A stretch of DNA of 64,000 nt. Source: Sphingosinicella sp. YJ22 (lineage in GTDB: Bacteria; Pseudomonadota; Alphaproteobacteria; Sphingomonadales; Sphingomonadaceae). The stretch covers positions 1 through 64,000 of the forward strand of contig NZ_JAANPA010000002.1 of the NCBI RefSeq assembly GCF_011320075.1, in the 5' to 3' direction. The translations under genes were made by a program, and so were the position numbers. Numbering within the stretch: position 1 is the stretch's first letter; each line of letters opens with the position of its first letter. The notes under the pieces were generated by a model. The model worked only from the letters and a program-made list of their open reading frames with translations. It did not search any database and was not told the DNA's origin. Shown one piece after another: positions 1 to 64,000 of this stretch.

Positions 1-1
1 C

Positions 2-1375
2 CGCGGCGCCGACTCGCTGCGCGAGGCGCTGTCCGAGGCGGTCGCGGCGCCGCGCGGCGCGGGGTCGGCGCCGGATGCGCTTCCCGCCGTCCAGCGCCGC
101 GCCCGCGAGCTCGCCCGCAAGGCGATCGTCAGCGAGACCGTCACCCGGCGCTGGACCCGCGGCATCGACTCCTTCGTGCTTCATCCGGTTTCCGGGCCGA
201 TCCTGTTCGCCGCGATCATGTTCCTGATGTTCCAGGCGGTGTTCGCCTGGTCGGAGGCGCCGATCGGCTGGATCGAGGGCGGCATCGCCGCGCTCCAGGG
301 CCTGGTCACCGACGCGCTGCCCGACGGCGTGCTTCGCTCCGCGATCGTCGACGGCGTGTTCGCCGGCGTCGGCGCCGTCGTCGTGTTCCTGCCCCAGATC
401 CTGATCCTGTTTCTGTTCATCATGGTGCTCGAGACGTCCGGCTACATGGTCCGCGCCGCGTTCATGATGGATCGGCTGATGGCCAGCGTCGGGCTGTCCG
501 GCCACGCCTTCATCCCGTTGCTGTCGAGCTTCGCCTGCGCAGTCCCCGGAATCATGGCGACTCGCACCATCCAGGATCCCAAGCACCGGCTGACGACGAT
601 CCTGGTCGCCCCCCTGATGACCTGCTCGGCGCGGCTTCCGGTCTATGCGATCATCATCGGCGCGTTCATCCCGGCGACCAGTGTCGGCTGGGGCGTCGGC
701 CTCCAGGGGCTCGTCCTGTTCGGCCTCTATTTCACCGGAATCGTCGCCGCCCTGCTCGCCGCCGCGGTCATCCGGCGCACCGTCACCCGGGGCACGCCGC
801 AGGGCTTCATGCTGGAAATGCCCAAATATCAGATGCCGCACGTCCGCGACGTGATGATCGGCGTGTGGACCCGGGCGATGATCTTCCTGAAGCGCGCCGG
901 CACGATCATCCTCGTCTCGACCATCGTGCTGTGGGGCCTCTTGTCCTTCCCGCAGCCGAAGGAAGGCGAGAGCGCGCTCGAGACCTCGATCGCCGGACGC
1001 ATCGCCGGCGGGCTCGAGACCGTGGTTCGGCCGATCGGCTTCAACCACGAGATCGCGCTCGCGCTGATCCCCGCAATGGCCGCCCGCGAGGTCGCCGTGT
1101 CGGCCCTCGCCACCGCTTATTCGATCGACGCGGCGGACGAGGAAGCCGCCGAGCAGCCCTTGATCGAGCAGCTGCGCGGACGCTGGAGCCTGCCGACCGC
1201 GCTCGCCTTCCTCGCCTGGTTCGTGTTCGCCCCGCAATGCCTGTCGACCATCGCGGTGACGAGACGCGAGACCGCCGGGTGGAAATGGCCGCTGTTCATG
1301 ATCCTCTATCTGTTCGTGCTCGCCTACGCCGCAGCCGGAATCACCTACTGGACGGCGGTCGCGCTGGGCCTCTAG
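2..1375 (+). CDS. feoB: Ferrous iron transport protein B, C-terminal part (5' end outside window)
   Basis: This is the membrane part of the FeoB ferrous-iron transporter of the inner membrane. The reading frame is open from base 2, so the gene starts before the window and the N-terminal GTPase domain is not seen. About 457 residues are visible. They include the gate segment with the motif ACAVPGIMATRT (near 540-570), typical of FeoB for a Cys/Pro-containing transport path, and several hydrophobic helices up to the C-terminus. A second gate region carries AAREVAVSALAT. The stop at 1373-1375 is followed 29 bases later by ssb. Whether feoA lies upstream cannot be seen. Identity is secure from the gate motifs; the start is missing. 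Confidence 0.93.
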   Translation, partial: RGADSLREALSEAVAAPRGAGSAPDALPAVQRRARELARKAIVSETVTRRWTRGIDSFVLHPVSGPILFAAIMFLMFQAVFAWSEAPIGWIEGGIAALQGLVTDALPDGVLRSAIVDGVFAGVGAVVVFLPQILILFLFIMVLETSGYMVRAAFMMDRLMASVGLSGHAFIPLLSSFACAVPGIMATRTIQDPKHRLTTILVAPLMTCSARLPVYAIIIGAFIPATSVGWGVGLQGLVLFGLYFTGIVAALLAAAVIRRTVTRGTPQGFMLEMPKYQMPHVRDVMIGVWTRAMIFLKRAGTIILVSTIVLWGLLSFPQPKEGESALETSIAGRIAGGLETVVRPIGFNHEIALALIPAMAAREVAVSALATAYSIDAADEEAAEQPLIEQLRGRWSLPTALAFLAWFVFAPQCLSTIAVTRRETAGWKWPLFMILYLFVLAYAAAGITYWTAVALGL

Positions 1376-1404
1376 GGTCGCTCCAAGCTTAGAGGAGAAG
1401 ATTC

Positions 1405-1917
1405 ATGGCCGGTTCGGTCAACAAGGTGATTCTGGTCGGCAATCTCGGGCAGGATCCGGAGTCGCGCTCGATGCCGTCGGGCGGCGAAGTGGTGAACTTC
1501 TCGGTCGCGACGTCGGAGAATTGGAAGGACCGCGACGGCAACCGCCAGGAGCGGACCGAGTGGCACCGGGTCGTGATCTGGAACGAAAATCTCGGCCGGG
1601 TCGCCAAGCAATATCTCAAGAAGGGCAGCAAGGTTTACCTTGAGGGCCAGCTGCAGACCCGCAAGTGGACCGACCAGTCGGGCCAGGACAAATATTCGAC
1701 CGAGATCGTGCTCCAGCGCTTCCGCGGCGAGCTCGTCCTGCTCGACCGCCGCGAGGGCGGCGGCGGCGGTGGCGGCGGCTATGGCGACGACGATTATGGC
1801 AGCTCCTCGGGCGGCCGCTCCGACTCGTTCGGCAGCAGCGCGCCCCGCGGCGGCGGTGGCGGCAGCCGTCCCGCCCCGGCGTTCGACACCGATCTCGACG
1901 ACGACGTCCCGTTCTGA
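1405..1917 (+). CDS. ssb: Single-stranded DNA-binding protein
   Basis: SSB coats single-stranded DNA during replication, repair and recombination. The 170-residue protein begins with an OB fold (about residues 1-110, [19 protein letters not shown]), followed by a glycine-rich flexible linker (about 115-160). It ends in the acidic tip DLDDDVPF that recruits partner proteins. The ATG is preceded by a good ribosome binding site (AGAGGAG). Length and layout match bacterial SSB. It follows feoB by 29 bases and may have its own promoter within that gene. Confidence 0.97.
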
Positions 1918-1932
1918 CGGCCCGTCTGTCCG

Positions 1933-2460
1933 TTACTTCCCGAGCTTGTCCTTGAGTGCGGCCAGGGCCCCGAATGGTCCCGCCTCGCCTTCGTCCTTCA
2001 CCCCCGCCGCCTTGAGCGCCGCCTCGGCGCCCGGAGCGCGGGGATAGGGATCGAGGTGGAGTGCGAGGGTCTGGGCGACCGCCTCGCCGACATCGACCAT
2101 TCCGGCGTCGCAGAAGATCACGTCCATCTCGTCCTCGCCGAGCTCGACCTCTTCCTCGCCGCCGCCGGCGGCCGGGGGCTGGCGAAAGTAGACCGTGAAG
2201 CGCTCGTCGATCTCGCCCGGGACGGGTTCGCCGGTCGCCACGCAGCTCTGCTCGACGGCTGCACGAACCCGGCCGCGCGCGACGATGTCGGCGCCGACGC
2301 GGCTCACCTCGACGTCGGCCTCCAGGCGGTTGAGAGCGACAAGCCCGAAACGCTTCGCGAGCGCGGCCCGCTCGGCCTCCCCGGCCTCGACATGGACATG
2401 CTTCGGATCGACCCCGATCGTGTCGGCGCGCACCGTCCGGCTCAATTCGGTTTCGCTCAT
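1933..2460 (-). CDS. DUF177 (YceD-like) protein
   Basis: A 175-residue protein of the DUF177/YceD family, whose members are linked to 23S rRNA or ribosome-related roles. The middle holds the segment SCVATGEPVPGEIDERF, which resembles the conserved core of the family. Its start overlaps the stop of the upstream CBP3-like gene by 4 bases (ATGA), so the two are probably translated together. This pairing is common in alphaproteobacteria. rpmF, the usual neighbour in other groups, is not adjacent. The exact function is not known from sequence. Confidence 0.8.
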   Translation of the reverse strand: MSETELSRTVRADTIGVDPKHVHVEAGEAERAALAKRFGLVALNRLEADVEVSRVGADIVARGRVRAAVEQSCVATGEPVPGEIDERFTVYFRQPPAAGGGEEEVELGEDEMDVIFCDAGMVDVGEAVAQTLALHLDPYPRAPGAEAALKAAGVKDEGEAGPFGALAALKDKLGK

Positions 2461-3014
2461 GGCGTCGGCAGCCGCCCTTCGACCAGCGCGCTGTGCGACA
2501 GGCCGGCGAGCGCCTTGTCGAAGGCGGCGAGACGCGCGGTCACCAGCGCAAGCGCGTCGTCGCCCGGCGGGGCTTCGTGAAAGATGTTGCGATGCACGGC
2601 GGGCGAGAAATCATGCTCGGTGGAGGCCTCGCGGAACGCGGTCAGCCGTCCGCCCAGCGCGCCGACCATCCGCCCGACATGCTTGCCGACCGAATAGTCG
2701 CCCACTCCGATCTCCAGCAGGCTCTCGTCCATGTCGGCGATGAACAGCTCGGTGAGCAGCACCGAATCGCGCTTGGCCTCCGCGCCCTCCAGCCGCTCCA
2801 TCCGGACCAGCAGCAGGGCGGTGACCGCCGCGAGCATGTCGAAGCGTCCGGTCACGGTGTCGGGCACCTGGCCTTCGCGATACCATAACGGGTCGCGCGC
2901 CGCGGCGACGATCGCCCGGTAGAGCGGCAGCATGCGGTCGCGTTTCCTGGCTCCCCCGACCAGGCGGGAGAACCAGCCGGGGCGGCTGCGGGCGGCAATG
3001 GGATCGGTCGACAC
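2457..3014 (-). CDS. Ubiquinol-cytochrome c chaperone (CBP3-like) family protein
   Basis: A 185-residue protein resembling the Ubiq_cyt_C_chap family (yeast Cbp3), which helps assembly of the cytochrome bc1 complex. The central part, with LYRAIVAAARDPLWY and MFDMLAAVTALLLVRMERL-like helices followed by LFIADMDESLLEIGVGD, fits that family. It is soluble with no signal peptide. It overlaps the DUF177 gene by 4 bases and forms a two-gene leftward operon. Divergent from bamE with about 110 bases between starts. Function is inferred from the family. Confidence 0.8.
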   Translation of the reverse strand: MSTDPIAARSRPGWFSRLVGGARKRDRMLPLYRAIVAAARDPLWYREGQVPDTVTGRFDMLAAVTALLLVRMERLEGAEAKRDSVLLTELFIADMDESLLEIGVGDYSVGKHVGRMVGALGGRLTAFREASTEHDFSPAVHRNIFHEAPPGDDALALVTARLAAFDKALAGLSHSALVEGRLPTP

Positions 3015-3125
3015 GTTTTTCCTTGAAGGCGCGCTGCTTGCGCCGGTTGCTCGTTATTCATATTGGTCGGGCTAATCCAACGCTCAAGCCCGCTCTGTGC
3101 GCAGACGGCGCCGTCAGGAGTTTCA

Positions 3126-3602
3126 ATGCCCATGTCCGTCAGGCCCCGCGCCCTCGCCGCTTTGGGTCTCTTCGCCTTGGCCAGCGCCGGCTGCACCTCG
3201 ATCCGCGACCATCAGGGCTATGTCGTCGACGATGCCCTGATCGGCGCCGTCCAGCCCGGCATCGACAACCGCGAATCGGTCCAGGGCACGCTCGGCCGCC
3301 CGACCTTCGTCGGCCAGTTCGACCAGCGCGACTGGTATTATGTGTCACGCCAGACCAAGCAGCTCGCCTTCGCTCGGCCCCAGCCGACCCAGCAGACCGT
3401 GCTCCACGTCCGCTTCAACGACGCGGGCACCGTCGAGAGCGTCGAGCGCACCGGCCTCGAACTGGCCCGCGCCGTCGACCCGATGGGCGGCCGCACCCCG
3501 ACTCTGGGCAGCAACCGCAGCTTCTTCGAAGAGATTTTCGGCAATATCGGCGCGGCCGGCGGCCGCGGCCAGGCCGGCCAGACCGCCGACAATCCCCAGT
3601 AA
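3126..3602 (+). CDS. bamE: Outer membrane assembly lipoprotein BamE (SmpA/OmlA)
   Basis: BamE is a small lipoprotein of the BAM complex that inserts beta-barrels in the outer membrane. The chosen start gives a short lipoprotein signal with the lipobox LASAGC (Cys at about residue 23). The SmpA/OmlA fold follows, with VQPGIDNRESVQGTLGRPT and DWYYVSRQTKQ. An AGGAG box lies 5 bases before this ATG, which decides it over an earlier in-frame ATG at 3063. The 158-residue product ends in a Gly-rich tail. Convergent with maeB across a perfect hairpin. Confidence 0.9.
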   Translation: MPMSVRPRALAALGLFALASAGCTSIRDHQGYVVDDALIGAVQPGIDNRESVQGTLGRPTFVGQFDQRDWYYVSRQTKQLAFARPQPTQQTVLHVRFNDAGTVESVERTGLELARAVDPMGGRTPTLGSNRSFFEEIFGNIGAAGGRGQAGQTADNPQ

Positions 3603-3605
3603 GTC

Positions 3606-3631
3606 GCCCTCTCCCGCTCGCGGGAGAGGGC
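3606..3631. terminator. Perfect hairpin between convergent bamE and maeB
   Basis: Two 12-base arms (3606-3617 and 3620-3631) pair perfectly around a 2-base loop. The hairpin lies between the two stop codons of convergent genes. No T-tract follows on either strand, so it may act as a weak two-way terminator or mRNA-end stabiliser. It may also be one copy of a common intergenic palindrome. Confidence 0.5.
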
Positions 3632-3632
3632 G

Positions 3633-5894
3633 CTAGCGCGCGATCCCGCCCGCGGCGAGCACCGCGAGGGTCACCAGGTCCGATGCGGACGCCGTCATCG
3701 AGGCGATCTGGACCGGCTTGCGCATGCCGACCAGCATCGGGCCGATCATCGCGTCGCCACCCAGCTCCTTGAGCAGCTTGGCCGCGATGTTGGCGGTCTG
3801 CAGGCCCGGCATGATCAGCACGTTGGCCGGCCCGGTCAGTCGGCTGAACGGGTAGACCTTCTGCATCTTGGGGTTGAGCGCCACGTCGGGCGGCATCTCG
3901 CCTTCATATTCGAACGGCACCTCGCCGCGCGCGTCGAGGATTCGCACCGCCTCGCGGATCCGGTCGAGATAATTGCCCTCGGGATTGCCGAACGTCGAAT
4001 AGGACAGGAAGGCTACACGCGGTTCATGCCCCATTCGGCGGGCGACCTCGGCGGTGTGGGTGGCGATGTCGACGAGCTGCTCGCCGCTCGGCCGCTCGGT
4101 CACCGTGGTGTCGGCGAGGAACACTGTGTGGCTCTGGCCGACCAGCACATGGATCCCGAACGGAGTGACACCCTCGACCGGGTCGAGCACGCGGCGCACT
4201 TCGCGCAGCGACTGGGCGTAGGGCCGGGTCACCCCGGTGATCATCGCGTCGGCCTCGCCCAGCTCCAGCAGCAGGGCGGCGAAGATGTTGCGGTCCTGGT
4301 TGACCAGGCGCTCAACCTCGCGGTGGAGATAGCCGCGGCGCTGGACCCTTTTGTAGAGGTGTTCGACCATCTCGGGCACGCGGTCATAGGTGCGGCTGTT
4401 GAACACCTCGATGCCCGTCGCATCCTCGACTCCGAGCGCGCGCAGCCGGTCGTGGACGTCCTCGCGGCCGACCAGCACCGGAACGCCATAGCCGCCGTCG
4501 CGGAACGCCATCGCCGCGCGCAGGACGGTATCTTCCTCTCCTTCCGCGAACAGCACCCTCTTCGGGTTCGTGCGCGCGGCTTCATAGGCAAGGGTGAGCA
4601 CCGAGGTGGTCGGGTTGAGACGCGAGCGGAGCGCGGTCCGATAGGCGGCCATGTCGGGAATCGGCGCCCGCGCGACACCGCTGTCCATTGCCGCCTGGGC
4701 GACCGCGGCCGGCACCACTTCCATCAGCCGCGGGTCGAACGGCGCGGGAATGATATAGTCGGGGCCGAAGCTCTGCGCCTTGCCATAGGCCGCCGCCACT
4801 TCCTCGGGCACCGCTTCGCGCGCCAGCTCCGCCAGCGCCTGCGCCGCCGCGATCTTCATCTCCTCGTTGATCGTCGTCGCGCGCACGTCGAGCGCGCCGC
4901 GGAAGATGAACGGGAAGCCGAGCACGTTGTTGACCTGGTTGGGATAGTCCGAGCGGCCGGTGGCGACGATCGCGTCGGGGCGCGCCGCCTTGGCCTCGGG
5001 CGGCGTGATCTCCGGGTCGGGATTGGCCATCGCGAAGATGATCGGGTGGGGCGCCATCTTCTCGACCATCTCGGGCTTCAGAGCGCCGGCCGCGGACAGG
5101 CCGAGGAACACGTCGGCGCCGTCCAGCGCGTCCTCGAGGGAACGGCGGTCGGTGTCGACGGCGTGCGCTGACTTCCATTGGTCGAGATCGCCGCGCCCCT
5201 GATAGATGACTCCCTTGCGGTCGCACATCAGGACATGGTCGTGGCGCACGCCCATCGCCTTGATCAGCGCGGTGCAGGCGATCGCCGCTGCGCCGGCGCC
5301 GTTCACCACGACGCGCACGTCCTTCAGATCACGGTTGGTGAGGTGGCAGGCGTTGATCAGCCCGGCGGCGCTGATGATCGCGGTGCCGTGCTGGTCGTCG
5401 TGCATGATCGGGATGTTCATGCGGTCGCGCAGGGTCTGCTCGATGATGAAGCATTCCGGCGCCTTGATGTCCTCGAGGTTGATGCCGCCGAAGCTCGGCT
5501 CCATCAGCGCGACCGCCTCGATGAACTTGTCCGGATCCTCGGTGGCCAGCTCGATGTCGATCGAATCGACGTCGGCGAAGCGCTTGAACAGCACCGCCTT
5601 GCCTTCCATCACCGGCTTGGACGCGAGCGCGCCGAGATTGCCGAGGCCGAGGATTGCGGTGCCGTTGGAGATCACCGCGACGAGATTGCCCTTGGCGGTA
5701 TAGTCGTAGGCCTTGCCGGGATCCTCGGCGATGGCGCGCACCGGGACGGCGACTCCCGGAGAGTAAGCGAGGCTGAGGTCGCGCTGCGTCGCCATCGGCT
5801 TCGACGCGATGATCTCGATCTTGCCCGGGCGGCCCTGCGAGTGGAATTCGAGGGCTTCGGCTTCCGAGAATTTGACGTTGCTGCCTTCGCTCAT
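3633..5894 (-). CDS. maeB: NADP-dependent malic enzyme with phosphotransacetylase-like domain
   Basis: MaeB converts malate to pyruvate and CO2 with reduction of NADP, linking the TCA cycle to pyruvate. The 753-residue product has a malic enzyme part (about 1-430) with SPGVAVPVRAI, the segment DDQHGTAII and the nucleotide-binding VVNGAGAAAIA. A PTA/PTB-like part follows (about 431-753), which in this family binds acetyl-CoA for allosteric control and is normally not an active phosphotransacetylase. The start at 5894 has the box AAGGGGGAC just upstream. A longer frame runs on past this start but is antisense to mutS and was not used. Divergent from mutS. Confidence 0.95.
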   Translation of the reverse strand: MSEGSNVKFSEAEALEFHSQGRPGKIEIIASKPMATQRDLSLAYSPGVAVPVRAIAEDPGKAYDYTAKGNLVAVISNGTAILGLGNLGALASKPVMEGKAVLFKRFADVDSIDIELATEDPDKFIEAVALMEPSFGGINLEDIKAPECFIIEQTLRDRMNIPIMHDDQHGTAIISAAGLINACHLTNRDLKDVRVVVNGAGAAAIACTALIKAMGVRHDHVLMCDRKGVIYQGRGDLDQWKSAHAVDTDRRSLEDALDGADVFLGLSAAGALKPEMVEKMAPHPIIFAMANPDPEITPPEAKAARPDAIVATGRSDYPNQVNNVLGFPFIFRGALDVRATTINEEMKIAAAQALAELAREAVPEEVAAAYGKAQSFGPDYIIPAPFDPRLMEVVPAAVAQAAMDSGVARAPIPDMAAYRTALRSRLNPTTSVLTLAYEAARTNPKRVLFAEGEEDTVLRAAMAFRDGGYGVPVLVGREDVHDRLRALGVEDATGIEVFNSRTYDRVPEMVEHLYKRVQRRGYLHREVERLVNQDRNIFAALLLELGEADAMITGVTRPYAQSLREVRRVLDPVEGVTPFGIHVLVGQSHTVFLADTTVTERPSGEQLVDIATHTAEVARRMGHEPRVAFLSYSTFGNPEGNYLDRIREAVRILDARGEVPFEYEGEMPPDVALNPKMQKVYPFSRLTGPANVLIMPGLQTANIAAKLLKELGGDAMIGPMLVGMRKPVQIASMTASASDLVTLAVLAAGGIAR

Positions 5895-6056
5895 CGGCCG
5901 TCCCCCTTTTTGTCGTGTCGCCGGCGCGGTTCCGTCTATGCCGCATCGGCGGATGCCCGCAAGGCAAGAGTCCCGAACCGGCGTCGTCGCCTGCTCCTGT
6001 GGATTACGCCCAATGCGGCGTTCCGCATCCCTGTTCCATCCTCTAGGCTCGCGCCC

Positions 6057-8663
6057 ATGGCCGCCCGCCCCCAGACCGACTCCGCGCCGACCCCGATGAT
6101 GGCGCAATATCTCTCGCTCAAGGCGGAGGCCGAGGATTGCCTGCTGTTCTACCGGATGGGCGACTTCTTCGAATTGTTCTTCGATGACGCGAGGATCGCC
6201 GCCGCCTGCCTCGACATCGCCCTGACCGCGCGCGGCGAGCATGACGGCGCGCCGATCCCCATGTGCGGAGTCCCGATCCATGCCGCCGAGGCCTATCTCG
6301 CGCGGCTGATCAAGGCCGGCCACCGGGTCGCCATCGCCGAGCAGACCGAGAGCCCGGCCGAGGCCAAGAAGCGCGGCTCCAAGTCGGTGGTGAACCGCGC
6401 CATCGTTCGCGTCGTCACTGCGGGCACGCTGACCGAGGAGGCCTTGCTCGACAGCCGCGCCGCCAACTGGCTGGTCGCGGTCGCGCCGGCGGCGGAGACG
6501 GTCGGCCTCGCCGCCGCCGACATCTCGACGGGCCGCTTCGAGCTGACCACGGTCTCGCCGGCCGCCCTCGACGCCGAGCTCGCCCGCCTCGATCCCGCCG
6601 AGGTCATCACCCCTGAAAGCGCTCTTGCCTTCGCAGGAGCGCAGGTCGCGCAGCGTCCGCGCGCCGACTTCGACAGCGTCGCCGCGGAGCGCAGGCTGAA
6701 GGAGCGGTTCGGCATCGCCGCTCTCGACAGCTTCGATCGACCCGCCCTCGCCGCCGCGGGCGCGATGCTCTCCTATCTCGACGAGGTCGGCCGCGACTCG
6801 CTGCCCTTCCTGCGCCCGCCGGTCCCGGTCGCCTCCTCGGCGCACATGATGATCGACGCGTCGACGCGCGAAAGCCTCGAGCTGGTCGCCGCGCAGGGCG
6901 GCGGCCGCCAGGGCAGCCTGCTCCACGCCGTCGACCGCACCGTCACCGGCGCCGGCGCCCGCCTGCTCGCCGCCGACATCGCCGCGCCGCTCACCCACCG
7001 CCCCGCGATCGAGGCGCGGCTCGACCTCGTCGCCTTGTTCGAGGGCGATTCCACCCTGCGCCAGTGGCTGCGCACCGCCTTGAAGGCGCTGCCCGACATC
7101 GGCCGCGCGTTGGGTCGCCTCGTGGTCGGCCGCGGCGGCCCGCGCGACCTCGGCCTGCTCCGCGACGGATTGGGCGAGGCGCGCCGCCTCCACGACCGCC
7201 TCGCCGCCCTGCCCGATTCCCCGCCTCTGCTGGTCGAATTGCTCCCCGCCCTCACCGGCCACGGCGCGCTCGTCGACCTGTTGAGCCGCGCGCTGGTGCC
7301 GACTCCGCCGATCGATGCGGCGCAGGGCGGCTATATCGCCGAAGGTTATGACGCGGCGCTGGACGCCTTGCGCTCGACCGGCGGCGAGGGCCGCCGAGCG
7401 ATCGCGGCGCTGGAGGCGCAATATCGCGCCTCGACCGGAATCGCGGCTCTGAAGATCCGCCACAACAACGTGCTCGGCTATCATGTCGAGGTGTCGGCGC
7501 GGCATGCCGACTCGCTGATGGCCGCCGACAGCGGTTTCACCCATCGCCAGACCCTGGCCGGAGTGGTCCGCTTCAACGCGCCCGACCTCCACGAGCAGGC
7601 GATGAAGGTGGCGCAGGCCGGCAATCACGCGCTGGCCGCCGAAGCTGCGCATCTCGAGGAACTGACCGCCGCCGCTCTGTCCAGCGCCGAGCCGATCGCC
7701 GCCGCCGCCGACGCCCTCGCCCGGCTCGACGTCGCCGCAGCGCTCGCCGAGCGCGCCGTCGAGGGCGGCTGGTCGCGGCCGCATTTCGCCGACGAGCCCT
7801 GCTTCGACGTCGAGGGCGGCCGCCACCCGGTCGTCGAGGACGCGTTGCGCGCCCGCGGCGAGCGCTTCGTCGCCAACGACCTCGGCCTCGGCGAGGCCAA
7901 GCGGCTGTGGTTGGTCACCGGCCCCAACATGGGCGGCAAGTCGACCTTCCTGCGCCAGAACGCGCTCATCGCGGTGCTCGCCCAGGCCGGCGCCTATGTC
8001 CCCGCCGCCCGCGCCAGGCTCGGCCTCGTCGACCGCCTGTTCAGCCGCGTCGGCGCGTCCGACAATCTCGCGCGCGGCCGCTCGACCTTCATGGTCGAGA
8101 TGGTCGAGACCGCCGCCATTCTGGCGCAGGCGACGCCCAACAGCTTCGTCATTCTCGACGAGGTCGGCCGCGGCACGTCGACCTATGACGGCCTCGCCAT
8201 CGCCTGGGCGGTGGTCGAATGGGTCCACGACCGCTGCCGCTGCCGCTGCCTGTTCGCGACCCATTATCACGAGCTCACCCGCCTCGCCGAACGGCTCGAC
8301 GCCCTGTCGCTCCACCATGTCCGAGCGCGCGAGTGGAAAGGCGACCTCGTCCTCCTCCACGAGGTCGCGCCGGGGCCGGCCGACCGCAGCTACGGAATCG
8401 CCGTCGCCCGGCTGGCCGGCCTGCCGCCGGCCGTGCTCTCCCGCGCCAAGTCGATCCTGTCGAAGCTCGAAAGCGGCCGCGCCGCCACCGGCGGAATCGC
8501 CGCGGGCCTCGACGACCTCCCCCTGTTCGCCGCCGCGCATGAGGAGGAAGAAGCGCAATGCGACTCCATCCGCGCCGCCGTCGAGGAGCTCGACGTCGAC
8601 AGCCTCAGCCCGCGCGAGGCGTTGGAAACACTCTACAAGCTGAAGGCGCTGGCGCGGGAGTAG
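6057..8663 (+). CDS. mutS: DNA mismatch repair protein MutS
   Basis: MutS recognises base mismatches and starts repair with MutL. The 868-residue product has the mismatch-contacting Phe-X-Glu (FFE, residues 37-39) in domain I. It also has the Walker A GPNMGGKST near residue 621, the Walker B/signature VILDEVGRGTSTYDG near 700, and a C-terminal helix-turn-helix region. Length is as expected. The chosen ATG gives MAARPQTDSAPTPMMAQY. Upstream in-frame sequence belongs to the antisense of maeB. mutL is not in the window. Stop lies 3 bases from the convergent GNAT gene. Confidence 0.97.
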   Translation: MAARPQTDSAPTPMMAQYLSLKAEAEDCLLFYRMGDFFELFFDDARIAAACLDIALTARGEHDGAPIPMCGVPIHAAEAYLARLIKAGHRVAIAEQTESPAEAKKRGSKSVVNRAIVRVVTAGTLTEEALLDSRAANWLVAVAPAAETVGLAAADISTGRFELTTVSPAALDAELARLDPAEVITPESALAFAGAQVAQRPRADFDSVAAERRLKERFGIAALDSFDRPALAAAGAMLSYLDEVGRDSLPFLRPPVPVASSAHMMIDASTRESLELVAAQGGGRQGSLLHAVDRTVTGAGARLLAADIAAPLTHRPAIEARLDLVALFEGDSTLRQWLRTALKALPDIGRALGRLVVGRGGPRDLGLLRDGLGEARRLHDRLAALPDSPPLLVELLPALTGHGALVDLLSRALVPTPPIDAAQGGYIAEGYDAALDALRSTGGEGRRAIAALEAQYRASTGIAALKIRHNNVLGYHVEVSARHADSLMAADSGFTHRQTLAGVVRFNAPDLHEQAMKVAQAGNHALAAEAAHLEELTAAALSSAEPIAAAADALARLDVAAALAERAVEGGWSRPHFADEPCFDVEGGRHPVVEDALRARGERFVANDLGLGEAKRLWLVTGPNMGGKSTFLRQNALIAVLAQAGAYVPAARARLGLVDRLFSRVGASDNLARGRSTFMVEMVETAAILAQATPNSFVILDEVGRGTSTYDGLAIAWAVVEWVHDRCRCRCLFATHYHELTRLAERLDALSLHHVRAREWKGDLVLLHEVAPGPADRSYGIAVARLAGLPPAVLSRAKSILSKLESGRAATGGIAAGLDDLPLFAAAHEEEEAQCDSIRAAVEELDVDSLSPREALETLYKLKALARE

Positions 8664-8666
8664 GCG

Positions 8667-9350
8667 TCAGCCTCGCTCGATGATCGTGTAATGGACCTCG
8701 GCCCGGCGGCGGAAGCCGAGCGATTCGTAGAGGGCCAGGGCGGCGGCATTGTCGGGATAGGAATGGAGCCACGGAATTTCGCCGCGCTCCACGATCCGTC
8801 CGGCGACGATGCCGATCAGCCGCTTGGCGAGCCCTCGGCCACGATGGTCGGGATGGGTGCAGACCGCGCTCACTTCGGTGAATTCGCCCACCTTCATGCG
8901 TTCGCCGGCCATCGCCACCAGCCGCCCCGCTTCGTCGCGCACGCCGATGAACCCGCCCATCGCTGACGTGCGTGCGAAGAACGGTCCCGGCCGGCACAGG
9001 GTCGCCAGCGCCAGCGCGTCCGGCTCGTCCGCCTCGCCCATCTCCAGGAACTCGACGCCGGCGTCCGATCCGTAGATCCCGTTCTCCGCGACCAGCTGGA
9101 CGATGACGGCGTCCGCCACGACCCGCGTTCCCGGCGGCAGCGGCCAGCGGTCGCGCTCGACCAGGGCCGCCTGCCCGTCCGCCGGCACCAGCTCGGCCAT
9201 GGCCGCGAGGCTCGCGTCCGACTGGTCGGCGCCTGCGATGAACATCGCATAGGGCCGCTGGTAGCCGACCGCGCGTCCGCCGCCGGTCGCCAGATAGGCC
9301 TGGCGCGAGTGGAGCGCGTTCCACGCGGGGCGGTCGAGCGAGTGCGACAT
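8667..9350 (-). CDS. GNAT family N-acetyltransferase
   Basis: A 227-residue acetyltransferase of the GNAT superfamily, probably the FR47-like group. The acetyl-CoA site is visible as VCTHPDHRGRGLAKRLI (about 158-175), and the fold ends with DNAAALALYESLGFRRR, typical of the C-terminal GNAT strands. The substrate cannot be told from sequence. It is convergent with mutS (3 bases between stops) and divergent from glnD (about 50 bases between starts). Confidence 0.85.
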   Translation of the reverse strand: MSHSLDRPAWNALHSRQAYLATGGGRAVGYQRPYAMFIAGADQSDASLAAMAELVPADGQAALVERDRWPLPPGTRVVADAVIVQLVAENGIYGSDAGVEFLEMGEADEPDALALATLCRPGPFFARTSAMGGFIGVRDEAGRLVAMAGERMKVGEFTEVSAVCTHPDHRGRGLAKRLIGIVAGRIVERGEIPWLHSYPDNAAALALYESLGFRRRAEVHYTIIERG

Positions 9351-9403
9351 GGCGCCATCCTAATGGCGTGACGCGCCTTCAAGCACCTCCTATCTTGCCG
9401 GCA

Positions 9404-12154
9404 ATGTCCGGTCCGTTCGACAGCCTCGCGAACCGCCGCGCCATCATCGACCGGCGCAGCCTCGCCGACCGCCTGCGCGAGGCCGATCGCGCCGGCGCCG
9501 CAGCCTTGCTCAAGGACGCGCTCGCCGGCGGCCGCGCCGAGATCGCCCGGCGCCTGCTCGACGAGCCCTATGCCGGGACCGAGAGCGCCGCGGCCACCGC
9601 CTTCCTCACCGACCAGATCCTGCGGCTCGCCCACGATTTCGTCACCGAGCGGCTCCATCCGGTCGGCGGCCGCGGCCAGCCGGAGCGCCTGCTCCTCCTC
9701 GCGCTGGGCGGCTACGGGCGCGGCGAGATGGCCCCCTATAGCGACGTCGACCTGAGCTTCGTCACTCCGGGCGCCCCCAGCGGCCGCACCGGGCAGGTCA
9801 TCGAGTCCCTGCTCTACCTGCTGTGGGACCTGAGCCTGAAGATCGGCCACTCGGTGCGCTCGCTCGACGAAGCCATCGCGGCGACGCTCGACGATCACAC
9901 TGCCCGAACCGCGATGCTGGAGTCGCGCTACGTGTGGGGCGACGAGCGGCTCCACGAGGAGGTCCAGGCGCGCTTCCAGGATGAAGTCGTCGCCGGCGAC
10001 GTCCGCAAGTTCGTCACCGAGAAGCTGGAGGAGCGCGAGGCGCGGCACCTGCGCATGGGCGACAGCCGCTACGTCGTCGAGCCCAACGTCAAGGAGGGCA
10101 AGGGCGGCTTGCGCGACCTCCACGCGCTCTTCTGGATCGGCAAATATGCCTATCGCGTCCGCTCGGCGGCGGACCTCGTCGACGTCGGCCTGCTGTCGAA
10201 GACGGAGCTCGGCCAGTTCCGCCGCGCCGAACGCTTCCTGTGGGCGGTGCGCTGCCACCTCCACACCATCGCCGGCCGCGCCGAGGAGCGCCTGACCTTC
10301 GACTATCAGCGCGAGATCGCCGAGCGGATGAATTATTCGGGGCGCCACGGCAACGCGCCGGTCGAGCGCTTCATGAAGCATTATTTCCTCCACGCGCGAA
10401 CCGTCGGCGACCTCACCGGCGCATTCCTCGCCCAGCTCGACGAGCGCTTCGCCCGCCGTGGCCGCCGCCTGATGTTCCCGGCGCTGCGCCGCCGCCCGCG
10501 CAACCTCAACGGCTTCATGCTCGACCGCGGCCGACTCGCCGTGCCGAGCGACGACTTCCTGACCGAAGACCCGGTGCGGCTTATCGAGGCCTTCCAGCTC
10601 GCCGACGCCCACAATCTCGAGATCCACCCGATGGCGCTGAGGGCCATCGCCCGCCAGGCCAGGCTGATCGACGCCTCGGTTCGCGCCGATCCCCGCGCCA
10701 ACGCCCTTTTCCTCGACGTGCTGACCAGCCCGCGACGGCCGGACACGGTGCTTCGCTGGATGAACGAGGCCGGCGTGTTCGGCCGCTTCGTTCCGGACTT
10801 CGGCCGCGTCGTCGCTCAGATGCAGTTCGACATGTACCACCACTACACCGTCGACGAGCACACCATCCGCGCCATCGGCCTGCTCGCCCGAATCGAACGC
10901 GGCGACCTCAAGGACGAGCACAAGCTCGCCACCGGGCTGATCAAGCGCATCGCCTCGCGCCGCGTCCTCTACGTGGCGGTGCTTCTGCACGACATCGCCA
11001 AGGGCCGCCGCGGCGACCACAGCATCGTCGGCGCCGAGATCGCGCGGTCGCTGTGCCCCCGTTTCGGCCTTTCCGCGGCGGAGACCGAGCAGGTCGCCTG
11101 GCTGGTGCGCTGGCACCTCCTGCTGTCGTCGACCGCGCAGAAGCGCGACATCTCCGATCCCAAGACGATCCACGACTTCATCGAGCGGGTGAAGAGCCTG
11201 GAGCGGCTGCGCCTCCTTTACCTGCTCACCGTCGTCGACATCCGCGCGGTCGGTCCCGGCACCTGGAACAGCTGGAAGGGCCAGCTCATCTCCAACCTGT
11301 TCGAGGCCGCCGAGGAGGTTCTTCGCCTCGGCCACAAGCAGCGCGGCCGCCAGGAGCGCATCGCCGCGGTGCAGGGGGACGCCGCCGCCGGGCTGGGCTG
11401 GCAGGAAGCCCGCTTCTCGGCGCATGCCGCGCGTCTCGCCGACAGCTATTGGCTTGCCGAGCCGCCCCAGGTCATCGAGCGCAATGCCCGCTTCGTTGCC
11501 CAGACGGACGCCGCCGAGGGGAACCGCCAGGCGGTCGAGCTGGTGCCCCAGCCGGACCGCGGCGCGACGCTCGTCTCGGTCTACACGCCGGACGAGCCCG
11601 GCCTGTTCTACCGAATCGCCGGGGCGATCTCGCTGTCGGGCGGCACCATCATCGACGCGCGCATCCACACCACTGCCGACGGCATGGCGCTCGACAATCT
11701 GCTCGTCCAGGACGGGGCGGCGGAGCCGTTCAGCGAGCCGCACAGCCTGCAGCGGCTGGAGCAGGCGGTTCGCGCCGCCGTGGCCGGTCAGGAGCCGCCG
11801 CTCGAGCGGCTTCAGGCCCGCGCGCTGCCCTTGCTGCGCGCCGAGGCCTTCGCGATCGAGCCGGCGGTGTTCGTCGATAACAAGGCGTCGGGCCGCTACA
11901 CGGTGGTCGAGGTCAATGCCCGCGATCGCGACGCCCTGCTGTGCGAGCTGGCCAAGGCGATCTTCGACAATGAAGCGACGATCCGCTCCGCCCATATCGC
12001 GACCTATGGCGAGCGCGCCGTCGACGTCTTCTACCTGACCGACCGCGACGGCCGGAAGATCGAGTCGGGCTTCCACCTGGAGGCGATCCGCTCCAGCCTG
12101 GTTCGTGCCGCGCTCGAGCCCGAACGCCGCGACTCCGAGCTCGCCGCCGAATAG
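9404..12154 (+). CDS. glnD: Bifunctional PII uridylyltransferase/uridylyl-removing enzyme GlnD
   Basis: GlnD senses glutamine and adds or removes UMP on PII proteins, controlling nitrogen metabolism. The 916-residue product has a nucleotidyltransferase motif (GGYGRGEMAPYSDVDLSF, near residue 100), an HD hydrolase domain (HDIAKGRRGDHS) and two C-terminal ACT domains (one with SVYTPDEPGLFYRIAGAIS). All expected parts are present. A GTG at 9368 would add 12 residues; neither start has a clear ribosome binding site, so the start is uncertain. glnB is not in the window. Confidence 0.95.
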   Translation: MSGPFDSLANRRAIIDRRSLADRLREADRAGAAALLKDALAGGRAEIARRLLDEPYAGTESAAATAFLTDQILRLAHDFVTERLHPVGGRGQPERLLLLALGGYGRGEMAPYSDVDLSFVTPGAPSGRTGQVIESLLYLLWDLSLKIGHSVRSLDEAIAATLDDHTARTAMLESRYVWGDERLHEEVQARFQDEVVAGDVRKFVTEKLEEREARHLRMGDSRYVVEPNVKEGKGGLRDLHALFWIGKYAYRVRSAADLVDVGLLSKTELGQFRRAERFLWAVRCHLHTIAGRAEERLTFDYQREIAERMNYSGRHGNAPVERFMKHYFLHARTVGDLTGAFLAQLDERFARRGRRLMFPALRRRPRNLNGFMLDRGRLAVPSDDFLTEDPVRLIEAFQLADAHNLEIHPMALRAIARQARLIDASVRADPRANALFLDVLTSPRRPDTVLRWMNEAGVFGRFVPDFGRVVAQMQFDMYHHYTVDEHTIRAIGLLARIERGDLKDEHKLATGLIKRIASRRVLYVAVLLHDIAKGRRGDHSIVGAEIARSLCPRFGLSAAETEQVAWLVRWHLLLSSTAQKRDISDPKTIHDFIERVKSLERLRLLYLLTVVDIRAVGPGTWNSWKGQLISNLFEAAEEVLRLGHKQRGRQERIAAVQGDAAAGLGWQEARFSAHAARLADSYWLAEPPQVIERNARFVAQTDAAEGNRQAVELVPQPDRGATLVSVYTPDEPGLFYRIAGAISLSGGTIIDARIHTTADGMALDNLLVQDGAAEPFSEPHSLQRLEQAVRAAVAGQEPPLERLQARALPLLRAEAFAIEPAVFVDNKASGRYTVVEVNARDRDALLCELAKAIFDNEATIRSAHIATYGERAVDVFYLTDRDGRKIESGFHLEAIRSSLVRAALEPERRDSELAAE

Positions 12155-12170
12155 ACCGGCGCGCCATAGA

Positions 12171-12200
12171 GAAAGGGCCCCGCCTTGCGGCGGAGCCCCC
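12171..12200 (-). terminator. Intrinsic terminator of the TonB-dependent receptor gene
   Basis: On the minus strand a GC-rich stem (arms 12189-12199 and 12175-12184, one bulge and one mismatch) around the loop GCAA is followed by TTTCTCT. It lies 24 bases past the receptor stop and also between that gene and the convergent glnD. Confidence 0.6.
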
Positions 12201-12223
12201 TCTCTCCTCGTCGGTCTTGGCCT

Positions 12224-14998
12224 TTAGAAGCGGAACCGCCCGGTGATGCCGTAGGTCCGCGGCTCGGCGAGGAAGGCCGAGAAAAGCTGGTTGGCGGTGC
12301 CGAAGCCCTGCGTCGCCCCGAAATTGGTGATGTGGGCCCGGCTGTTGGAACCCTGCACCGGCGTGTTGAACGCGACCTGGGTATATTCCTCGTCGAACAG
12401 GTTCTGCGCCCACACTTCGAGCGACCAGCGCTCGTCGGGCCCGCGCAGGCCGACGCGGCCGTTCACCACCAGGAAGCCGTTCTGCTCCTTTTCCGGGAAC
12501 AGGTCGGAACCGGTGTTGAAGTCGTCGGTGAGGCGGCCGTCGAGATAGAACAGGCCGGACATGCCGCTGTTGCCGATCGGCGGCGTCCACGACACCGACG
12601 CGGTCGCGACATGCTCCGGCGCGTTCGACAGATTGTCGCCCGGAAGCAGGAACAGGAACGGATCGAGCGCTTCCCCGACGTTGCTGCCGATGAGGTTGCT
12701 GCGATACCGGGTGTCGCTGAACGTGTAGCCCAGATTGACCGCCAGATCGGGATGCGGCCGCAAACTGAGTTCCAGCTCCAGGCCTGTCGAGGTGACGCCG
12801 TAGGTCACATCGTCGATGGCGCAGCCACCGGTCACCGCGGACGGATCGGAATCGGCGCCTTCGCCGCCGATCAGGTTGCTGCAGCCGTTGATGTTCTGGA
12901 CGATGAACACCGTGCCGTTGAACGTGTTGAGCTGGAAGTCGCGGAAGCGCTGGTGGAACGCCGCGGCGGAGAACTGAAAGTTGCGGCCGGTCAGCTTGAA
13001 GCCGATCTCGTAGGCGTCGTTGATCTCCGCCGCGAAGCGGAGGTTGGCGGCATCCGCGTTTGACCGCGGCGACAGGGCAGAGCCGAGGTCCGAGCGGTCG
13101 AGATTGTAGCCGCCGGCTTTGTAACCGCGCGAATAGCTCGCATACAGGAGCGTGTCTCGATTGGGCTGGTACGACAGCACCGCCGTCCCGGACAGCTCGC
13201 CGTCGTCGAAGCTGTCGGTGGGATTGAGGCCGTTGAGCGCGACGCTCGAATTGCCGACGCAGGTGAGCGTGACGATACCGCCGATGAAGGCGCGCGCGCT
13301 CGCCGGCACCGCCGGATTGACCAGCAGCGGGCTGAGCGCCGCCTGCTGGGCCGGGCACGCCGTGTTGTCGTTGTTGAAACGCCCTTCGAAATCCTTGTTC
13401 TCGAACGTGTAGCGCGCGCCCAGCGTGAGGCTGATCTGGTCGGTGATGTTGAAGATGTTGTGCGTGAAGAGCGCGAAATTCTGGCTGTTCTGCAGATATT
13501 CCGCGCGCACGTCGCCGACATTGTTGACCGTGCTCAGGCGGTCGAGGCCCGCGAGCACCGCCGGCCCGAGGAACGGACCGAACGCCACCGGCGACGTCAC
13601 CGTGGCACGCCCCGCCGGGCTGAGGCAGCCCGGCGCCGCCGGGTTGCGCAGCACCGCGGCCGGGTTGAGGGTCGCGACTAGGCGGCACGCGGCGAAGGCG
13701 CCGTACTGGCTGCCGAACCGGGTGTTGTCGACGACGGTCAGGTCTTCCTGGGCGAAATAGCCGCCGACGAGCCAGTCGAGCGCTCCGTCGAACGCCGTGC
13801 CGTTGAATCGCAGCTCCTGGGTGAAGGTGTTGAACTCGCGGAACACGTTGCCGTCGGCCGCGCGGTACAGGATGTCGACATTGTTGTAGTCGATGTCGCC
13901 CGCGCCGCCCGACTTGTAGCCGCGATAGGCGGTGATCGACGTCATGTTGATGTCGCCGAAGTCGTAGTCGACCTGCATCGACACGCCGTAATCGGTCGTC
14001 TCGTTGAGATAGGTGCGGCCCGGCGACACGTCGATCAGGCGGCCATAGGGGTCGTTCTCCGAGGAGAAGCGGGCGCCGAGCGAGCGCAGCACGGTCTCGA
14101 TTCGGTTCTCGGTGGGCGAGAATGCGAAGTCGCCCGGGACGCCCGGAGTCGGGTCGAACGTCTCGCGGGTCTCGATGAAGACCGCGCCGCAGCAACTTTC
14201 CTCGCGCCAGGTATAATCGCCGATCAGCCGGACCGAGAGCGCGTCGTTCGGCTCGAACAGCAGCTGGGCGCGGGTGAACAGGCGGTTGCGGTCGTTGACG
14301 TCGGGCTCGGTGCCGCCGGTCGGGTTGACCACGGTGTAGAAGCCGTCGCGGCGGACATAGACCGCGTCGAGACGCGCTCCGAGCGTCTCGGTGAGCGGCC
14401 CCGAAATCGCGCCTGCCACGCGGACATGGTCGTAATTGCCGTAAGTGAGCTCGGCATAGCCGTCGAGCTCGGCCATGTTCGGGCGGCGGCTGATGATGTG
14501 GATGAGGCCGGCCGAGGCGTTGCGGCCGAACAGGGTGCCCTGTGGGCCGCGCAGCACCTCGATCCGCTCGATCTCGCCGAGCTCGTTGAGGCCGATGCCC
14601 GAACGCGAGCGATAGACGCCGTCGATGAACACCGCGACCGAGCTTTCGAGGCCGGGATTGTCGCCGACCGTGCCGATGCCGCGGATTCGCGCGGAGCCGT
14701 TCGCCTCGCTGCCGGTCGACGAGACGAGCAGCGACGGGGCGAGCTGGTTGAGCGCACGGATGTCGGTGGCGCCGCTGTTCTGGAGGGCTTCGCCGTTGAC
14801 CACGTTGACCGCGATCGGAACGTCCTGAAGGGACTGCGAACGGCCCTGGGCGGTGACGATGACGACGTCTTCGTCGGCCTGCTGGTCGACGGCGCCGGCT
14901 TCGACGGGGCTTTCGGTGGTCGGCTGGTCATCCTGCGCATAAGCGGGCGTCGCAAGCGCAAGCGCGCCGACCGACAGCATCCAATAGGTCTTGGACAT
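12224..14998 (-). CDS. TonB-dependent outer membrane receptor
   Basis: A 924-residue outer-membrane receptor that takes up a ligand using TonB energy. It has a signal peptide ending near ATPAYA, and a TonB-box-like VVIVTAQGR just after it. The plug domain contains VEVLRGPQGTLFGRNASAG-like core residues, and a long beta-barrel ends in the C-terminal FRF. This type is abundant in sphingomonads, and ligands range from siderophores to plant or aromatic compounds. The sequence does not give the ligand. The start at 14998 has GAGGGGAAG upstream. It stands alone, with terminators on both sides. Confidence 0.92.
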   Translation of the reverse strand: MSKTYWMLSVGALALATPAYAQDDQPTTESPVEAGAVDQQADEDVVIVTAQGRSQSLQDVPIAVNVVNGEALQNSGATDIRALNQLAPSLLVSSTGSEANGSARIRGIGTVGDNPGLESSVAVFIDGVYRSRSGIGLNELGEIERIEVLRGPQGTLFGRNASAGLIHIISRRPNMAELDGYAELTYGNYDHVRVAGAISGPLTETLGARLDAVYVRRDGFYTVVNPTGGTEPDVNDRNRLFTRAQLLFEPNDALSVRLIGDYTWREESCCGAVFIETRETFDPTPGVPGDFAFSPTENRIETVLRSLGARFSSENDPYGRLIDVSPGRTYLNETTDYGVSMQVDYDFGDINMTSITAYRGYKSGGAGDIDYNNVDILYRAADGNVFREFNTFTQELRFNGTAFDGALDWLVGGYFAQEDLTVVDNTRFGSQYGAFAACRLVATLNPAAVLRNPAAPGCLSPAGRATVTSPVAFGPFLGPAVLAGLDRLSTVNNVGDVRAEYLQNSQNFALFTHNIFNITDQISLTLGARYTFENKDFEGRFNNDNTACPAQQAALSPLLVNPAVPASARAFIGGIVTLTCVGNSSVALNGLNPTDSFDDGELSGTAVLSYQPNRDTLLYASYSRGYKAGGYNLDRSDLGSALSPRSNADAANLRFAAEINDAYEIGFKLTGRNFQFSAAAFHQRFRDFQLNTFNGTVFIVQNINGCSNLIGGEGADSDPSAVTGGCAIDDVTYGVTSTGLELELSLRPHPDLAVNLGYTFSDTRYRSNLIGSNVGEALDPFLFLLPGDNLSNAPEHVATASVSWTPPIGNSGMSGLFYLDGRLTDDFNTGSDLFPEKEQNGFLVVNGRVGLRGPDERWSLEVWAQNLFDEEYTQVAFNTPVQGSNSRAHITNFGATQGFGTANQLFSAFLAEPRTYGITGRFRF

Positions 14999-15214
14999 CG
15001 TGATCTTCCCCTCCGTCTTCACATTTGGCGGAGAAGCTACAGTGAAACCGGCCGTTTGCCATGCGAAACCCGCGCATTTCCGCGAGTTTCGACACTTCAT
15101 TGCATTTCCGCAACAGATTGGTTGCAGGGCAAAACCTATCGTTGCGCGATGACGCTACGGAAAGGCGGATTCAGGCTCGCGGGGGTTCCTGCCACGCGGC
15201 GCGCGGCCACCATG

Positions 15215-15244
15215 CAAAAAGCCCCGCCGATGAGAGCGGGGCTT
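15215..15244 (-). terminator. Intrinsic terminator after infC
   Basis: On the minus strand a perfect 9-bp stem (arms 15236-15244 and 15219-15227) with an 8-base loop is followed directly by TTTTT. It starts 22 bases after the infC stop, a classic Rho-independent terminator. Confidence 0.88.
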
Positions 15245-15266
15245 CGCAACCGGGCGGCGAAGAGGC

Positions 15267-15797
15267 TTATTTGGGCGCCAGCACCATCAGCATCTGGCGC
15301 CCTTCCATGCGCGGATGCTGCTCGACCTTGGCGGTCTCCGCCGTGTCGGCCTGGACGCGCTGGAGAAGCACCATGCCGAGCTGGCCGTGGGCGAGTTCGC
15401 GGCCGCGGAATCGCAGCGTGACCTTGACCTTGTCGCCCTCGCCGATGAAGTCGTGGATCTTCTTCATCTTCACGTCATGGTCGTGATCGTCGATGTTCGG
15501 ACGCATCTTGATCTCTTTGATCTCCTGCGTCTTCTGAGTCTTGCGGGCGAGGTTCGCCTTCTTCTGCGCCTCGTACTTGTACTTGCCGACGTCGAGGAAC
15601 TTGGCGACGGGCGGGTCTGCGTTGGGCGACACTTCGACGAGGTCGAGACCGACCTCGGCAGCGCGGGCAATCGCGACCTGGGTGTTCAGGACCCCGACAT
15701 TCTCACCCTTCTCGTCGATCACGCGCACGGTCGGCGACTGGATGAACTCGTTGAAGCGAGGGCCATTCATGGGCGGTGCCATGGGGCGGCGTGACAT
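15267..15797 (-). CDS. infC: Translation initiation factor IF-3
   Basis: IF-3 binds the 30S subunit and checks the initiation codon. The 176-residue product starts with a basic leader, then the N domain ([21 protein letters not shown]), a Lys-rich linker ([14 protein letters not shown]) and the C domain ending in LMVLAPK. The first ATG (15797) lies 21 bases from the only good ribosome binding site (15819-15823). An in-frame ATA at 15807-15809 lies 9 bases from it and is a likely real start, adding 4 residues. Non-AUG starts are a known self-regulating feature of infC. rpmI and rplT are not next to it. Confidence 0.95.
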
Positions 15798-15818
15798 TGG
15801 CGGACGTATGGGGCGAAA

Positions 15819-15823
15819 CTCCT
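15819..15823 (-). promoter_or_regulatory. Ribosome binding site of infC pointing to an ATA start
   Basis: The AGGAG box on the minus strand is 9 bases from an in-frame ATA codon (15807-15809) but 21 bases from the first ATG (15797). Spacing favours the ATA as start, in line with the AUU start of E. coli infC. Confidence 0.55.
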
Positions 15824-15892
15824 GAAATGGTCGACAGAGGCCGGTTACTTAGTGCCGGGCGCCGCCAAAAGGAAGCGGCGTCGAGCGGGCAT

Positions 15893-16324
15893 TCATTCGA
15901 TAAGGTGGAGAGCCTGCTCGCCCCCCGCCACTGCGCCGGGGGAAAGACGGCGGTCGAGCGTTGCAAGCTGCCCTCCTCGGGCGACGGCGAGCGCCAGAAG
16001 ATAGCTATCGGTGATTCGGCCCGGCGAGGTAAGCCTCGTGCGATCCACCAGCCGATGATCGAGCAACGAAATGTCGTCGCCCCAAAATTCATGTTCAGGC
16101 GCAGCGCACCATGTCGCCAGAAGGTCGGCAACTTCGCCGCAACCAAAGGGAATGGCGGCGTAGCTGGCAGCTCCCAGGATGCGAACCACGCCGTTCTGAA
16201 TGATCGGCGACGTTGCCCAAGCGCGAGACCCGATATCGTTGAACCAGTTTAGCGCCACCTCGTGATGGACGTGATCCGGATCGAGCGTCGCGATCAGCAG
16301 ATTGACGTCGAGCAGAAACCTCAC
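15893..16324 (-). CDS. vapC: VapC-type toxin (PIN domain ribonuclease)
   Basis: A 143-residue PIN-domain protein, the likely toxin of a type II toxin-antitoxin pair that cleaves RNA. The N-terminal acidic residue is seen in MRFLLDVNLLIATLD, and later acidic residues in RITDSYLLALAVARGGQLATLDRRL. These are the usual Mg-binding positions. Its start overlaps the antitoxin stop by 4 bases (ATGA), the expected antitoxin-first order. The RNA target is unknown. Confidence 0.88.
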   Translation of the reverse strand: MRFLLDVNLLIATLDPDHVHHEVALNWFNDIGSRAWATSPIIQNGVVRILGAASYAAIPFGCGEVADLLATWCAAPEHEFWGDDISLLDHRLVDRTRLTSPGRITDSYLLALAVARGGQLATLDRRLSPGAVAGGEQALHLIE

Positions 16325-16551
16325 GGCGCCTCGTCGCGGAGGCGATTGACCAGTTCGAGCGTCACGGAGCCCGGCTTTCCTCGCGACGGCAGCAGCGGCA
16401 GGCCATTGCGGGTCGCCGAGGCAGGCTTACGCCGGCGAAGCGTCTGCCGCGCCAGATCGGATACCACCTCGCCCAGCGGCCGCCGATCGCGCGCGGCGAT
16501 GGCGCGCGCGGCTTCGGCGACATCATCATCAAGGCTGAGCGTGGTGCGCAT
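16321..16551 (-). CDS. vapB: VapB-like ribbon-helix-helix antitoxin
   Basis: A 76-residue protein with a ribbon-helix-helix DNA-binding start (MRTTLSLDDDVAEAARAIA) and a C-terminal tail that would bind the toxin. Such antitoxins repress their own operon. It precedes and overlaps vapC by 4 bases. An upstream in-frame ATG at 16572 would add MMRYKAS; the start at 16551 was chosen because the conserved strand begins there. No strong ribosome binding site is visible for either. Confidence 0.82.
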   Translation of the reverse strand: MRTTLSLDDDVAEAARAIAARDRRPLGEVVSDLARQTLRRRKPASATRNGLPLLPSRGKPGSVTLELVNRLRDEAP

Positions 16552-16565
16552 CGACGCTTTATAGC

Positions 16566-16585
16566 GCATCACGCATCACGCATCA
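16566..16585. repeat. Short tandem repeat upstream of vapB
   Basis: The 7-mer GCATCAC is repeated in tandem (16566-16572, 16573-16579, and a partial third copy to 16585) directly in front of the antitoxin gene. It could be part of the operator bound by the antitoxin, or a chance repeat. Confidence 0.4.
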
Positions 16586-16605
16586 ACGGCGGCTCCGGAT
16601 GTTGC

Positions 16606-17031
16606 GCCGGGGAAGATGGCCTCAAAGAGCTTGCCCGCTACAGGCTCTTGCGACGCCCCGCCAATCATGACGAGGCGGCGCTCTGGAAAGAGTTTGTCGG
16701 CAGGCTTCTCATCGCGTCGCGTCGGTCCGCGCCTCGATCCAGGCTTTCAACCTCGAGAGGGCGTCGCGGTCCTTCTCCGCGGAGCATCATTCTCTCGCCG
16801 TCACGCTTGATCGTCGAGTGCCTGAGCTCCTCACCGAGTGCCTCCCCCGATGCGGCGACGCCACCGCTAATGAGCGGCGCATCTACTGCGAGAGAACGCT
16901 GGAGACGCTCGAAAAGGTCGCAGCCAGGGGCGGATGCGGCCAGAACTGAGCTGCGCGAAGCGGACGATCGCGAGCTTGAGGTTCTGCACCACTATTTCTC
17001 GCAGGTTTCGGAGCAGCCGAGCTCGCCCTAG
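16606..17031 (+). pseudogene. Probable decayed ORF between vapBC and thrS
   Basis: No intact gene fits these 430 bases. Protein-like sequence is split over two plus-strand frames. One frame gives LLRRPANHDEAALWKEFVG (to about 16715). The next frame gives AFNLERASRSFSAEHHSLAV and continues through ELLTECLPRCGDATANERR to a stop at about 16948. The first frame then resumes with LREADDRELEVLHHYFSQV up to a stop at 17029-17031. Codon use is coherent within each part, which suggests two frameshifts in a former gene. The original function is not recognised. It could also be chance open frames in GC-rich DNA. Confidence 0.35.
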
Positions 17032-19052
17032 GCGGGCGACCCTTCGCGCATGTCCGGCGGCAGCGCCTCGGCCCGCAGCCGCTCGACCAGCGCGTCGAGT
17101 CCCAGCACCTCCTGGCGCGCGTCGGCGCCGAGCGGGCGCAGAGCGACGGTGCGCTCCTCGGCCTCGCGCTTGCCGATCACGATCAGGTTCGGGATCTTGG
17201 CCAGGCTGTGCTCGCGCACCTTGTAGTTGATCTTCTCGTTGCGCAGGTCCGTCTCGACTCGAAGCCCGGCGGCGGTCAGCTTGGCGGCGACTTCCCTGGC
17301 ATAATCGTCGGCCTCGGACACGATCGTCGCGACCACCGCCTGGACCGGCGCCAGCCATAGCGGGAACTTGCCGGCATAATGTTCGATGAGGATTCCGATG
17401 AAGCGCTCGTAGGAGCCGAAGATGGCGCGGTGGAGCATCACCGGCCGGTGCTTGTCGCCATCCTCGCCGATATAGGTCGCGTCCAGCCGCTCGGGCAGCA
17501 CCCGGTCGCCCTGGATGGTGCCGACCTGCCAGGTGCGGCCGATCGCGTCGGTCAGGTGCCACTCCAGCTTCGGCGCGTAGAAGGCGCCTTCGCCCGGCAA
17601 TTCCTCCCAGCCATAGTCGGCATTGGCCATGCCGGCCTCGGCGACCGCGTCGCGGAGCTCCTGCTCGGCCTTGTCCCAATCGGAATCGCTGCCGAAGCGC
17701 TTGTCGGGCCGAAGCGCCAGCTTGACGTGATAGGTGAAGCCGAAATCCTTGTAGACGTCGTCCGCAAGCCGGCAGAAGGCGCGAACCTCGTCGACCACCT
17801 GGCGCTCGGTGCAGAAGATGTGGGCGTCGTCCTGGGTGAACTGGCGCACCCGCATCAGCCCGTGGAGCGCGCCGTGCGGCTCGTTGCGGTGGCAGCAGCC
17901 CATCTCGCCCAGCCGGATCGGCAGCTCGCGATAGCTGGTGATGCCCTGCTTGAAGACGAGCACGTGGGCCGGGCAGTTCATCGGCTTGATCGCCAGCCAG
18001 TCGGCGTCGTCCGCCACCTTGGGCGCCGCCGCTCCGCTCTCCTCGTCGACATCGGGGACGATGTCGGGAACGGCGAACATGTTCTCGGCATATTTCCCCC
18101 AATGGCCCGATTGGGTCCATTGGCGCACGTCCATCAGCTGCGGAGTCTTGATCTCGCGATAGCCCGCGCCGTCCATCTTGCGGCGCATATAAGCTTCCAG
18201 CTCGCGCCAGATTCGATAGCCCTTGGGGTGCCAGAAGACCGAGCCATGGGCTTCCTCCTGAAGGTGGAACAGGTCCATCTCGCGGCCGATCTTGCGGTGG
18301 TCGCGCTTGGCCGCCTCCTCCAGCCGCACCAGATGGGCGTCGAGCTGCTTCTTGTTGAGCCAGCCGGTGCCGTAGATCCGGCTCAGCATCGCGTTGTTCT
18401 GGTCGCCGCGCCAATAGGCGCCGGACACCCGGGTCAGCTTGAACGCCTGCGCATCGAGCTTGCCGGTCGAGGCGAGGTGCGGGCCGCGGCACAGGTCGAG
18501 CCATTCGCCGGTGCGGTACATGGTGATCGGCTCGCCCTCGGGCAGCTCCATCACCCACTCGGCCTTGAACGCCTCGCCCTGGTCGATGAAGAACTGGCGG
18601 ACCTGCTCGCGAGTCCACACCTCGCGGACGAGCTTCTCGTCCTTCGCGATGATGCGCCGCATCTCCTCCTCGATGACCGGCAGGTCTTCTTCCGTGAACG
18701 GCCCGCGCTCCGCGGTCGGCGCGAAGTCGTAATAGAAACCGTCGTCGGTCGCCGGGCCGAAGGTGATCTGCGTGCCCGGGAACAGGTTCTGCACCGCCTC
18801 GGCGAGGATGTGCGCATAATCGTGGCGCACCAGCTCGAGCGCGTCGGCCTCGTCGCGCGAGGTGATCAAGGCGAGCTCGGAATCGCCCTCGAAGGGCCTC
18901 TGCAAGTCGCGCACCTCGCCGTTGACGCGCGCCGCCAGCGCCGCCTTGGCGAGGCCCGGCCCGATCGCCGCGGCAACGTCGGCAGGCGTGGTGCCGGCCT
19001 CGACTTCGCGAACGGAGCCGTCGGGAAGGGCGATCTTGAAATGCTGCGTCAT
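17028..19052 (-). CDS. thrS: Threonine-tRNA ligase
   Basis: ThrRS joins threonine to tRNA-Thr. The 674-residue product has an N-terminal TGS domain ([16 protein letters not shown]) and an editing (SAD) domain. The class II core holds the zinc-site region [12 protein letters not shown] and FRNEPHG-like [16 protein letters not shown], and a C-terminal anticodon-binding domain follows (WLAPVQAVV). Length is normal. An ATG 12 bases further upstream (19064) is possible. The gene stands alone; its stop abuts the decayed ORF region. Confidence 0.97.
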
Positions 19053-19165
19053 GACCCGCCGCATGTAACGCGCGGGCGGTCACGATCAACCCGCGGCGAC
19101 CCGACGGGGAACGCTCTGGCGCGGACGAACATTCTGCCTGCGCAACAGGTGGAGAGGTTCGCGTC

Positions 19166-20065
19166 ATGGTCGATCGTTCGCAGATTCGCTCAGGCATGGA
19201 GGTCATCGCCGCGGACGGCGCCCCTGTCGGCACCGTCGACCAGGTCGACGGCGAGGCGATCCGCCTTACCCGCGGGGCCGACGGCAACAGCGGGCTTGTG
19301 CCGCTGAACCAGGTCGACCGCGTCGATGCGCACGTCCATCTCAACGTCGCCCGCGACAAGCTGGCGAGCCTGACCGGCGCGGCGGGCGCCGCCGCCGGCG
19401 CCACCACCATCGCCGGCGCGACCGCGACCCCGGCGAGCGGCGACGAACTGCCCGGTCCTCTGCCGCCGGTCGCCAACCCGGTCGTCGAGGGCGCCAGGCC
19501 GCGCGGCAATTACTATCTTCCGTGGATTCTCGGCGCGCTTCTCCTGCTCTTCCTGCTCTTCCTGCTGCTGAGCGCGCTCGACGAGGGCATTGATAACGGC
19601 CGCGACGGCGACGACGACGATCGCTCCCGGATCACCGAGACGCGCCGCGGCGACGGCAGCTATGCGGCCGGCACCATCGCCGGCGACCTCGACCGTTTCC
19701 TGCGCTCCGACGAGCGGGCGCCGCGCACCTTCACCTTCGACCGCCTCAATTTCGACCGCGGTTCGGCGGCCGTGCGCTCGACCGACGTCGTCGACATGGA
19801 CCAGCTCGCCCAGGTCCTGCTCGCCTACCCGACCGCGCGCATCGCCATCATCGGCTACACCGACGCCGAAGGCAGCGGCCGAGCCAATGCCGAGCTCGGC
19901 GAAGACCGCGCCGACGCCGTCGCCGAAGCCCTCGCCGCCCGCGGCGTCTCGCCCGAGCGCCTCGAAACCCGCTCCGGCGGCGAACGGGTCCCGCTCGCCG
20001 ACAACGACCGTGCTGAAGGCCGCGCCGAGAACCGCCGGACGGAACTCATCGTCCTCGACCGGTGA
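19166..20065 (+). CDS. OmpA family protein with N-terminal DUF2171 (PRC-barrel-like) domain
   Basis: A 299-residue three-part protein. Residues 1-60 resemble DUF2171, a PRC-barrel-like fold (SGMEVIAADGAPVGTVDQV). A linker and one strong membrane helix follow (about 114-133, leucine-rich), then an Asp-rich stretch. The OmpA peptidoglycan-binding domain (about 185-299) has FDRLNFDRGSAAV, IIGYTDAEGS and NRRTELIV. The likely topology is N-terminus in the cytoplasm and OmpA domain in the periplasm, so it may link the wall to an inner-membrane or cytoplasmic partner. A GGAGAGG box precedes the ATG. Function is inferred. Confidence 0.82.
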   Translation: MVDRSQIRSGMEVIAADGAPVGTVDQVDGEAIRLTRGADGNSGLVPLNQVDRVDAHVHLNVARDKLASLTGAAGAAAGATTIAGATATPASGDELPGPLPPVANPVVEGARPRGNYYLPWILGALLLLFLLFLLLSALDEGIDNGRDGDDDDRSRITETRRGDGSYAAGTIAGDLDRFLRSDERAPRTFTFDRLNFDRGSAAVRSTDVVDMDQLAQVLLAYPTARIAIIGYTDAEGSGRANAELGEDRADAVAEALAARGVSPERLETRSGGERVPLADNDRAEGRAENRRTELIVLDR

Positions 20066-20127
20066 ATGGGCGGCGGGGCGACCCGAACTTTTGATCGCGC
20101 CGCCTTTCTCCCCTAGGGCAGCGGGCA

Positions 20128-20853
20128 ATGCTTGAATTGACCCTTGCGTCCGGCCGCCGGCTCGCCTTCCACCGCCGCGGCGGGCGCGGACCGACCGTCA
20201 TCTTCCTTCCCGGCTACATGTCGGACATGGAGGGCTCCAAGGCGCTCGCCCTCGACTCCTGGTGCGAGGGCCAGGGCCGCGCCTTCCTTCGCTTCGACTA
20301 TGGCGGCTGCGGGATCAGCCCCGGCGACTTCGAGGACCAGGCCCTCGCCGACTGGCGCGACGATGCGGTGGCGATGATCGACAGCGTCGAGGGACCGGTG
20401 GTGCTGGTCGGTTCGTCGATGGGCGGCTGGATCATGCTCCTCGCCGCGCTCGCCCGGCCGGAGCGGATCGCCGGCCTGGTCGGGATCGCCGCGGCGCCCG
20501 ACTTCACCTCCTGGGGCTTCAGCGACGCCGACAAGACGACCATCGCCCGCGACGGCCGCCTCGTCGAGGAGACGCCTTATGGCGACCGGCCCTATGTCAC
20601 CACGCGCATCTTCTGGGACAGCGGCGAGACCCTGAAGCTGCTCGGCGGCGAGATCGCGATCGACGCGCCGGTGCGCCTGCTCCACGGCCAGGCCGATCCG
20701 GACGTGCCGTTCGACATCTCGCTGCGCATCGCCGAGCGGCTGCGTTCAGCCGACGTGCAGACGATCCTCGTCAAGGACGGCGACCATCGGCTGTCGCGCC
20801 CGCAGGACATCGCTCTGCTGACCGCCACTCTCTCGCAATTGCTGGAAGCCTGA
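20128..20853 (+). CDS. Alpha/beta hydrolase
   Basis: A 241-residue alpha/beta hydrolase. The nucleophile elbow GSSMGGW (near residue 95), an oxyanion strand HXGXG-like FLPGYMSDMEG, a later Asp in GQADPDVPF and a His in KDGDHRLSRP make a full Ser-Asp-His set. There is no signal peptide, so it is likely cytoplasmic. Substrate is unknown; it resembles serine aminopeptidase/esterase-type family members. The stop is immediately followed by the ATG of the TPR gene, so they form an operon. Confidence 0.85.
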   Translation: MLELTLASGRRLAFHRRGGRGPTVIFLPGYMSDMEGSKALALDSWCEGQGRAFLRFDYGGCGISPGDFEDQALADWRDDAVAMIDSVEGPVVLVGSSMGGWIMLLAALARPERIAGLVGIAAAPDFTSWGFSDADKTTIARDGRLVEETPYGDRPYVTTRIFWDSGETLKLLGGEIAIDAPVRLLHGQADPDVPFDISLRIAERLRSADVQTILVKDGDHRLSRPQDIALLTATLSQLLEA

Positions 20854-21624
20854 ATGATCCTTGCCGCCCTCGCCCTTGCCGCCGCCGCTCAGGTCACCCC
20901 GCCCGCGCCGGTGCCGGAGACCGAGGAGGGCCGCGCCGCCGCATGCCAGGCGACGGTGCGCCGAAGCCCGCAGGAGGCGCTCGCCGTCGCCAATCGCTGG
21001 CAGGCGGCGGGCGGCGGACTGCTCGCGCGCCAATGCGTCGGCCTTGCCTATGCCGCGCTCGAGCAATGGACCAACGCGGCGACCATCTACGAGCAGGCCG
21101 CCCAGGAGGCGCAGCGCGCCAGCGACAGCCGCGCGCCCGATTTCTGGGTTCAGGCCGGAAATGCCTGGCTCGCCGGCGGCGACCCGGCCAGGGCCCTGCT
21201 CGCCCTCGACACCGCGCTTTCCCTGCAAGGCATCACGCCGGAGCTGCAAGGCGAGGTCCATCTCGACCGCGCCCGCGCCTTCGTCGCGCAGGGCGATCCC
21301 GCCCGGGCCCGCGAGAATCTCGACCGCGCGCTCGAGCTGGTGCCGCGCGACCCGATGGTCTGGTACCTGTCGGCGGCGCTGGCGTTGCGCCAGGACGACA
21401 TCGCCCGCGCCCGCACCGACATCGCCCGCGCCCGCCAGATGGCGGCGAACGATCCCGACGTGATGCTGCTCGCCGGCACCATCGCCGGGCGCGCCGGCGA
21501 CATGGCCGAGGCCGAGCGCCTCTACCGCCAGGTCGCCGACCGCTTCCCCGACAGCGACGCCGGCCGTGCCGCCGCGGCCAGCCTGCAGACTGCCCGCGAC
21601 GTGGAGACGCCGGCGCCGCATTGA
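20854..21624 (+). CDS. Tetratricopeptide repeat protein
   Basis: A 256-residue protein with a short hydrophobic start (MILAALALAAAAQ) that looks like a signal peptide, followed by TPR-like helix pairs. The clearest units are QGDPARARENLDRALELVPRD and GRAGDMAEAERLYRQVADRFP. It is probably periplasmic and binds a partner protein, not known. Its ATG directly follows the stop of the hydrolase. A palindromic repeat follows the gene. Confidence 0.82.
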   Translation: MILAALALAAAAQVTPPAPVPETEEGRAAACQATVRRSPQEALAVANRWQAAGGGLLARQCVGLAYAALEQWTNAATIYEQAAQEAQRASDSRAPDFWVQAGNAWLAGGDPARALLALDTALSLQGITPELQGEVHLDRARAFVAQGDPARARENLDRALELVPRDPMVWYLSAALALRQDDIARARTDIARARQMAANDPDVMLLAGTIAGRAGDMAEAERLYRQVADRFPDSDAGRAAAASLQTARDVETPAPH

Positions 21625-21753
21625 TCCTCCCCGCGATTTCGCGGGGAGGGGGACCGCCGAAGGCGGTGGAGGGGGTTCTTGGCGCGATGCTGAAATACCC
21701 CTCCACCATCCGCTGCGCGGATGGTCCCCCTCCCCGGCAAATGCCGGGGAGGA
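21625..21753. repeat. Intergenic palindromic repeat
   Basis: Nested inverted repeats fill the gap between two convergent genes. One hairpin is CCTCCCCGCG..CGCGGGGAGG, and the end carries CCTCCCCGGC..GCCGGGGAGG. Between them lie complementary parts GGTGGAGGGG and CCCCTCCACC. Such elements are common between genes in sphingomonads and may act as transcription ends or mRNA stabilisers. Confidence 0.75.
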
Positions 21754-21757
21754 CAGA

Positions 21758-22486
21758 TCAGCCCAGGTAGAAGTCGATCGTCGTCACGACTCGGACCTTC
21801 TGAAGCGGCGAGGCGGTGCCGCCGCCGCCGCCGTCGGTGTCCGGGTCGCCGTCGCGCGCGCCGATCGAGAAATAGCCCTGGGTTGCCGACCGGATCGCCC
21901 CGACGCTGGCGCCCGAATCCTGCGCAAACCGCTCCGCCCCGCGCCGCGCGTCCTGGATCGACTGGCCGATCATCTCCGGCTTGATCTCGTTCAGACGCGT
22001 GAACCGGTAATTCATCCCCGATCCGTCGAGCTGGACCCCGTTGCGGATCAAGTCGAACTGGCGGAGATAGGCCCGCTGCGCCCGCATGACGTCGTTGGAG
22101 CGGAAGTCCAACGTGCGGTTGATCGTCACCACGTTCGCCTGGCGGTCATTGTCGTAGATCGTATTGATCGAGCCGCCGCCATCGGTCAGCGCCGCGGCAG
22201 GAAAGCCCGCCGCCCGGAAGAAGTCCTGGATGATGCGCTGGTCGCGGTCGATCTTGGCCTGGACCTCGCCGAGATCGGTGCCGGACGCGTTGAAGTTGAG
22301 CGACCAGGTCGCGAGATCGGCGGTGACGTCGCGTTCGGCGAGGCCTCGCATCGTCACCGACCGGTCGGCCATTCGCGCGCGCCTGAGGCCGTCGCCGAGC
22401 AGATAGCCGCCGACAATGAGGCCGCCCGCCAGCAGCAAAGCGGCGAACAGCACGATGTTGCGGTTGGTGAGAGCAAGAAGGCGCAT
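21758..22486 (-). CDS. SIMPL domain-containing protein (DUF541)
   Basis: A 242-residue envelope protein with an N-terminal membrane anchor (about 10-30) and a SIMPL/DUF541 domain. Seen features are the start of the domain VTMRGLAERDVTADLATWSL, the mid part DFRSNDVMRAQRAY and the end with GAIRSATQGYFSIGARD. The family includes oxidative-stress-linked periplasmic proteins, but the biochemical role is not known. A clear AGGAG precedes the ATG. It is divergent from the glyoxalase operon. Confidence 0.87.
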   Translation of the reverse strand: MRLLALTNRNIVLFAALLLAGGLIVGGYLLGDGLRRARMADRSVTMRGLAERDVTADLATWSLNFNASGTDLGEVQAKIDRDQRIIQDFFRAAGFPAAALTDGGGSINTIYDNDRQANVVTINRTLDFRSNDVMRAQRAYLRQFDLIRNGVQLDGSGMNYRFTRLNEIKPEMIGQSIQDARRGAERFAQDSGASVGAIRSATQGYFSIGARDGDPDTDGGGGGTASPLQKVRVVTTIDFYLG

Positions 22487-22590
22487 ATATCAGCTCCTCT
22501 GAGCCAGGCGGTGCACCACGCGGCCGCTGCGACTCACCTGACAGAGCTGCGATGAACCGTTGCTTTCTATCGACGAGCTGAGTGAGAGAA

Positions 22591-23010
22591 ATGAAATATC
22601 TGCACACGATGATCCGCGTCCGTGACCCGGAGGCCACAATCCGCTTCTTCGATCTGCTCGGGCTGAAGCAGGTGCGACGGATGGACAACGAGGCGGGGCG
22701 CTTCACGCTCTACTTCCTGGCCGCGCCGGGCGACGAGGACGCCCAGGTCGAGCTCACCCACAATTGGGACGAGACGGAAGCCTATGGCGAAGGCCGCAAT
22801 TTCGGTCATCTCGCCTACCGGGTCGACGACATCTACGAGACCTGCCAGCGGCTGATGGACGCCGGAGTGACGATCAACCGGGCGCCGCGCGACGGCCACA
22901 TGGCGTTCGTGCGCACCCCCGACAACATCTCGATCGAGCTGCTCCAGGCCGGTCCCTCCAAGCCGGCCCAGGAGCCTTGGGCCTCGATGCCGAACACGGG
23001 CAAGTGGTAG
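22591..23010 (+). CDS. gloA: Lactoylglutathione lyase (glyoxalase I)
   Basis: Glyoxalase I isomerises the hemithioacetal of methylglyoxal and glutathione to S-lactoylglutathione. The 139-residue VOC-fold protein keeps the four metal ligands His5, Glu54, His73 and Glu116, matching the E. coli enzyme pattern. The ATG at 22591 was preferred to an upstream GTG (22582) because the family starts MKYLHTMIRV. It is the first gene of a three-gene operon with a second VOC protein and gloB. Confidence 0.93.
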   Translation: MKYLHTMIRVRDPEATIRFFDLLGLKQVRRMDNEAGRFTLYFLAAPGDEDAQVELTHNWDETEAYGEGRNFGHLAYRVDDIYETCQRLMDAGVTINRAPRDGHMAFVRTPDNISIELLQAGPSKPAQEPWASMPNTGKW

Positions 23011-23011
23011 G

Positions 23012-23419
23012 ATGACGGGGCTTCTCCTCAACCTGGATGTCCCGGACATCGCGGCAAGCGAGGCCTTCTACACCGCCGCGCTCGGCCTCACCGTTGGCCG
23101 CCGCTTCGGCGACAATTTCGTCGAGCTGCTCGGCAGCGATGCGCCGCTCTACTTGCTGAAGAAGGATCCCGGCACGCCGATCGGTCCGGCGGGCGGGGAC
23201 ACCCGCCGCTACGCGCGGCACTGGACCCCGATCCATCCGGATTTCGTGGTCGACGATATGGACGCCGCCATCGCCCGCGCCGTCGCGGCCGGCGCCGTGC
23301 AGGAAGGCGAGACGTGTGACGCGCCTTATGGCAAGCTCGCCATGTTCGCCGACCCGTTCGGCCACGGCTTCTGCCTCATCGAGTTCAACCAGGAAGGCTA
23401 TGATGCCATCGCGACTTGA
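23012..23419 (+). CDS. VOC superfamily (glyoxalase/bleomycin-resistance fold) protein
   Basis: A 135-residue protein of the vicinal oxygen chelate fold, starting one base after gloA stops. It has the betaalpha pattern LLLNLDVPDIAASEAFYTAALGL at the N-terminus and FADPFGHGFCLIEF at the C-terminus. The usual His ligand near the start is replaced (LNLDV), so it may not be a metal enzyme of the GloA type. Position between gloA and gloB suggests a role in aldehyde detoxification, but the substrate is unknown. Confidence 0.85.
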   Translation: MTGLLLNLDVPDIAASEAFYTAALGLTVGRRFGDNFVELLGSDAPLYLLKKDPGTPIGPAGGDTRRYARHWTPIHPDFVVDDMDAAIARAVAAGAVQEGETCDAPYGKLAMFADPFGHGFCLIEFNQEGYDAIAT

Positions 23420-24140
23420 GGTCGCTCGCGTCCCCGCGCTGAGCGACAATTATATCTGGCTGGTCCACGAGCCGGTATCGGGCGAGACCGCCGTCATCGA
23501 CCCCGCCCAGGCCGAGCCGGTGCTTGCGGAAGCGGCGGCGCGCGGCTGGCGGATCACCCAGATCTGGAACACCCACTGGCACCCGGACCACACCGGCGGC
23601 AATGCGGCGATCAAGGAGGCGACCGGCTGCACGGTCACCGGGCCGGCGGCCGAAGCGGCGCGAATTCCGACGCTCGACCGCCAGGTCGGCGAGGGCGACA
23701 GGGTCAGCCTGGGCCCGGTCGAGGCCGAAATCCTCGAGGTCCCCGCCCACACCGCCGGCCACATCGCCTACCATCTGCCCGACGAGCGCATCGTCTTCGT
23801 CGGCGACACCTTGTTCGCGATGGGCTGCGGGAGGCTGTTCGAGGGGACGGCGGAGCAGATGCACGCGAATCTCCAGCGCCTCGCCACGCTGCCGCCGGAG
23901 ACCGAGGTCTATTGTGCACACGAATATACGCTGTCGAACGGACGTTATGCTCTCGTCGCCGAACCCGACAATGACGCGATCCGGCGGCGCGTCGAGGAGG
24001 TGCAGGCGGCGCGGGCGGCCGGCCTCGCGACGGTTCCGACCACCATCGCGCTCGAGCGCGCCACCAATCCGTTCATGCGCGCGGCCGATGCGGACCAGCT
24101 CGCGGCGCGGCGGCTCGCCAAGGATAGCTTCAGGGGCTGA
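23403..24140 (+). CDS. gloB: Hydroxyacylglutathione hydrolase (glyoxalase II)
   Basis: GloB splits S-lactoylglutathione to lactate and glutathione, the second step after GloA. The 245-residue metallo-beta-lactamase-fold protein has THWHPDH (His58, His60, Asp62, His63), AHTAGH and a downstream FVGDTLFAMGCGRLFEG, all metal-site parts of glyoxalase II. Its start lies inside the end of the VOC gene (17-base overlap); an adjacent ATG at 23400 is equally possible. AGGAAGG precedes the start. Confidence 0.95.
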   Translation: MPSRLEVARVPALSDNYIWLVHEPVSGETAVIDPAQAEPVLAEAAARGWRITQIWNTHWHPDHTGGNAAIKEATGCTVTGPAAEAARIPTLDRQVGEGDRVSLGPVEAEILEVPAHTAGHIAYHLPDERIVFVGDTLFAMGCGRLFEGTAEQMHANLQRLATLPPETEVYCAHEYTLSNGRYALVAEPDNDAIRRRVEEVQAARAAGLATVPTTIALERATNPFMRAADADQLAARRLAKDSFRG

Positions 24141-24252
24141 GCGGGATGTGACGCTCGGCGTGCAATATCATGATTGAAACGCCGTCGCCGCCTTGCTAGG
24201 GGCACCCGCCTACCTGGCGCCGACGATTCATCGGCGCCGTTTCCATGATGTG

Positions 24253-24338
24253 CGGTCGTGGCGGAACTGGTAGACGCGCAGCGTTGAGGTCGCTGTGGCC
24301 GAAAGGCCGTGGAAGTTCGAGTCTTCTCGACCGCACCA
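24253..24338 (+). tRNA. tRNA-Leu(GAG)
   Basis: An 86-base tRNA of class II form. The 7-bp acceptor stem (GCGGTCG with CGACCGC), an anticodon loop TTGAGGT giving GAG, a long variable arm (TGGCCGAAAGGCCGT) and the encoded 3' CCA are all visible. It reads CUC and CUU leucine codons. Downstream is an intergenic palindrome. Confidence 0.96.
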
Positions 24339-24363
24339 TCATTTCTCCGATCATCTCACTCAG

Positions 24364-24511
24364 CCCGTTCGGGCTGAGCCTGTCGAAGCCCTGTTCTGTC
24401 CTTTCCTTGACCTGAGGAAGGGAGAAGGGCAGCCCTTCGACCTGCAGGCCGAAGTTTATCCTGAGCGACGCCGTCAGGCGGCGGCGAGGGGACGAGCTCA
24501 AGGCGAACGGG
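24364..24511. repeat. Intergenic palindromic repeat after tRNA-Leu
   Basis: About 148 bases with complementary ends (CCCGTTCG at 24364-24371 and CGAACGGG at 24504-24511) and inner parts GAGCCTGTCGAAG / CTTCGACCTGCAGG. This resembles the common sphingomonad intergenic element with GTTCG...GAGC..TCGAAG ends. Its right end supplies the sequence just upstream of the permease start. Confidence 0.7.
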
Positions 24512-24519
24512 ACGATGTG

Positions 24520-25848
24520 ATGGCGGCAACTTCGCAGACCCCTCCCAAGCGCCCGTTCGGCTTCTGGGTGTGCCTCGCCCTCGTCATCGGCAACATGATC
24601 GGCTCCGGCTTCTTCCTGATGCCGGCGACCTTGGCGCCGTTCGGCTGGAATGGCGTCATGGGGTGGCTGGTGACCAGCGCCGGCGCGCTCACCCTCGCCA
24701 TCGTGTTCGGTAGCCTCGCCCGGGTGATGCCCCAGGCGGGCGGCCCCTATGCCTATTCGCGCGCCGCATTCGGCCCGTTCGCCGCCTTCGTCGTGGCATG
24801 GAGCTACTGGGTGTCGATGTGGATCGGCAACGTCGCCATCGCGACCGGAGTGGTCGCGCCGCTCAGCACCATCGTTCCGGGAATCGCCGATCACAGCGTG
24901 ATCTGGACCCTGGCCATCGTCTGGCTTCTGACCGCGATCAACTGCTTCGGCGCCGCCGCCGTCGGGCGGATCCAGCTCGTCACCACCCTTCTCAAGATCC
25001 TGCCGCTCGCCGCCGTGCTGATCCTCGCGATCATCGTCCTCGCCGAGGGCGGCGGGAGCGAGGCGCCGCCGCTTCGCGCCGAGGGCCTCACCTTTTCCGG
25101 CGAGCTCGGAATCGCCGCCGCCGCGACCCTGGTCCTGTGGTCCTTCCTCGGCCTCGAATCGGCGACGGTGCCGGCCGAGCGGGTGGCGGCGCCCGAGCGC
25201 AACATCCCGCGCGCCACCCTGGTCGGCGTGGTCGTCACCGGACTCCTCTACACCTTCGTCTGTTCGGCGGTCGCTCTGATGATGCCCTCCGGCCAGATCG
25301 CCGAGTCCGGAGCGCCGATGGCGGACTTCATCGGCCGCCACTGGGGCGGCCCGGCCGCGGCGATCATCGCCCTGTTTGCCGCCGTCGCCGCCTTCGGCAC
25401 CCTCAATGGCTGGATCCTGATGCAGGGCGAGCTGCCCTGGGCGATGGCCCGCGACGGAGTCTTCCCCGCCTGGTTCGCCAAGCTGTCGCGCTTCGGCACC
25501 CCGGTCCGCGCCCATGTCACCGCGAGCCTTCTCGTCACTATCGTTCTGGTCCTCAATTCGGCGCGGTCGATGACCGACCTGTTCGGATTCCTGATCCTGC
25601 TCGCGACCTGCGCGTCGCTGGTCGCCTATCTCGCCTCTTCTCTCGCCGCCTTGAAGCTGAGGGTGGCGCAGAACAAGGCTGCGATCTTCATGGTCGCGGC
25701 GCTGTTTTCCGCCTGGGCGATCTACGGCGCCGGCCGCGAGGCCGTCTTGTGGGGCGCCGTTCTGATGGCGAGCGGCGTGCCGCTCTATTTCCTCAGCCGC
25801 GGCTCCAACCCGGCGGCGGAGCCCGTTCCAGGCGCGCCTCGGGAATGA
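24520..25848 (+). CDS. APC family amino acid permease
   Basis: A 442-residue inner-membrane transporter of the amino acid-polyamine-organocation superfamily. Twelve hydrophobic segments can be read. The first carries ALVIGNMIGSGFFLMPA, matching the unwound substrate site GxG motif of AdiC-like antiporters. A later conserved region is SFLGLESATVPAERVAAPERNIPRA. It most resembles basic amino acid or agmatine-type antiporters; the substrate is not certain. The start at 24520 was chosen because earlier in-frame sequence lies in the palindromic repeat. The 3' end overlaps the convergent Rieske gene by 56 bases. Confidence 0.88.
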   Translation: MAATSQTPPKRPFGFWVCLALVIGNMIGSGFFLMPATLAPFGWNGVMGWLVTSAGALTLAIVFGSLARVMPQAGGPYAYSRAAFGPFAAFVVAWSYWVSMWIGNVAIATGVVAPLSTIVPGIADHSVIWTLAIVWLLTAINCFGAAAVGRIQLVTTLLKILPLAAVLILAIIVLAEGGGSEAPPLRAEGLTFSGELGIAAAATLVLWSFLGLESATVPAERVAAPERNIPRATLVGVVVTGLLYTFVCSAVALMMPSGQIAESGAPMADFIGRHWGGPAAAIIALFAAVAAFGTLNGWILMQGELPWAMARDGVFPAWFAKLSRFGTPVRAHVTASLLVTIVLVLNSARSMTDLFGFLILLATCASLVAYLASSLAALKLRVAQNKAAIFMVAALFSAWAIYGAGREAVLWGAVLMASGVPLYFLSRGSNPAAEPVPGAPRE

Positions 25849-26926
25849 GCGCGCGAAGCCGGGTCGCGAAACTTCTCAGAGAGACCTCGCTCTCGCCGAG
25901 CGGTCCCGGTCGGTAGTAGCTTGACGTCATGCCGTGCTGGACCCGCCGGATCAGCGCGGTGTCCTCCTCATTGACCCGTCGGTTGATCCGCCAGTTGAGG
26001 TAGCGCGCCGCCTTCATCTCGCGCCGCTCGTCGGGCACGGCGTAGCTGATCTCGCGGATCAGCGTCTCGGTTGGGCTGACCGGGACGAAATGCATGAAAT
26101 CCACCTGGTCCGGATAAATGTCGATGGCGACGTTCGGCCACAGCTTGAAGTAGAGCCAGCGGCGCTGGAGCGCGTCGGGCAGATGGTCCACCCGCGGCAG
26201 CAGCTGCTGGTAGGCCCGTTCGGAGGGCTTTGGCGACGGTCGCTCGACGAGGTCGCCGGCCATGCGGTCGACATGCGGCCCGGCGTCGAGCGCATAGTCG
26301 CCGCCGAACAGGCGGGTGAGGCCGGGATGGGCGACGGCGATGTGGAGGCCGTCCGAATAGTTGTCCGCGACGTTCTTCCAGTTGACGTCGCGCGGGCGCA
26401 GCGTGATGCGGCCGAGCGCTTCCAGCGCCTCGAAGCGGTAGGGCGCCACCTCCGCCTCGTGCGGCGCCATCATCTCGGCGACGCTGGGGCCGCCGCTCTC
26501 CAGCCGAACGAAGACGAAGCCGCGCCACAGCTCGAGCTCGACCGGGATCAGACCCCAGTCGGCCAGGTTGAGATCGCCGTAACTGGCCCGCTCCGGCATC
26601 GCGATCAGCCGGCCGTCGCTGGCATAGGTCCAGGCGTGATAGGGGCAGGTCAGCCGCTTGGCGCAGCCCTCGACACCGTCGACCAGCCGCGATCCGCGGT
26701 GCCGGCAGACATTGGCGAAGGCGCGCACGATTCCGTCGGCGCCGCGGATCACCAGGATGCTCTCGCCGAGCAGGTCGAGCGTCCGCCACTGGCCCGCTTC
26801 CGCGATGTCGCTGACATGGCAGACGATCTGCCAGCTCGGGCGGATCACCCGCGCCATCTCGACGGCGAAATATTCCGGGTCGTGATAGAGCCACCCCGGC
26901 AGGCTCAGCATCTCCGCCATGGCCAT
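25793..26926 (-). CDS. Aromatic ring-hydroxylating (Rieske) oxygenase alpha subunit
   Basis: A 377-residue non-haem iron oxygenase. The Rieske 2Fe-2S site is Cys74-X-His76 and Cys94-X2-His97 (CRHRG ... CPYHAWTY). The catalytic iron site is seen in NVADNYSDGLHIAVAH and a later Asp in IDIYPDQVDF. Such single-subunit proteins act on aromatics, choline or carnitine-like amines; the substrate is unknown. No ferredoxin, reductase or beta subunit is adjacent. An ATG at 26920 is an alternative start. Convergent overlap of 56 bases with the permease gene is unusual. Confidence 0.87.
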   Translation of the reverse strand: MAMAEMLSLPGWLYHDPEYFAVEMARVIRPSWQIVCHVSDIAEAGQWRTLDLLGESILVIRGADGIVRAFANVCRHRGSRLVDGVEGCAKRLTCPYHAWTYASDGRLIAMPERASYGDLNLADWGLIPVELELWRGFVFVRLESGGPSVAEMMAPHEAEVAPYRFEALEALGRITLRPRDVNWKNVADNYSDGLHIAVAHPGLTRLFGGDYALDAGPHVDRMAGDLVERPSPKPSERAYQQLLPRVDHLPDALQRRWLYFKLWPNVAIDIYPDQVDFMHFVPVSPTETLIREISYAVPDERREMKAARYLNWRINRRVNEEDTALIRRVQHGMTSSYYRPGPLGESEVSLRSFATRLRALIPEARLERAPPPGWSRG

Positions 26927-27057
26927 TCGCCTAGCAGCGACTCGTGGCAAAGTCGCGCCAGACGACTTGCGTTCCTTCTGCCGTGGTTAAGAATTGGCTG
27001 CTAAGGCTGGCGGCGTCGCTTGTGGGGGCGGGCGGCACCCCTTACGCTAGGGCCTCG

Positions 27058-29199
27058 ATGACAAGCAGCTTCGTCAGCCGGTTTCGGCGCATTTCCTGGA
27101 TCAGCTTCAAGATCGCGGCCTACGGCGCCCTTCTCGGCATCGTCGCGCTGGGCGTCGCCGTGTCGGTCGCGGTCAGCCAGCTGCCGAGCTACGAGGAGCT
27201 CGTCCGCCGCGACGACCTCGGCAAGATGATCCGGGTCCGCGCCGCCGACGGCACCGTCATCCACACGATGGGTCCCAGCTTCGGCGAATGGCTTCCCTAT
27301 CGCCGCATTCCGCAAGTGATGGTCGATTCCATGGTCGCGGTCGAGGACCGCCGCTATTACTATCACCTTGGCGTCGATCCGGTCGGCCTGGCGCGCTCCT
27401 TCTGGGTCCGCCTCAACAGCGGGGTGTGGAGCCAGGGCGGCTCGACCATCACCCAGCAGCTTGCCCGCAACATCTTCCTCAACAACACCCGGACCTTCGG
27501 CCGCAAGATCAGGGAGGCGATCCTCGCGATCGCGCTCGAATGGCGCTTCTCGAAGGAGCAGATCCTCGAGCTCTACCTCAACCGGGTCTATTTCGGCGGC
27601 GGCGCCTATGGCGTCGATGCGGCGTCGCGGCGCTTCTACGGCACCAGCGCGACCGAGCTGAACCTCGCCCAGGCGGCGATCATCGCCGGCTTGGTCAAGG
27701 CGCCGTCCAACTACTCGCCGACCGCCGATGCCGAGGCCGCGCGCGGCCGCGCCGGCGTCGTGCTCGGGCTGATGGAGGAGCAGGAGCTGATTACCCCGGC
27801 CGAGCGCGCCGCGGCCGATCCTGCCGGAGTCGACATGGTGCGCCCGGTCGAGCGCGCGCACAGCACCCGCTATTTCACCGACTGGGTGCTTCCGCAGCTC
27901 GACATCCTCGTCGACCAGGAAGTGAGCGAGCCGATCGAGGTATGGACGACGATCGACGTCGCCATGCAGCAGCAGGCCGACGCCGCGGTGCGCGCCAACG
28001 TGCCGCAGGGCGCGCAAGGCGCTCTGGTCACGCTCGACCGCGACGGCGCGGTGCGGGCGATGGTCGGCGGCCTCGATTATGTCAGCTCGATCTACAACCG
28101 CGCGACCCAGGCGACTCGCCAGCCGGGCTCGGCGTTCAAGCTGTTCGTCTATCTGACCGCGCTCCAGTCCGGCTACACGCCCGATTCGATGGTCAGCGGC
28201 GGCCCGATCACCGTCAACGGCTGGTCGCCGCGCAACGACAGCGGCGGGTTTCCGGGCAACATCTCCCTGCGCCAGGCTTTCGCTTATTCGGTCAACACCG
28301 CGGCGGTGAGGCTGTCGCAGGACGTCGGCACGCGCTCGGTCGCGTCCACCGCGCGACAGTTCGGAATCACCACGCCGGTCACCACCCAGCCGTCGATGGC
28401 GCTGGGCGCGTCCGAGGTCCGCCTGATCGACATGGTCCGCGCTTATGCCTCCGTCGCCCGCAACGGCACCGCCGTCACCCCTTACGGCGTGAGGCGGGTG
28501 ACCACGGCGGGCGGCACCGTGCTCTACGAACATCGCGACGACGACCGCCGCGCGCTCGTCACCCCCTGGGTGGCGGCGCAGATGACCGACCTGTTGAAGG
28601 CGGTGGTCGACGGCGGCACCGGCCGCGCCGCGGCCCTCGGACGGCCCACCGCCGGCAAGACCGGCACGACGACTTCGAACAAGGACGGCTGGTTCGTCGG
28701 CTTCTCGAGCGGACTCACCACCGGCGTGTGGATCGGCCGCGACGACAATCGCCGCCTTCCCGGCCTGTCCGGCGGCCGCGCTCCGGCGCAGACCTTCCAC
28801 GATTTCATGGTCCGCGCCGTGGCCAACCGGCCGGCCGAGGCTCTGATCACCGACGTTCCGGGCCCGGCGATCGAGGCCGACGTCAACAGCTTCGGGGACG
28901 AGCTCGATCCCGCGCTGATCGACCCCTATGCGGTGCCGGAGGAAGAAGAGCTTCCGATGCCCGGCGAGGAAGAGGATATCGACGGCGCGACGGTACCGCG
29001 CGCACCCGAGGAGCGGCGCGAGACGCTCGACCAGGAGTGGCTCGATCGCGCGATCAACCGCGCGCCGCCACGTCCCCAGCCGCGCCAGCCGGTCCAGCGC
29101 CAGCCAGTCCAACGCCAGCCAGTCCAACGCCAGCCGGTCCAACGGCCACCGGTCCAGCAGCCCCAGCCCGCGCCCGAGCCGGTCAACAAGCCGAACTAG
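27058..29199 (+). CDS. Class A penicillin-binding protein (PBP1A family)
   Basis: A bifunctional wall synthase with 713 residues. It has a cytoplasmic start and one membrane helix (about 18-40). The GT51 glycosyltransferase domain has its catalytic Glu96 in AVEDRRYY, then GGSTITQQLARN. The transpeptidase domain has Ser358 in GSAFK, SVN and KTGTT (Lys534). The tail is Pro/Gln-rich with five 15-bp tandem units (RQPVQ). Earlier in-frame sequence lacks a membrane-type start, so ATG 27058 is chosen. Stop overlaps the convergent metallopeptidase. Confidence 0.93.
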   Translation: MTSSFVSRFRRISWISFKIAAYGALLGIVALGVAVSVAVSQLPSYEELVRRDDLGKMIRVRAADGTVIHTMGPSFGEWLPYRRIPQVMVDSMVAVEDRRYYYHLGVDPVGLARSFWVRLNSGVWSQGGSTITQQLARNIFLNNTRTFGRKIREAILAIALEWRFSKEQILELYLNRVYFGGGAYGVDAASRRFYGTSATELNLAQAAIIAGLVKAPSNYSPTADAEAARGRAGVVLGLMEEQELITPAERAAADPAGVDMVRPVERAHSTRYFTDWVLPQLDILVDQEVSEPIEVWTTIDVAMQQQADAAVRANVPQGAQGALVTLDRDGAVRAMVGGLDYVSSIYNRATQATRQPGSAFKLFVYLTALQSGYTPDSMVSGGPITVNGWSPRNDSGGFPGNISLRQAFAYSVNTAAVRLSQDVGTRSVASTARQFGITTPVTTQPSMALGASEVRLIDMVRAYASVARNGTAVTPYGVRRVTTAGGTVLYEHRDDDRRALVTPWVAAQMTDLLKAVVDGGTGRAAALGRPTAGKTGTTTSNKDGWFVGFSSGLTTGVWIGRDDNRRLPGLSGGRAPAQTFHDFMVRAVANRPAEALITDVPGPAIEADVNSFGDELDPALIDPYAVPEEEELPMPGEEEDIDGATVPRAPEERRETLDQEWLDRAINRAPPRPQPRQPVQRQPVQRQPVQRQPVQRPPVQQPQPAPEPVNKPN
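29083..29157 (+). repeat. Five tandem 15-bp repeats in the PBP tail
   Basis: Five units of 15 bases (29083-29097 to 29143-29157) encode near-identical RQPVQ blocks in frame at the end of the penicillin-binding protein. The units differ by a few bases. The number could vary by slippage without frameshift, changing tail length. Confidence 0.85.
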
Positions 29200-29885
29200 C
29201 GCCCGCCGATGCGGTGGAGCGCGCTCCCTTCGCGGCGCAGCCACATCCGCGCCGACGCCGGGTCGGCGCCGAGCAGCTCGCGGACCAGCGCATGGAAACG
29301 CGGGCTGTGATCCATATGAGTCCGGTGCGCGACTTCGTGAGCGACCGTCGCCCGCCGCACGAAATCGGGCGCCATGATCAGCCGCCAGCTGTAGCGGATC
29401 CGCCCGTCGCTGGCGCAGCTGCCCCAGCGCGAGCGCGGATCGCCGACTGCCACCGACGACACCGTCACTCCCGCCTTTGCGGCGAATTCATGGGTCTCGC
29501 GGGTGAGCAGCGCCCGCGCCTCCGCCTGCAGCCAGCGCAACACCCGCCCCTCCAGCCCTTCGGCGGGTCCGCCGATCGCGAGACGCCCCTCGTCACGCGC
29601 GACACGACGGGGACCGCCAACCCATTCGACCCGATGCGGCTCGCCGAACAGTGGCAACGCCACGCCCGGCACGATCGCCACCGCTTCGGCGATGGCGCCG
29701 ATCGACTGCGCCGCCCAGTCGGCGTGTCCGGCCGCCCATTCGAGCGCCCTTCGGCGCGATACGCCGGGCGGCACGGTGAGGGTCAGCGAGCGGCTGCGCG
29801 GGTCGACGCGCAGCCTCAGCCGCCGCGCCCGCTTGTTCGGCTTGAGGGTGAGCGGCGCTCCGCCGAGCTGAAGCTCAGAGCTCAC
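29196..29885 (-). CDS. YgjP/SprT-like zinc metallopeptidase (DUF45/M48-type)
   Basis: A 229-residue protein with a zinc-metallopeptidase motif HEVAH followed by a distal His in DHSPRFH, and an upstream [18 protein letters not shown] typical of the YgjP/DUF45 group. It is soluble, and the substrate is unknown. It is the last gene of a leftward three-gene run (SCO protein, YcgN, this). Its start overlaps the YcgN gene by 11 bases and its stop overlaps the PBP stop. Confidence 0.85.
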
Positions 29886-30318
29886 GGTCGATCACGAACT
29901 GGTCGATATTGTCGCCGGCATCCTGCTCCGACACCGTCCAGCCGCGCACCGACACGCCGGCCTCGTGAACCGTCTCGGGGTCGCCGCTGATCAGATAATG
30001 CCAGCCGTAGAGCGGCCGCCCCTCGGCGCGCAGGCGATAGGCGCAGGTGCTCGGCAGCCAGTCGATCTTGTGGACGCTGTCGGCGGTCAGCCGGACGCAT
30101 TCCGGCACGTACATCTTGCGCGCGCGGTAATCGCTGCACCGGCCGGTGCGCCGGTCGAGCAGCTTGCAGGCGACATTGGTCGCGTGGACCTCGCCGGTAT
30201 CGGCATCCTCGAGCTTGTGCAGGCAGCATTTGCCGCAGCCGTCGCACAGCGCCTCCCACTCGTCGCGATTGAGCTCGGCGAGCGGCAGCTCCCAGAATCG
30301 GGGCCTCAGCGCACCCAT
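29875..30318 (-). CDS. YcgN family cysteine-cluster protein (UPF0260)
   Basis: A 147-residue protein of the YcgN/UPF0260 family. The visible Cys groups are [14 protein letters not shown] and [14 protein letters not shown] with a later VPECVRL, a pattern fitting a zinc or iron-sulfur binding family. The role is not established. It overlaps both neighbours (13 bases with the SCO gene, 11 with the metallopeptidase), so it is part of one operon. Confidence 0.87.
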
Positions 30319-30899
30319 TGGTCCAGCGCCCGGGCAACGCCTTGCGCGCCCTGGTCATGGGGCACGATCGCGATCGGCGCGCCGTCGGGGCCCATCAGCA
30401 GGATGAAGCGGCTGTGATTGACGTTGTAGCCGCCGGCCTCGTTGGGCTCGTCGGGAATCGCCGAGCCGCCATAAGCGGTCGCCACCTGCTGGATCTCCTG
30501 CTCGGTGCCGGTGAGGCCGATCAGGCGCGGGTGGAAATTGGCGACGTAGCGCTTGAGCACCTCGGGTGTGTCGCGCCTGGGATCGACGGTGATGAAGATC
30601 GGCTGCACCCGCTCCGCCCGCGCGCTGTCCTCGCCCTCGAACTGCCTGAGGCCGGCGCCAAGCACGGCGAGGTCGACCGGGCACACGTCGGGGCAATTGG
30701 CGAAGCCGAAATAGATCAGGCGGTACTTGCCGGCGAAGCTCGCATCGCTGACTCGCTGCCCGTCCTGGTTGACCAGGTTGATCGGCCCGCCCAGCGTCGC
30801 GCCCTTGAGCGGCGGGTCGGCGGCCTGCTGCGAGCAGGCGGCGAGGCCGCCGGCGAGCAGGATTGCGAGAAAGGGCGACAGGAGAGAGCGAAGGTTCAT
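30306..30899 (-). CDS. SCO1/SenC family lipoprotein
   Basis: SCO proteins deliver copper to cytochrome c oxidase or act as thiol reductases. The 197-residue product has a lipobox (GLAACS, Cys near residue 22) and a thioredoxin-like fold with the metal-binding CPDVC. The third ligand is probably His in [10 protein letters not shown]. It is anchored outside the inner membrane. It is the first gene of the leftward trio with YcgN and the metallopeptidase. No oxidase genes are nearby. Confidence 0.9.
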
Positions 30900-30967
30900 G
30901 ACAGCGCCAGCCTTGCTTTGCTAGATCGGGGGGATCAAGCCGAAAGCCAAGTCCTCCGGGGGTTTAG

Positions 30968-31582
30968 ATGAATCGCATCCACCGCATCCTGCTGGCCGGC
31001 GCGCTCGCCGCCGCCGTCGCGGTGCCTGCCGTCGCTCAACAGCAATTCTCCGACAACACCACCATGCTGAAGGCGGTGCGCGAGCGCGACGGCGCGACCG
31101 TCGAGCGGCTGCTTGCCGATCCCTCGTCCAACGCCGTCAATGCCCGCGACACCTCGACCGGCGAGGGCCTGCTCCACATCGTCGTGCGCCGCCGCGACAT
31201 CGACTGGCTCGCCTTCCTACTCGGCCGCAGGGCCCGCCCCGACATGCAGTCGAACGACGGCTCGGCGCCGCTTCACCTCGCCGCCTCGATCGGCTGGGTC
31301 GAGGGGGCGCAGCAGCTGCTCGCCCGGCGCGCCAGCGTCGACATCGTCAACAACCGCGGCGAGACGCCGCTGATCCTCGCGGTCCAGGGGCGCCAGCTCG
31401 ACATCATTCCGCTGCTTCTCCAGCAGGGCGCCAACCCGGCCCATACCGACAGCGTCGCCGGCTATTCGGCGCTGGATTACGCCCGCCAGGACCGCCGCGA
31501 TCCAACCATCGCCCGGCTGCTCGAGTCCGCGCCGGCGCGCCGGCAGTCGCAGCAGCCGATCTACGGCCCAACCGCTCAGTAA
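30968..31582 (+). CDS. Ankyrin repeat protein (periplasmic)
   Basis: A 204-residue protein with a signal peptide (RILLAGALAAAVAVPAVAQ) followed by four to five ankyrin repeats. Clear units are GEGLLHIVVRRRDIDWLAFLL, NDGSAPLHLAASIGWVEGAQ and RGETPLILAVQGRQLDIIPLL. It is likely periplasmic and binds a partner not known from sequence. Its stop overlaps the convergent mmcB by 7 bases. Confidence 0.87.
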   Translation: MNRIHRILLAGALAAAVAVPAVAQQQFSDNTTMLKAVRERDGATVERLLADPSSNAVNARDTSTGEGLLHIVVRRRDIDWLAFLLGRRARPDMQSNDGSAPLHLAASIGWVEGAQQLLARRASVDIVNNRGETPLILAVQGRQLDIIPLLLQQGANPAHTDSVAGYSALDYARQDRRDPTIARLLESAPARRQSQQPIYGPTAQ

Positions 31583-32064
31583 TCGATCGCCGGCAGTCCC
31601 GGGTCCATGTCGCCGGCCAGCCGCCGCGCCGCGCGGCGGGCGAAGCGCAACGTCTCGGCCTTGCGGCGGGCGGCGGCGAGCTTGCGCAGCGGCGCCGGGC
31701 GGATGATTTCGGCATCGTAGCGGTCGGCCACGATCAGCCCGGAACAATCCTCGCCCTTCTCGACGCAGGCGAACGGCTCGAGCGCGAAGCCGGCCGGCAC
31801 CGCCCAGAAGAAATAGTCGCAATAGTCGAGATAGTCGGGCCACTTGCCGTCGCCCATCAGGTCGGCGCGCGATACCTTGATCTCGACGATGGTGATGAGC
31901 CCGGCGGAGTCGACCGCCATCAGGTCGGCGCGCCGGCCGTTGGGAAGCGGAACCTCGCAGATCGCGAACTGGTCCTGGCGGAAGAACAGCCGGCCGACTC
32001 CGCGCGCCACGTCCTGGGCGATGAGCGGCGCGTCCTGGAGGCAGGAGTCGGGAAGGGAGGCCAT
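31576..32064 (-). CDS. MmcB family DNA repair protein
   Basis: A 162-residue protein matching MmcB, found in alphaproteobacteria and linked to mitomycin C and SOS-related DNA repair in Caulobacter. It shows a PD-(D/E)XK-like core: PNGRRADLMAVDSAG and TIVEIKVSRADLMGDGKW. This agrees with a nuclease-type fold. It sits alone and overlaps the ankyrin gene at the 3' end. No LexA box was identified by eye. Confidence 0.82.
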   Translation of the reverse strand: MASLPDSCLQDAPLIAQDVARGVGRLFFRQDQFAICEVPLPNGRRADLMAVDSAGLITIVEIKVSRADLMGDGKWPDYLDYCDYFFWAVPAGFALEPFACVEKGEDCSGLIVADRYDAEIIRPAPLRKLAAARRKAETLRFARRAARRLAGDMDPGLPAIDY

Positions 32065-32087
32065 TGCCTCAACCTAGAATGAAGGGG

Positions 32088-32124
32088 GAACAAATGAAAG
32101 GGCCGGACCCAATGGCCCGGCCCC
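32088..32124 (-). terminator. Intrinsic terminator after the SleB-type gene
   Basis: On the minus strand, 7-bp arms (32117-32123 and 32100-32106, GGGCCGG/CCGGCCC) with a 10-base loop are followed by TTTCATTTG. It lies about 30 bases past the gene stop at 32153. Confidence 0.7.
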
Positions 32125-32152
32125 GATCCTCTCCCAAGGACCCCGAAAAGAC

Positions 32153-32932
32153 TTAGCGATAGAAGATGTGGTTGCCGATCCGGGCGATGCGCGCGCTCGG
32201 GCGCCCCCAGCTCGGCCGGACGTAGGTCGCATGGAAGAACAGCGAGTCGTCGCCGGTCACGTCGTGAAGATTGTCCATGGCGATGCGGGCGATGGCGACG
32301 GCGCGGCTCCAGGCGGCGCTGGTGCGGTTCGGCTCGGGGATTCGGCCGCCGCGGACGAAGGAGAACTGGCTCGGCTGGGTGACGACGTCACACACGGTGC
32401 CGCGGAACCGGCCCGAAGCAACCCGGTTGAGGATCACCTCGGCGACCGCGAGCTGGCCCTCGAGCGGCTCGCCGCGCGATTCGAAATAGACGGCGCTGGC
32501 CAGGCACTGGAACTGCTCGTCCTCGCTCTCGGCGGCGGCATGCTGCTCGACCAGCGAGGCGAGCGAGAAGGCGGCGGTCTGGGCGGGCGCCGGAGCGACA
32601 TCGCTGGCGCGATCGGGCCGGGCGCGGCCGACGATGGCGGTGACGCCCTGCGGAGTGACGATCTGGTCGCCGTCGCGGACAGAGACCGGGGTGAGGGACG
32701 TGTCGGCGGACGCGTGGACGATGGCGACCGCCGGCGTGGCGGCGTTGGTCGCGGCGGCGGTCGGGTTGGTCGCGGTGCTGCTGACCTGGGCCGGCGCGGC
32801 GGCATGAACGGACGGAGAGACGGTTGCGGCGGGGGTTGCGATGGCGGCGGTCTGGGCGCTCGCCTGGGAGGCGTTGGCGCACAGAAACAAGGCCGCCGCG
32901 GTCACGCCCGCGGCGCGGATCGTCTTAAACAT
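32153..32932 (-). CDS. Cell wall hydrolase, SleB type
   Basis: A 259-residue secreted protein with a signal peptide (AAALFLCANASQASAQ), a low-complexity Ala/Thr linker and a C-terminal SleB domain. That domain has CLASAVYFESRGEPLEGQ (catalytic Glu region), AEVILNRVASGRFRG and QFSFVRGG. It likely cleaves peptidoglycan. Start at 32932 selected because it opens the signal peptide; earlier in-frame sequence lacks one. Confidence 0.88.
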   Translation of the reverse strand: MFKTIRAAGVTAAALFLCANASQASAQTAAIATPAATVSPSVHAAAPAQVSSTATNPTAAATNAATPAVAIVHASADTSLTPVSVRDGDQIVTPQGVTAIVGRARPDRASDVAPAPAQTAAFSLASLVEQHAAAESEDEQFQCLASAVYFESRGEPLEGQLAVAEVILNRVASGRFRGTVCDVVTQPSQFSFVRGGRIPEPNRTSAAWSRAVAIARIAMDNLHDVTGDDSLFFHATYVRPSWGRPSARIARIGNHIFYR

Positions 32933-33096
32933 CAATGGATCAGCTTCCGTGCGGTGAACCCGGGTCGCTCTGGGCCAATGAGGCCTGGATTGATGGAATT
33001 CCCCGTCTCGCCCGACTGCCGGCAAATACGCTCCGGCGGCCCGCTATTGCTCCCTGAACATCTGACAACGAGGCTAGGGGCCGGGCCGGTTAAGGG

Positions 33097-33435
33097 TCAA
33101 TCAAGAGCGGTCATTTCAGCGGCGAACCGTTCGGCTGACGCGACGTCCAGTTCCAAAACCCACAGATCGGGATCGAATCTGCGCCGCCGGTCGAGGAACT
33201 TAACCATGTCTTCTGCGTTGCCGCCCGCCCCCGGAGATTCCCGCCAGCCATAGCGGCCGTCGGCCAGCAGCAGCCGCTCGAGCACCGCCTTGCACGCGCC
33301 GCGCTCGATCAGGATGACCATGACGGATCCGGCGGTGGGATCGCCCTTCGACAGCACCGCGCCGAAGCCGCCGTCGCGCTCGGCCAGCTTGATCAGTCCG
33401 CCGATCACGACCGAGCTCGGCAGGCGGGCGTCCAT
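33097..33435 (-). CDS. DUF1491 family protein
   Basis: A 112-residue protein of DUF1491, found in alphaproteobacteria. Recognisable parts are PSSVVIGGLIKLAERDGG near the start and DPDLWVLELDVASAERF near the end. Function is unknown. It follows the thioesterase with a 1-base overlap and ends a leftward run that includes ptsN. Confidence 0.8.
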   Translation of the reverse strand: MDARLPSSVVIGGLIKLAERDGGFGAVLSKGDPTAGSVMVILIERGACKAVLERLLLADGRYGWRESPGAGGNAEDMVKFLDRRRRFDPDLWVLELDVASAERFAAEMTALD

Positions 33436-33893
33436 CAGCCGTCGCTATAACCGGCCAGGCCCGCCAGCGCGATGCTCGAGCGCATGAACGTGCCGGTGCC
33501 GCGCGCCGCTTCCTCGCCGTCCGCGTCGATCAGCCGCGCCTCGCCGATCAGCACGCGGCGCTTGCCGCTGATCCAGCGTCCCTCGGCAATGGCGGGGCCC
33601 GGGCGCAGCGGCTTGGTGAACATCAAGTTGAACGCGGTGGTGAGCAGGAAGCGGTCGCTCACCCGCGAATTGCAGGCGTAGAAGGCGGCATCGTCCATCA
33701 TCTTGAAATAGAGCGTGCCGTGGGCCGCGCCCGCCGCATGGAAATGCCGTTCCTCGACTTCGAAGCGGATGCGTGCCAGCCCCGCCTCGACGATCTCTAT
33801 CTCGGAACGAAAGCCAAGGTTGATCGGCGCGGAGCGATAAAGCGATTCCAGCGCGCGGAAATGCGCTTCCTCCCCGGCGAGGTCAGGCGGCAT
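33435..33893 (-). CDS. PaaI-type thioesterase (hotdog fold)
   Basis: A 152-residue hotdog-fold thioesterase. The motif AAGAAHGTLYFKMMDDAAFYAC and TTAFNLMFTKPLRPGPAIAE are typical of the PaaI group that cleaves acyl-CoA. The substrate is not known. Overlaps ptsN by 11 bases and touches DUF1491, so it lies in the ptsN operon. Confidence 0.85.
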   Translation of the reverse strand: MPPDLAGEEAHFRALESLYRSAPINLGFRSEIEIVEAGLARIRFEVEERHFHAAGAAHGTLYFKMMDDAAFYACNSRVSDRFLLTTAFNLMFTKPLRPGPAIAEGRWISGKRRVLIGEARLIDADGEEAARGTGTFMRSSIALAGLAGYSDG

Positions 33894-34350
33894 CCCGCGT
33901 TTCCGCTCCGGTCAGCACAGCATAGATGGCGTCGTTCGAGCGCGCGCCGCGCAGCTTGGCGCGGACCTGCTTGTCGCGCAGCGCCCGGCTGACCTGGGCC
34001 AGCGCCTTGAGATGCTCGGCGCCCGCGTCGGGCGGCGACAGCATCAGGAAAACGAGATCGACCGGCATGCGGTCGACCGCCTCGTAGTTGAGCGGCTCGG
34101 CCAGGCGCACGAACAGGCCGTAGATTCGATCGAGCTCCGCGATCTTGCCGTGCGGGATGGCGACTCCGCCGCCGAAGCCGGTCGAGCCGGCTTTCTCGCG
34201 GTCGCCGATCGCGGTCGCGATCGCCTTGGCCGGCACGCCGGTATGCCGCGCCGCGATCGTCGCGAGCTGCTGGAACAGCGCTTTCTTGCCGGTGGCGGCG
34301 AACGACGCCTCCACCGCTTCGGGCGCGAGAAAATGGGATAGATCGGTCAT
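33883..34350 (-). CDS. ptsN: Nitrogen-regulatory PTS IIA-like protein
   Basis: PtsN (EIIA-Ntr) is the last carrier of the nitrogen phosphotransfer chain and controls potassium, stress and other functions. The 155-residue protein has the phospho-His67 in GGGVAIPHGKI, with an EIIA fold around it (ALFQQLATIAARHTG). It lies just after hpf, the usual grouping near rpoN; rpoN is not in this window. Start set at 34350 where the family begins. Confidence 0.92.
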   Translation of the reverse strand: MTDLSHFLAPEAVEASFAATGKKALFQQLATIAARHTGVPAKAIATAIGDREKAGSTGFGGGVAIPHGKIAELDRIYGLFVRLAEPLNYEAVDRMPVDLVFLMLSPPDAGAEHLKALAQVSRALRDKQVRAKLRGARSNDAIYAVLTGAETRDAA

Positions 34351-34388
34351 GGAATGGTCTGGCCGTTTAGGGCGAAAGGGTCTGGCTG

Positions 34389-34967
34389 TCAGTCCTGCTG
34401 GGGCTCGACCCAGCCAATCGTGCCGTCGCCTCGTCGATAGACCATGTTCAGCTGCTGCGTGCCGCTGTTCCGGAACATCAGCGCATTGGTGTTTCTGAGG
34501 TCCAGGATCATCACCGCGTCCGACACCGAGGCGTGGGGGATGTCGACTCGAGTCTCGGCGACGACAGGCGGATTGTCGGCCGGTTCCTCCGCCTCGGGAG
34601 GCGGCGCGAAGACCGTGTAGCTGGCGTCGATCGCGGCGGCCACTTCCGCCGCGTGTGCCGTCGCCGCGGAGCGGTCCTTGAGACGGCGCTTGTAGCGGCG
34701 CAGCTGGGTCTCGATCCGGTCGGCCGCCTGGTCGAAGGCCGCGCCTGCCTCGGCGCCGCGGCCGGAGCCCTTGAGCACGACGCCCTGGGGCACGTGCGCG
34801 ACGATGTCGCAAGTGAAGCTGCGGTCATACGGCCCTCGACCGAACGTCACCTGGGCGGAGATGGCGCGGGCGAAATATTTGTCGGCGATCGCGCCAACTC
34901 GGCTCTCGACGGTCGCGCGCAAGGCGTCGCCCGTCTCGATCTGATGTCCCGAAACCCTGACTTCCAT
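34389..34967 (-). CDS. hpf: Ribosome hibernation promoting factor (long form)
   Basis: HPF pairs ribosomes into inactive 100S dimers in resting cells. The 192-residue length with N-terminal RaiA-like domain (MEVRVSGHQIETGDALR) and C-terminal dimerising domain (AVMILDLRNTNALMFRNSG) shows the long form. It is followed by ptsN 38 bases later. Usual partner rpoN is not seen upstream here. Confidence 0.93.
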   Translation of the reverse strand: MEVRVSGHQIETGDALRATVESRVGAIADKYFARAISAQVTFGRGPYDRSFTCDIVAHVPQGVVLKGSGRGAEAGAAFDQAADRIETQLRRYKRRLKDRSAATAHAAEVAAAIDASYTVFAPPPEAEEPADNPPVVAETRVDIPHASVSDAVMILDLRNTNALMFRNSGTQQLNMVYRRGDGTIGWVEPQQD

Positions 34968-35014
34968 CCGGCCCTCCGTGTGTGGGGTGGATGTGGAGCC
35001 CGTCTATGCGGGCG

Positions 35015-35728
35015 TCAACCGCAGGCCGCGACCCGGTTCCAGATGGGGTCGGTGATGCCCTTGAGGAACTCGGCGTGGCGCTCCAGCTCTTCCTCCGTCG
35101 GCTCGTGGGGCCGCGCCGGGTGAACGGTGACGCTGTTGGCATATTCCTGAACGAGCATCACGTCGATCTTTTCTTCCGAGCTGCTGCGCTGTTCGGCCAC
35201 GAGCCCGAGGCCGATCTGGCGGCCGCCGGTCAGCTCGACATAGACCTGCGACAGCAACTGAGCATCGATGAGCGCACCATGCTTGATGCGGATCGAGCGG
35301 TCGACTCCGAAGCGGGTGCACAGGGCATCGAGGCTGTGCTTGGCGCCGGGCAACTTCTGACGGGCCAGCACCAGGGTGTCGATCATCCGGGTCATGCACA
35401 CCGAGGACAGCCCGCACAGCGCCAGCTCGTTGTTGAGAAAGCCGAAATCGAACGGCGCATTGTGCGCGACCAGCGGCGCGTCGCCGATGAAGTCGAGCAG
35501 GTCCCCGCACAGCTCCTCGAACAAGGGCTTGTCGGACAGAAACGCCTCGGACAGGCCGTGAACCGCTTCCGCCTCGCTCGGCATCGGCCGGCGCGGATTG
35601 AAATAGGCGTGGAAGGTGCGGCCGGTCTCGACCCGGTTCATAAGTTCGACGCAGCCGATCTCGACGATTCGATCCCCGCCCACCGGGCTCAGGCCCGTGG
35701 TCTCCGTGTCAAAAACGATTTCCCGCAT
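35015..35728 (-). CDS. dnaQ: DNA polymerase III epsilon subunit (3'-5' exonuclease)
   Basis: The proofreading subunit of the replicative polymerase. The 237-residue product has Exo I (FDTETTGLSP, Asp7 and Glu9), Exo II (HNAPFDFGFLNNEL) and Exo III (HGALIDAQLLSQVY). It is the last gene of the leftward ppsR-maf-coaE-dnaQ run beside the putative origin. An upstream ATG (35764) would add 12 residues but lies in coaE; 35728 starts the exonuclease domain. Confidence 0.95.
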   Translation of the reverse strand: MREIVFDTETTGLSPVGGDRIVEIGCVELMNRVETGRTFHAYFNPRRPMPSEAEAVHGLSEAFLSDKPLFEELCGDLLDFIGDAPLVAHNAPFDFGFLNNELALCGLSSVCMTRMIDTLVLARQKLPGAKHSLDALCTRFGVDRSIRIKHGALIDAQLLSQVYVELTGGRQIGLGLVAEQRSSSEEKIDVMLVQEYANSVTVHPARPHEPTEEELERHAEFLKGITDPIWNRVAACG

Positions 35729-35736
35729 GCCCCGAT

Positions 35737-36333
35737 CTATGGATTTGGGGGGCTGGCGAGGCAAGCGATGATTTCCCTCACCTTGGCGCGCGTTTCGTCC
35801 AGGCTGCCGCCCGTCGGAATGACGAAATCGGCCCGCGCCCTCTTCTCCTCGTCGGGAAGCTGAAGCGCGAGGATCTGACAGAATTTGGCCAGGGTCATGC
35901 CTGGCCGTGCAAGGACCCGCTCGCGCTGCACCGGGCCGGGAGCGGAAACCACCGCGACCTTGTTCACCTGGCCCGCACCGCCTTTCTCGAACAGCAGCGG
36001 AATGTCGAGCACGACCAATGGCGCTTCGCCATGGCGAGCGAGGAAGGCGCGGCGCTCGCGCGCGACCGCGGGATGGATCAGGCCTTCCAGATTCTGCAGC
36101 GCCTCCGGCTCGGCCAGGACTCGCTCGGCCAGCGCGGTGCGATTGACTCCCTTGTCGTCGGTCGTGCCCGGGAAGCGCGCCTCGATGGCCGCGACCAGCT
36201 CGCCCTCGGGGCCCTGGAGCTGGTGAACGACCGCGTCGGCGTCGAACAAAGGAACGCCTTCCTCCTCGAACATGCGCGCCACGGTCGACTTGCCCATGCC
36301 GATCGATCCCGTGAGGCCGAGGATGACAGTCAT
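35737..36333 (-). CDS. coaE: Dephospho-CoA kinase
   Basis: CoaE phosphorylates dephospho-CoA, the last step of coenzyme A synthesis. The 198-residue product has a P-loop LTGSIGMGKST at the N-terminus, DADAVVHQL, and a middle part with IPLLFEKGGAG. Its start overlaps the maf stop by 4 bases (ATGA), showing coupled translation. In many alphaproteobacteria aroE lies between maf and coaE; here it does not. Confidence 0.95.
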   Translation of the reverse strand: MTVILGLTGSIGMGKSTVARMFEEEGVPLFDADAVVHQLQGPEGELVAAIEARFPGTTDDKGVNRTALAERVLAEPEALQNLEGLIHPAVARERRAFLARHGEAPLVVLDIPLLFEKGGAGQVNKVAVVSAPGPVQRERVLARPGMTLAKFCQILALQLPDEEKRARADFVIPTGGSLDETRAKVREIIACLASPPNP

Positions 36334-36923
36334 GACGTCACCACACCTCTCTTCCGCAGTTCGGCGAGCAGCGGCAGAAGCGGCAGGCCGAGGATGGCGA
36401 AATGGCTCCCGTCGATCCGCTCGAACAGCTGCGCGCCCATGGCTTCGACGCGATAGGCGCCGGCGCTTCCGGTCACCGCGTCGCCCTCGTGCGCGAGATA
36501 ATCGTCGAGGAAGCGCGTGCTGAAGTCCCGAACGCTCATCGTCACGCTCTCGACGCATCCCCACAGGCGCTCGCCGTTGCGGACGAGCACGGCGCCGCTG
36601 TGAAGCTTGTGCTCTGCACCCCTCAGCGACAAGAGCTGATCGCGCGCGCCCGCGCGGGAGCCCGGCTTGCCGAGGATCTCGCCGTCGGCCCGCTCCAGCG
36701 TCTGGTCGGCGCCGAGCACCAACGTGTCGGCCGGCGCCGCGACGCTCTTGGCTTTGAGCTCGGCGAGCATCTCGGCCATGTCGCGCGCGCCGAAGCCGCT
36801 CGCCAGCAATCCCGCCTTGGCGCTGTCCTCGTCGAGCGGCGCCGACACCGCCTCGAAGGGGACTCCGGCCACCTCGAGCATCCGCCGCCGCGTCGGGCTT
36901 TGCGATGCAAGCAACAGCTTCAT
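36330..36923 (-). CDS. maf: Maf family nucleotide pyrophosphatase
   Basis: Maf proteins hydrolyse nucleotides, preventing incorporation of non-canonical bases and affecting division. The 197-residue product has the N-terminal SQSPTRRRMLEVAGVPFE and the later GADQTLERADGEILGKPGS typical of this family. It overlaps coaE by 4 bases and follows ppsR after a short gap, forming one operon. Confidence 0.92.
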   Translation of the reverse strand: MKLLLASQSPTRRRMLEVAGVPFEAVSAPLDEDSAKAGLLASGFGARDMAEMLAELKAKSVAAPADTLVLGADQTLERADGEILGKPGSRAGARDQLLSLRGAEHKLHSGAVLVRNGERLWGCVESVTMSVRDFSTRFLDDYLAHEGDAVTGSAGAYRVEAMGAQLFERIDGSHFAILGLPLLPLLAELRKRGVVTS

Positions 36924-36945
36924 CTTACGCCTGTCGAAGGGCGGT

Positions 36946-37767
36946 TCATTCCGCCGCCCGCTCGACTCGCTCGGTCGCCAGCTTGACCACCGCGAGCGAG
37001 GTTTCCTCGATCGAGCGGCGGGTGACGTCGATCACCGGCCAGCCCTGATCGGCGAAGATGCGCCGGGCGAAGGCGAGTTCGGCGCTCACCGCCTCCATGT
37101 CGACATAGTCGGTCTCAGGCGGCTGGTTGAGCGCGAGCAGCCGGTTGCGCCGGATCTGGATCAACCGGTCGGGATTGGTGGTGAGGCCGACAATGAGGGG
37201 GTGCTTCAGGTTGAACAATGCCGGCGGCGGCGGCGATTCCGGCACCAGCGGCACGTTGGCGACCTTGTAGCCGCGATTGGCGAGGTAGATGGCGGTCGGA
37301 GTCTTCGACGTGCGCGACACGCCGGTCAGAACGATGTCCGCCTCCTCCCAATTTTCCGGCTGAAGGCCGTCGTCATGGGCGATGGTGAACTGGATCGCGT
37401 CGACGCGCGCGAAATAAGCGGCGTCCATCGCGTGCTGCCGCCCCGGCCGGCCCTTGGTCGCCTCGCCGGTGACCGCCGACAGGGCGTCGATGACCGGATC
37501 GAGCACCGACACCGCGTAGAGGCTGCGGCGGCGGCAATTCTGCTCCAGCGCGCGGCGGATCGCCGGATTGACAAGGGTGTAGAGAACCAGGCCCGGCCGT
37601 TGCTGGATATCGTCGAGCACGCGTTCGAGATGACCTTCGGAGCGTACCATCGGCCAGAAGTGGCGGATCGCGTCGACTTCGTCGAACTGGGCAAGGCAGG
37701 CCTTGGCGACGATGTCGAGCGTTTCGCCGGTCGAATCCGACAGGAGATGGAGATGCAGCTGCTTCAC
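36946..37767 (-). CDS. ppsR: Pyruvate, phosphate dikinase regulatory protein (DUF299)
   Basis: A kinase/pyrophosphorylase that switches pyruvate phosphate dikinase or PEP synthase. The 273-residue product starts with LHLHLLSDSTGETLDIV and carries the nucleotide-binding LTGVSRTSKTPTAIYLAN near residue 150. It is the leftward gene at the edge of the proposed origin; its homologue beside the Caulobacter and Rickettsia origins supports that location. The target enzyme gene is not in this window. Confidence 0.92.
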   Translation of the reverse strand: MKQLHLHLLSDSTGETLDIVAKACLAQFDEVDAIRHFWPMVRSEGHLERVLDDIQQRPGLVLYTLVNPAIRRALEQNCRRRSLYAVSVLDPVIDALSAVTGEATKGRPGRQHAMDAAYFARVDAIQFTIAHDDGLQPENWEEADIVLTGVSRTSKTPTAIYLANRGYKVANVPLVPESPPPPALFNLKHPLIVGLTTNPDRLIQIRRNRLLALNQPPETDYVDMEAVSAELAFARRIFADQGWPVIDVTRRSIEETSLAVVKLATERVERAAE

Positions 37768-37810
37768 CTGGCCTCCGAGTCGGCTCGTTTCGGGAACGAA
37801 AGAAGGCCCT

Positions 37811-37819
37811 TGTGGAAAA
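37811..37819 (-). other. DnaA-box-like site (one mismatch)
   Basis: TGTGGAAAA on the plus strand, read TTTTCCACA on the minus strand, differs from the consensus TTATCCACA at one base. It lies in the candidate origin gap. Confidence 0.55.
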
Positions 37820-37922
37820 CCATGTTGAGATCGCTAGCGGAACCCTGGTTGCGCTTTCAAGGATAGCTTCCGCCCCCGGCCCGCGCGATTCCGTCCACAG
37901 CGCCGCCAACAGTGGACGAGTT

Positions 37923-37931
37923 TGCTCCACA
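37923..37931 (+). other. Weak DnaA-box-like site
   Basis: TGCTCCACA differs from the consensus at two bases. It faces the perfect box three bases to its right, making an inverted pair around ACA. Confidence 0.4.
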
Positions 37932-37934
37932 ACA

Positions 37935-37943
37935 TGTGGATAA
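37935..37943 (-). other. Perfect DnaA box
   Basis: TGTGGATAA on the plus strand is the exact complement of the consensus TTATCCACA. It lies in the middle of the gap between ppsR and hemE and is the best single mark of the origin. Confidence 0.75.
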
Positions 37944-38109
37944 TGGGGACGCCGTTCCCGACTCGTTGAGCCCGCGCGGATTCTTACCCCGTCAAGCTGT
38001 TGGCAAAAAACCCCGCAGCCAATAAACCCCGCCTTCGCGCCGCCTACTCTCTTCAACAACTCAAGATTCTAATAAGAATATATATAAGGAAGGGGGGCGC
38101 TCAGAGCCC

Positions 38110-39159
38110 GTGACCCGATCGACTAAGTCATTGATAAACGTCCTGAAAGGCCAGCGCGCCGAGGTGCCGCCGATGTGGCTGATGCGCCAGGCGGGCCGCT
38201 ATCTGCCGGAATATCGCGCGCTTCGGGCCGACAAGGGCGGCTTCCTCGAGCTGGTCTACGACACCGACGCGGCGGCCGAAGTGACGCTTCAGCCGATCCG
38301 CCGGTTCGGCTTCGACGGCGCGATCCTGTTCTCCGACATCCTGATCGTTCCCCATGCGCTGGGCCAGGATTTGCGCTTCGAGGCGGGCGAGGGCCCGGTC
38401 CTGTCGCCGCGCCTGGTCGATGTCTCGCTGGCCTCGCTGGAGCGCGCTCCGGAGCGGTTGCGGCCGATTTACGAGACTGTGGAAAAAGTCGCCGCGCAAC
38501 TGCCTGAAACCACCACTTTCCTTGGCTTTGCCGGCAGTCCCTGGACGGTCGCGACCTATATGGTCGCCGGCCGCGGCTCCAAGGACCAAGGCGAGGCGCG
38601 CCGCTTCGCCTATGCCGATCCGCAAGCCTTTGGCGCGGTGATCGACGCGCTCGTCGACATGACGGTCGATTATCTCTCGGGCCAGATCCGCGCCGGCGTC
38701 GAGGCCGTGCAATTGTTCGACAGTTGGTCGGGCAGCCTCGCCCCCGCCCAGTTCGAGCGCTGGGTGATCGGCCCCAATGCCCGCATCGTCGCCGCGCTTC
38801 GCGAGCGTCACCCGGGCGTGCCGGTGATCGGTTTCCCCAAGGGCGCCGGGGCCAAGCTTCCGGCCTATGCCCGCGAGACCGGCATCGACGCGGTCGGCGT
38901 CGACGAGACCCAGGACCCGCACTGGATCGCCGCCAACATGCCGGCCGACCTTCCGGTCCAGGGCAATCTCGATCCGCTTGCGCTGATCGCGGGCGGCGCG
39001 GCGCTTGAACAGGCGGTCGCTTCGATCCTATCTGCGTTCGAGGGCCGCCCGCACATCTTCAACCTTGGCCACGGCATCCTTCCCGACACGCCGATCGCCC
39101 ATGTCGAGCGGCTGATCGAGCTGGTCCGTGGGCGCGGCGGCGAGGGAGAGGCCGCTTGA
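38110..39159 (+). CDS. hemE: Uroporphyrinogen decarboxylase
   Basis: HemE removes four carboxyl groups from uroporphyrinogen III in haem synthesis. The 349-residue product has the N-terminal signature PPMWLMRQAGRYLPEYR, then FSDILIVPHALGQD, and the later GFPKGAGAKLPAYA and NLGHGILPDTPIAHV. It starts with GTG at 38110 after a purine-rich stretch. It overlaps the following hemJ start by 3 bases. Location beside the candidate origin is that of Caulobacter. Confidence 0.96.
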   Translation: MTRSTKSLINVLKGQRAEVPPMWLMRQAGRYLPEYRALRADKGGFLELVYDTDAAAEVTLQPIRRFGFDGAILFSDILIVPHALGQDLRFEAGEGPVLSPRLVDVSLASLERAPERLRPIYETVEKVAAQLPETTTFLGFAGSPWTVATYMVAGRGSKDQGEARRFAYADPQAFGAVIDALVDMTVDYLSGQIRAGVEAVQLFDSWSGSLAPAQFERWVIGPNARIVAALRERHPGVPVIGFPKGAGAKLPAYARETGIDAVGVDETQDPHWIAANMPADLPVQGNLDPLALIAGGAALEQAVASILSAFEGRPHIFNLGHGILPDTPIAHVERLIELVRGRGGEGEAA

Positions 39160-39608
39160 CCGACTGGGAGATCACCCTCGCCGTGCTGTACCCCTGGCTG
39201 AAGGCCGCCCACATCATCTTCGTGATCTTCTGGGTCGCCGGTTTATTCCTGCTGCCGCGTTACTATATCTATCATCAGGAAGCGGCGGCCGGTTCCGACG
39301 AGGAAGCGCGCTGGGTGGAGCGCGAGCGCAAGCTGCGCAACATCATACTCACCCCTTCGATGGTCCTGGTCTGGGCGCTCGGTATCGCGCTCGCCGTCGT
39401 CCTCAACGTCTGGGACCAGGGTTGGCTTCACGCCAAGCTGGTCTTCGTGCTCGGCCTCTCCGCCTATCACGGCTACATGGTCGGTTACGGCCGCAAGCTC
39501 GCCAAGGGCGAGCGCCCGGTCAGCGGCCGTGCGCTGAGGCTGATGAACGAGGTGCCGGGGATCGTCACCGCGGTCATCGTCATCCTGGTGGTGGTCAAGC
39601 CGTTCTAG
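39156..39608 (+). CDS. hemJ: Protoporphyrinogen IX oxidase HemJ
   Basis: HemJ oxidises protoporphyrinogen IX in organisms lacking HemY and HemG. The 150-residue integral membrane protein has about four helices, a conserved His in KAAHIIFVIFWVAGLF and HAKLVFVLGLSAYHGYM. The likely start is TTG at 39156, whose last two bases start the TGA stop of hemE (coupled). A GGGAGAG box precedes it. hemE and hemJ are thus a two-gene haem operon. Confidence 0.92.
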   Translation: MTDWEITLAVLYPWLKAAHIIFVIFWVAGLFLLPRYYIYHQEAAAGSDEEARWVERERKLRNIILTPSMVLVWALGIALAVVLNVWDQGWLHAKLVFVLGLSAYHGYMVGYGRKLAKGERPVSGRALRLMNEVPGIVTAVIVILVVVKPF

Positions 39609-39679
39609 CTGCGCGGCCGACTCCGAGTCCGAAGGCGTTGACTCGGATCGGGCCGGAGCATAGGGCGGCGTTGGTCGTT

Positions 39680-39710
39680 AAACCCGCCGTCCGCGCGGGG
39701 TTTCCTTCGC
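39680..39710 (+). terminator. Possible intrinsic terminator after hemEJ
   Basis: AAACCCGC (39680-39687) pairs with GCGGGGTTT (39695-39703) with one bulge, followed by a pyrimidine-rich CCTTCGCCTTTTCC. It lies in the gap before rho. Confidence 0.5.
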
Positions 39711-39773
39711 CTTTTCCAATTCCAAATCTGTCCGCCGGCCATCGCTCGGACTCGGTTTCACAAGAGTTTATCT

Positions 39774-41030
<1,257 letters not shown>

Positions 41031-41049
41031 GTTCGGGAGGCCACTACCC

Positions 41050-41131
41050 TGTCATCCCCGCGAAGGCGGGGATCCAGCTGACTTACGCTGGCTACAGAAG
41101 AAGCTGGGTTCCCGCTTACGCGGGAATGACA
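41050..41131. repeat. Intergenic palindromic repeat, copy 1
   Basis: Ends are complementary: TGTCATCCCCGCG at 41050 and CGCGGGAATGACA to 41131, with inner CCAGCT/AGCTGG parts. It is a common sphingomonad intergenic element. A second, diverged copy lies at 42149-42236, on the other side of two genes. Confidence 0.75.
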
Positions 41132-41139
41132 GTTGGCGG

Positions 41140-41838
41140 CTAGCCGACGTGCCTCGCGAAGAACTGCTCGGTCCGCGAATCCGCGAGGTGCGCGGCCTCC
41201 TCGCTGCGCCTCTTCCCCATCTCTGCGGCGAAACCATGGTCCACCCCCGGATAGGAGTGGATCGTGACGTGCGGATTGTCCTTGAGCCCCTCCGCAATCG
41301 CCCGCTGGGCGTCCTTGGAGACGAAATGGTCCTCCTCGGCGATGTGGAGCAGCAGCGGGTTGGCGATGCCGTGCTGCTCGCCGAGCAGGCCGTCGAGGCC
41401 GACTCCGTAATAGCCGACGCTGGCATTGGCGTCGGTGCGCGCCGCGGCAATGTAGGCGAGCCGCCCGCCGAGGCAGTAGCCGACCACGCCGACCTTGCCC
41501 CCTTCCGGCAGCCGTGATCGCAAGGCGCGGATCGTCGCCTCGATGTCCTTGATCGCCAGGTCCTGGTCGAGCCGGCCCATTAGCTCCAGCGCGCGCTTGA
41601 ATTCCTCCGGCACGTCGGGATCGAGCTCGACTCCGGGCGCGAACCGCCAGAACAGGTCGGGCGCCGCGGCGAGATAGCCGAGCTCGGCCCAGTGATCGAC
41701 CTTGCCGCGGATCCCGGGATTGATCCCGAAAATCTCCTGGATGACGACGATCGCGCCGCGCGGCTCGCCCTCGGGCTCGGCGACGTAAGCGGGGAAGCGC
41801 TCGTCGCCGTCGAACGTGGTGATCTCCATCTGCGCCAT
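41140..41838 (-). CDS. Dienelactone hydrolase family protein
   Basis: A 232-residue alpha/beta hydrolase of the dienelactone hydrolase family. The nucleophile is Cys in VGVVGYCLGGRL, and Asp and His are in AEEDHF and GVDHGF. A leader VVIQEIFGINPGIR fits the family. The natural substrate is not known; no chlorocatechol genes are near. AGGAGA precedes the start. It lies between two copies of a palindromic repeat. Confidence 0.9.
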   Translation of the reverse strand: MAQMEITTFDGDERFPAYVAEPEGEPRGAIVVIQEIFGINPGIRGKVDHWAELGYLAAAPDLFWRFAPGVELDPDVPEEFKRALELMGRLDQDLAIKDIEATIRALRSRLPEGGKVGVVGYCLGGRLAYIAAARTDANASVGYYGVGLDGLLGEQHGIANPLLLHIAEEDHFVSKDAQRAIAEGLKDNPHVTIHSYPGVDHGFAAEMGKRRSEEAAHLADSRTEQFFARHVG

Positions 41839-41913
41839 CGCCGATATCTCCTGCTTGCGGTCTCGTCCCCTATAGCCATAGGACGAGCGCCGCTCGCAAC
41901 AGGAGGGCTTCGC

Positions 41914-42147
41914 ATGAAGGTGACTGTCGACATCGACTGCACGCCGGAGGAGGCGCGCCGCTTCCTCGGCCTTCCCGATCTCGGGCCGGTCCATGAGGCC
42001 TATGTCGAGCGAATGACCAGGATGGTTACCGACGGCACCTCGACCGAGGCGTTCGGCGAGATGATGAAAAATTGGGGGCCGATGAGTGACGCCGGCCTCG
42101 CCATGTGGCGCCAGATGGCCGAGCAGATGACCGGAAAGCGGGGCTAG
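41914..42147 (+). CDS. Small DUF6489-like protein
   Basis: A 77-residue protein starting MKVTVDIDCTPEEARRFLGLP, a pattern found in small alphaproteobacterial proteins (DUF6489-like). It has no membrane helix or catalytic motif that can be seen. A strong AGGAGG lies 7 bases before the ATG. It is divergent from the dienelactone hydrolase gene and next to a palindromic repeat that precedes mnmE. Function unknown. Confidence 0.75.
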   Translation: MKVTVDIDCTPEEARRFLGLPDLGPVHEAYVERMTRMVTDGTSTEAFGEMMKNWGPMSDAGLAMWRQMAEQMTGKRG

Positions 42148-42148
42148 G

Positions 42149-42236
42149 CCCATCCCCGCGAAAGCGGGGACCCAGCTTCTTACTTTTCTTCGGTTCCCGC
42201 TAAGGCAGCTGGATTCCCGCTTCCGCGGGAATGACA
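42149..42236. repeat. Intergenic palindromic repeat, copy 2
   Basis: Same family as the element at 41050: CCATCCCCGCG...GCGGGGACCCAGC and GCTGGATTCCCGC...GCGGGAATGACA. It fills the gap between the DUF6489-like gene and mnmE. Confidence 0.72.
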
Positions 42237-42245
42237 AGGAATTGA

Positions 42246-43526
42246 ATGTCTCAAGCCGACACCATCTACGCCCTCTCCTCCGGTCAGCCGCCGGCGGCGA
42301 TCGCCATCGTGCGGATCAGCGGTCCGGATGCGCTCGCGGCCGCGGGCGAACTGACTCGGTCCACACTGGAGCCGCGCCGTGCTCGCTTGGTCGCGCTGCG
42401 TGCCGACGGTGAGCTTCTCGACAACGCGCTCGCCCTCTATTTCCCCGGTCCGAACAGCGCTACCGGCGAAGATATCGTCGAGCTTCACCTCCATGGCGGG
42501 CGCGCCGTCGTAAATGCGGTCCGGGCTGCGCTCGCCCGCGACCCGCGCCTGCGCGCGGCCGAAGCGGGCGAGTTCACCCGCCGGGCCTTTGCCAACGGCC
42601 GCATCGATCTCGCCGAGGCCGAGGGTCTCGCCGATCTGCTTTCGGCCGAAACCGAGGCGCAGCGCCGTTCCGCCATGCTGCTCGCCGGCGGCTCGTTCAG
42701 CCGAGAGGTTCACGGCTGGAGCGCCGAGATCCTCCGGCTCGCCGCCGCGGTTGAGGCGCTTCTGGACTTCTCCGATGAAGGTGACGTCGACGAGGGCCTG
42801 CCCGCGCAATGGCTCGAGGACCTGCGGCGGCTGACAACGGAGATCGACGCTGCGCTTCGTCGCCCCTCGGCCGAGCGCCTTCGCGACGGCATCCGCGTCG
42901 TTTTCGCCGGGCCGCCCAATGCCGGCAAGTCGACCCTGTTCAACCGGCTGGTCGGGCGCGAGGCGGCGATCACGCACGAGATCGCCGGCACCACCCGCGA
43001 CCTGATCGAGGCGCCGGTAGCGATCGGCGGCCTGCCCTTCCTGATGATCGACACCGCCGGCCTGCGGAGCAGCGCCGATGCCGTCGAGACGATCGGCGTC
43101 GATCGTGCCCGGACCGCTCTCGACGCTGCGGATGTCGTGCTTTGGCTGGGGGAGCCGGGCGCCGCTCCGCGACATCATGACGTCATTCGGGTTCAGTCGC
43201 GTTGCGATGTGCAAGATACTGATTCAAAAGCCGATTTTGTCGTGTCAGGAAAGACCGGCGAAGGTGTCCAAGCGCTCATGGATGAATTGCTGGACCGCGC
43301 ACGGGCGATGCTTCCGGCGACCGGAGAGGCGGCGCTCCATGCCCGCCATCGCGAGGCGCTCGGGGAGGCGCTGGCCGTGCTCGGCGGGGCCGACGAGAGC
43401 AAGGATCTCCTGATCGTCGCGGAAAGCCTGCGCCAGGCTCGCGCCTCGCTCGATCGAATCACCGGGCGGGCGGGGGTCGAGGACATGCTGGACACGCTGT
43501 TCGGGCGCTTCTGCATCGGCAAGTGA
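42246..43526 (+). CDS. mnmE: tRNA modification GTPase MnmE
   Basis: MnmE with MnmG modifies U34 of some tRNAs. The 426-residue product has an N-terminal folate-binding part ([25 protein letters not shown]), a GTPase domain with P-loop GPPNAGKST and DTAGLR, and the C-terminal FCIGK (active Cys). Length is close to the usual 430-450. Next are parS and mnmG. This gene cluster is part of the segregation region. Confidence 0.95.
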
Positions 43527-43542
43527 TGTTCCACGTGGAACA
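43527..43542. other. parS: parS site 1 (perfect palindrome)
   Basis: TGTTCCACGTGGAACA is a perfect 16-bp palindrome starting right after the mnmE stop. It fits the widespread parS consensus bound by ParB. parA and parB lie 2.5-4 kb to the right. Confidence 0.92.
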
Positions 43543-43596
43543 TTGGGTGCGGTCGGGGTCGAAAAGCGCTGCGCTCTGCCTTATGTCACCGCCCCA

Positions 43597-45438
43597 ATGA
43601 CGAGCTTCGACATCATCGTGGTCGGCGGCGGCCATGCCGGGACGGAGGCCGCCGCGGCCGCCGCGCGCATGGGCGCCTCGACCGCCCTGGTCAGCTTCTC
43701 GCGCGAGCAGATCGGCGTGATGTCGTGCAACCCGGCGATGGGCGGGCTCGGCAAGGGCCACCTCATCCGCGAGGTCGACGCATTCGACGGCCTCATCGCC
43801 CGCGCCTCCGATGCCGCCGCCATCCACTATCGCATGCTCAATGCGAGCAAGGGTGCCGCGGTGCGCGGCCCGCGCATCCAGGCGGACCGCAAGCTCTACA
43901 AGCGCGCCATCCAGGAGCTTCTGGCGCCGCTCGCCGGTCTCGAGGTGGTCGAGGGCGAGGCCGCCTCGCTGATTCTCAATGGCCGCAGGGTCGAGGGCGT
44001 TCAACTGGCGGACGGCCGCCAGTTGCGGGCAAAGGCTGTCATTCTCGCCACCGGCACGTTCCTCGGCGGCAAGCTCCATTTCGGCCTCAACAGCTGCGGC
44101 GGCGGCCGAGTCGGCGAGCGGCCAGCCACCGCGATGGCGCACCAGCTCCGCGCCATGGACCTGCCCATCGCGCGGCTGAAGACGGGAACGCCGCCGCGCC
44201 TCGACGGCCGCACCATCGACTGGTCGGTGCTGGAACGGCAGGAGTCGGACGACGGCGACTGGACCATGTCGCCGATGAGCGCGGCCCGGGCCAACCCGCA
44301 GCTCTTCTGCGCGATCAGCCGCACCAACGCGCGCACCCACCAGGTCGTGCGGGAGTCGTTCGACCGCTCCCCCCTTTTCTCCGGCGACATCGAGGGCGTC
44401 GGCCCGCGCTATTGCCCGTCGATCGAGGACAAGGTGCGCCGCTTCGGCGACCGCGACGGCCATCAGATCTTCCTCGAGCCTGAAGGCCTCGACGACCCGC
44501 TCATCTATCCCAACGGCATCTCGACCTCGCTCCCCGAGGACGCTCAGCTGGCCATGGTTCGCACCATGGCGGGCCTCGAGCAGGTCCGCATCGCCCAGCC
44601 GGGCTATGCGGTGGAATATGACCATGTCGATCCGCGCATCCTCGAGCCGACGTTCGGCGTTCGCGACGTCGCGGGTCTGTACCTCGCGGGGCAGATCAAC
44701 GGCACGACCGGCTATGAGGAGGCGGCGGCCCAGGGCCTGGTCGCAGGCCTCAATGCCGCGGCGCATGCCAAGGGGGCCGCGCCGATCCTGTTCGATCGCG
44801 CGACGTCCTATATCGGCGTGATGGTCGACGACCTCGTCCTGCAGGGCGTCACCGAGCCTTACCGCATGCTGACGGCGCGCGCGGAGTACCGACTCCGGCT
44901 GCGCGCCGACAATGCCGAGACGCGCCTTGCGCCGGTTGCCGAGGCGGCGGGGTGCCTGTCGCGGGAGCGCCGGGATCACCTTGCGCGCGACACCGCCGAG
45001 CGAGCACGGATCTCATCGCTGCTAGCGCGCCGAGTCCGCGCCGGCGCGCTGGAAGCGCAAGTGCGCGACGATGGGGTCATGCGCACGCTGGCCGAATGGT
45101 TGCGCTTTCCCGAGGTGGACGCTCGCGTCCTCCGAAGTGTCGAACCCGAGCTTGGCAAGGTCTCTCCGCGGCTTCTCGAGGAAGCGGTCCAGGACCATCG
45201 CTACGCCCCTTATCTGGAGCGCCAGGACGCCGAGGTCGCGCGTTTGCGCGGCGACGAGGCGGTCACGATCCCCCCGCAGCTCGATTACGCCCGCATTCCG
45301 GGGCTCTCGCTTGAAATGGTCGAGCGCCTTTCCGCCGCGCGGCCCTCGACTCTTGGCGCGGTCTCGCGGGTGCGCAGCATCACTCCGGCGGCGGTTGCGG
45401 CCATTCTCGTTCATGTGCGGGGGCGCCGGGCGGCATGA
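43597..45438 (+). CDS. mnmG: tRNA uridine 5-carboxymethylaminomethyl modification enzyme MnmG
   Basis: MnmG is the FAD partner of MnmE in tRNA U34 modification. The 613-residue product begins with an FAD-binding [10 protein letters not shown], then [22 protein letters not shown], and ends with a helical domain. A start at 43597 is chosen because it opens the FAD domain; a TTG at 43543 would add 18 residues. It overlaps rsmG by 4 bases (ATGA). Confidence 0.96.
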
Positions 45439-46073
45439 CCGAAGAAGAGGCGACAGAGTGGATCCGGGCGGAGTTTGATGTTCCACGTGAAACAATGACG
45501 CGCCTGGACGACTTTGCCGCTTTGCTCGTTTCGGAGAACGAACGGCAGAACCTCGTTTCACGTGGAACATTGCCGCACCTCTGGGCCCGCCACTTCCTCG
45601 ATTCGGCCCAACTCCTGCGCTTCGCTCCCTCCCCCGATTCGACGTGGCTCGATTTGGGCACCGGGGCCGGATTCCCCGGCATGGTCGTCGCCGCCCTTCA
45701 CCGTGGCCCCGTGACGATGGTCGAATCGCGTAGGCTCCGTGTGGAGTTCCTTCACCGCGCCGCCGAGGTGCTGGGCGTGTCCGACCGGACGACCCTGCTG
45801 CTCGACCGGGTCGAACGGGTGCCAACGCACAAATTCGACGTGATCAGCGCCCGCGCCTTCGCGCCGATGGGCGAGCTTCTCGAACTTGCGCACCGCTTCT
45901 CCACAGAAAAGACGCGCTGGATTCTCCCCAAGGGACGCAGCGCGCAGTCGGAACTGGAAGCCGCCGAATCTTCGTGGCAGGGTTCGTTCCGTCTGGAGCC
46001 GAGCCTCACTGACCCGGATTCCGGCATCATCGTTGCGGACGGCGTGACGCCGCAGGGCAGGAAAAGAGCATGA
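45435..46073 (+). CDS. rsmG: 16S rRNA (guanine527-N7)-methyltransferase RsmG
   Basis: RsmG (GidB) methylates G527 of 16S rRNA. The 212-residue product has an SAM-binding [14 protein letters not shown] and [15 protein letters not shown]. It overlaps mnmG and parA by 4 bases each. Two parS sites lie inside its coding sequence near the N-terminus. Confidence 0.95.
45479..45494. other. parS: parS site 2, inside rsmG
   Basis: TGTTCCACGTGAAACA keeps the parS core with one departure from perfect palindromy. It lies in codons near the start of rsmG, so coding and ParB binding share the same DNA. Confidence 0.85.
45554..45569. other. parS: parS site 3, inside rsmG
   Basis: CGTTTCACGTGGAACA matches the parS consensus except its first base. 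It lies 60 bases after site 2, also within rsmG. Confidence 0.82.
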
Positions 46074-46852
46074 TTCGGATCGCGATTGCGAATCAGAAGG
46101 GCGGCGTCGGCAAGACCACCACGGCGATCAACCTCGGCACGGCGCTTGCGGCGACCGGCGACCGGGTGCTGGTTGTCGACCTCGACCCTCAGGGCAACGC
46201 CTCGACAGGCCTCGGCATCACACAGGGACAGCGCGAGCGGTCGAGTTATGACCTTCTCACCGGGCAAGCGCGCCTCGGCGAGGCGGCGATCCCGACGCGG
46301 GTGCCGCGTCTCGACATCGTCCCCGCAACAGTCGACCTGTCCGGCGCCGAGATCGAGATGGTCGAGTTCGAGAACCGGACCCATCGCCTCGACCTGGCGC
46401 TCGAAGGCGAGGAAGGCCGCTGGGACGTCTGCCTGATCGACTGCCCCCCTTCCCTCGGCCTGCTGACGATCAACGCGCTGGTCGCCGCCAATTCGATCCT
46501 GGTGCCGCTCCAGGCCGAATTCTTCGCTCTGGAGGGCCTCAGCCAGCTGCTCCAGACGGTCGAGCGGGTCCGTGCTCGCTTCAATCCCGAGCTGTCGATC
46601 CTCGGAGTCGCGTTGACCATGTACGACCGGCGCAACAACCTGTCGTCGCAGGTCGCCGAAGACGTCCGCGCCTGCCTCGGCAAGGTCGTGTTCGACACTG
46701 TCGTGCCGCGCAACGTCCGGCTGAGCGAGGCGCCGAGCCACGGCATTCCCGCTCTGATCTACGACCAGCGCTGCTCGGGCTCGGCGGCCTATATGGACCT
46801 GGCCCGCGAGCTTCTTGCGCGGATGCCTCGGCGGACCAGGGAAGCCGCATGA
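46070..46852 (+). CDS. parA: Chromosome partitioning ATPase ParA
   Basis: ParA drives movement of the ParB-parS complex after replication. The 260-residue product has the deviant Walker A KGGVGKTTTAINLG, then LVVDLDPQGNASTGLG and CLIDCPPSLGLLTINAL. It overlaps rsmG and parB by 4 bases each, so rsmG-parA-parB are one operon. Confidence 0.97.
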   Translation: MIRIAIANQKGGVGKTTTAINLGTALAATGDRVLVVDLDPQGNASTGLGITQGQRERSSYDLLTGQARLGEAAIPTRVPRLDIVPATVDLSGAEIEMVEFENRTHRLDLALEGEEGRWDVCLIDCPPSLGLLTINALVAANSILVPLQAEFFALEGLSQLLQTVERVRARFNPELSILGVALTMYDRRNNLSSQVAEDVRACLGKVVFDTVVPRNVRLSEAPSHGIPALIYDQRCSGSAAYMDLARELLARMPRRTREAA

Positions 46853-47724
46853 GCGACGCTCCGCGCAAGCGCCCGCAGAGCCTCGGCCGCGGCCTGTCAT
46901 CGCTGCTCGGCGAGGTCGGCCAGGAGGCGCCGGTCAGCGGCACGACCCGAGGCACGGTCCAGTTGCTCCCGGTCGCCAGCGTCGAGCCCCACCCCGGCCA
47001 GCCGCGCCGTCATTTCGACGAGACCGCGCTGGCCGAGCTCGCGCAGTCGATCCAGCAGCGCGGCGTCATCCAGCCGATCGTCGTTCGACCGCACGGGCAC
47101 CGCTTCCAGATCGTCGCCGGCGAGCGGCGCTGGCGCGCGGCCCAGAAGGCAAGGCTCCACGAGGTTCCGGCGATCGTCCGCGAGTTCAGCGACGAGGAAA
47201 CGCTCGAAGTCGCGCTGATCGAGAATATCCAGCGCGCGGACCTCAACGCGATCGAGGAAGCGCAGGCTTATCAGCGTCTGTTGAGCGACTTCGGGCACAC
47301 CCAGGAAGAGCTCGGCAAGCTCGTCCACAAATCGCGCAGTCACGTCGCTAACCTATTGAGATTACTTGATCTTCCTGGCGCAGTTCAGGAGATGGTGGTG
47401 GACGGGCGGCTGACCATGGGCCACGCTCGCGCCATCGCCGGCGCTCCGGATCCCGCCGCTCTCGCCGATGAGGTCGTTCGCCGCGGCCTGTCGGTGCGCG
47501 AGACCGAGAAGCTTGCGCAAGCCAGCAAGCCGAAGAGCCGCAAGGCGGCCGCCACCGCCCCGATCGACGCCGACATTGCGGCGCTCGAGCGGCAGTTGAG
47601 CGAGCTGCTCGGCGTCGGCGTCACCGTCCGTCACTCCGGCAATGGCGGCACCCTGGCGCTGCAATATTCGACGCTCGACCAGCTCGACATGCTGTGTCAG
47701 CGCCTGACCGGCGGCGAAATCTGA
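46849..47724 (+). CDS. parB: Chromosome partitioning protein ParB
   Basis: ParB binds parS and spreads on DNA to load condensin and direct segregation; it is a CTP-dependent clamp. The 291-residue product has VEPHPGQPRRHFDE, the CTPase motif GERRWRAAQKA, and a helix-turn-helix around TQEELGKLVHKSRSHVANLLRLL. The C-terminus carries the dimerisation part. It is the last gene of the rightward cluster from hemE. Confidence 0.97.
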   Translation: MSDAPRKRPQSLGRGLSSLLGEVGQEAPVSGTTRGTVQLLPVASVEPHPGQPRRHFDETALAELAQSIQQRGVIQPIVVRPHGHRFQIVAGERRWRAAQKARLHEVPAIVREFSDEETLEVALIENIQRADLNAIEEAQAYQRLLSDFGHTQEELGKLVHKSRSHVANLLRLLDLPGAVQEMVVDGRLTMGHARAIAGAPDPAALADEVVRRGLSVRETEKLAQASKPKSRKAAATAPIDADIAALERQLSELLGVGVTVRHSGNGGTLALQYSTLDQLDMLCQRLTGGEI

Positions 47725-47744
47725 ATTCTAGGCGACGCTGGGAT

Positions 47745-48767
47745 TCAAGCGCGCCGCCCGGCCAGACGGGCGATCTCCAGCAGCTCGGCATCGGCCGACA
47801 CCGGTCCCAGCGCGCCCGACCGCTTCAGTGCACGCTCGGCTTCGCTCAGCCGTTCGACGCAACGCACCAGCCGCTCGGCCGGCCACGCGCGCAACTGCCG
47901 CTCGACGCCGTCCTTCTCCTTCCAGAACAATGCCTTGCCTTGCGAGGCAATGACCGAGGAGGCATTTTCGCCCTTCTCCACCCGCGCTCGCAGCTTGGCC
48001 AGCAGAAGCGCCCGCCGCAGCGCCGCGCGCAGCAGGACAATGCCTTCCGCTCCCTCTGCGTGAAGTCGCTGCAGCTCGGCCTGCGCGCCTTTCGGGTTGC
48101 CGTCGAACACGCGATCGACCAGCTGACCGGGGTCGCCCTCCTCGCGGGCCGCGCCGACCGCGTCGATGACGTCATGGTCGAGCGGCGTCGCCCGGCCGGG
48201 CTCGGCGTCGAGATAGGCGGCGAACTTGGCCATCTCCTGCTCGACCAGCGCGCGGTTGCCGCCGGCGGCCTCGGCGATGCGCTGGGCGACGTCGGGGCGG
48301 GTCTGCAGGCCGAAATTGCGTGCGATGTCGCTCACCATCCGGTCCCAGTCGCGCGCGTCTGGAAGATAGCTCGCGAAGGCGATCGCCGCGGGACTCGCAA
48401 GGACCAGCTTCAGCAGCGACGACGACGCCTTGAGGTTGCCGGCAATGAGCGCCACCGCATTGCCCGCCGCCGGTGCCGACAGGAGGGCCGATACCGCCTC
48501 GCTGCTCTCGTCGCCGGCCGGGTCGACCAGCACGTAGCGCGCGCCGCCGAACATCGAGATCGACGCGGCTTCGTCGGCAAGCCGCGCCGGGTCTGACTTG
48601 AGCTCGGAGCTGGCAATGTCGATGCGCTCCGCATCCGGCCCTACCGACGCGGCCAGGCGCCGCATCAGGGCACGGCTGCCGGCGTCGTCGGGGCCGTGGA
48701 ACAGGAACAAGCGGATGTTGGCGGGAGCGGCGAGCGCCTTTTCCAGCTGCGGCTTGGTCGCCTTCAC
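47745..48767 (-). CDS. holA: DNA polymerase III delta subunit
   Basis: HolA opens the sliding clamp during clamp loading. The 340-residue product has the start NIRLFLFHGPDDAGSRALMRRL and an ARYVLVDPAGDESSEAVSALLS segment typical of the delta subunit, plus the C-terminal helical domain with FWKEKDGVERQLRAW. It starts with GTG (48767) and overlaps the lptE stop by 4 bases (GTGA). It ends 20 bases from parB on the opposite strand. Confidence 0.92.
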   Translation of the reverse strand: MKATKPQLEKALAAPANIRLFLFHGPDDAGSRALMRRLAASVGPDAERIDIASSELKSDPARLADEAASISMFGGARYVLVDPAGDESSEAVSALLSAPAAGNAVALIAGNLKASSSLLKLVLASPAAIAFASYLPDARDWDRMVSDIARNFGLQTRPDVAQRIAEAAGGNRALVEQEMAKFAAYLDAEPGRATPLDHDVIDAVGAAREEGDPGQLVDRVFDGNPKGAQAELQRLHAEGAEGIVLLRAALRRALLLAKLRARVEKGENASSVIASQGKALFWKEKDGVERQLRAWPAERLVRCVERLSEAERALKRSGALGPVSADAELLEIARLAGRRA

Positions 48768-49258
48768 GGGGTCGCTGGCGTCCGGCTGGCGTAGAGCGCG
48801 ACTCGCGAGATGATCTGTTCGGCGACCTCGACCGACAGCCGTTCCAGCGCCGTCTGCTCGGCCGCCACCGTGGCATATTCCGAGCCGACCACGTCGATGC
48901 CGGCATCGGAGCCGGCGGTGGCGTCGAGAACCACCGTGCCGCGCTGCGCATCGACCAGGCGGTAGCGGGCCCGCAACGTCCGCCGCTCGCGAGTCACCGC
49001 ATCGTCGAGGCGGATTCCGAAGCCGGTGATGCGGTCGTCGAGTTCGACCTCGAGCCGGTAGCGCACCGGCCCGCTCGGCTCGCCCATGCGGTCGACCAAG
49101 GCGCCGCGCACATGATAGCCGGCGCGGCCCGGAATCGGCGCCACGCTGATCGAACGAAGCGCCTGCGACACCTGCGACCGGCTGCCGCCCGGGTAGAGCG
49201 GCTGGAGCGTGCAACCCGAAAGCAGCGCCGCGGCCAGCAGGGGCAGCGCCCGCCTCAT
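48764..49258 (-). CDS. lptE: LPS assembly lipoprotein LptE
   Basis: LptE plugs the LptD barrel and helps move lipopolysaccharide to the cell surface. The 164-residue product has a lipobox ([13 protein letters not shown], Cys near 16) and the LptE-like [21 protein letters not shown]. It is short, as in many alphaproteobacteria. Its ATG overlaps the leuS stop by 4 bases, and its stop overlaps holA. Confidence 0.87.
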
Positions 49259-51777
49259 GCGACCAGATTCACCAGGCGGTCGGGCACGACGATCACCTTG
49301 CGCGGCGGCTTGCCCTCGAGGATTCGTACGACTTTCTCCGACGCCAGCGCCATTTCCTCGAGCGCTTCCTTCGACGCGCCCTTGGCAACGGTCAACGTGT
49401 CGCGCAGCTTGCCGTTGACCTGCACCGCGATGGTGACCTGGTCCTCGACGAGCAAGGCTGGATCCGCCTGCGGCCAGGGCGAGTCGGCGATCAGGCCCTC
49501 CTGCCCCAACGCCGACCATGCCTCTTCGGCGACGTGCGGGGCCATCGGAGCGACCAGCTTGAGCATGGTGAGCGCGGCCTCGCGCTTCGACGCGGAGGGA
49601 GCGGCCTTCTCGATCGCCGAGGCCAGCTCGTAAAGGTTTGCGACCGCCTTGTTGAAGGCGAGCGCCTCGATATTGGCGCCGACCGCGGCGATCGTCTGAT
49701 GAAGCTTGCGGTCGAGCGTGTCATCGCGCCCTTCCCCATCACTGGCGCTGCCTGCGATCCGCCACAGCCGCTGAACGAAGCGCCAGGCGCCTTCGATGCC
49801 CGATTCGCTCCATTCCAGGTCGCGCTCGGGCGGGCTGTCCGACAGCATGAACCAGCGCACCGCGTCGGCGCCATATTGCTCGACGATCGGCTCGGGATCG
49901 ACGGTGTTCTTCTTGGACTTGGACATCTTCTCGACGCGGCCGGTCTCGACTCCGGAGCCGGTCGCGCTTTCGATGATGCCCTCGGCGCCGACCTCGACCT
50001 CGTCGGGAGACAACCAGCGGCCGTCCAGCGAGCGATAGGTCTCGTGAGTCACCATGCCCTGGGTGAACAGGCCGGCAAACGGCTCGGTGATGTCGAGCTG
50101 GCCCATATGATGGAGCGCCCGCGTCCAGAACCGCGCGTAGAGCAGGTGCAGGATCGCATGCTCGACGCCGCCGATATACTGATCGACCGGCAGCCAATGC
50201 GCGGCGACCCCGGGATCGAATGGCCGGTCAGCCGGCTGGCTGGCGAAGCGGATGAAATACCAGGAGGAATCCGCGAAGGTGTCGAGCGTGTCGGTCTCGC
50301 GCCGAGCCGTCCCGCCGCAAGACGGGCAGGACACGTTCTTCCACGTCGGGTGGCGATCGAGCGGATTGCCCGGCACGTCAAAGCTGACGTCCTCGGGCAG
50401 CACCACTGGCAATTGCTCGCGCGGCACCGGCACGGCGCCGCACGCCTCGCAATGGATGATCGGGATCGGCGTGCCCCAATAACGCTGGCGCGAAACGCCC
50501 CAATCCCTGAGACGCCAGGCGACCGTGCCCCGGCCCCAACCTTCCGCCTCGGCGCGCGCGATCACGGCCGCTTTCGCCGCTTCGACGCTCTTGCCGTCCA
50601 GGAAGCGCGAATTGACCAGGATTCCGTCGCCGGTCTCGGCTTCGCCCGTCACCGGCTTGTCGGCTTCGGCTGCGCTCGGCGCAACCACGCGCCGGATATC
50701 GAGCCCATATTTGGTCGCGAACTCGAAATCGCGCTGGTCGTGCGCCGGCACGCCGAAAATCGCGCCGGTGCCATAGTCCATCAGCACGAAATTGGCGATG
50801 AAGACGGGCAGCTCCCAGTCGGGATCGAGCGGGTGGATCGCTTCGCCGATTTCCAGACCGAGCTTTTCGGCCGTCTCCAGCTCGGCGGCCGTCGTGCCAC
50901 CGCGCTTGCAGCGCGCGATGAACTCCGCAACCTCCGGCGAGCGGGCGGCATATTGCTGGGCGAGGGGATGATCGGGCGAGAGCGCGACGAAGCTCGCCCC
51001 GAAGATCGTGTCGGGCCGGGTGGTGAACACCTCGATCGAGTCGATGTCGCCCCTCTTCTCCGCCTCGATGGCGAAGCGGAACTTCATGCCGCGGCTCTTG
51101 CCGATCCAGTTCTCCTGCATGAGGCGAACCTTCTCCGGCCAGCGGTCGAGGCTTTCGAGCCCCTGCAGCAGATCGTCGGCAAATTCGGTGATCTTGAGGA
51201 ACCACTGGGAGAGCTTGCGCCGCTCGACGAGCGCACCCGAGCGCCAGCCGCGGCCATCGATGACCTGCTCGTTGGCGAGCACGGTCATGTCGACCGGGTC
51301 CCAATTGACCTCGCTCTCCTTGCGGTAGACCAGGCCCGCCTGGAACATGTCGAGGAACAGCGCCTGCTCCTGCCCGTAATAATCGGGATGGCAGGTCGCG
51401 AGCTCGCGCGACCAGTCGAGCGCGAAGCCGAGCCGCTTCAGCTGCGCGCGCATCGTCGCGATATTGTCCCAGGTCCAGCTGCCGGGATGGACCTTCTTCT
51501 CCATCGCGGCATTCTCGGCCGGCATTCCGAAGGCGTCCCACCCCATCGGGTGGAGCACCTCGAAGCCGTTCATCCGCCGGTAGCGGGCGAGCACGTCGCC
51601 CATCGTGTAGTTGCGGACATGCCCCATGTGGATGCGCCCCGAAGGATAGGGGAACATCTCGAGGATATAGGCCTTCGGCTTGGACGAATCGTCACGGGCC
51701 CGGAACGTTTCCCGTTCCTCCCAGACTTTCTGCCAGTGCGCGTCGGCTTTGAGCGGGTTGAAGCGCTGGGCCGTCAT
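49255..51777 (-). CDS. leuS: Leucine-tRNA ligase
   Basis: LeuRS attaches leucine to its tRNAs. The 840-residue class I enzyme has the HIGH site as [13 protein letters not shown] and the KMSKS site as KMSKSKKNT. An editing domain lies between, and an anticodon-binding end follows. Length is normal. The start at 51777 opens [16 protein letters not shown]; an earlier in-frame ATG lies in the DUF3576 region. First gene of the leuS-lptE-holA operon. Confidence 0.97.
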
Positions 51778-51790
51778 GTGCTTGGATTTT

Positions 51791-52219
51791 CTATCCGCGC
51801 GCGGCGCGGCGCAGGTCACGGGCGCGGGTCAGGATGATCTCTTCAAGCCGCTGCACGGTCGCGGCGGCGACCGGAGCGTCGACCCAGGTGCCGTTCTGCA
51901 GCCGCTGGCGCGCCGCCGAGACGCGCAACGCGTCGGCGCGCAGGGTCGCATCGAGGATCGCGACCGACAGGCGCACCCGGTCGGTCGCGTCGGCGGGGTT
52001 CACGTACCAGTCGGTGACGATGACGCCGCCGTTCGAATCGGCCTGCGCGATCGGAGCGAAGGACACGGTGTCGAGCGCGGCCCGCCACAGATAGGAATTC
52101 ACCCCGATTTGGGTGAGCGTAGCGGGCGCGATGGCTGGCGCTGCGGCGCGTCCGCCGCCACAGGCGCTGAGCAGGGCAGCGCCGATCATGGCGACACCGA
52201 TCGGGAAAACGCGATTCAT
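51791..52219 (-). CDS. DUF3576 lipoprotein
   Basis: A 142-residue lipoprotein (lipobox ALLSACGGG) with the DUF3576 domain: [20 protein letters not shown] and [21 protein letters not shown]. Family found in alphaproteobacteria with envelope roles, function unknown. It is just upstream of leuS and probably in the same operon. Confidence 0.83.
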
Positions 52220-52438
52220 CGGGAGGTCCTCGGCAACTGGCTAGTTCGAGCGCCGTTATAGAGAGGCCCGCGCGAGCGGCAAGCGTTACTCGGTCGCGTT
52301 GCAGAGCGGGTTGATCGCTTCGGAATGGCCAGAATCACCTTTTGTTTGTGGAGATGTTGCAACAGACGAAATGAATCCGGGTTAACGCCGGGCGGTTCGC
52401 TGGAATGTGCGTTACGAAGCGACTAGATCGGGACGGTT

Positions 52439-53179
52439 ATGGGAGCACCGGGTTTGCTCAGGGCTTGGACATTGGGATTGGCTGGCGGCGCGTCGCTGCT
52501 CGCCATCTCCTTGGCCGTGCCCGCAATCGGTGAAGCCCAGCGCGGCCAGAATCGCGCGGCACCGGCGCCCGAGCGCGTCATCGGCACGTTCACGCCGGCA
52601 GTGCGCGACCCGCGGCTCGCCGCGATGCTCGCCAATCGTCGCACAAACAATGTCGACACGGCATTTCGCTTCACCCCGGCCGCGACCACCGACGAGCGCA
52701 GCCGCGCGGTCCGGGTTGCAGTCCGGGTCCGTCCGGGCGTCAATGCGCCGGAGCGTCTCCGCACCGCGACTCTGGCCGCTCCGACCGCGGCCGGTACCCA
52801 GATCACCCCAAGCTCCTACAATCTCGGAGTCTCGGTCGGCTGGCGCCGCTTCGCCATCACCGGCGACGTCGCGCGCAGCAACGACACCGCGGCGCTGGGC
52901 GGCCGCGAATCGGCCCAGATCGGCGCGGAATATCAGGCGAACCGCCGCCTAACCGGCCGAGTCCAGGTCGGCGCCGAGCGCGCCGAGGGCGTCGAGCGGA
53001 TCGTCGGCGACGACAGCGCTTATTCGCTCGATGTCGGCGGCTCCTATTCGATCGCCCGCAACCTCGATGTCACCGGCGGCGTTCGCTACCGCGTGTCGCG
53101 TGACCGCCTCGAGCCCCTGGCCCGCGACGAGCGCCGCGACAGCCAGGCGGTCTACGTCGGTACCGCGATCCGCTTCTAA
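52439..53179 (+). CDS. Probable outer membrane beta-barrel protein, unknown function
   Basis: A 246-residue secreted protein. It has a signal peptide (WTLGLAGGASLLAISLAVPAIGEA), a Pro/Arg-rich middle and amphipathic strands near the C-terminus (SYNLGVSVGWRRFAITGDVA, LDVTGGVRYRVSRDR). The last residue is Phe in TAIRF, the usual C-terminal mark for barrel insertion. No known name can be given. It may be a small porin or a structural protein. Stands alone, with a longer upstream gap of about 200 bases. Confidence 0.72.
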   Translation: MGAPGLLRAWTLGLAGGASLLAISLAVPAIGEAQRGQNRAAPAPERVIGTFTPAVRDPRLAAMLANRRTNNVDTAFRFTPAATTDERSRAVRVAVRVRPGVNAPERLRTATLAAPTAAGTQITPSSYNLGVSVGWRRFAITGDVARSNDTAALGGRESAQIGAEYQANRRLTGRVQVGAERAEGVERIVGDDSAYSLDVGGSYSIARNLDVTGGVRYRVSRDRLEPLARDERRDSQAVYVGTAIRF

Positions 53180-53706
53180 CTCAGCCAGGCGTCCACCGCT
53201 CCCCAGCCATAGGCGCCGCGCGCCATCAGCGACCGCGCGCGCGCGGTGTCCACGCCGCCCAGAGCGATGACCGGCAGGTCCGTGCGGCGCGCCAGCCGGG
53301 CGAAGCCGGAGAGGCCGAGCGTAATGGCGCCGGGGTGCGACCGGGTCGGATAGGCCGGCGACAGGAACAGAATCGACGCGTCGGCACGTTCCGCAGCCCG
53401 CATTTCGGCGAGATCATGGACCGACGCGCTGTGGAGACCGGCGCCGCGTCCCCTCCCGTGCCAGCCGTCGGCGCCCCATGCCAGGGCCCGGGCCCGCGAG
53501 CCGGCGAGCAGCAGCAGGTGCCCGCGGCGGCGCGCGACGGCGCGAATGTCCAGGAACAAAGCGCGCCGCTCGGCGTGGCCGAGGCTGTAATGGCGAAACA
53601 GGATTCCGCAGCCGAACGGCAGCCGCGCCACGGCGGGCAGGAGCCGGTCGCCCTGGCGCTCGTCGGTGACGAGCCAGGCGCGGGGGAGAGGCTGGCAGGC
53701 GGCCAT
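53176..53706 (-). CDS. Thiamine phosphate synthase family protein (ThiE/TenI-like)
   Basis: A 176-residue TIM-barrel protein of the ThiE/TenI group. The phosphate-binding loop is in LPVIALGGVDTARARSLMARGAYG, with a preceding ASVHDLAEMRAAERADA. It is shorter than normal ThiE (about 200-215) and lacks part of the N-terminal diphosphate-binding lysine region, so it could be TenI-like or non-catalytic. Its start is 22 bases from the divergent YggS family start, so no full promoter fits between. Confidence 0.75.
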   Translation of the reverse strand: MAACQPLPRAWLVTDERQGDRLLPAVARLPFGCGILFRHYSLGHAERRALFLDIRAVARRRGHLLLLAGSRARALAWGADGWHGRGRGAGLHSASVHDLAEMRAAERADASILFLSPAYPTRSHPGAITLGLSGFARLARRTDLPVIALGGVDTARARSLMARGAYGWGAVDAWLS

Positions 53707-53728
53707 GGCCGTGCCTATAGCAGCGCCG

Positions 53729-54403
53729 ATGGCGGATTCATCAGTGCAGGAGCGGCTCGACAAGGTGCGCCGCGCGATCGAGGACGCGGCGCGCCTCGCC
53801 AACCGCGAGGGCGACGAGGTCACCCTCATTGCCGTGTCGAAAACCCACCCGGCCGAGGCGATCGTGCCGCTGGTCGAGGCGGGCCAGCGCGATTTCGGCG
53901 AGAACCGGGTCCAGGAAGCCGCCGCGAAGTGGCCGCAACTCAAGGCGCGCCACCCCGACGTGCGGCTTCACCTGGTCGGCCAGCTCCAGTCAAACAAGGC
54001 CGATGAGGCGGTCGCGCTGTTCGACGTCATCCACTCGGTCGACCGCTCGTCGCTGATCACGGCCCTCGCCCGCGCCGCCGACAAGGCCGGCCGCCGTCCC
54101 GACTGCTTCCTCCAGGTCAATCTCGCCGAGGAACCGCAGAAGGGCGGCTGCACGGTCGGCGCGCTTCCCGGCTTGCTCGGGGAGGCGCGCGACGCCGGCC
54201 TGCCGGTGATCGGGCTGATGTGCATCCCGCCCGCCGACCTGGAGCCGGCACCGTGGTTCGCCCTGCTCGCCGAGCATGGACGGCGCCTCGATCTGCCCGC
54301 GCTTAGCATGGGCATGACTGCCGACTACCCGACCGCCGTCACCATCGGCGCGACCCATGTCCGCATAGGCACCGCGCTGTTCGGAGAGCGTGCGACGACC
54401 TAG
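53729..54403 (+). CDS. YggS family PLP homeostasis protein
   Basis: A 224-residue pyridoxal phosphate-binding protein (PLPBP/YggS/PROSC). The PLP lysine is in VTLIAVSKTHP; the fold then has DFGENRVQEAAAK, HLVGQLQSNKA and, at the end, LSMGMTADYPTAV and VRIGTALFGER. It is thought to buffer free PLP. Start at 53729 is chosen by homologous start MADSSVQERL. It overlaps ribA by 4 bases at the 3' end (convergent). Confidence 0.92.
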   Translation: MADSSVQERLDKVRRAIEDAARLANREGDEVTLIAVSKTHPAEAIVPLVEAGQRDFGENRVQEAAAKWPQLKARHPDVRLHLVGQLQSNKADEAVALFDVIHSVDRSSLITALARAADKAGRRPDCFLQVNLAEEPQKGGCTVGALPGLLGEARDAGLPVIGLMCIPPADLEPAPWFALLAEHGRRLDLPALSMGMTADYPTAVTIGATHVRIGTALFGERATT

Positions 54404-55449
54404 AGCTGGTGGCCGCTGCGGTCGCGCTTGGTGGCGAGATAAGCTTCGTTGTGAGGGTTGGCGGCCGTCCTGTGAGGCACGCGCTCGCTCACTTGGACCC
54501 CGAGCGCCTCCAGCGCCGCGACCTTGCGCGGATTGTTGGTGAGCAGGCGCACCGCGCTCTGGCCGAGCGCCGAGAGGATGCTCGCCGCCACCGCGAAGTC
54601 GCGCTCGTCGTCGGCAAAGCCGAGACGAAGATTGGCGTCGACCGTGTCGAACCCCTGGTCCTGAAGGGCATAGGCCCGCAGCTTGTTGACCAGGCCGATC
54701 CCTCGCCCCTCCTGTCGGAGGTAGAGGAGGATACCCCAACCGGATTCGGCGATCTCCGCCAGGGCCCCGTCGAGTTGTGGCCCGCAATCGCATTTTAGCG
54801 ACCCCAGCGCGTCGCCGGTCAGGCATTCGCTGTGGATCCGCACCAGCGGCGGCCGCCGGTCGGGCGCTCCGATCAGCAAGGCGACATGCTCGCTGGTGTC
54901 GTCGTCGCTTCGGAACGCGACGATCTCGGCCCCTTCCCCATGCCGGCTCGGCAGATGGGCCCGAGCGGCGATTCGGACGCGCGGCTTGTGGGCATAGGCC
55001 GTCACCGCATCGGACGTGGTTTCGGCCTCCGCCGGGCCGCCTCGCCGGGTGAACAGGGCGGGGAGCAGGCCGGCGAGCCGCGCCAGCCGCAGCGCCGCGC
55101 GTGCGGTCGCCGGCGCACACAGGGGCGCAGTGGTGAACGGTCCCTTCAGCGGCCGCGAGAGATCGAGCGCGGGGTCGGCCACGGCCACGGCCAGGTCGAG
55201 ATCGAGCCAGGGCGACCGCTTGATCAGGACCGGATCGGCCGGCTCCGCGGCATCGAGCTGGTTGATCAGCTTGAGCGTCGTGGCGCGGTTGCCCGAGATG
55301 AGCAGGTCGGCCGGCGCCTCGCCGTCGAACTCGGCGAGAGCGGCCGGATCGGCGGTCTCGATGGCGAGGAAGCGGACGTCGTCGATCGCAATCGGCCAGC
55401 CGCGCCGCAGCGCGTCGATCGCGCGGGCGACGGCGCGGCCCTCGCTCAC
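54400..55449 (-). CDS. ribA: GTP cyclohydrolase II (long form)
   Basis: RibA opens GTP for riboflavin synthesis. The 349-residue product has the C-terminal RibA domain with zinc site HSECLTGDALGSLKCDCG and LRQEGRGIGLVNKLRAY. The N-terminal about 140 residues look like a degenerate RibB-type part and may not be active. The C-terminal end carries TNNPRKVAALEALG. Overlaps xth by 4 bases. Confidence 0.92.
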   Translation of the reverse strand: MSEGRAVARAIDALRRGWPIAIDDVRFLAIETADPAALAEFDGEAPADLLISGNRATTLKLINQLDAAEPADPVLIKRSPWLDLDLAVAVADPALDLSRPLKGPFTTAPLCAPATARAALRLARLAGLLPALFTRRGGPAEAETTSDAVTAYAHKPRVRIAARAHLPSRHGEGAEIVAFRSDDDTSEHVALLIGAPDRRPPLVRIHSECLTGDALGSLKCDCGPQLDGALAEIAESGWGILLYLRQEGRGIGLVNKLRAYALQDQGFDTVDANLRLGFADDERDFAVAASILSALGQSAVRLLTNNPRKVAALEALGVQVSERVPHRTAANPHNEAYLATKRDRSGHQL

Positions 55450-56243
55450 ACCACGAACTCGGTGGTCAGCGGGACATGGTCCGACGGCTTAAGCCAGGCG
55501 CGACACGGCTCATGGACCCGGTGCGCGACAGCCTGCGCAGCGACGTCCTTGGTCGCCCACATATGGTCGAGGCGGCGGCCGCGGTCGTTCTTGGTCCAGT
55601 CCGGCGAGCGATAGCTCCACCAGGTGAACATGCGGCCGGGCGCCGGGTGGAAATGGCGGCCGAGATCGACCCAGTCGTTGCTCGCCTGGAGCCCGGTCAG
55701 CGCCTCGACCTCGATCGGCGTGTGGCTGACGACATTGAGCAGCTGCTTGTGGCTCCACACATCGCATTCGAGCGGCGCCACATTGAGGTCGCCGACCAGC
55801 ACGCTGGGCGCGCGGCACTCCTCCGACCAGCGAGTCATCCGCTCGATGAAGTCGAGCTTCTGCCCGAACTTCACGTTCGCGTCGCGGTCGGGAATGTCGC
55901 CGCCGGCCGGCACATAGACATTCTCGAGCCGGAAGCCGCATTCGAGCTGCACGCCGACATGGCGCGCCTCGCCATTGGCCTGCCAGTCGTGGCGCTCTTC
56001 CTCGCGCATCGGGATTCGGCTGATCGTGGCGACTCCGTGATGCATGCGCTGGCCGCGGATGACGATATGCTCGTAGCCAAGCTTGCGGAACATCTCGAAC
56101 GGGAACTCGCCGTCCTGGACCTTGGTCTCCTGCAGGCACAGCACGTCCGGCGCCTCCTCGGTGAGGAAGCGCTCGACGATGTGAGCACGGGCCCGGACGC
56201 TGTTGATGTTCCAGGTTGCGATCTTGATGCGACGTTCAGGCAT
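55446..56243 (-). CDS. xth: Exodeoxyribonuclease III
   Basis: An AP endonuclease/3'-exonuclease for DNA repair. The 265-residue product begins IKIATWNINSVRAR, then LCLQETKVQD (catalytic Glu), VGDLNVAPLECDVWSHKQ (Asp/Asn) and a late PSDHVPLTTEF (His). It follows a terminator and overlaps ribA by 4 bases, so xth-ribA is one operon. Confidence 0.94.
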   Translation of the reverse strand: MPERRIKIATWNINSVRARAHIVERFLTEEAPDVLCLQETKVQDGEFPFEMFRKLGYEHIVIRGQRMHHGVATISRIPMREEERHDWQANGEARHVGVQLECGFRLENVYVPAGGDIPDRDANVKFGQKLDFIERMTRWSEECRAPSVLVGDLNVAPLECDVWSHKQLLNVVSHTPIEVEALTGLQASNDWVDLGRHFHPAPGRMFTWWSYRSPDWTKNDRGRRLDHMWATKDVAAQAVAHRVHEPCRAWLKPSDHVPLTTEFVV

Positions 56244-56281
56244 TGGGTCCGGCTCTAGCGGGGCAGGCGCGGACAAGCAAA

Positions 56282-56313
56282 GGCCCCCGCTCCGGGGGCG
56301 TGGAGCGGGGGCC
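56282..56313 (-). terminator. Intrinsic terminator between lolA and xth
   Basis: On the minus strand, two 12-base arms (56302-56313 and 56282-56293) pair perfectly around an 8-base loop and are followed by TTTGCTTG. It is about 150 bases past the lolA stop, so it may end a long lolA 3' UTR or a separate small transcript. Confidence 0.78.
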
Positions 56314-56462
56314 ACCAAGCGTTGTTCGACGCGAGGTCGACTGCCTGGACCGCCTTCGGGCAACAGGGGGGAAACCCGACGCCGGTCTTCCGCAATCGAT
56401 AGGTGTATTATTAGGCTAGGGTTCCTGTCGTTCCGATGAATGACGCCTGACGGCTCATCGCA
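56314..56462 (-). other. Gap between lolA and its terminator, no gene seen
   Basis: About 149 bases without an open frame. On the minus strand it has a promoter-like CTAATAATAC (around 56405-56415) and ends in the terminator at 56282-56313. This could be a small RNA of about 120 bases or only a long 3' UTR. No known RNA family was recognised. Confidence 0.25.
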
Positions 56463-57092
56463 CTAGCGCCTCGGTCCACGGCCACGCGCGGGCTCGAAGC
56501 GGAACAGGCTGTCGGCCACCGGCACATTGTAGCGCTGCCCGGTCAACCGCACCTGGGTGAGGTTGTTCTGCGCGTCGAGCGCGTTCCACCCGGTCAGGCT
56601 GAGCCCGCCCGGCGTGCCCGCGTTGCGCGCGAACGCCAGAGTGATGCGGCCGAACTCGCGGCGGCGCGGATCGCGCGCCTCGACCATCAAGGTGTTGCCG
56701 TCGTTGCGGATCACCCGGGCATATTGCGACAGGTCGCGGTTGGGGTTGAGCAGCACAGAAAGCGGGGAATCCCCGATCGGCCAGCTCTGCTGCTGCCCGA
56801 CCTCGTAATCGAGGAAGTTGAGGCGGGTGCCGTCGGCAACGACCAGCATGCGCACGCCGCGATATTCGAAGCGGATCTTGCCCGGCCGCTTCAGCGCAAG
56901 GGTACCGGTCAGGGTCCTGCCGCGCGCGTCGGTCTGCGAGAAATTGGCGGTCATGCTGGTGATGGCGCGAAGATGGGCCTGGACCTCGGCGAGCCCGTTC
57001 TGCTGGGCAACTGCCGGAACGGGCGCAAGGGCAGCCGTGGCGGCGAGGCCGAGCGGCGCGGCGGTCAGCGCAAGCGCACGCAAGAACATCAT
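56463..57092 (-). CDS. lolA: Outer membrane lipoprotein carrier protein LolA
   Basis: LolA carries lipoproteins through the periplasm. The 209-residue product has a signal peptide (LGLAATAALAPVPAVAQ), an N-terminal MTANFSQTDARGRTLTGTL and LKRPGKIRFEY, and a hydrophobic-cavity region LFRFEP. It is followed by a terminator far downstream. ftsK lies upstream on the same strand (stop 90 bases before). Confidence 0.88.
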   Translation of the reverse strand: MMFLRALALTAAPLGLAATAALAPVPAVAQQNGLAEVQAHLRAITSMTANFSQTDARGRTLTGTLALKRPGKIRFEYRGVRMLVVADGTRLNFLDYEVGQQQSWPIGDSPLSVLLNPNRDLSQYARVIRNDGNTLMVEARDPRRREFGRITLAFARNAGTPGGLSLTGWNALDAQNNLTQVRLTGQRYNVPVADSLFRFEPARGRGPRR

Positions 57093-57181
57093 CGAAAGTC
57101 TACTCCGTCCTGTTGAAGGATTTGCCGCCGCAGTGGGCGTTCCGCGTTGAATGTCCGGTGAACCCGATCGTTCCGCCGGCG

Positions 57182-59527
57182 TCAGCTCAGCGGGCGTCCG
57201 TCGGTGTCGATCAGCACTTCGCGGCGGCCGACATGGTCGGGGGCGGAGACGATGCCGTCCTTCTCCATCCGCTCGATCAGGCGCGCGGCATTGTTGTAGC
57301 CGACTCGAAGCTGGCGCTGGAGGTAGGAGGTCGAGGCCTTCTGCGCCTCCGCCACGATCTGGATCGCCTTGCGGTAGAGCTGGGTCTCGGCGTCGTCCTC
57401 GCCGACCGGCTGGCCTTCGAACAGATAGCCGCCGTCCTCCGGCTCTTCGGTGACCGCCTGGATATATTCGGGGTGGCCCTGCCCCCGCCAGAAATCGGCG
57501 ACCGCGCGGACCTCGTCGTCGGACACGAACGGGCCGTGGACCCGGGCGATCTGCTTGCCGCCCGGCATGTACAGCATGTCGCCCTTGCCGAGCAGCTGCT
57601 CGGCGCCCTGCTCGCCGAGGATGGTCCGGCTGTCGATCTTCGAGGTCACGGCGAAGCTGATGCGGGTCGGCAGGTTCGCCTTGATCACGCCGGTGATGAC
57701 GTCGACCGAGGGACGCTGAGTGGCCATGATCAGATGGATTCCGGCGGCGCGCGCCTTCTGGGCGAGGCGCTGGATGAGGAACTCGACTTCCTTGCCGGCG
57801 GTGATCATCAGGTCGGCGAGCTCGTCGACCACGACGACGATCTGGGGGAGCACGTCATATTCGAGCTCCTCCATCTCGTATTTGGGCTGGCCGGTCTCCT
57901 GGTCGTAGCCGGTCTGGACCCGGCGGCCGAGGGTCTGGCCCTTCTGCTTGGCCTCGCGGATCTTGGCGTTGAAGCTGCTGAGCTGGCGCACCCCGACCGA
58001 AGCCATCATCCGGTAGCGCTCCTCCATCTGCTCGACCGCCCATTTCAGCGCTCGGATCGCCTTGCCCGGCTCGGTCACGACCGGGGCGAGGAGGTGCGGG
58101 ATGTCCTCGTAGATGCTGAGCTCGAGATGCTTGGGATCGATCATGATCATCCGGCACTGCTCGGGGGTGAGCCGGTAGAGCAGCGACAGGATCATGCAGT
58201 TCAATCCGACCGACTTGCCCGAGCCGGTGGTGCCGGCGACGAGCAGATGCGGCATCGGCGCGAGGTCGGCGACGACCGGATCGCCGGCGATGTTCTTCCC
58301 GAGCACGATCGGCAACTGGGCGACATGGTCCTCGAAGGCCGGGCTTGCGATCAGCTCGGAGAGGGCGACCATCTCGCGGCGGGCGTTGGGCAGCTCGATG
58401 CCGATGACGCTGCGGCCGGGGATGGTCGCGACGCGCGCGGACAGGGCCGACATGTTGCGGGCGATGTCGTCGGCGAGGCTGATCACCCGGCTCGCCTTGA
58501 CGCCGCGCGCCGGCTCGAGCTCGTACATGGTGACGACGGGGCCGGGGCGGACCTCGACGATCTCGCCGCGCACCGAGAAGTCCTCGAGCAGGGATTCGAG
58601 CAGCCGCGCGTTGCGCTCGAGCGCCGCCTTGTCGAGCGTTCCGCCGGTCGCGGGAGGCGGCGGCTTCAGCAGGTCGAGCGGGGGCAGCTGGTAGGTGTCG
58701 CCCAGCGCGAGTGGGCGCTGGCGGTCGCGCCCGCCGCGGCCGTTCGGATCCGGCGCGCGCGGGCGGTCGCCGATGATCGTCTGGCGCGGTTCCGGCGTGC
58801 GCACGATGGGCCGGCGCGACTTGCGCTCCAGACGCTCGTCGGCTTCCTCCTCCTCGTCATCATCGTCGAAGTCGTCATGGTCGGGCGCCGGCAGCGCCAC
58901 GCGCTCGCGCCGCTTTAGCACCCAGCTCCATTCCTCGGCGGTGACGCCGAGGCCGAAGAAGCAGAGGATGAGGCCGCCGAACGCGGTCAGGATCGCGATG
59001 GCGAGACGGAACGGCGCGACGACGTCGGGCGGTCCGGCGAGGCCGAGGCCGCTGTCGATCAGGCCGGCAAGGCCGAGGCCGATTGCTCCGCCCCAGCCGG
59101 CGGGCAGGCCGTTGATCGCGCCGCCGACCAGCAGGCTGGCCGATGCGCCGACCAGGAAGATGCCGCCCAGCGTCAGGCGCAGCGAGCGGCCCCACGGCCC
59201 CGCCCCCGCCCCGCGCGCGAGCCGGATGCCGGTGAGGAGCAGAACGGGCAGAAGGAGCGCCGCGAGCGGCCCCGCCAGCGTGAGCAACAGGTCCGCGGTC
59301 CAGGCACCGGGCGTCCCAAGCACATTCTGAACGGCGCCGCCGGAGCGTGTGTTGAGCGACGGGTCGCTCGGCCGGTAGCTGATCAGTGCGGCCAGGATCG
59401 CGAGCGCCGCCGCGCTCAGCGCCATGCCCAACAGCATGACGCCAATGCGTCGCGCCACCCGCTTGAAGCGGCTCTCGTAGACGGCCAACCCGGTGTTCCG
59501 GCCGGCGCGCGAAGCCACACTCGCCAT
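57182..59527 (-). CDS. ftsK: DNA translocase FtsK
   Basis: FtsK moves chromosomal DNA to the division site and aids dimer resolution. The 781-residue product has four to five membrane helices (about 30-210), an acidic linker (HDDFDDDDEEEEADER), a RecA-like motor with Walker A GTTGSGKSVGLN, and the gamma domain (QLRVGYNNAARLIERMEKDG) that reads KOPS. Membrane helices: GVMLLGMALSAAALAIL and others. Preceding lolA in the same orientation. Confidence 0.95.
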   Translation of the reverse strand: MASVASRAGRNTGLAVYESRFKRVARRIGVMLLGMALSAAALAILAALISYRPSDPSLNTRSGGAVQNVLGTPGAWTADLLLTLAGPLAALLLPVLLLTGIRLARGAGAGPWGRSLRLTLGGIFLVGASASLLVGGAINGLPAGWGGAIGLGLAGLIDSGLGLAGPPDVVAPFRLAIAILTAFGGLILCFFGLGVTAEEWSWVLKRRERVALPAPDHDDFDDDDEEEEADERLERKSRRPIVRTPEPRQTIIGDRPRAPDPNGRGGRDRQRPLALGDTYQLPPLDLLKPPPPATGGTLDKAALERNARLLESLLEDFSVRGEIVEVRPGPVVTMYELEPARGVKASRVISLADDIARNMSALSARVATIPGRSVIGIELPNARREMVALSELIASPAFEDHVAQLPIVLGKNIAGDPVVADLAPMPHLLVAGTTGSGKSVGLNCMILSLLYRLTPEQCRMIMIDPKHLELSIYEDIPHLLAPVVTEPGKAIRALKWAVEQMEERYRMMASVGVRQLSSFNAKIREAKQKGQTLGRRVQTGYDQETGQPKYEMEELEYDVLPQIVVVVDELADLMITAGKEVEFLIQRLAQKARAAGIHLIMATQRPSVDVITGVIKANLPTRISFAVTSKIDSRTILGEQGAEQLLGKGDMLYMPGGKQIARVHGPFVSDDEVRAVADFWRGQGHPEYIQAVTEEPEDGGYLFEGQPVGEDDAETQLYRKAIQIVAEAQKASTSYLQRQLRVGYNNAARLIERMEKDGIVSAPDHVGRREVLIDTDGRPLS

Positions 59528-59692
59528 GCCCGTGCCTCAAATGTTCCCGCTGTGTGCTGTCATGCGCCCTGTGCGACTCCGCGGTCAAGCGCTTGGCGTT
59601 GCACGCGTGCATCGGTGAGGCAGAATTCGACCTGGGCGATTTCCCGTCCCCCCGGCTGTTCCAGCCGGCCGGAACTCGCTAGGGGCGGAAAA

Positions 59693-60931
59693 ATGGACCG
59701 TGCGGACGTCTTGATCCTCGGCGGCGGCCTGGTCGGCCTCAGCCTTGCCATCGCGCTGAGCCGCAATGGCGTCACCACCATCGTCGTCGACGCGGCCGAG
59801 CCCGCCTCGCAGATCGCTGCCGCCTTCGACGGCCGCACCACGGCGGTGTCGAGCTCGTCGTGGCGGATGCTCCAGGCGATCGGCGTCGGCGAGAAAATCG
59901 AGGCGCATGGCTGCCCGATCCGCACCATCCGAGTCAGCGACGGCCTCGCTCCGGGCAGCCTCATCTTCGACCCGAGCCGCGGCGGCCAGGGCGACGGCGC
60001 CGAGGATCCGCTCGGTATCATGTTCGAGAACCGGCTGATCCGCCAGGCGCTTCAACAGACCGCGGCGGAATGCGAGAACATCACCGTGATCGCGCCCGCC
60101 CGCACCGGCGAAGTGGTGCGCGACGAAGCCGGCGTGCGCGCCGCGCTCACCGACGGGCGCGCCGTCATGGCGTCACTTCTGATCGGGGCGGAGGGACGCA
60201 ACTCGCCGACCCGCGACGCCGCCCACATCCCGATCGCGCGCTGGCAATATGACCATTGCGCGATGGTGGCGACGGTGCGGCACGAGCGCCCGCACGAGAA
60301 TGTCGCCTACGAGATCTTCTATCCCGCCGGCCCGTTCGCGATCCTGCCGATGCTCGACGACGAGGAGGGGCGCCACCGCTCCGCCATCGTGTGGTCGGTG
60401 TCGGCCGCGGACGGCCCTGCCTATATGGGCCTGCCCGACCGCGCCTTCGCGGCCGAGCTCGAGAAGAAGATGGGCGGCGCCCTCGGCGGCGTCGAGATGG
60501 GCAGCCGGCGCTGGACCTATCCGCTGGGCTTCCACCATGCCGCGCAGATCACCGACCTGCGCCTCGCCCTCGTCGGCGACGCCGCGCATGGCATCCATCC
60601 GATCGCCGGCCAGGGTCTCAATCTCGGCTTCCGCGACGCCGCCGCGCTCGCTCAGGTGCTCGTCGAAGGCGCGCGCCTGGGCCTCGATCTCGGCGATGCA
60701 CAGCTGCTCGACCGCTACCAGAGCTGGCGCAGCCTCGACAGCTTCTCGGTCGCGCTTGCCACCGACAGCCTGACCCGAATCTATGGCGTGCCGGGCCGCA
60801 CCGCCTCGGCCGTGCGCCGCTTCGGAATGGGCCTGATCGACCGAATCGCGCCGTTGAAGGACCGGCTGATGGCCGAAGCGCGCGGCGAATCCGGAGAGAT
60901 GCCACTGCTGTTGCGCGGATTGCCGATCTAG
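59693..60931 (+). CDS. UbiH/UbiF family FAD-dependent hydroxylase
   Basis: A 412-residue flavoprotein hydroxylase for ubiquinone ring synthesis. FAD sites are GGGLVGLSLAIALS at the start and LVGDAAHGIHPIAGQGLNLGFRDA (about 295-320). The AFDGRTTAVSSSSWRML segment is found in the UbiH/F/I/L group. Which ring carbon it acts on cannot be told. The ATG has AGGGGCGG upstream; it is divergent from ftsK across 165 bases. Confidence 0.9.
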   Translation: MDRADVLILGGGLVGLSLAIALSRNGVTTIVVDAAEPASQIAAAFDGRTTAVSSSSWRMLQAIGVGEKIEAHGCPIRTIRVSDGLAPGSLIFDPSRGGQGDGAEDPLGIMFENRLIRQALQQTAAECENITVIAPARTGEVVRDEAGVRAALTDGRAVMASLLIGAEGRNSPTRDAAHIPIARWQYDHCAMVATVRHERPHENVAYEIFYPAGPFAILPMLDDEEGRHRSAIVWSVSAADGPAYMGLPDRAFAAELEKKMGGALGGVEMGSRRWTYPLGFHHAAQITDLRLALVGDAAHGIHPIAGQGLNLGFRDAAALAQVLVEGARLGLDLGDAQLLDRYQSWRSLDSFSVALATDSLTRIYGVPGRTASAVRRFGMGLIDRIAPLKDRLMAEARGESGEMPLLLRGLPI

Positions 60932-60935
60932 TCCG

Positions 60936-61331
60936 TCAGACCGACACGCTCGCTCTGCGGCGAACGGCAGTTTCCTCCTTGGCTGCACGGATCATGAGGA
61001 ATGTCCCTGACCACTCGCCGGGGATGGTCCACTCGCCCTGGATTTCGTTGCCGCAGGGCTGGACCGTTCCCCGATAATAGACACGATCCGGGCGAAGCTC
61101 ATGGCCGTAGGTTTTGACGAAGGTCAGAAACGCACCGCTGCGTCGACCCTCGATAGTAGCGTCGAGTGTTGTCCCGGGCGGATCATAGATGTCGCCGGGC
61201 TCGGTTGTTACCCCGCTGATCGCGCCGGCGATGTCATGGATTTGAGCTTCGAACGGTCCCGGCGGCAACTCGTAGGGAAAGCTGAAGACACCACTCCAAT
61301 GCCCGCTCAGGTCGATCCCCGGACCGCTCAC
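60936..61331 (-). CDS. Hypothetical protein, 131 residues
   Basis: A 131-residue soluble protein with no known name. It starts PGIDLSGHWSGVFSFPYELPPGPF and has a strand-rich pattern (GHWSGVF, GEWTIPGEWSGTF) suggesting a small beta-barrel such as a lipocalin-type fold. No signal peptide. It overlaps the LON-domain gene by 4 bases and probably shares its operon. Function unknown. Confidence 0.65.
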   Translation of the reverse strand: MSGPGIDLSGHWSGVFSFPYELPPGPFEAQIHDIAGAISGVTTEPGDIYDPPGTTLDATIEGRRSGAFLTFVKTYGHELRPDRVYYRGTVQPCGNEIQGEWTIPGEWSGTFLMIRAAKEETAVRRRASVSV

Positions 61332-61960
61332 TGCAGAGTTTCGGGCCCGTCGGCGCCGCCAGGGGCCATACGCTGGAACTGCATGAACTGGACGAGGAGG
61401 TCAGCGCGGGGCGCGAGGCCGTTCACTTCCAGCAACGCCTGTTTCGAGCCGACGTCGAGCGGCGCGATCTGGGCGATGCCGTTGACCAGCGATTCGTCGT
61501 CGAGGCGCGACACCGCTTCCCAATTGACCCCATAGCCCAGCGAATCGGCGTAGCGCCGCGCCTCCTGCTCGAGCTCGGCGCGCTCGGCGATGCCGAGCAC
61601 GTCGTCGTCTTCGGAATCGTCGAAGGCGGCGCGGTCGATCTCGACCTGACGGTAGAGGGTGTCGACCTGGGCCTCGCGGGCGATTCGGAACCGTCCCAGG
61701 CCCTCCAGCACAATGTTGTAGCGGCCGTCGTCGAGCGGCTCGCATTCGCCGAGGTGGCCGAGGCAGCCGACGTCGAACAAGGCCGGGGGGTCCCCCGAAT
61801 CGCGCGGCTGGACCATCGCGATCAGCCGGTCGCCCGCCATCGCATCGGCGACCATCGCACGGTAGCGCGGCTCGAAGATGTGCAGCGGCAGGTGACCGCG
61901 CGGGAACAGCAGCGCTCCCGCCAACGGAAACACCGGAACGCGCAGCAACTGGCGCTTCAT
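61328..61960 (-). CDS. LON peptidase substrate-binding domain protein
   Basis: A 210-residue protein with a LON N-terminal domain and no protease domain: VPVFPLAGALLFPRGHLPLHIFEPRYR. Such proteins are of unclear role, perhaps substrate recognition. Start set at 61960 (MKRQLLRV), 2 bases after the YbbN-type gene stop. Its stop overlaps the next gene start by 4 bases. Confidence 0.88.
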   Translation of the reverse strand: MKRQLLRVPVFPLAGALLFPRGHLPLHIFEPRYRAMVADAMAGDRLIAMVQPRDSGDPPALFDVGCLGHLGECEPLDDGRYNIVLEGLGRFRIAREAQVDTLYRQVEIDRAAFDDSEDDDVLGIAERAELEQEARRYADSLGYGVNWEAVSRLDDESLVNGIAQIAPLDVGSKQALLEVNGLAPRADLLVQFMQFQRMAPGGADGPETLQ

Positions 61961-61962
61961 GT

Positions 61963-62871
61963 TCAACCGAACAGGATGGCGGACAGGCGCCGACGCTGGG
62001 CCGCGGCCCAAGGATCTTCAAGGCCGATCGCCTCAAGCATCTGGAGCAGGCGCTTGCGCGCGGCGCCGTCATTCCATTCGCGGTCGCGGTTGATGATCTC
62101 GAGCAGCTGGTCGGCGGCGCCGTTGCGGTCGCCCCGCGCCAGCTTCGCGCCGGCGAGGTCGAACCGCGCCTCGTGATCGTCGCCATTGGCGGCAACCCGC
62201 CTCTCCAGCTCGGCATCGTCGCCGGCCGGGGCTGCGGAGGCCAGTTCGAGGGCGGAACGGGCCCGAGCGATGGCGGCATCGTTGGCGACCGATTCGGACA
62301 GGTCGGTGAGGATCGGGCCTGCTTCTTCGACCCGCCCGGCCGCGATCAGCGCGCGCACAAGGCCGGAGATCACCGCCGGGTTGTCGGGCGCCATCTCGCG
62401 CAGCTGCCCGAAGATGCCGGCGGCGCGCTCGCCGTCGCCTTCGGCGAGAACCGCTTCGCCCATCTCGATCAGCGGCTCGATCTCCGCCTGCGCCTGCTGG
62501 TCCTCGCCCTGGACCGGCAGCTGCGCGAGGATCTGGTCGAGCATCCGCTTCAACGCCGCCTCGGTGCGCGCCTGGGTCAGGTCGGCAACCGGCTGGCCCT
62601 CGAAGAGCGCATAGACCGTCGGAATCGACTGGATGCGGAATTGCGCCGCGATGAACTTGTTCTCGTCGACATTGACCTTGACGAGCTTGACGCCCTTGCC
62701 GGCATAATCCTCGGCAACCTTTTCGAGCACCGGGGTGAGCTGGCGGCACGGGCCGCACCATTCCGCCCAGAAGTCGAGAATCACCAGCGAGGTCATGCTG
62801 GGCTCGACGACGTCGCGGCGGAAAGCCTCCACCGCCTCGCGCTCGGCCGCGCTCAAGCCTAATGTCGCCAC
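61963..62871 (-). CDS. Thioredoxin with TPR tail (YbbN/CnoX-like)
   Basis: A 302-residue protein with a thioredoxin domain (LVILDFWAEWCGPCRQLTPVLE, active WCGPC, about 30-40) and a helical TPR-like tail (GDGERAAGIFGQLREMAPDN). It resembles YbbN/CnoX chaperedoxins, some of which have other active-site pairs. Here both Cys are kept, so redox activity is plausible. First gene in a leftward trio with the LON-domain and 131-residue proteins. Confidence 0.88.
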   Translation of the reverse strand: MATLGLSAAEREAVEAFRRDVVEPSMTSLVILDFWAEWCGPCRQLTPVLEKVAEDYAGKGVKLVKVNVDENKFIAAQFRIQSIPTVYALFEGQPVADLTQARTEAALKRMLDQILAQLPVQGEDQQAQAEIEPLIEMGEAVLAEGDGERAAGIFGQLREMAPDNPAVISGLVRALIAAGRVEEAGPILTDLSESVANDAAIARARSALELASAAPAGDDAELERRVAANGDDHEARFDLAGAKLARGDRNGAADQLLEIINRDREWNDGAARKRLLQMLEAIGLEDPWAAAQRRRLSAILFG

Positions 62872-63034
62872 GTCTGATTCTCCGGAAAACCTGCGTCTTG
62901 GCGCCCCCTATGTGGGAAAAGCGGCGAGTCTGCCAAGGCCGCGTTTTTCCTTGGAGGAGGGCTTGCGCCCCCGCCGCCCTTTTGTTAGCAGCCGCCGCCT
63001 TACCTCAGCCGCTCTCTCGGGCGGCACATGCCGA

Positions 63035-63109
63035 GCGGGCGTAGCTCAGGGGTAGAGCACAACCTTGCCAAGGTTGGGGTCGAGGGTTCGAATCCCTTCG
63101 CCCGCTCCA
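63035..63109 (+). tRNA. tRNA-Gly(GCC)
   Basis: A 75-base tRNA with 7-bp acceptor stem (GCGGGCG with CGCCCGC), D-arm AGCTCAGGGGTAGAGC, anticodon loop TTGCCAA giving GCC, TpsiC arm GGGTTCGAATCCC, and encoded CCA (63107-63109). Reads GGC and GGU. The DNA after it is less GC-rich and lacks clear genes, as at tRNA-linked islands. Confidence 0.96.
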
Positions 63110-64000
63110 GATTTTTCCCGGATTTCTGCGGATGCAGGTTCGGCCCGCGAGTCGGGCAATCACAGGGCAATCGATCGGGAACCGATTTCGTAATCGCTGT
63201 CGGGCACTTAAGAGTGACGGACGCCGCATTGCCGAACGCTGCCCTCAACGACGAATCGTTCGGCGAAGAACTGCCTGGGCTGCGCGGCCCGGTCGAGAGG
63301 CCTGAAGTTCATACCTTGAGGTCCGAGCACCCGCTCAAGAACATACTGCGACCAAGCTTCCACGACTGGCAAGCAGCGAACCGACCAGGCGGCCGAGCTC
63401 ATCGCGGATTCGCGGAACCAAGGTTGTGGATCATAGTGCCGCAAAAGGTACGCCAGAGTATCCGACGAGGCGCCGAGTTTCATGCATCCCACAGCGAAGG
63501 TTCGCCTAGGCTGATGAATGCTCCAGCGGAAAGGTGCATCTCGGGTACGCCGATCTCCCGAAGAGCACCGTGTCCGCATTAACGCACACCAGCCACGCCA
63601 CCAGCGCAACAAAATATCGAGTCGCGGGATTATTGACATCGATTTCGCCAATTATCAAGATGAATCCTGCGAGACGGCTTGCTACTTCCCACGAAGGCAT
63701 CGTGATGCGGTATGAAGTGCTCGTCTAGAACTTTTGGGAAGTACTATAGAAGTTGTCCAACAGCTAGAACGGCACTTGCATAGGACTTTCAGGGACCGCC
63801 GCTGGCTTCAGGTTTTCTGGTTGCTTAGGGGAGATGCGCTGTTATCATCGCCCGGGATCGGCCGGGCGCCACTTTTAGAGCGCGGCCGCCACTTCCGCAT
63901 GGCGCACCTGAACCTAAACCCCTTGCTGACTCCGACCCGGGATCCGATGCTTTGCCTTCGAGCGCCCTTCATGAGTGACAGGCGCCCCGACAATATCCGA
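63110..64000. other. Gene-poor region after tRNA-Gly
   Basis: About 890 bases with no convincing gene. GC is visibly lower, mainly at 63590-63800. Open frames overlap on both strands and lack ribosome binding sites and known motifs. A plus-strand ATG at 63971 could begin a gene that continues beyond the window. This could be the edge of an island integrated at the tRNA or degraded intergenic DNA. Confidence 0.6.
63506..63700 (-). CDS. Possible small membrane protein
   Basis: A 64-residue open frame, MPSWEVASRLAGFILIIGEI and on, with hydrophobic stretches LAGFILIIGEI and YFVALVAWLVCV that could span a membrane. Lower-GC codons set it apart from neighbours. A minus-strand frame shifted by one base continues protein-like sequence to 63208, so a frameshifted gene is possible. 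Support is weak. Confidence 0.2.
   Translation of the reverse strand: MPSWEVASRLAGFILIIGEIDVNNPATRYFVALVAWLVCVNADTVLFGRSAYPRCTFPLEHSSA

Follow-up and report, generated by a model that had tools for sequence, protein, structure and literature searches.

Comparative evidence for a chromosomal replication origin of the hemE type in Sphingosinicella sp. YJ22

Introduction

Where does replication of the chromosome begin in Sphingosinicella sp. YJ22, a sphingomonad whose genome is assembled in 82 contigs? The stretch of DNA analyzed here (the window, 64,000 nucleotides in length) holds an intergenic gap between ppsR and hemE that the first-pass annotation had put forward as the chromosomal origin (oriC), noting that the origin of Caulobacter adjoins hemE. 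The literature agrees: the Caulobacter origin was located experimentally between hemE and ppsR, and a location at hemE is also known for Rickettsia (PMC1914354). A hemE-side oriC has in addition already been predicted for Sphingomonadaceae (PMC4741004). Among the features by which an origin of the hemE type is recognized, those that we found at this locus are a gap between divergent ppsR and hemE genes, conserved DnaA boxes in numbers that exceed chance across relatives, an AT-rich tract, and parS sites close by. From these features and their distribution among relatives we infer with high confidence that the gap at positions 37768-38109 is the replication origin of the chromosome and that it belongs to the alphaproteobacterial hemE type. 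We also describe a cluster of GANTC sites within it, the significance of which is considerably less certain.

Anatomy of the ppsR-hemE gap

The gap (37768-38109, 342 bp) is bordered on the left by ppsR (36946-37767, minus strand; NF003742, E 1.9e-99; PF03618), which encodes the regulator of pyruvate,phosphate dikinase/PEP synthase, and on the right by hemE (38110-39159, plus strand; TIGR01464, E 1.4e-118), which encodes uroporphyrinogen decarboxylase. Genes point away from it on both sides, with ppsR, maf, coaE, dnaQ, hpf and ptsN directed leftward and hemE, hemJ, rho, mnmE, mnmG, rsmG, parA and parB directed rightward (the last two being family-level matches); a dienelactone hydrolase gene is the exception to this arrangement. 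These gene families and directions, including the exception, are those given by the first-pass annotation, and the sequence elements that it had claimed within the gap were all recovered. A perfect DnaA box, TGTGGATAA (TTATCCACA on the minus strand), occupies positions 37935-37943 and constitutes the right half of a facing pair, the left half of which is a weak plus-strand box with two mismatches, TGCTCCACA, at 37923-37931. Exactly 3 bases separate the two. A third box, TGTGGAAAA at 37811-37819 (read as the minus-strand box TTTTCCACA), carries one mismatch and represents the best conserved box position. Just before hemE lies a tract with 88% A+T (38063-38087), which is the AT-richest 25-mer of the entire window and the probable unwinding element.

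When the gaps of the 26 genus genomes (own genome included) were aligned, conservation was highest in three blocks, located at about 37809-37842, 37991-38008 and 38021-38030. The first contains ATCGCTAGCGGAA (37830-37842, plus strand), in which the commonest base reaches at least 90% in 9 of 13 columns; this segment is not a DnaA box, well conserved though it is in the 26 genomes. The second contains GTCAAGCTGTTGGCAA (37991-38006, plus strand), in which the commonest base reaches at least 80% in 15 of 16 columns, and which includes a very weak box-like 9-mer with three mismatches, TGTTGGCAA, at 37998-38006. Adjoining the AT-rich tract, a spacer at 38037-38062 (plus strand) holds the trinucleotide register CTT CAA CAA CTC and is a candidate for contact between DnaA and single-stranded DNA. 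A scan of positions 37700-38200 for terminators and Rfam families found none.

Conservation of the gap among relatives

Comparison of hemE loci from public genomes, mostly sphingomonad records, provides the framework for evaluating this anatomy. The order ppsR-gap-hemE was found in 75 of the best 80 of 590 hemE loci and in all 26 genomes of the genus. The alignment of gaps and the counts derived from it omit one locus in which the contig ends (L012) and four loci without ppsR (L021, L051, L067 and L078), and add the own locus (L001) to the 75, for a total of 76 gaps and 25,133 bp. Flanking DNA served for comparison and amounted to 868,856 bp in the counts of boxes and 866 kb in the counts of facing pairs. 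The layout seen in the window is kept in these 76 gaps and in the genus. Furthermore, in a class-wide draw that matched PpsR in 185 of 289 genomes, the 30 best-scoring loci (own locus included) all had the ppsR-gap-hemE order, and in all 30 the gap exceeded the locus in A+T content.

DnaA boxes are concentrated in these gaps. Perfect boxes number 54 in the 76 gaps (2.15 per kb) versus 11 in the flanks (0.013 per kb), an enrichment of about 170-fold, and boxes with at most one mismatch number 177 (7.0 per kb) versus 102 (0.12 per kb). At the aligned position of the 37811 box, a box with at most one mismatch is present in 53 of the 76 gaps and one with at most two mismatches in 68; at the position of the 37935 box, at most one mismatch is found in 35 gaps and a perfect match in 14. 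The facing pair with its 3-bp spacing (at most four mismatches in total) occurs in 42 of the 76 gaps versus 2 matches in the flanks, and any alternative spacing between 0 and 7 is represented in only 0 to 5 gaps. This pair is typical of the wider family and rare in the window's own genus, where just 2 of the 26 genomes, the own included, possess it. Conservation of the gap across sphingomonad genomes, a check that the first-pass annotation had proposed, is evident both in the order of genes and in the enrichment of boxes.

The number of perfect boxes in any one gap is small. Among the 76 gaps, 39 have none, 23 have one, 12 have two, one has three and one has four, and the genus is similarly distributed (none in 17 of 26 genomes, one in eight, two in one). 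Consequently, the single perfect box of the window, which had been regarded as unusually few, is nothing out of the ordinary, and the number of canonical boxes is a poor guide to the origin in sphingomonads. A search for boxes with one mismatch, also suggested earlier, gave a divided answer: the window contains 8 boxes with at most one mismatch versus 1.7 expected (only 2 of them in the gap), and the own genome as a whole contains 134 versus 230 for the reversed control pattern (7 versus 6 in the case of perfect boxes). Because boxes with at most one mismatch are rarer genome-wide than the control, box density in the own genome was rejected as proof of an origin, and the number of boxes alone neither proves an origin nor singles out the gap. 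Among the 100 of these 134 places that were listed, the dnaA locus (L002) contains a pair of one-mismatch boxes 165 bp apart, and further pairs of this kind may exist elsewhere in the own genome.

Some records in the comparison call for comment. Two of them, L030 (Microvirga sp. SRT01) and L075 (Bacillus sp. 2B10), carry sphingomonad-like hemE/origin loci, and the organism names attached to them are probably wrong. In L021 (5500-7000), hemE stands without ppsR, and upstream of it we found apparent coding sequence, no boxes and no origin-like gap; none of the eight window neighbor genes was matched in this locus. The hemE found there may be a second copy, or the contig may be chimeric.

Partition sites, GC skew and the dnaA locus

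A gap from which genes diverge could serve only as a promoter region for ppsR and hemE, with DnaA acting there as a regulator of transcription, as the protein is known to do (PMC4468827), and with replication starting elsewhere, for example beside dnaA, which sits on a different contig (C2). We consider this explanation highly improbable. Against it, a scan of 37700-38200 yielded no sigma-70-like promoter (note that alphaproteobacterial promoters may differ), and the element is kept at three sphingomonad loci from which ppsR is absent. In these loci (L051, L067 and L078), a maf homologue (39-41% identity) adjoins hemE across an origin-like gap in which TGTTGGCAAA, GANTC sites and an AT-rich tract are retained. 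The gaps of L067 and L078 retain DnaA boxes, and that of L051 has none with at most one mismatch. The arrangement, found about 6 kb into each locus, can be viewed as a left flank that nature has shortened.

The location of the chromosome partition sites also argues against an origin at dnaA. Three parS sites are present in the window, at 43527-43542, 45479-45494 and 45554-45569, with two, one and two mismatches to TGTTTCACGTGAAACA, respectively. Exact matches to the parS pattern GTTNCACGTGNAAC number three in the own genome; all of them fall at 43.5-45.6 kb of the window, beside parAB and 5.4-7.5 kb from the gap, and none falls on the contig of dnaA. The same linkage was recovered in three relatives from the family (G012, G145 and G244), which have two, four and three matches to the pattern, all about 5-9 kb from ppsR.

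Within the window, GC skew exhibits no switch of sign at the gap (the own genome is in 82 contigs). We sampled skew in two relatives, as cumulative and interpolated values with a coarse resolution of 80-170 kb. In G012 (one contig of 3,376,213 bp; 20 stretches), the skew minimum, at 2.09 Mb, is some 120 kb from the gap, which lies at about 2.21 Mb; the dnaA domain lies at 488-970 bp (0.0005 Mb), about 1.2 Mb from the minimum if the contig is circular. The skew maximum is at 0.13 Mb, away from the point opposite the gap. In G145 (contig of 2,685,587 bp; 22 stretches), the minimum falls at 1.115 Mb and the gap at 1.148 Mb, with a mean skew of -0.015 in the 10 stretches to the left of the gap and +0.021 in the 12 stretches to its right. 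In both relatives, skew is already positive in the stretch that borders the gap on its left. A skew minimum next to dnaA, which the first-pass annotation had named as the outcome that would speak against its proposal, was looked for in G012, where the sampled minimum is near the gap and not next to dnaA.

Of the two one-mismatch boxes in the dnaA locus (L002, 3.5 kb), one is within the matched domain and the other follows the domain at a distance of 38 bp, with none in the 1.5 kb on its upstream side. An origin beside dnaA was rejected on the grounds of parS location, the skew of G012 and these box positions. Overall, the gap between ppsR and hemE reads as oriC on account of its gene order, the enrichment and spacing of its boxes, its AT-rich tract, the nearby parS sites, the coarsely sampled skew minima of two relatives, and its persistence without ppsR. 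It is this comparative evidence, and not the count of boxes in the own genome, that leads to the identification of the origin and supports the original proposal.

Comparison with known origins and a proposed path of initiation

Cori of Caulobacter crescentus and other origins of the hemE type share with the window the position between hemE and ppsR (COG1806), an AT-rich stretch, and parS within 8 kb (PMC1914354, PMC4468827), and Cori likewise combines a few moderate with several very weak DnaA boxes (PMC4468827). Unlike Cori, which is compared here by its published description, the window's gap has dense GANTC and lacks both the CtrA site TTAA-N7-TTAA and the IHF consensus. In the 76 gaps, the CtrA site occurs once and the IHF consensus, in the slightly relaxed form WATCAN5WTR, 8 times versus 7.6 in shuffles. 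CtrA and IHF sites of the Caulobacter type were rejected as features of the gap, neither being above chance there. Since an influence of CtrA on replication has been shown in Sphingomonas melonis, according to a review (PMC8116508), control of the sphingomonad origin by CtrA through other sites is possible.

The oriC predicted for Sphingopyxis granuli TFA is also beside hemE, in a neighborhood whose gene order is conserved, and includes DnaA boxes together with a putative unwinding element; as far as these predicted Sphingomonadaceae origins are described in the accessible portion of the source, they do not differ in kind from the window, and GANTC is not mentioned there (PMC4741004). The oriC of E. 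coli resembles the window's gap in having boxes beside an AT-rich unwinding element and a cluster of methylation sites within the origin (PMC10073500). The 9-mer TCTTATTAG occurs both in E. coli oriC and on the bottom strand of the window's tract (38069-38077), perhaps by chance. In contrast to the gap, the E. coli origin lies between mnmG and mioC, its boxes are otherwise spaced, and its methylation system is GATC with Dam instead of GANTC with CcrM.

The anatomy of the gap suggests how initiation could proceed. DnaA would bind the few moderate boxes, namely the 37811 box and the facing pair 37923/37935, and would then spread cooperatively onto very weak sites rightward toward hemE (37998 and beyond), with the assembly opening the AT-rich tract at 38063-38087. 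Helicase would be loaded at the opened tract and forks would depart both ways, codirectional with most of the flanking genes. ParB, bound to parS at 5.4-7.5 kb to the right of the gap, would then separate the new origins.

Alternatively, the origin could unwind in the published BUS manner, by means of a DnaA box and DnaA-trios located just right of the box near the AT-rich tract. Many relatives indeed have a trinucleotide register between the box region and the tract: at least three C-[AT]-[ACT] in register are present in 51 of the 76 gaps versus 6.6 expected from shuffles (maximum 16), a comparison that the kinship of the sequences makes optimistic. Same-base matches are raised at lag 3 (0.394 versus 0.301) and also at lag 7 (0.380). 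In some relatives, a TCCACAGG box directly adjoins the register. The published DnaA-trio rule calls for three or more trios with A as the middle base and a box no more than 16 bp away (PMC8287927), and the window does not clearly follow it. No box with at most two mismatches stands near the AT-rich tract of the window; the closest one ends at 37943, which leaves about 93 bp to the triplet segment. The tandem triplet seen most often, CAA (25 of the 76 gaps), gives a central T and not the required A on the relevant strand. We regard the BUS manner of unwinding as unlikely and favor cooperative spreading of DnaA from the moderate boxes; the register, which separates the weak sites from the tract, may represent a variant DnaA-trio element.

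GANTC sites in the origin

Five CcrM sites (GANTC) are distributed along the gap: GAGTC at 37777-37781, GATTC at 37887-37891 (9 of 26 genomes in the genus), GACTC at 37960-37964, GATTC at 37979-37983 (with GANTC one alignment column leftward in 40 of the 76 gaps), and GATTC at 38065-38069, within the AT-rich tract. This number compares with 1.5 expected and was reached by none of 50 shuffles. The 76 gaps together contain 345 GANTC (13.7 per kb) versus 105 +/- 11 in dinucleotide shuffles, which is an excess of about 3.3-fold, the shuffle figures being optimistic given that the aligned rows are related and not independent. The density in the flanks is 1.9 per kb. The class-wide enrichment is weak, with 76 versus 54 +/- 6 in 30 gaps, a few of which are sphingomonad. 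When the window was traversed in steps of 50 bases, a density of 5 GANTC per 342 bp appeared at just three spots, 37651-38092, 39501-39942 and 45801-46242, which correspond to the origin gap, the hemJ-rho stretch, and the end of rsmG with the start of parA, all in the origin-par region.

The own genome encodes CcrM (an ORF of 376 aa that matches NF050803 with E 3e-187 and a score of 621.7 bits, which falls short of the curated NCBIfam cut-off of 830) and GcrA (PF07750). Methylase sites clustered in the origin and a methylase in the same genome are thus both present, and the GANTC cluster likely makes the origin a CcrM target. The chances are roughly even, in our estimation, that the enrichment arose as a by-product, either of sequence conservation or of GANTC linked to promoters, and not through selection for methylation of the origin. 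GANTC is known to be enriched in the intergenic DNA of Alphaproteobacteria (PMC8116508), but the 225 other intergenic stretches of our loci, delimited with a crude gene caller, have only 2.5 GANTC per kb versus the 13.7 of the origin gaps. Similarly, AGNCT is raised 2.3-fold (145 sites in the gaps, of which 101 touch no GANTC) and TANTA 2.0-fold, but GANTC, at 3.25-fold, ranks first among the 16 gapped palindromes. A further observation against a by-product concerns the site at 37960-37964, which stands 16 bases beyond the central DnaA box. It is present in 26 of 26 genus genomes, with the four specified bases G, A, T and C fixed and the middle base free to vary (GACTC in 9, GAATC in 17), and in 47 of the 76 gaps of the wider set (free base C in 27, A in 20).

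The presence of CcrM was also surveyed in 51 genomes, consisting of 20 of the 25 genus relatives and 31 others. Five of the 51 had no match to the RAMA domain, and these genomes (G298, G184, G163, G110 and G228) keep 5, 4, 5, 2 and 2 GANTC in their gaps, respectively. Consequently, no correlation between GANTC and CcrM can be claimed, and G298, with 5 sites in its gap, speaks for a by-product.

Methylation of these sites may possibly have an effect on initiation. We tentatively propose, at a low level of confidence, that sphingomonad origins are gated by CcrM methylation, in such a way that hemi-methylation after firing, directly or via a reader such as GcrA, would block or permit re-initiation. 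An earlier model held that methylation of Cori is needed (PMC2217572). GANTC motifs have been noted in the Caulobacter origin, and Caulobacter without CcrM retains normal control of initiation (PMC3973325), which also speaks for the by-product reading; this negative result is the single case of a ccrM deletion used as a test of the DnaA-origin system that we found in the accessible literature. In the papers searched, largely those outside subscription, we found no report of GANTC enrichment in sphingomonad origins.

Conclusions

The origin described here is itself of an already known kind, and the conserved GANTC site in sphingomonads may be the sole new part. Its placement between ppsR and hemE fixes the replichore layout of the own genome, and does so from comparative evidence instead of the counting of boxes. 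The conserved GANTC site by the central box offers a precise and inexpensive target for the question of whether DNA methylation times replication in alphaproteobacteria whose origins have no CtrA sites. If gating by CcrM were true, it would be the counterpart of Dam/SeqA control in origins without a consensus CtrA site.
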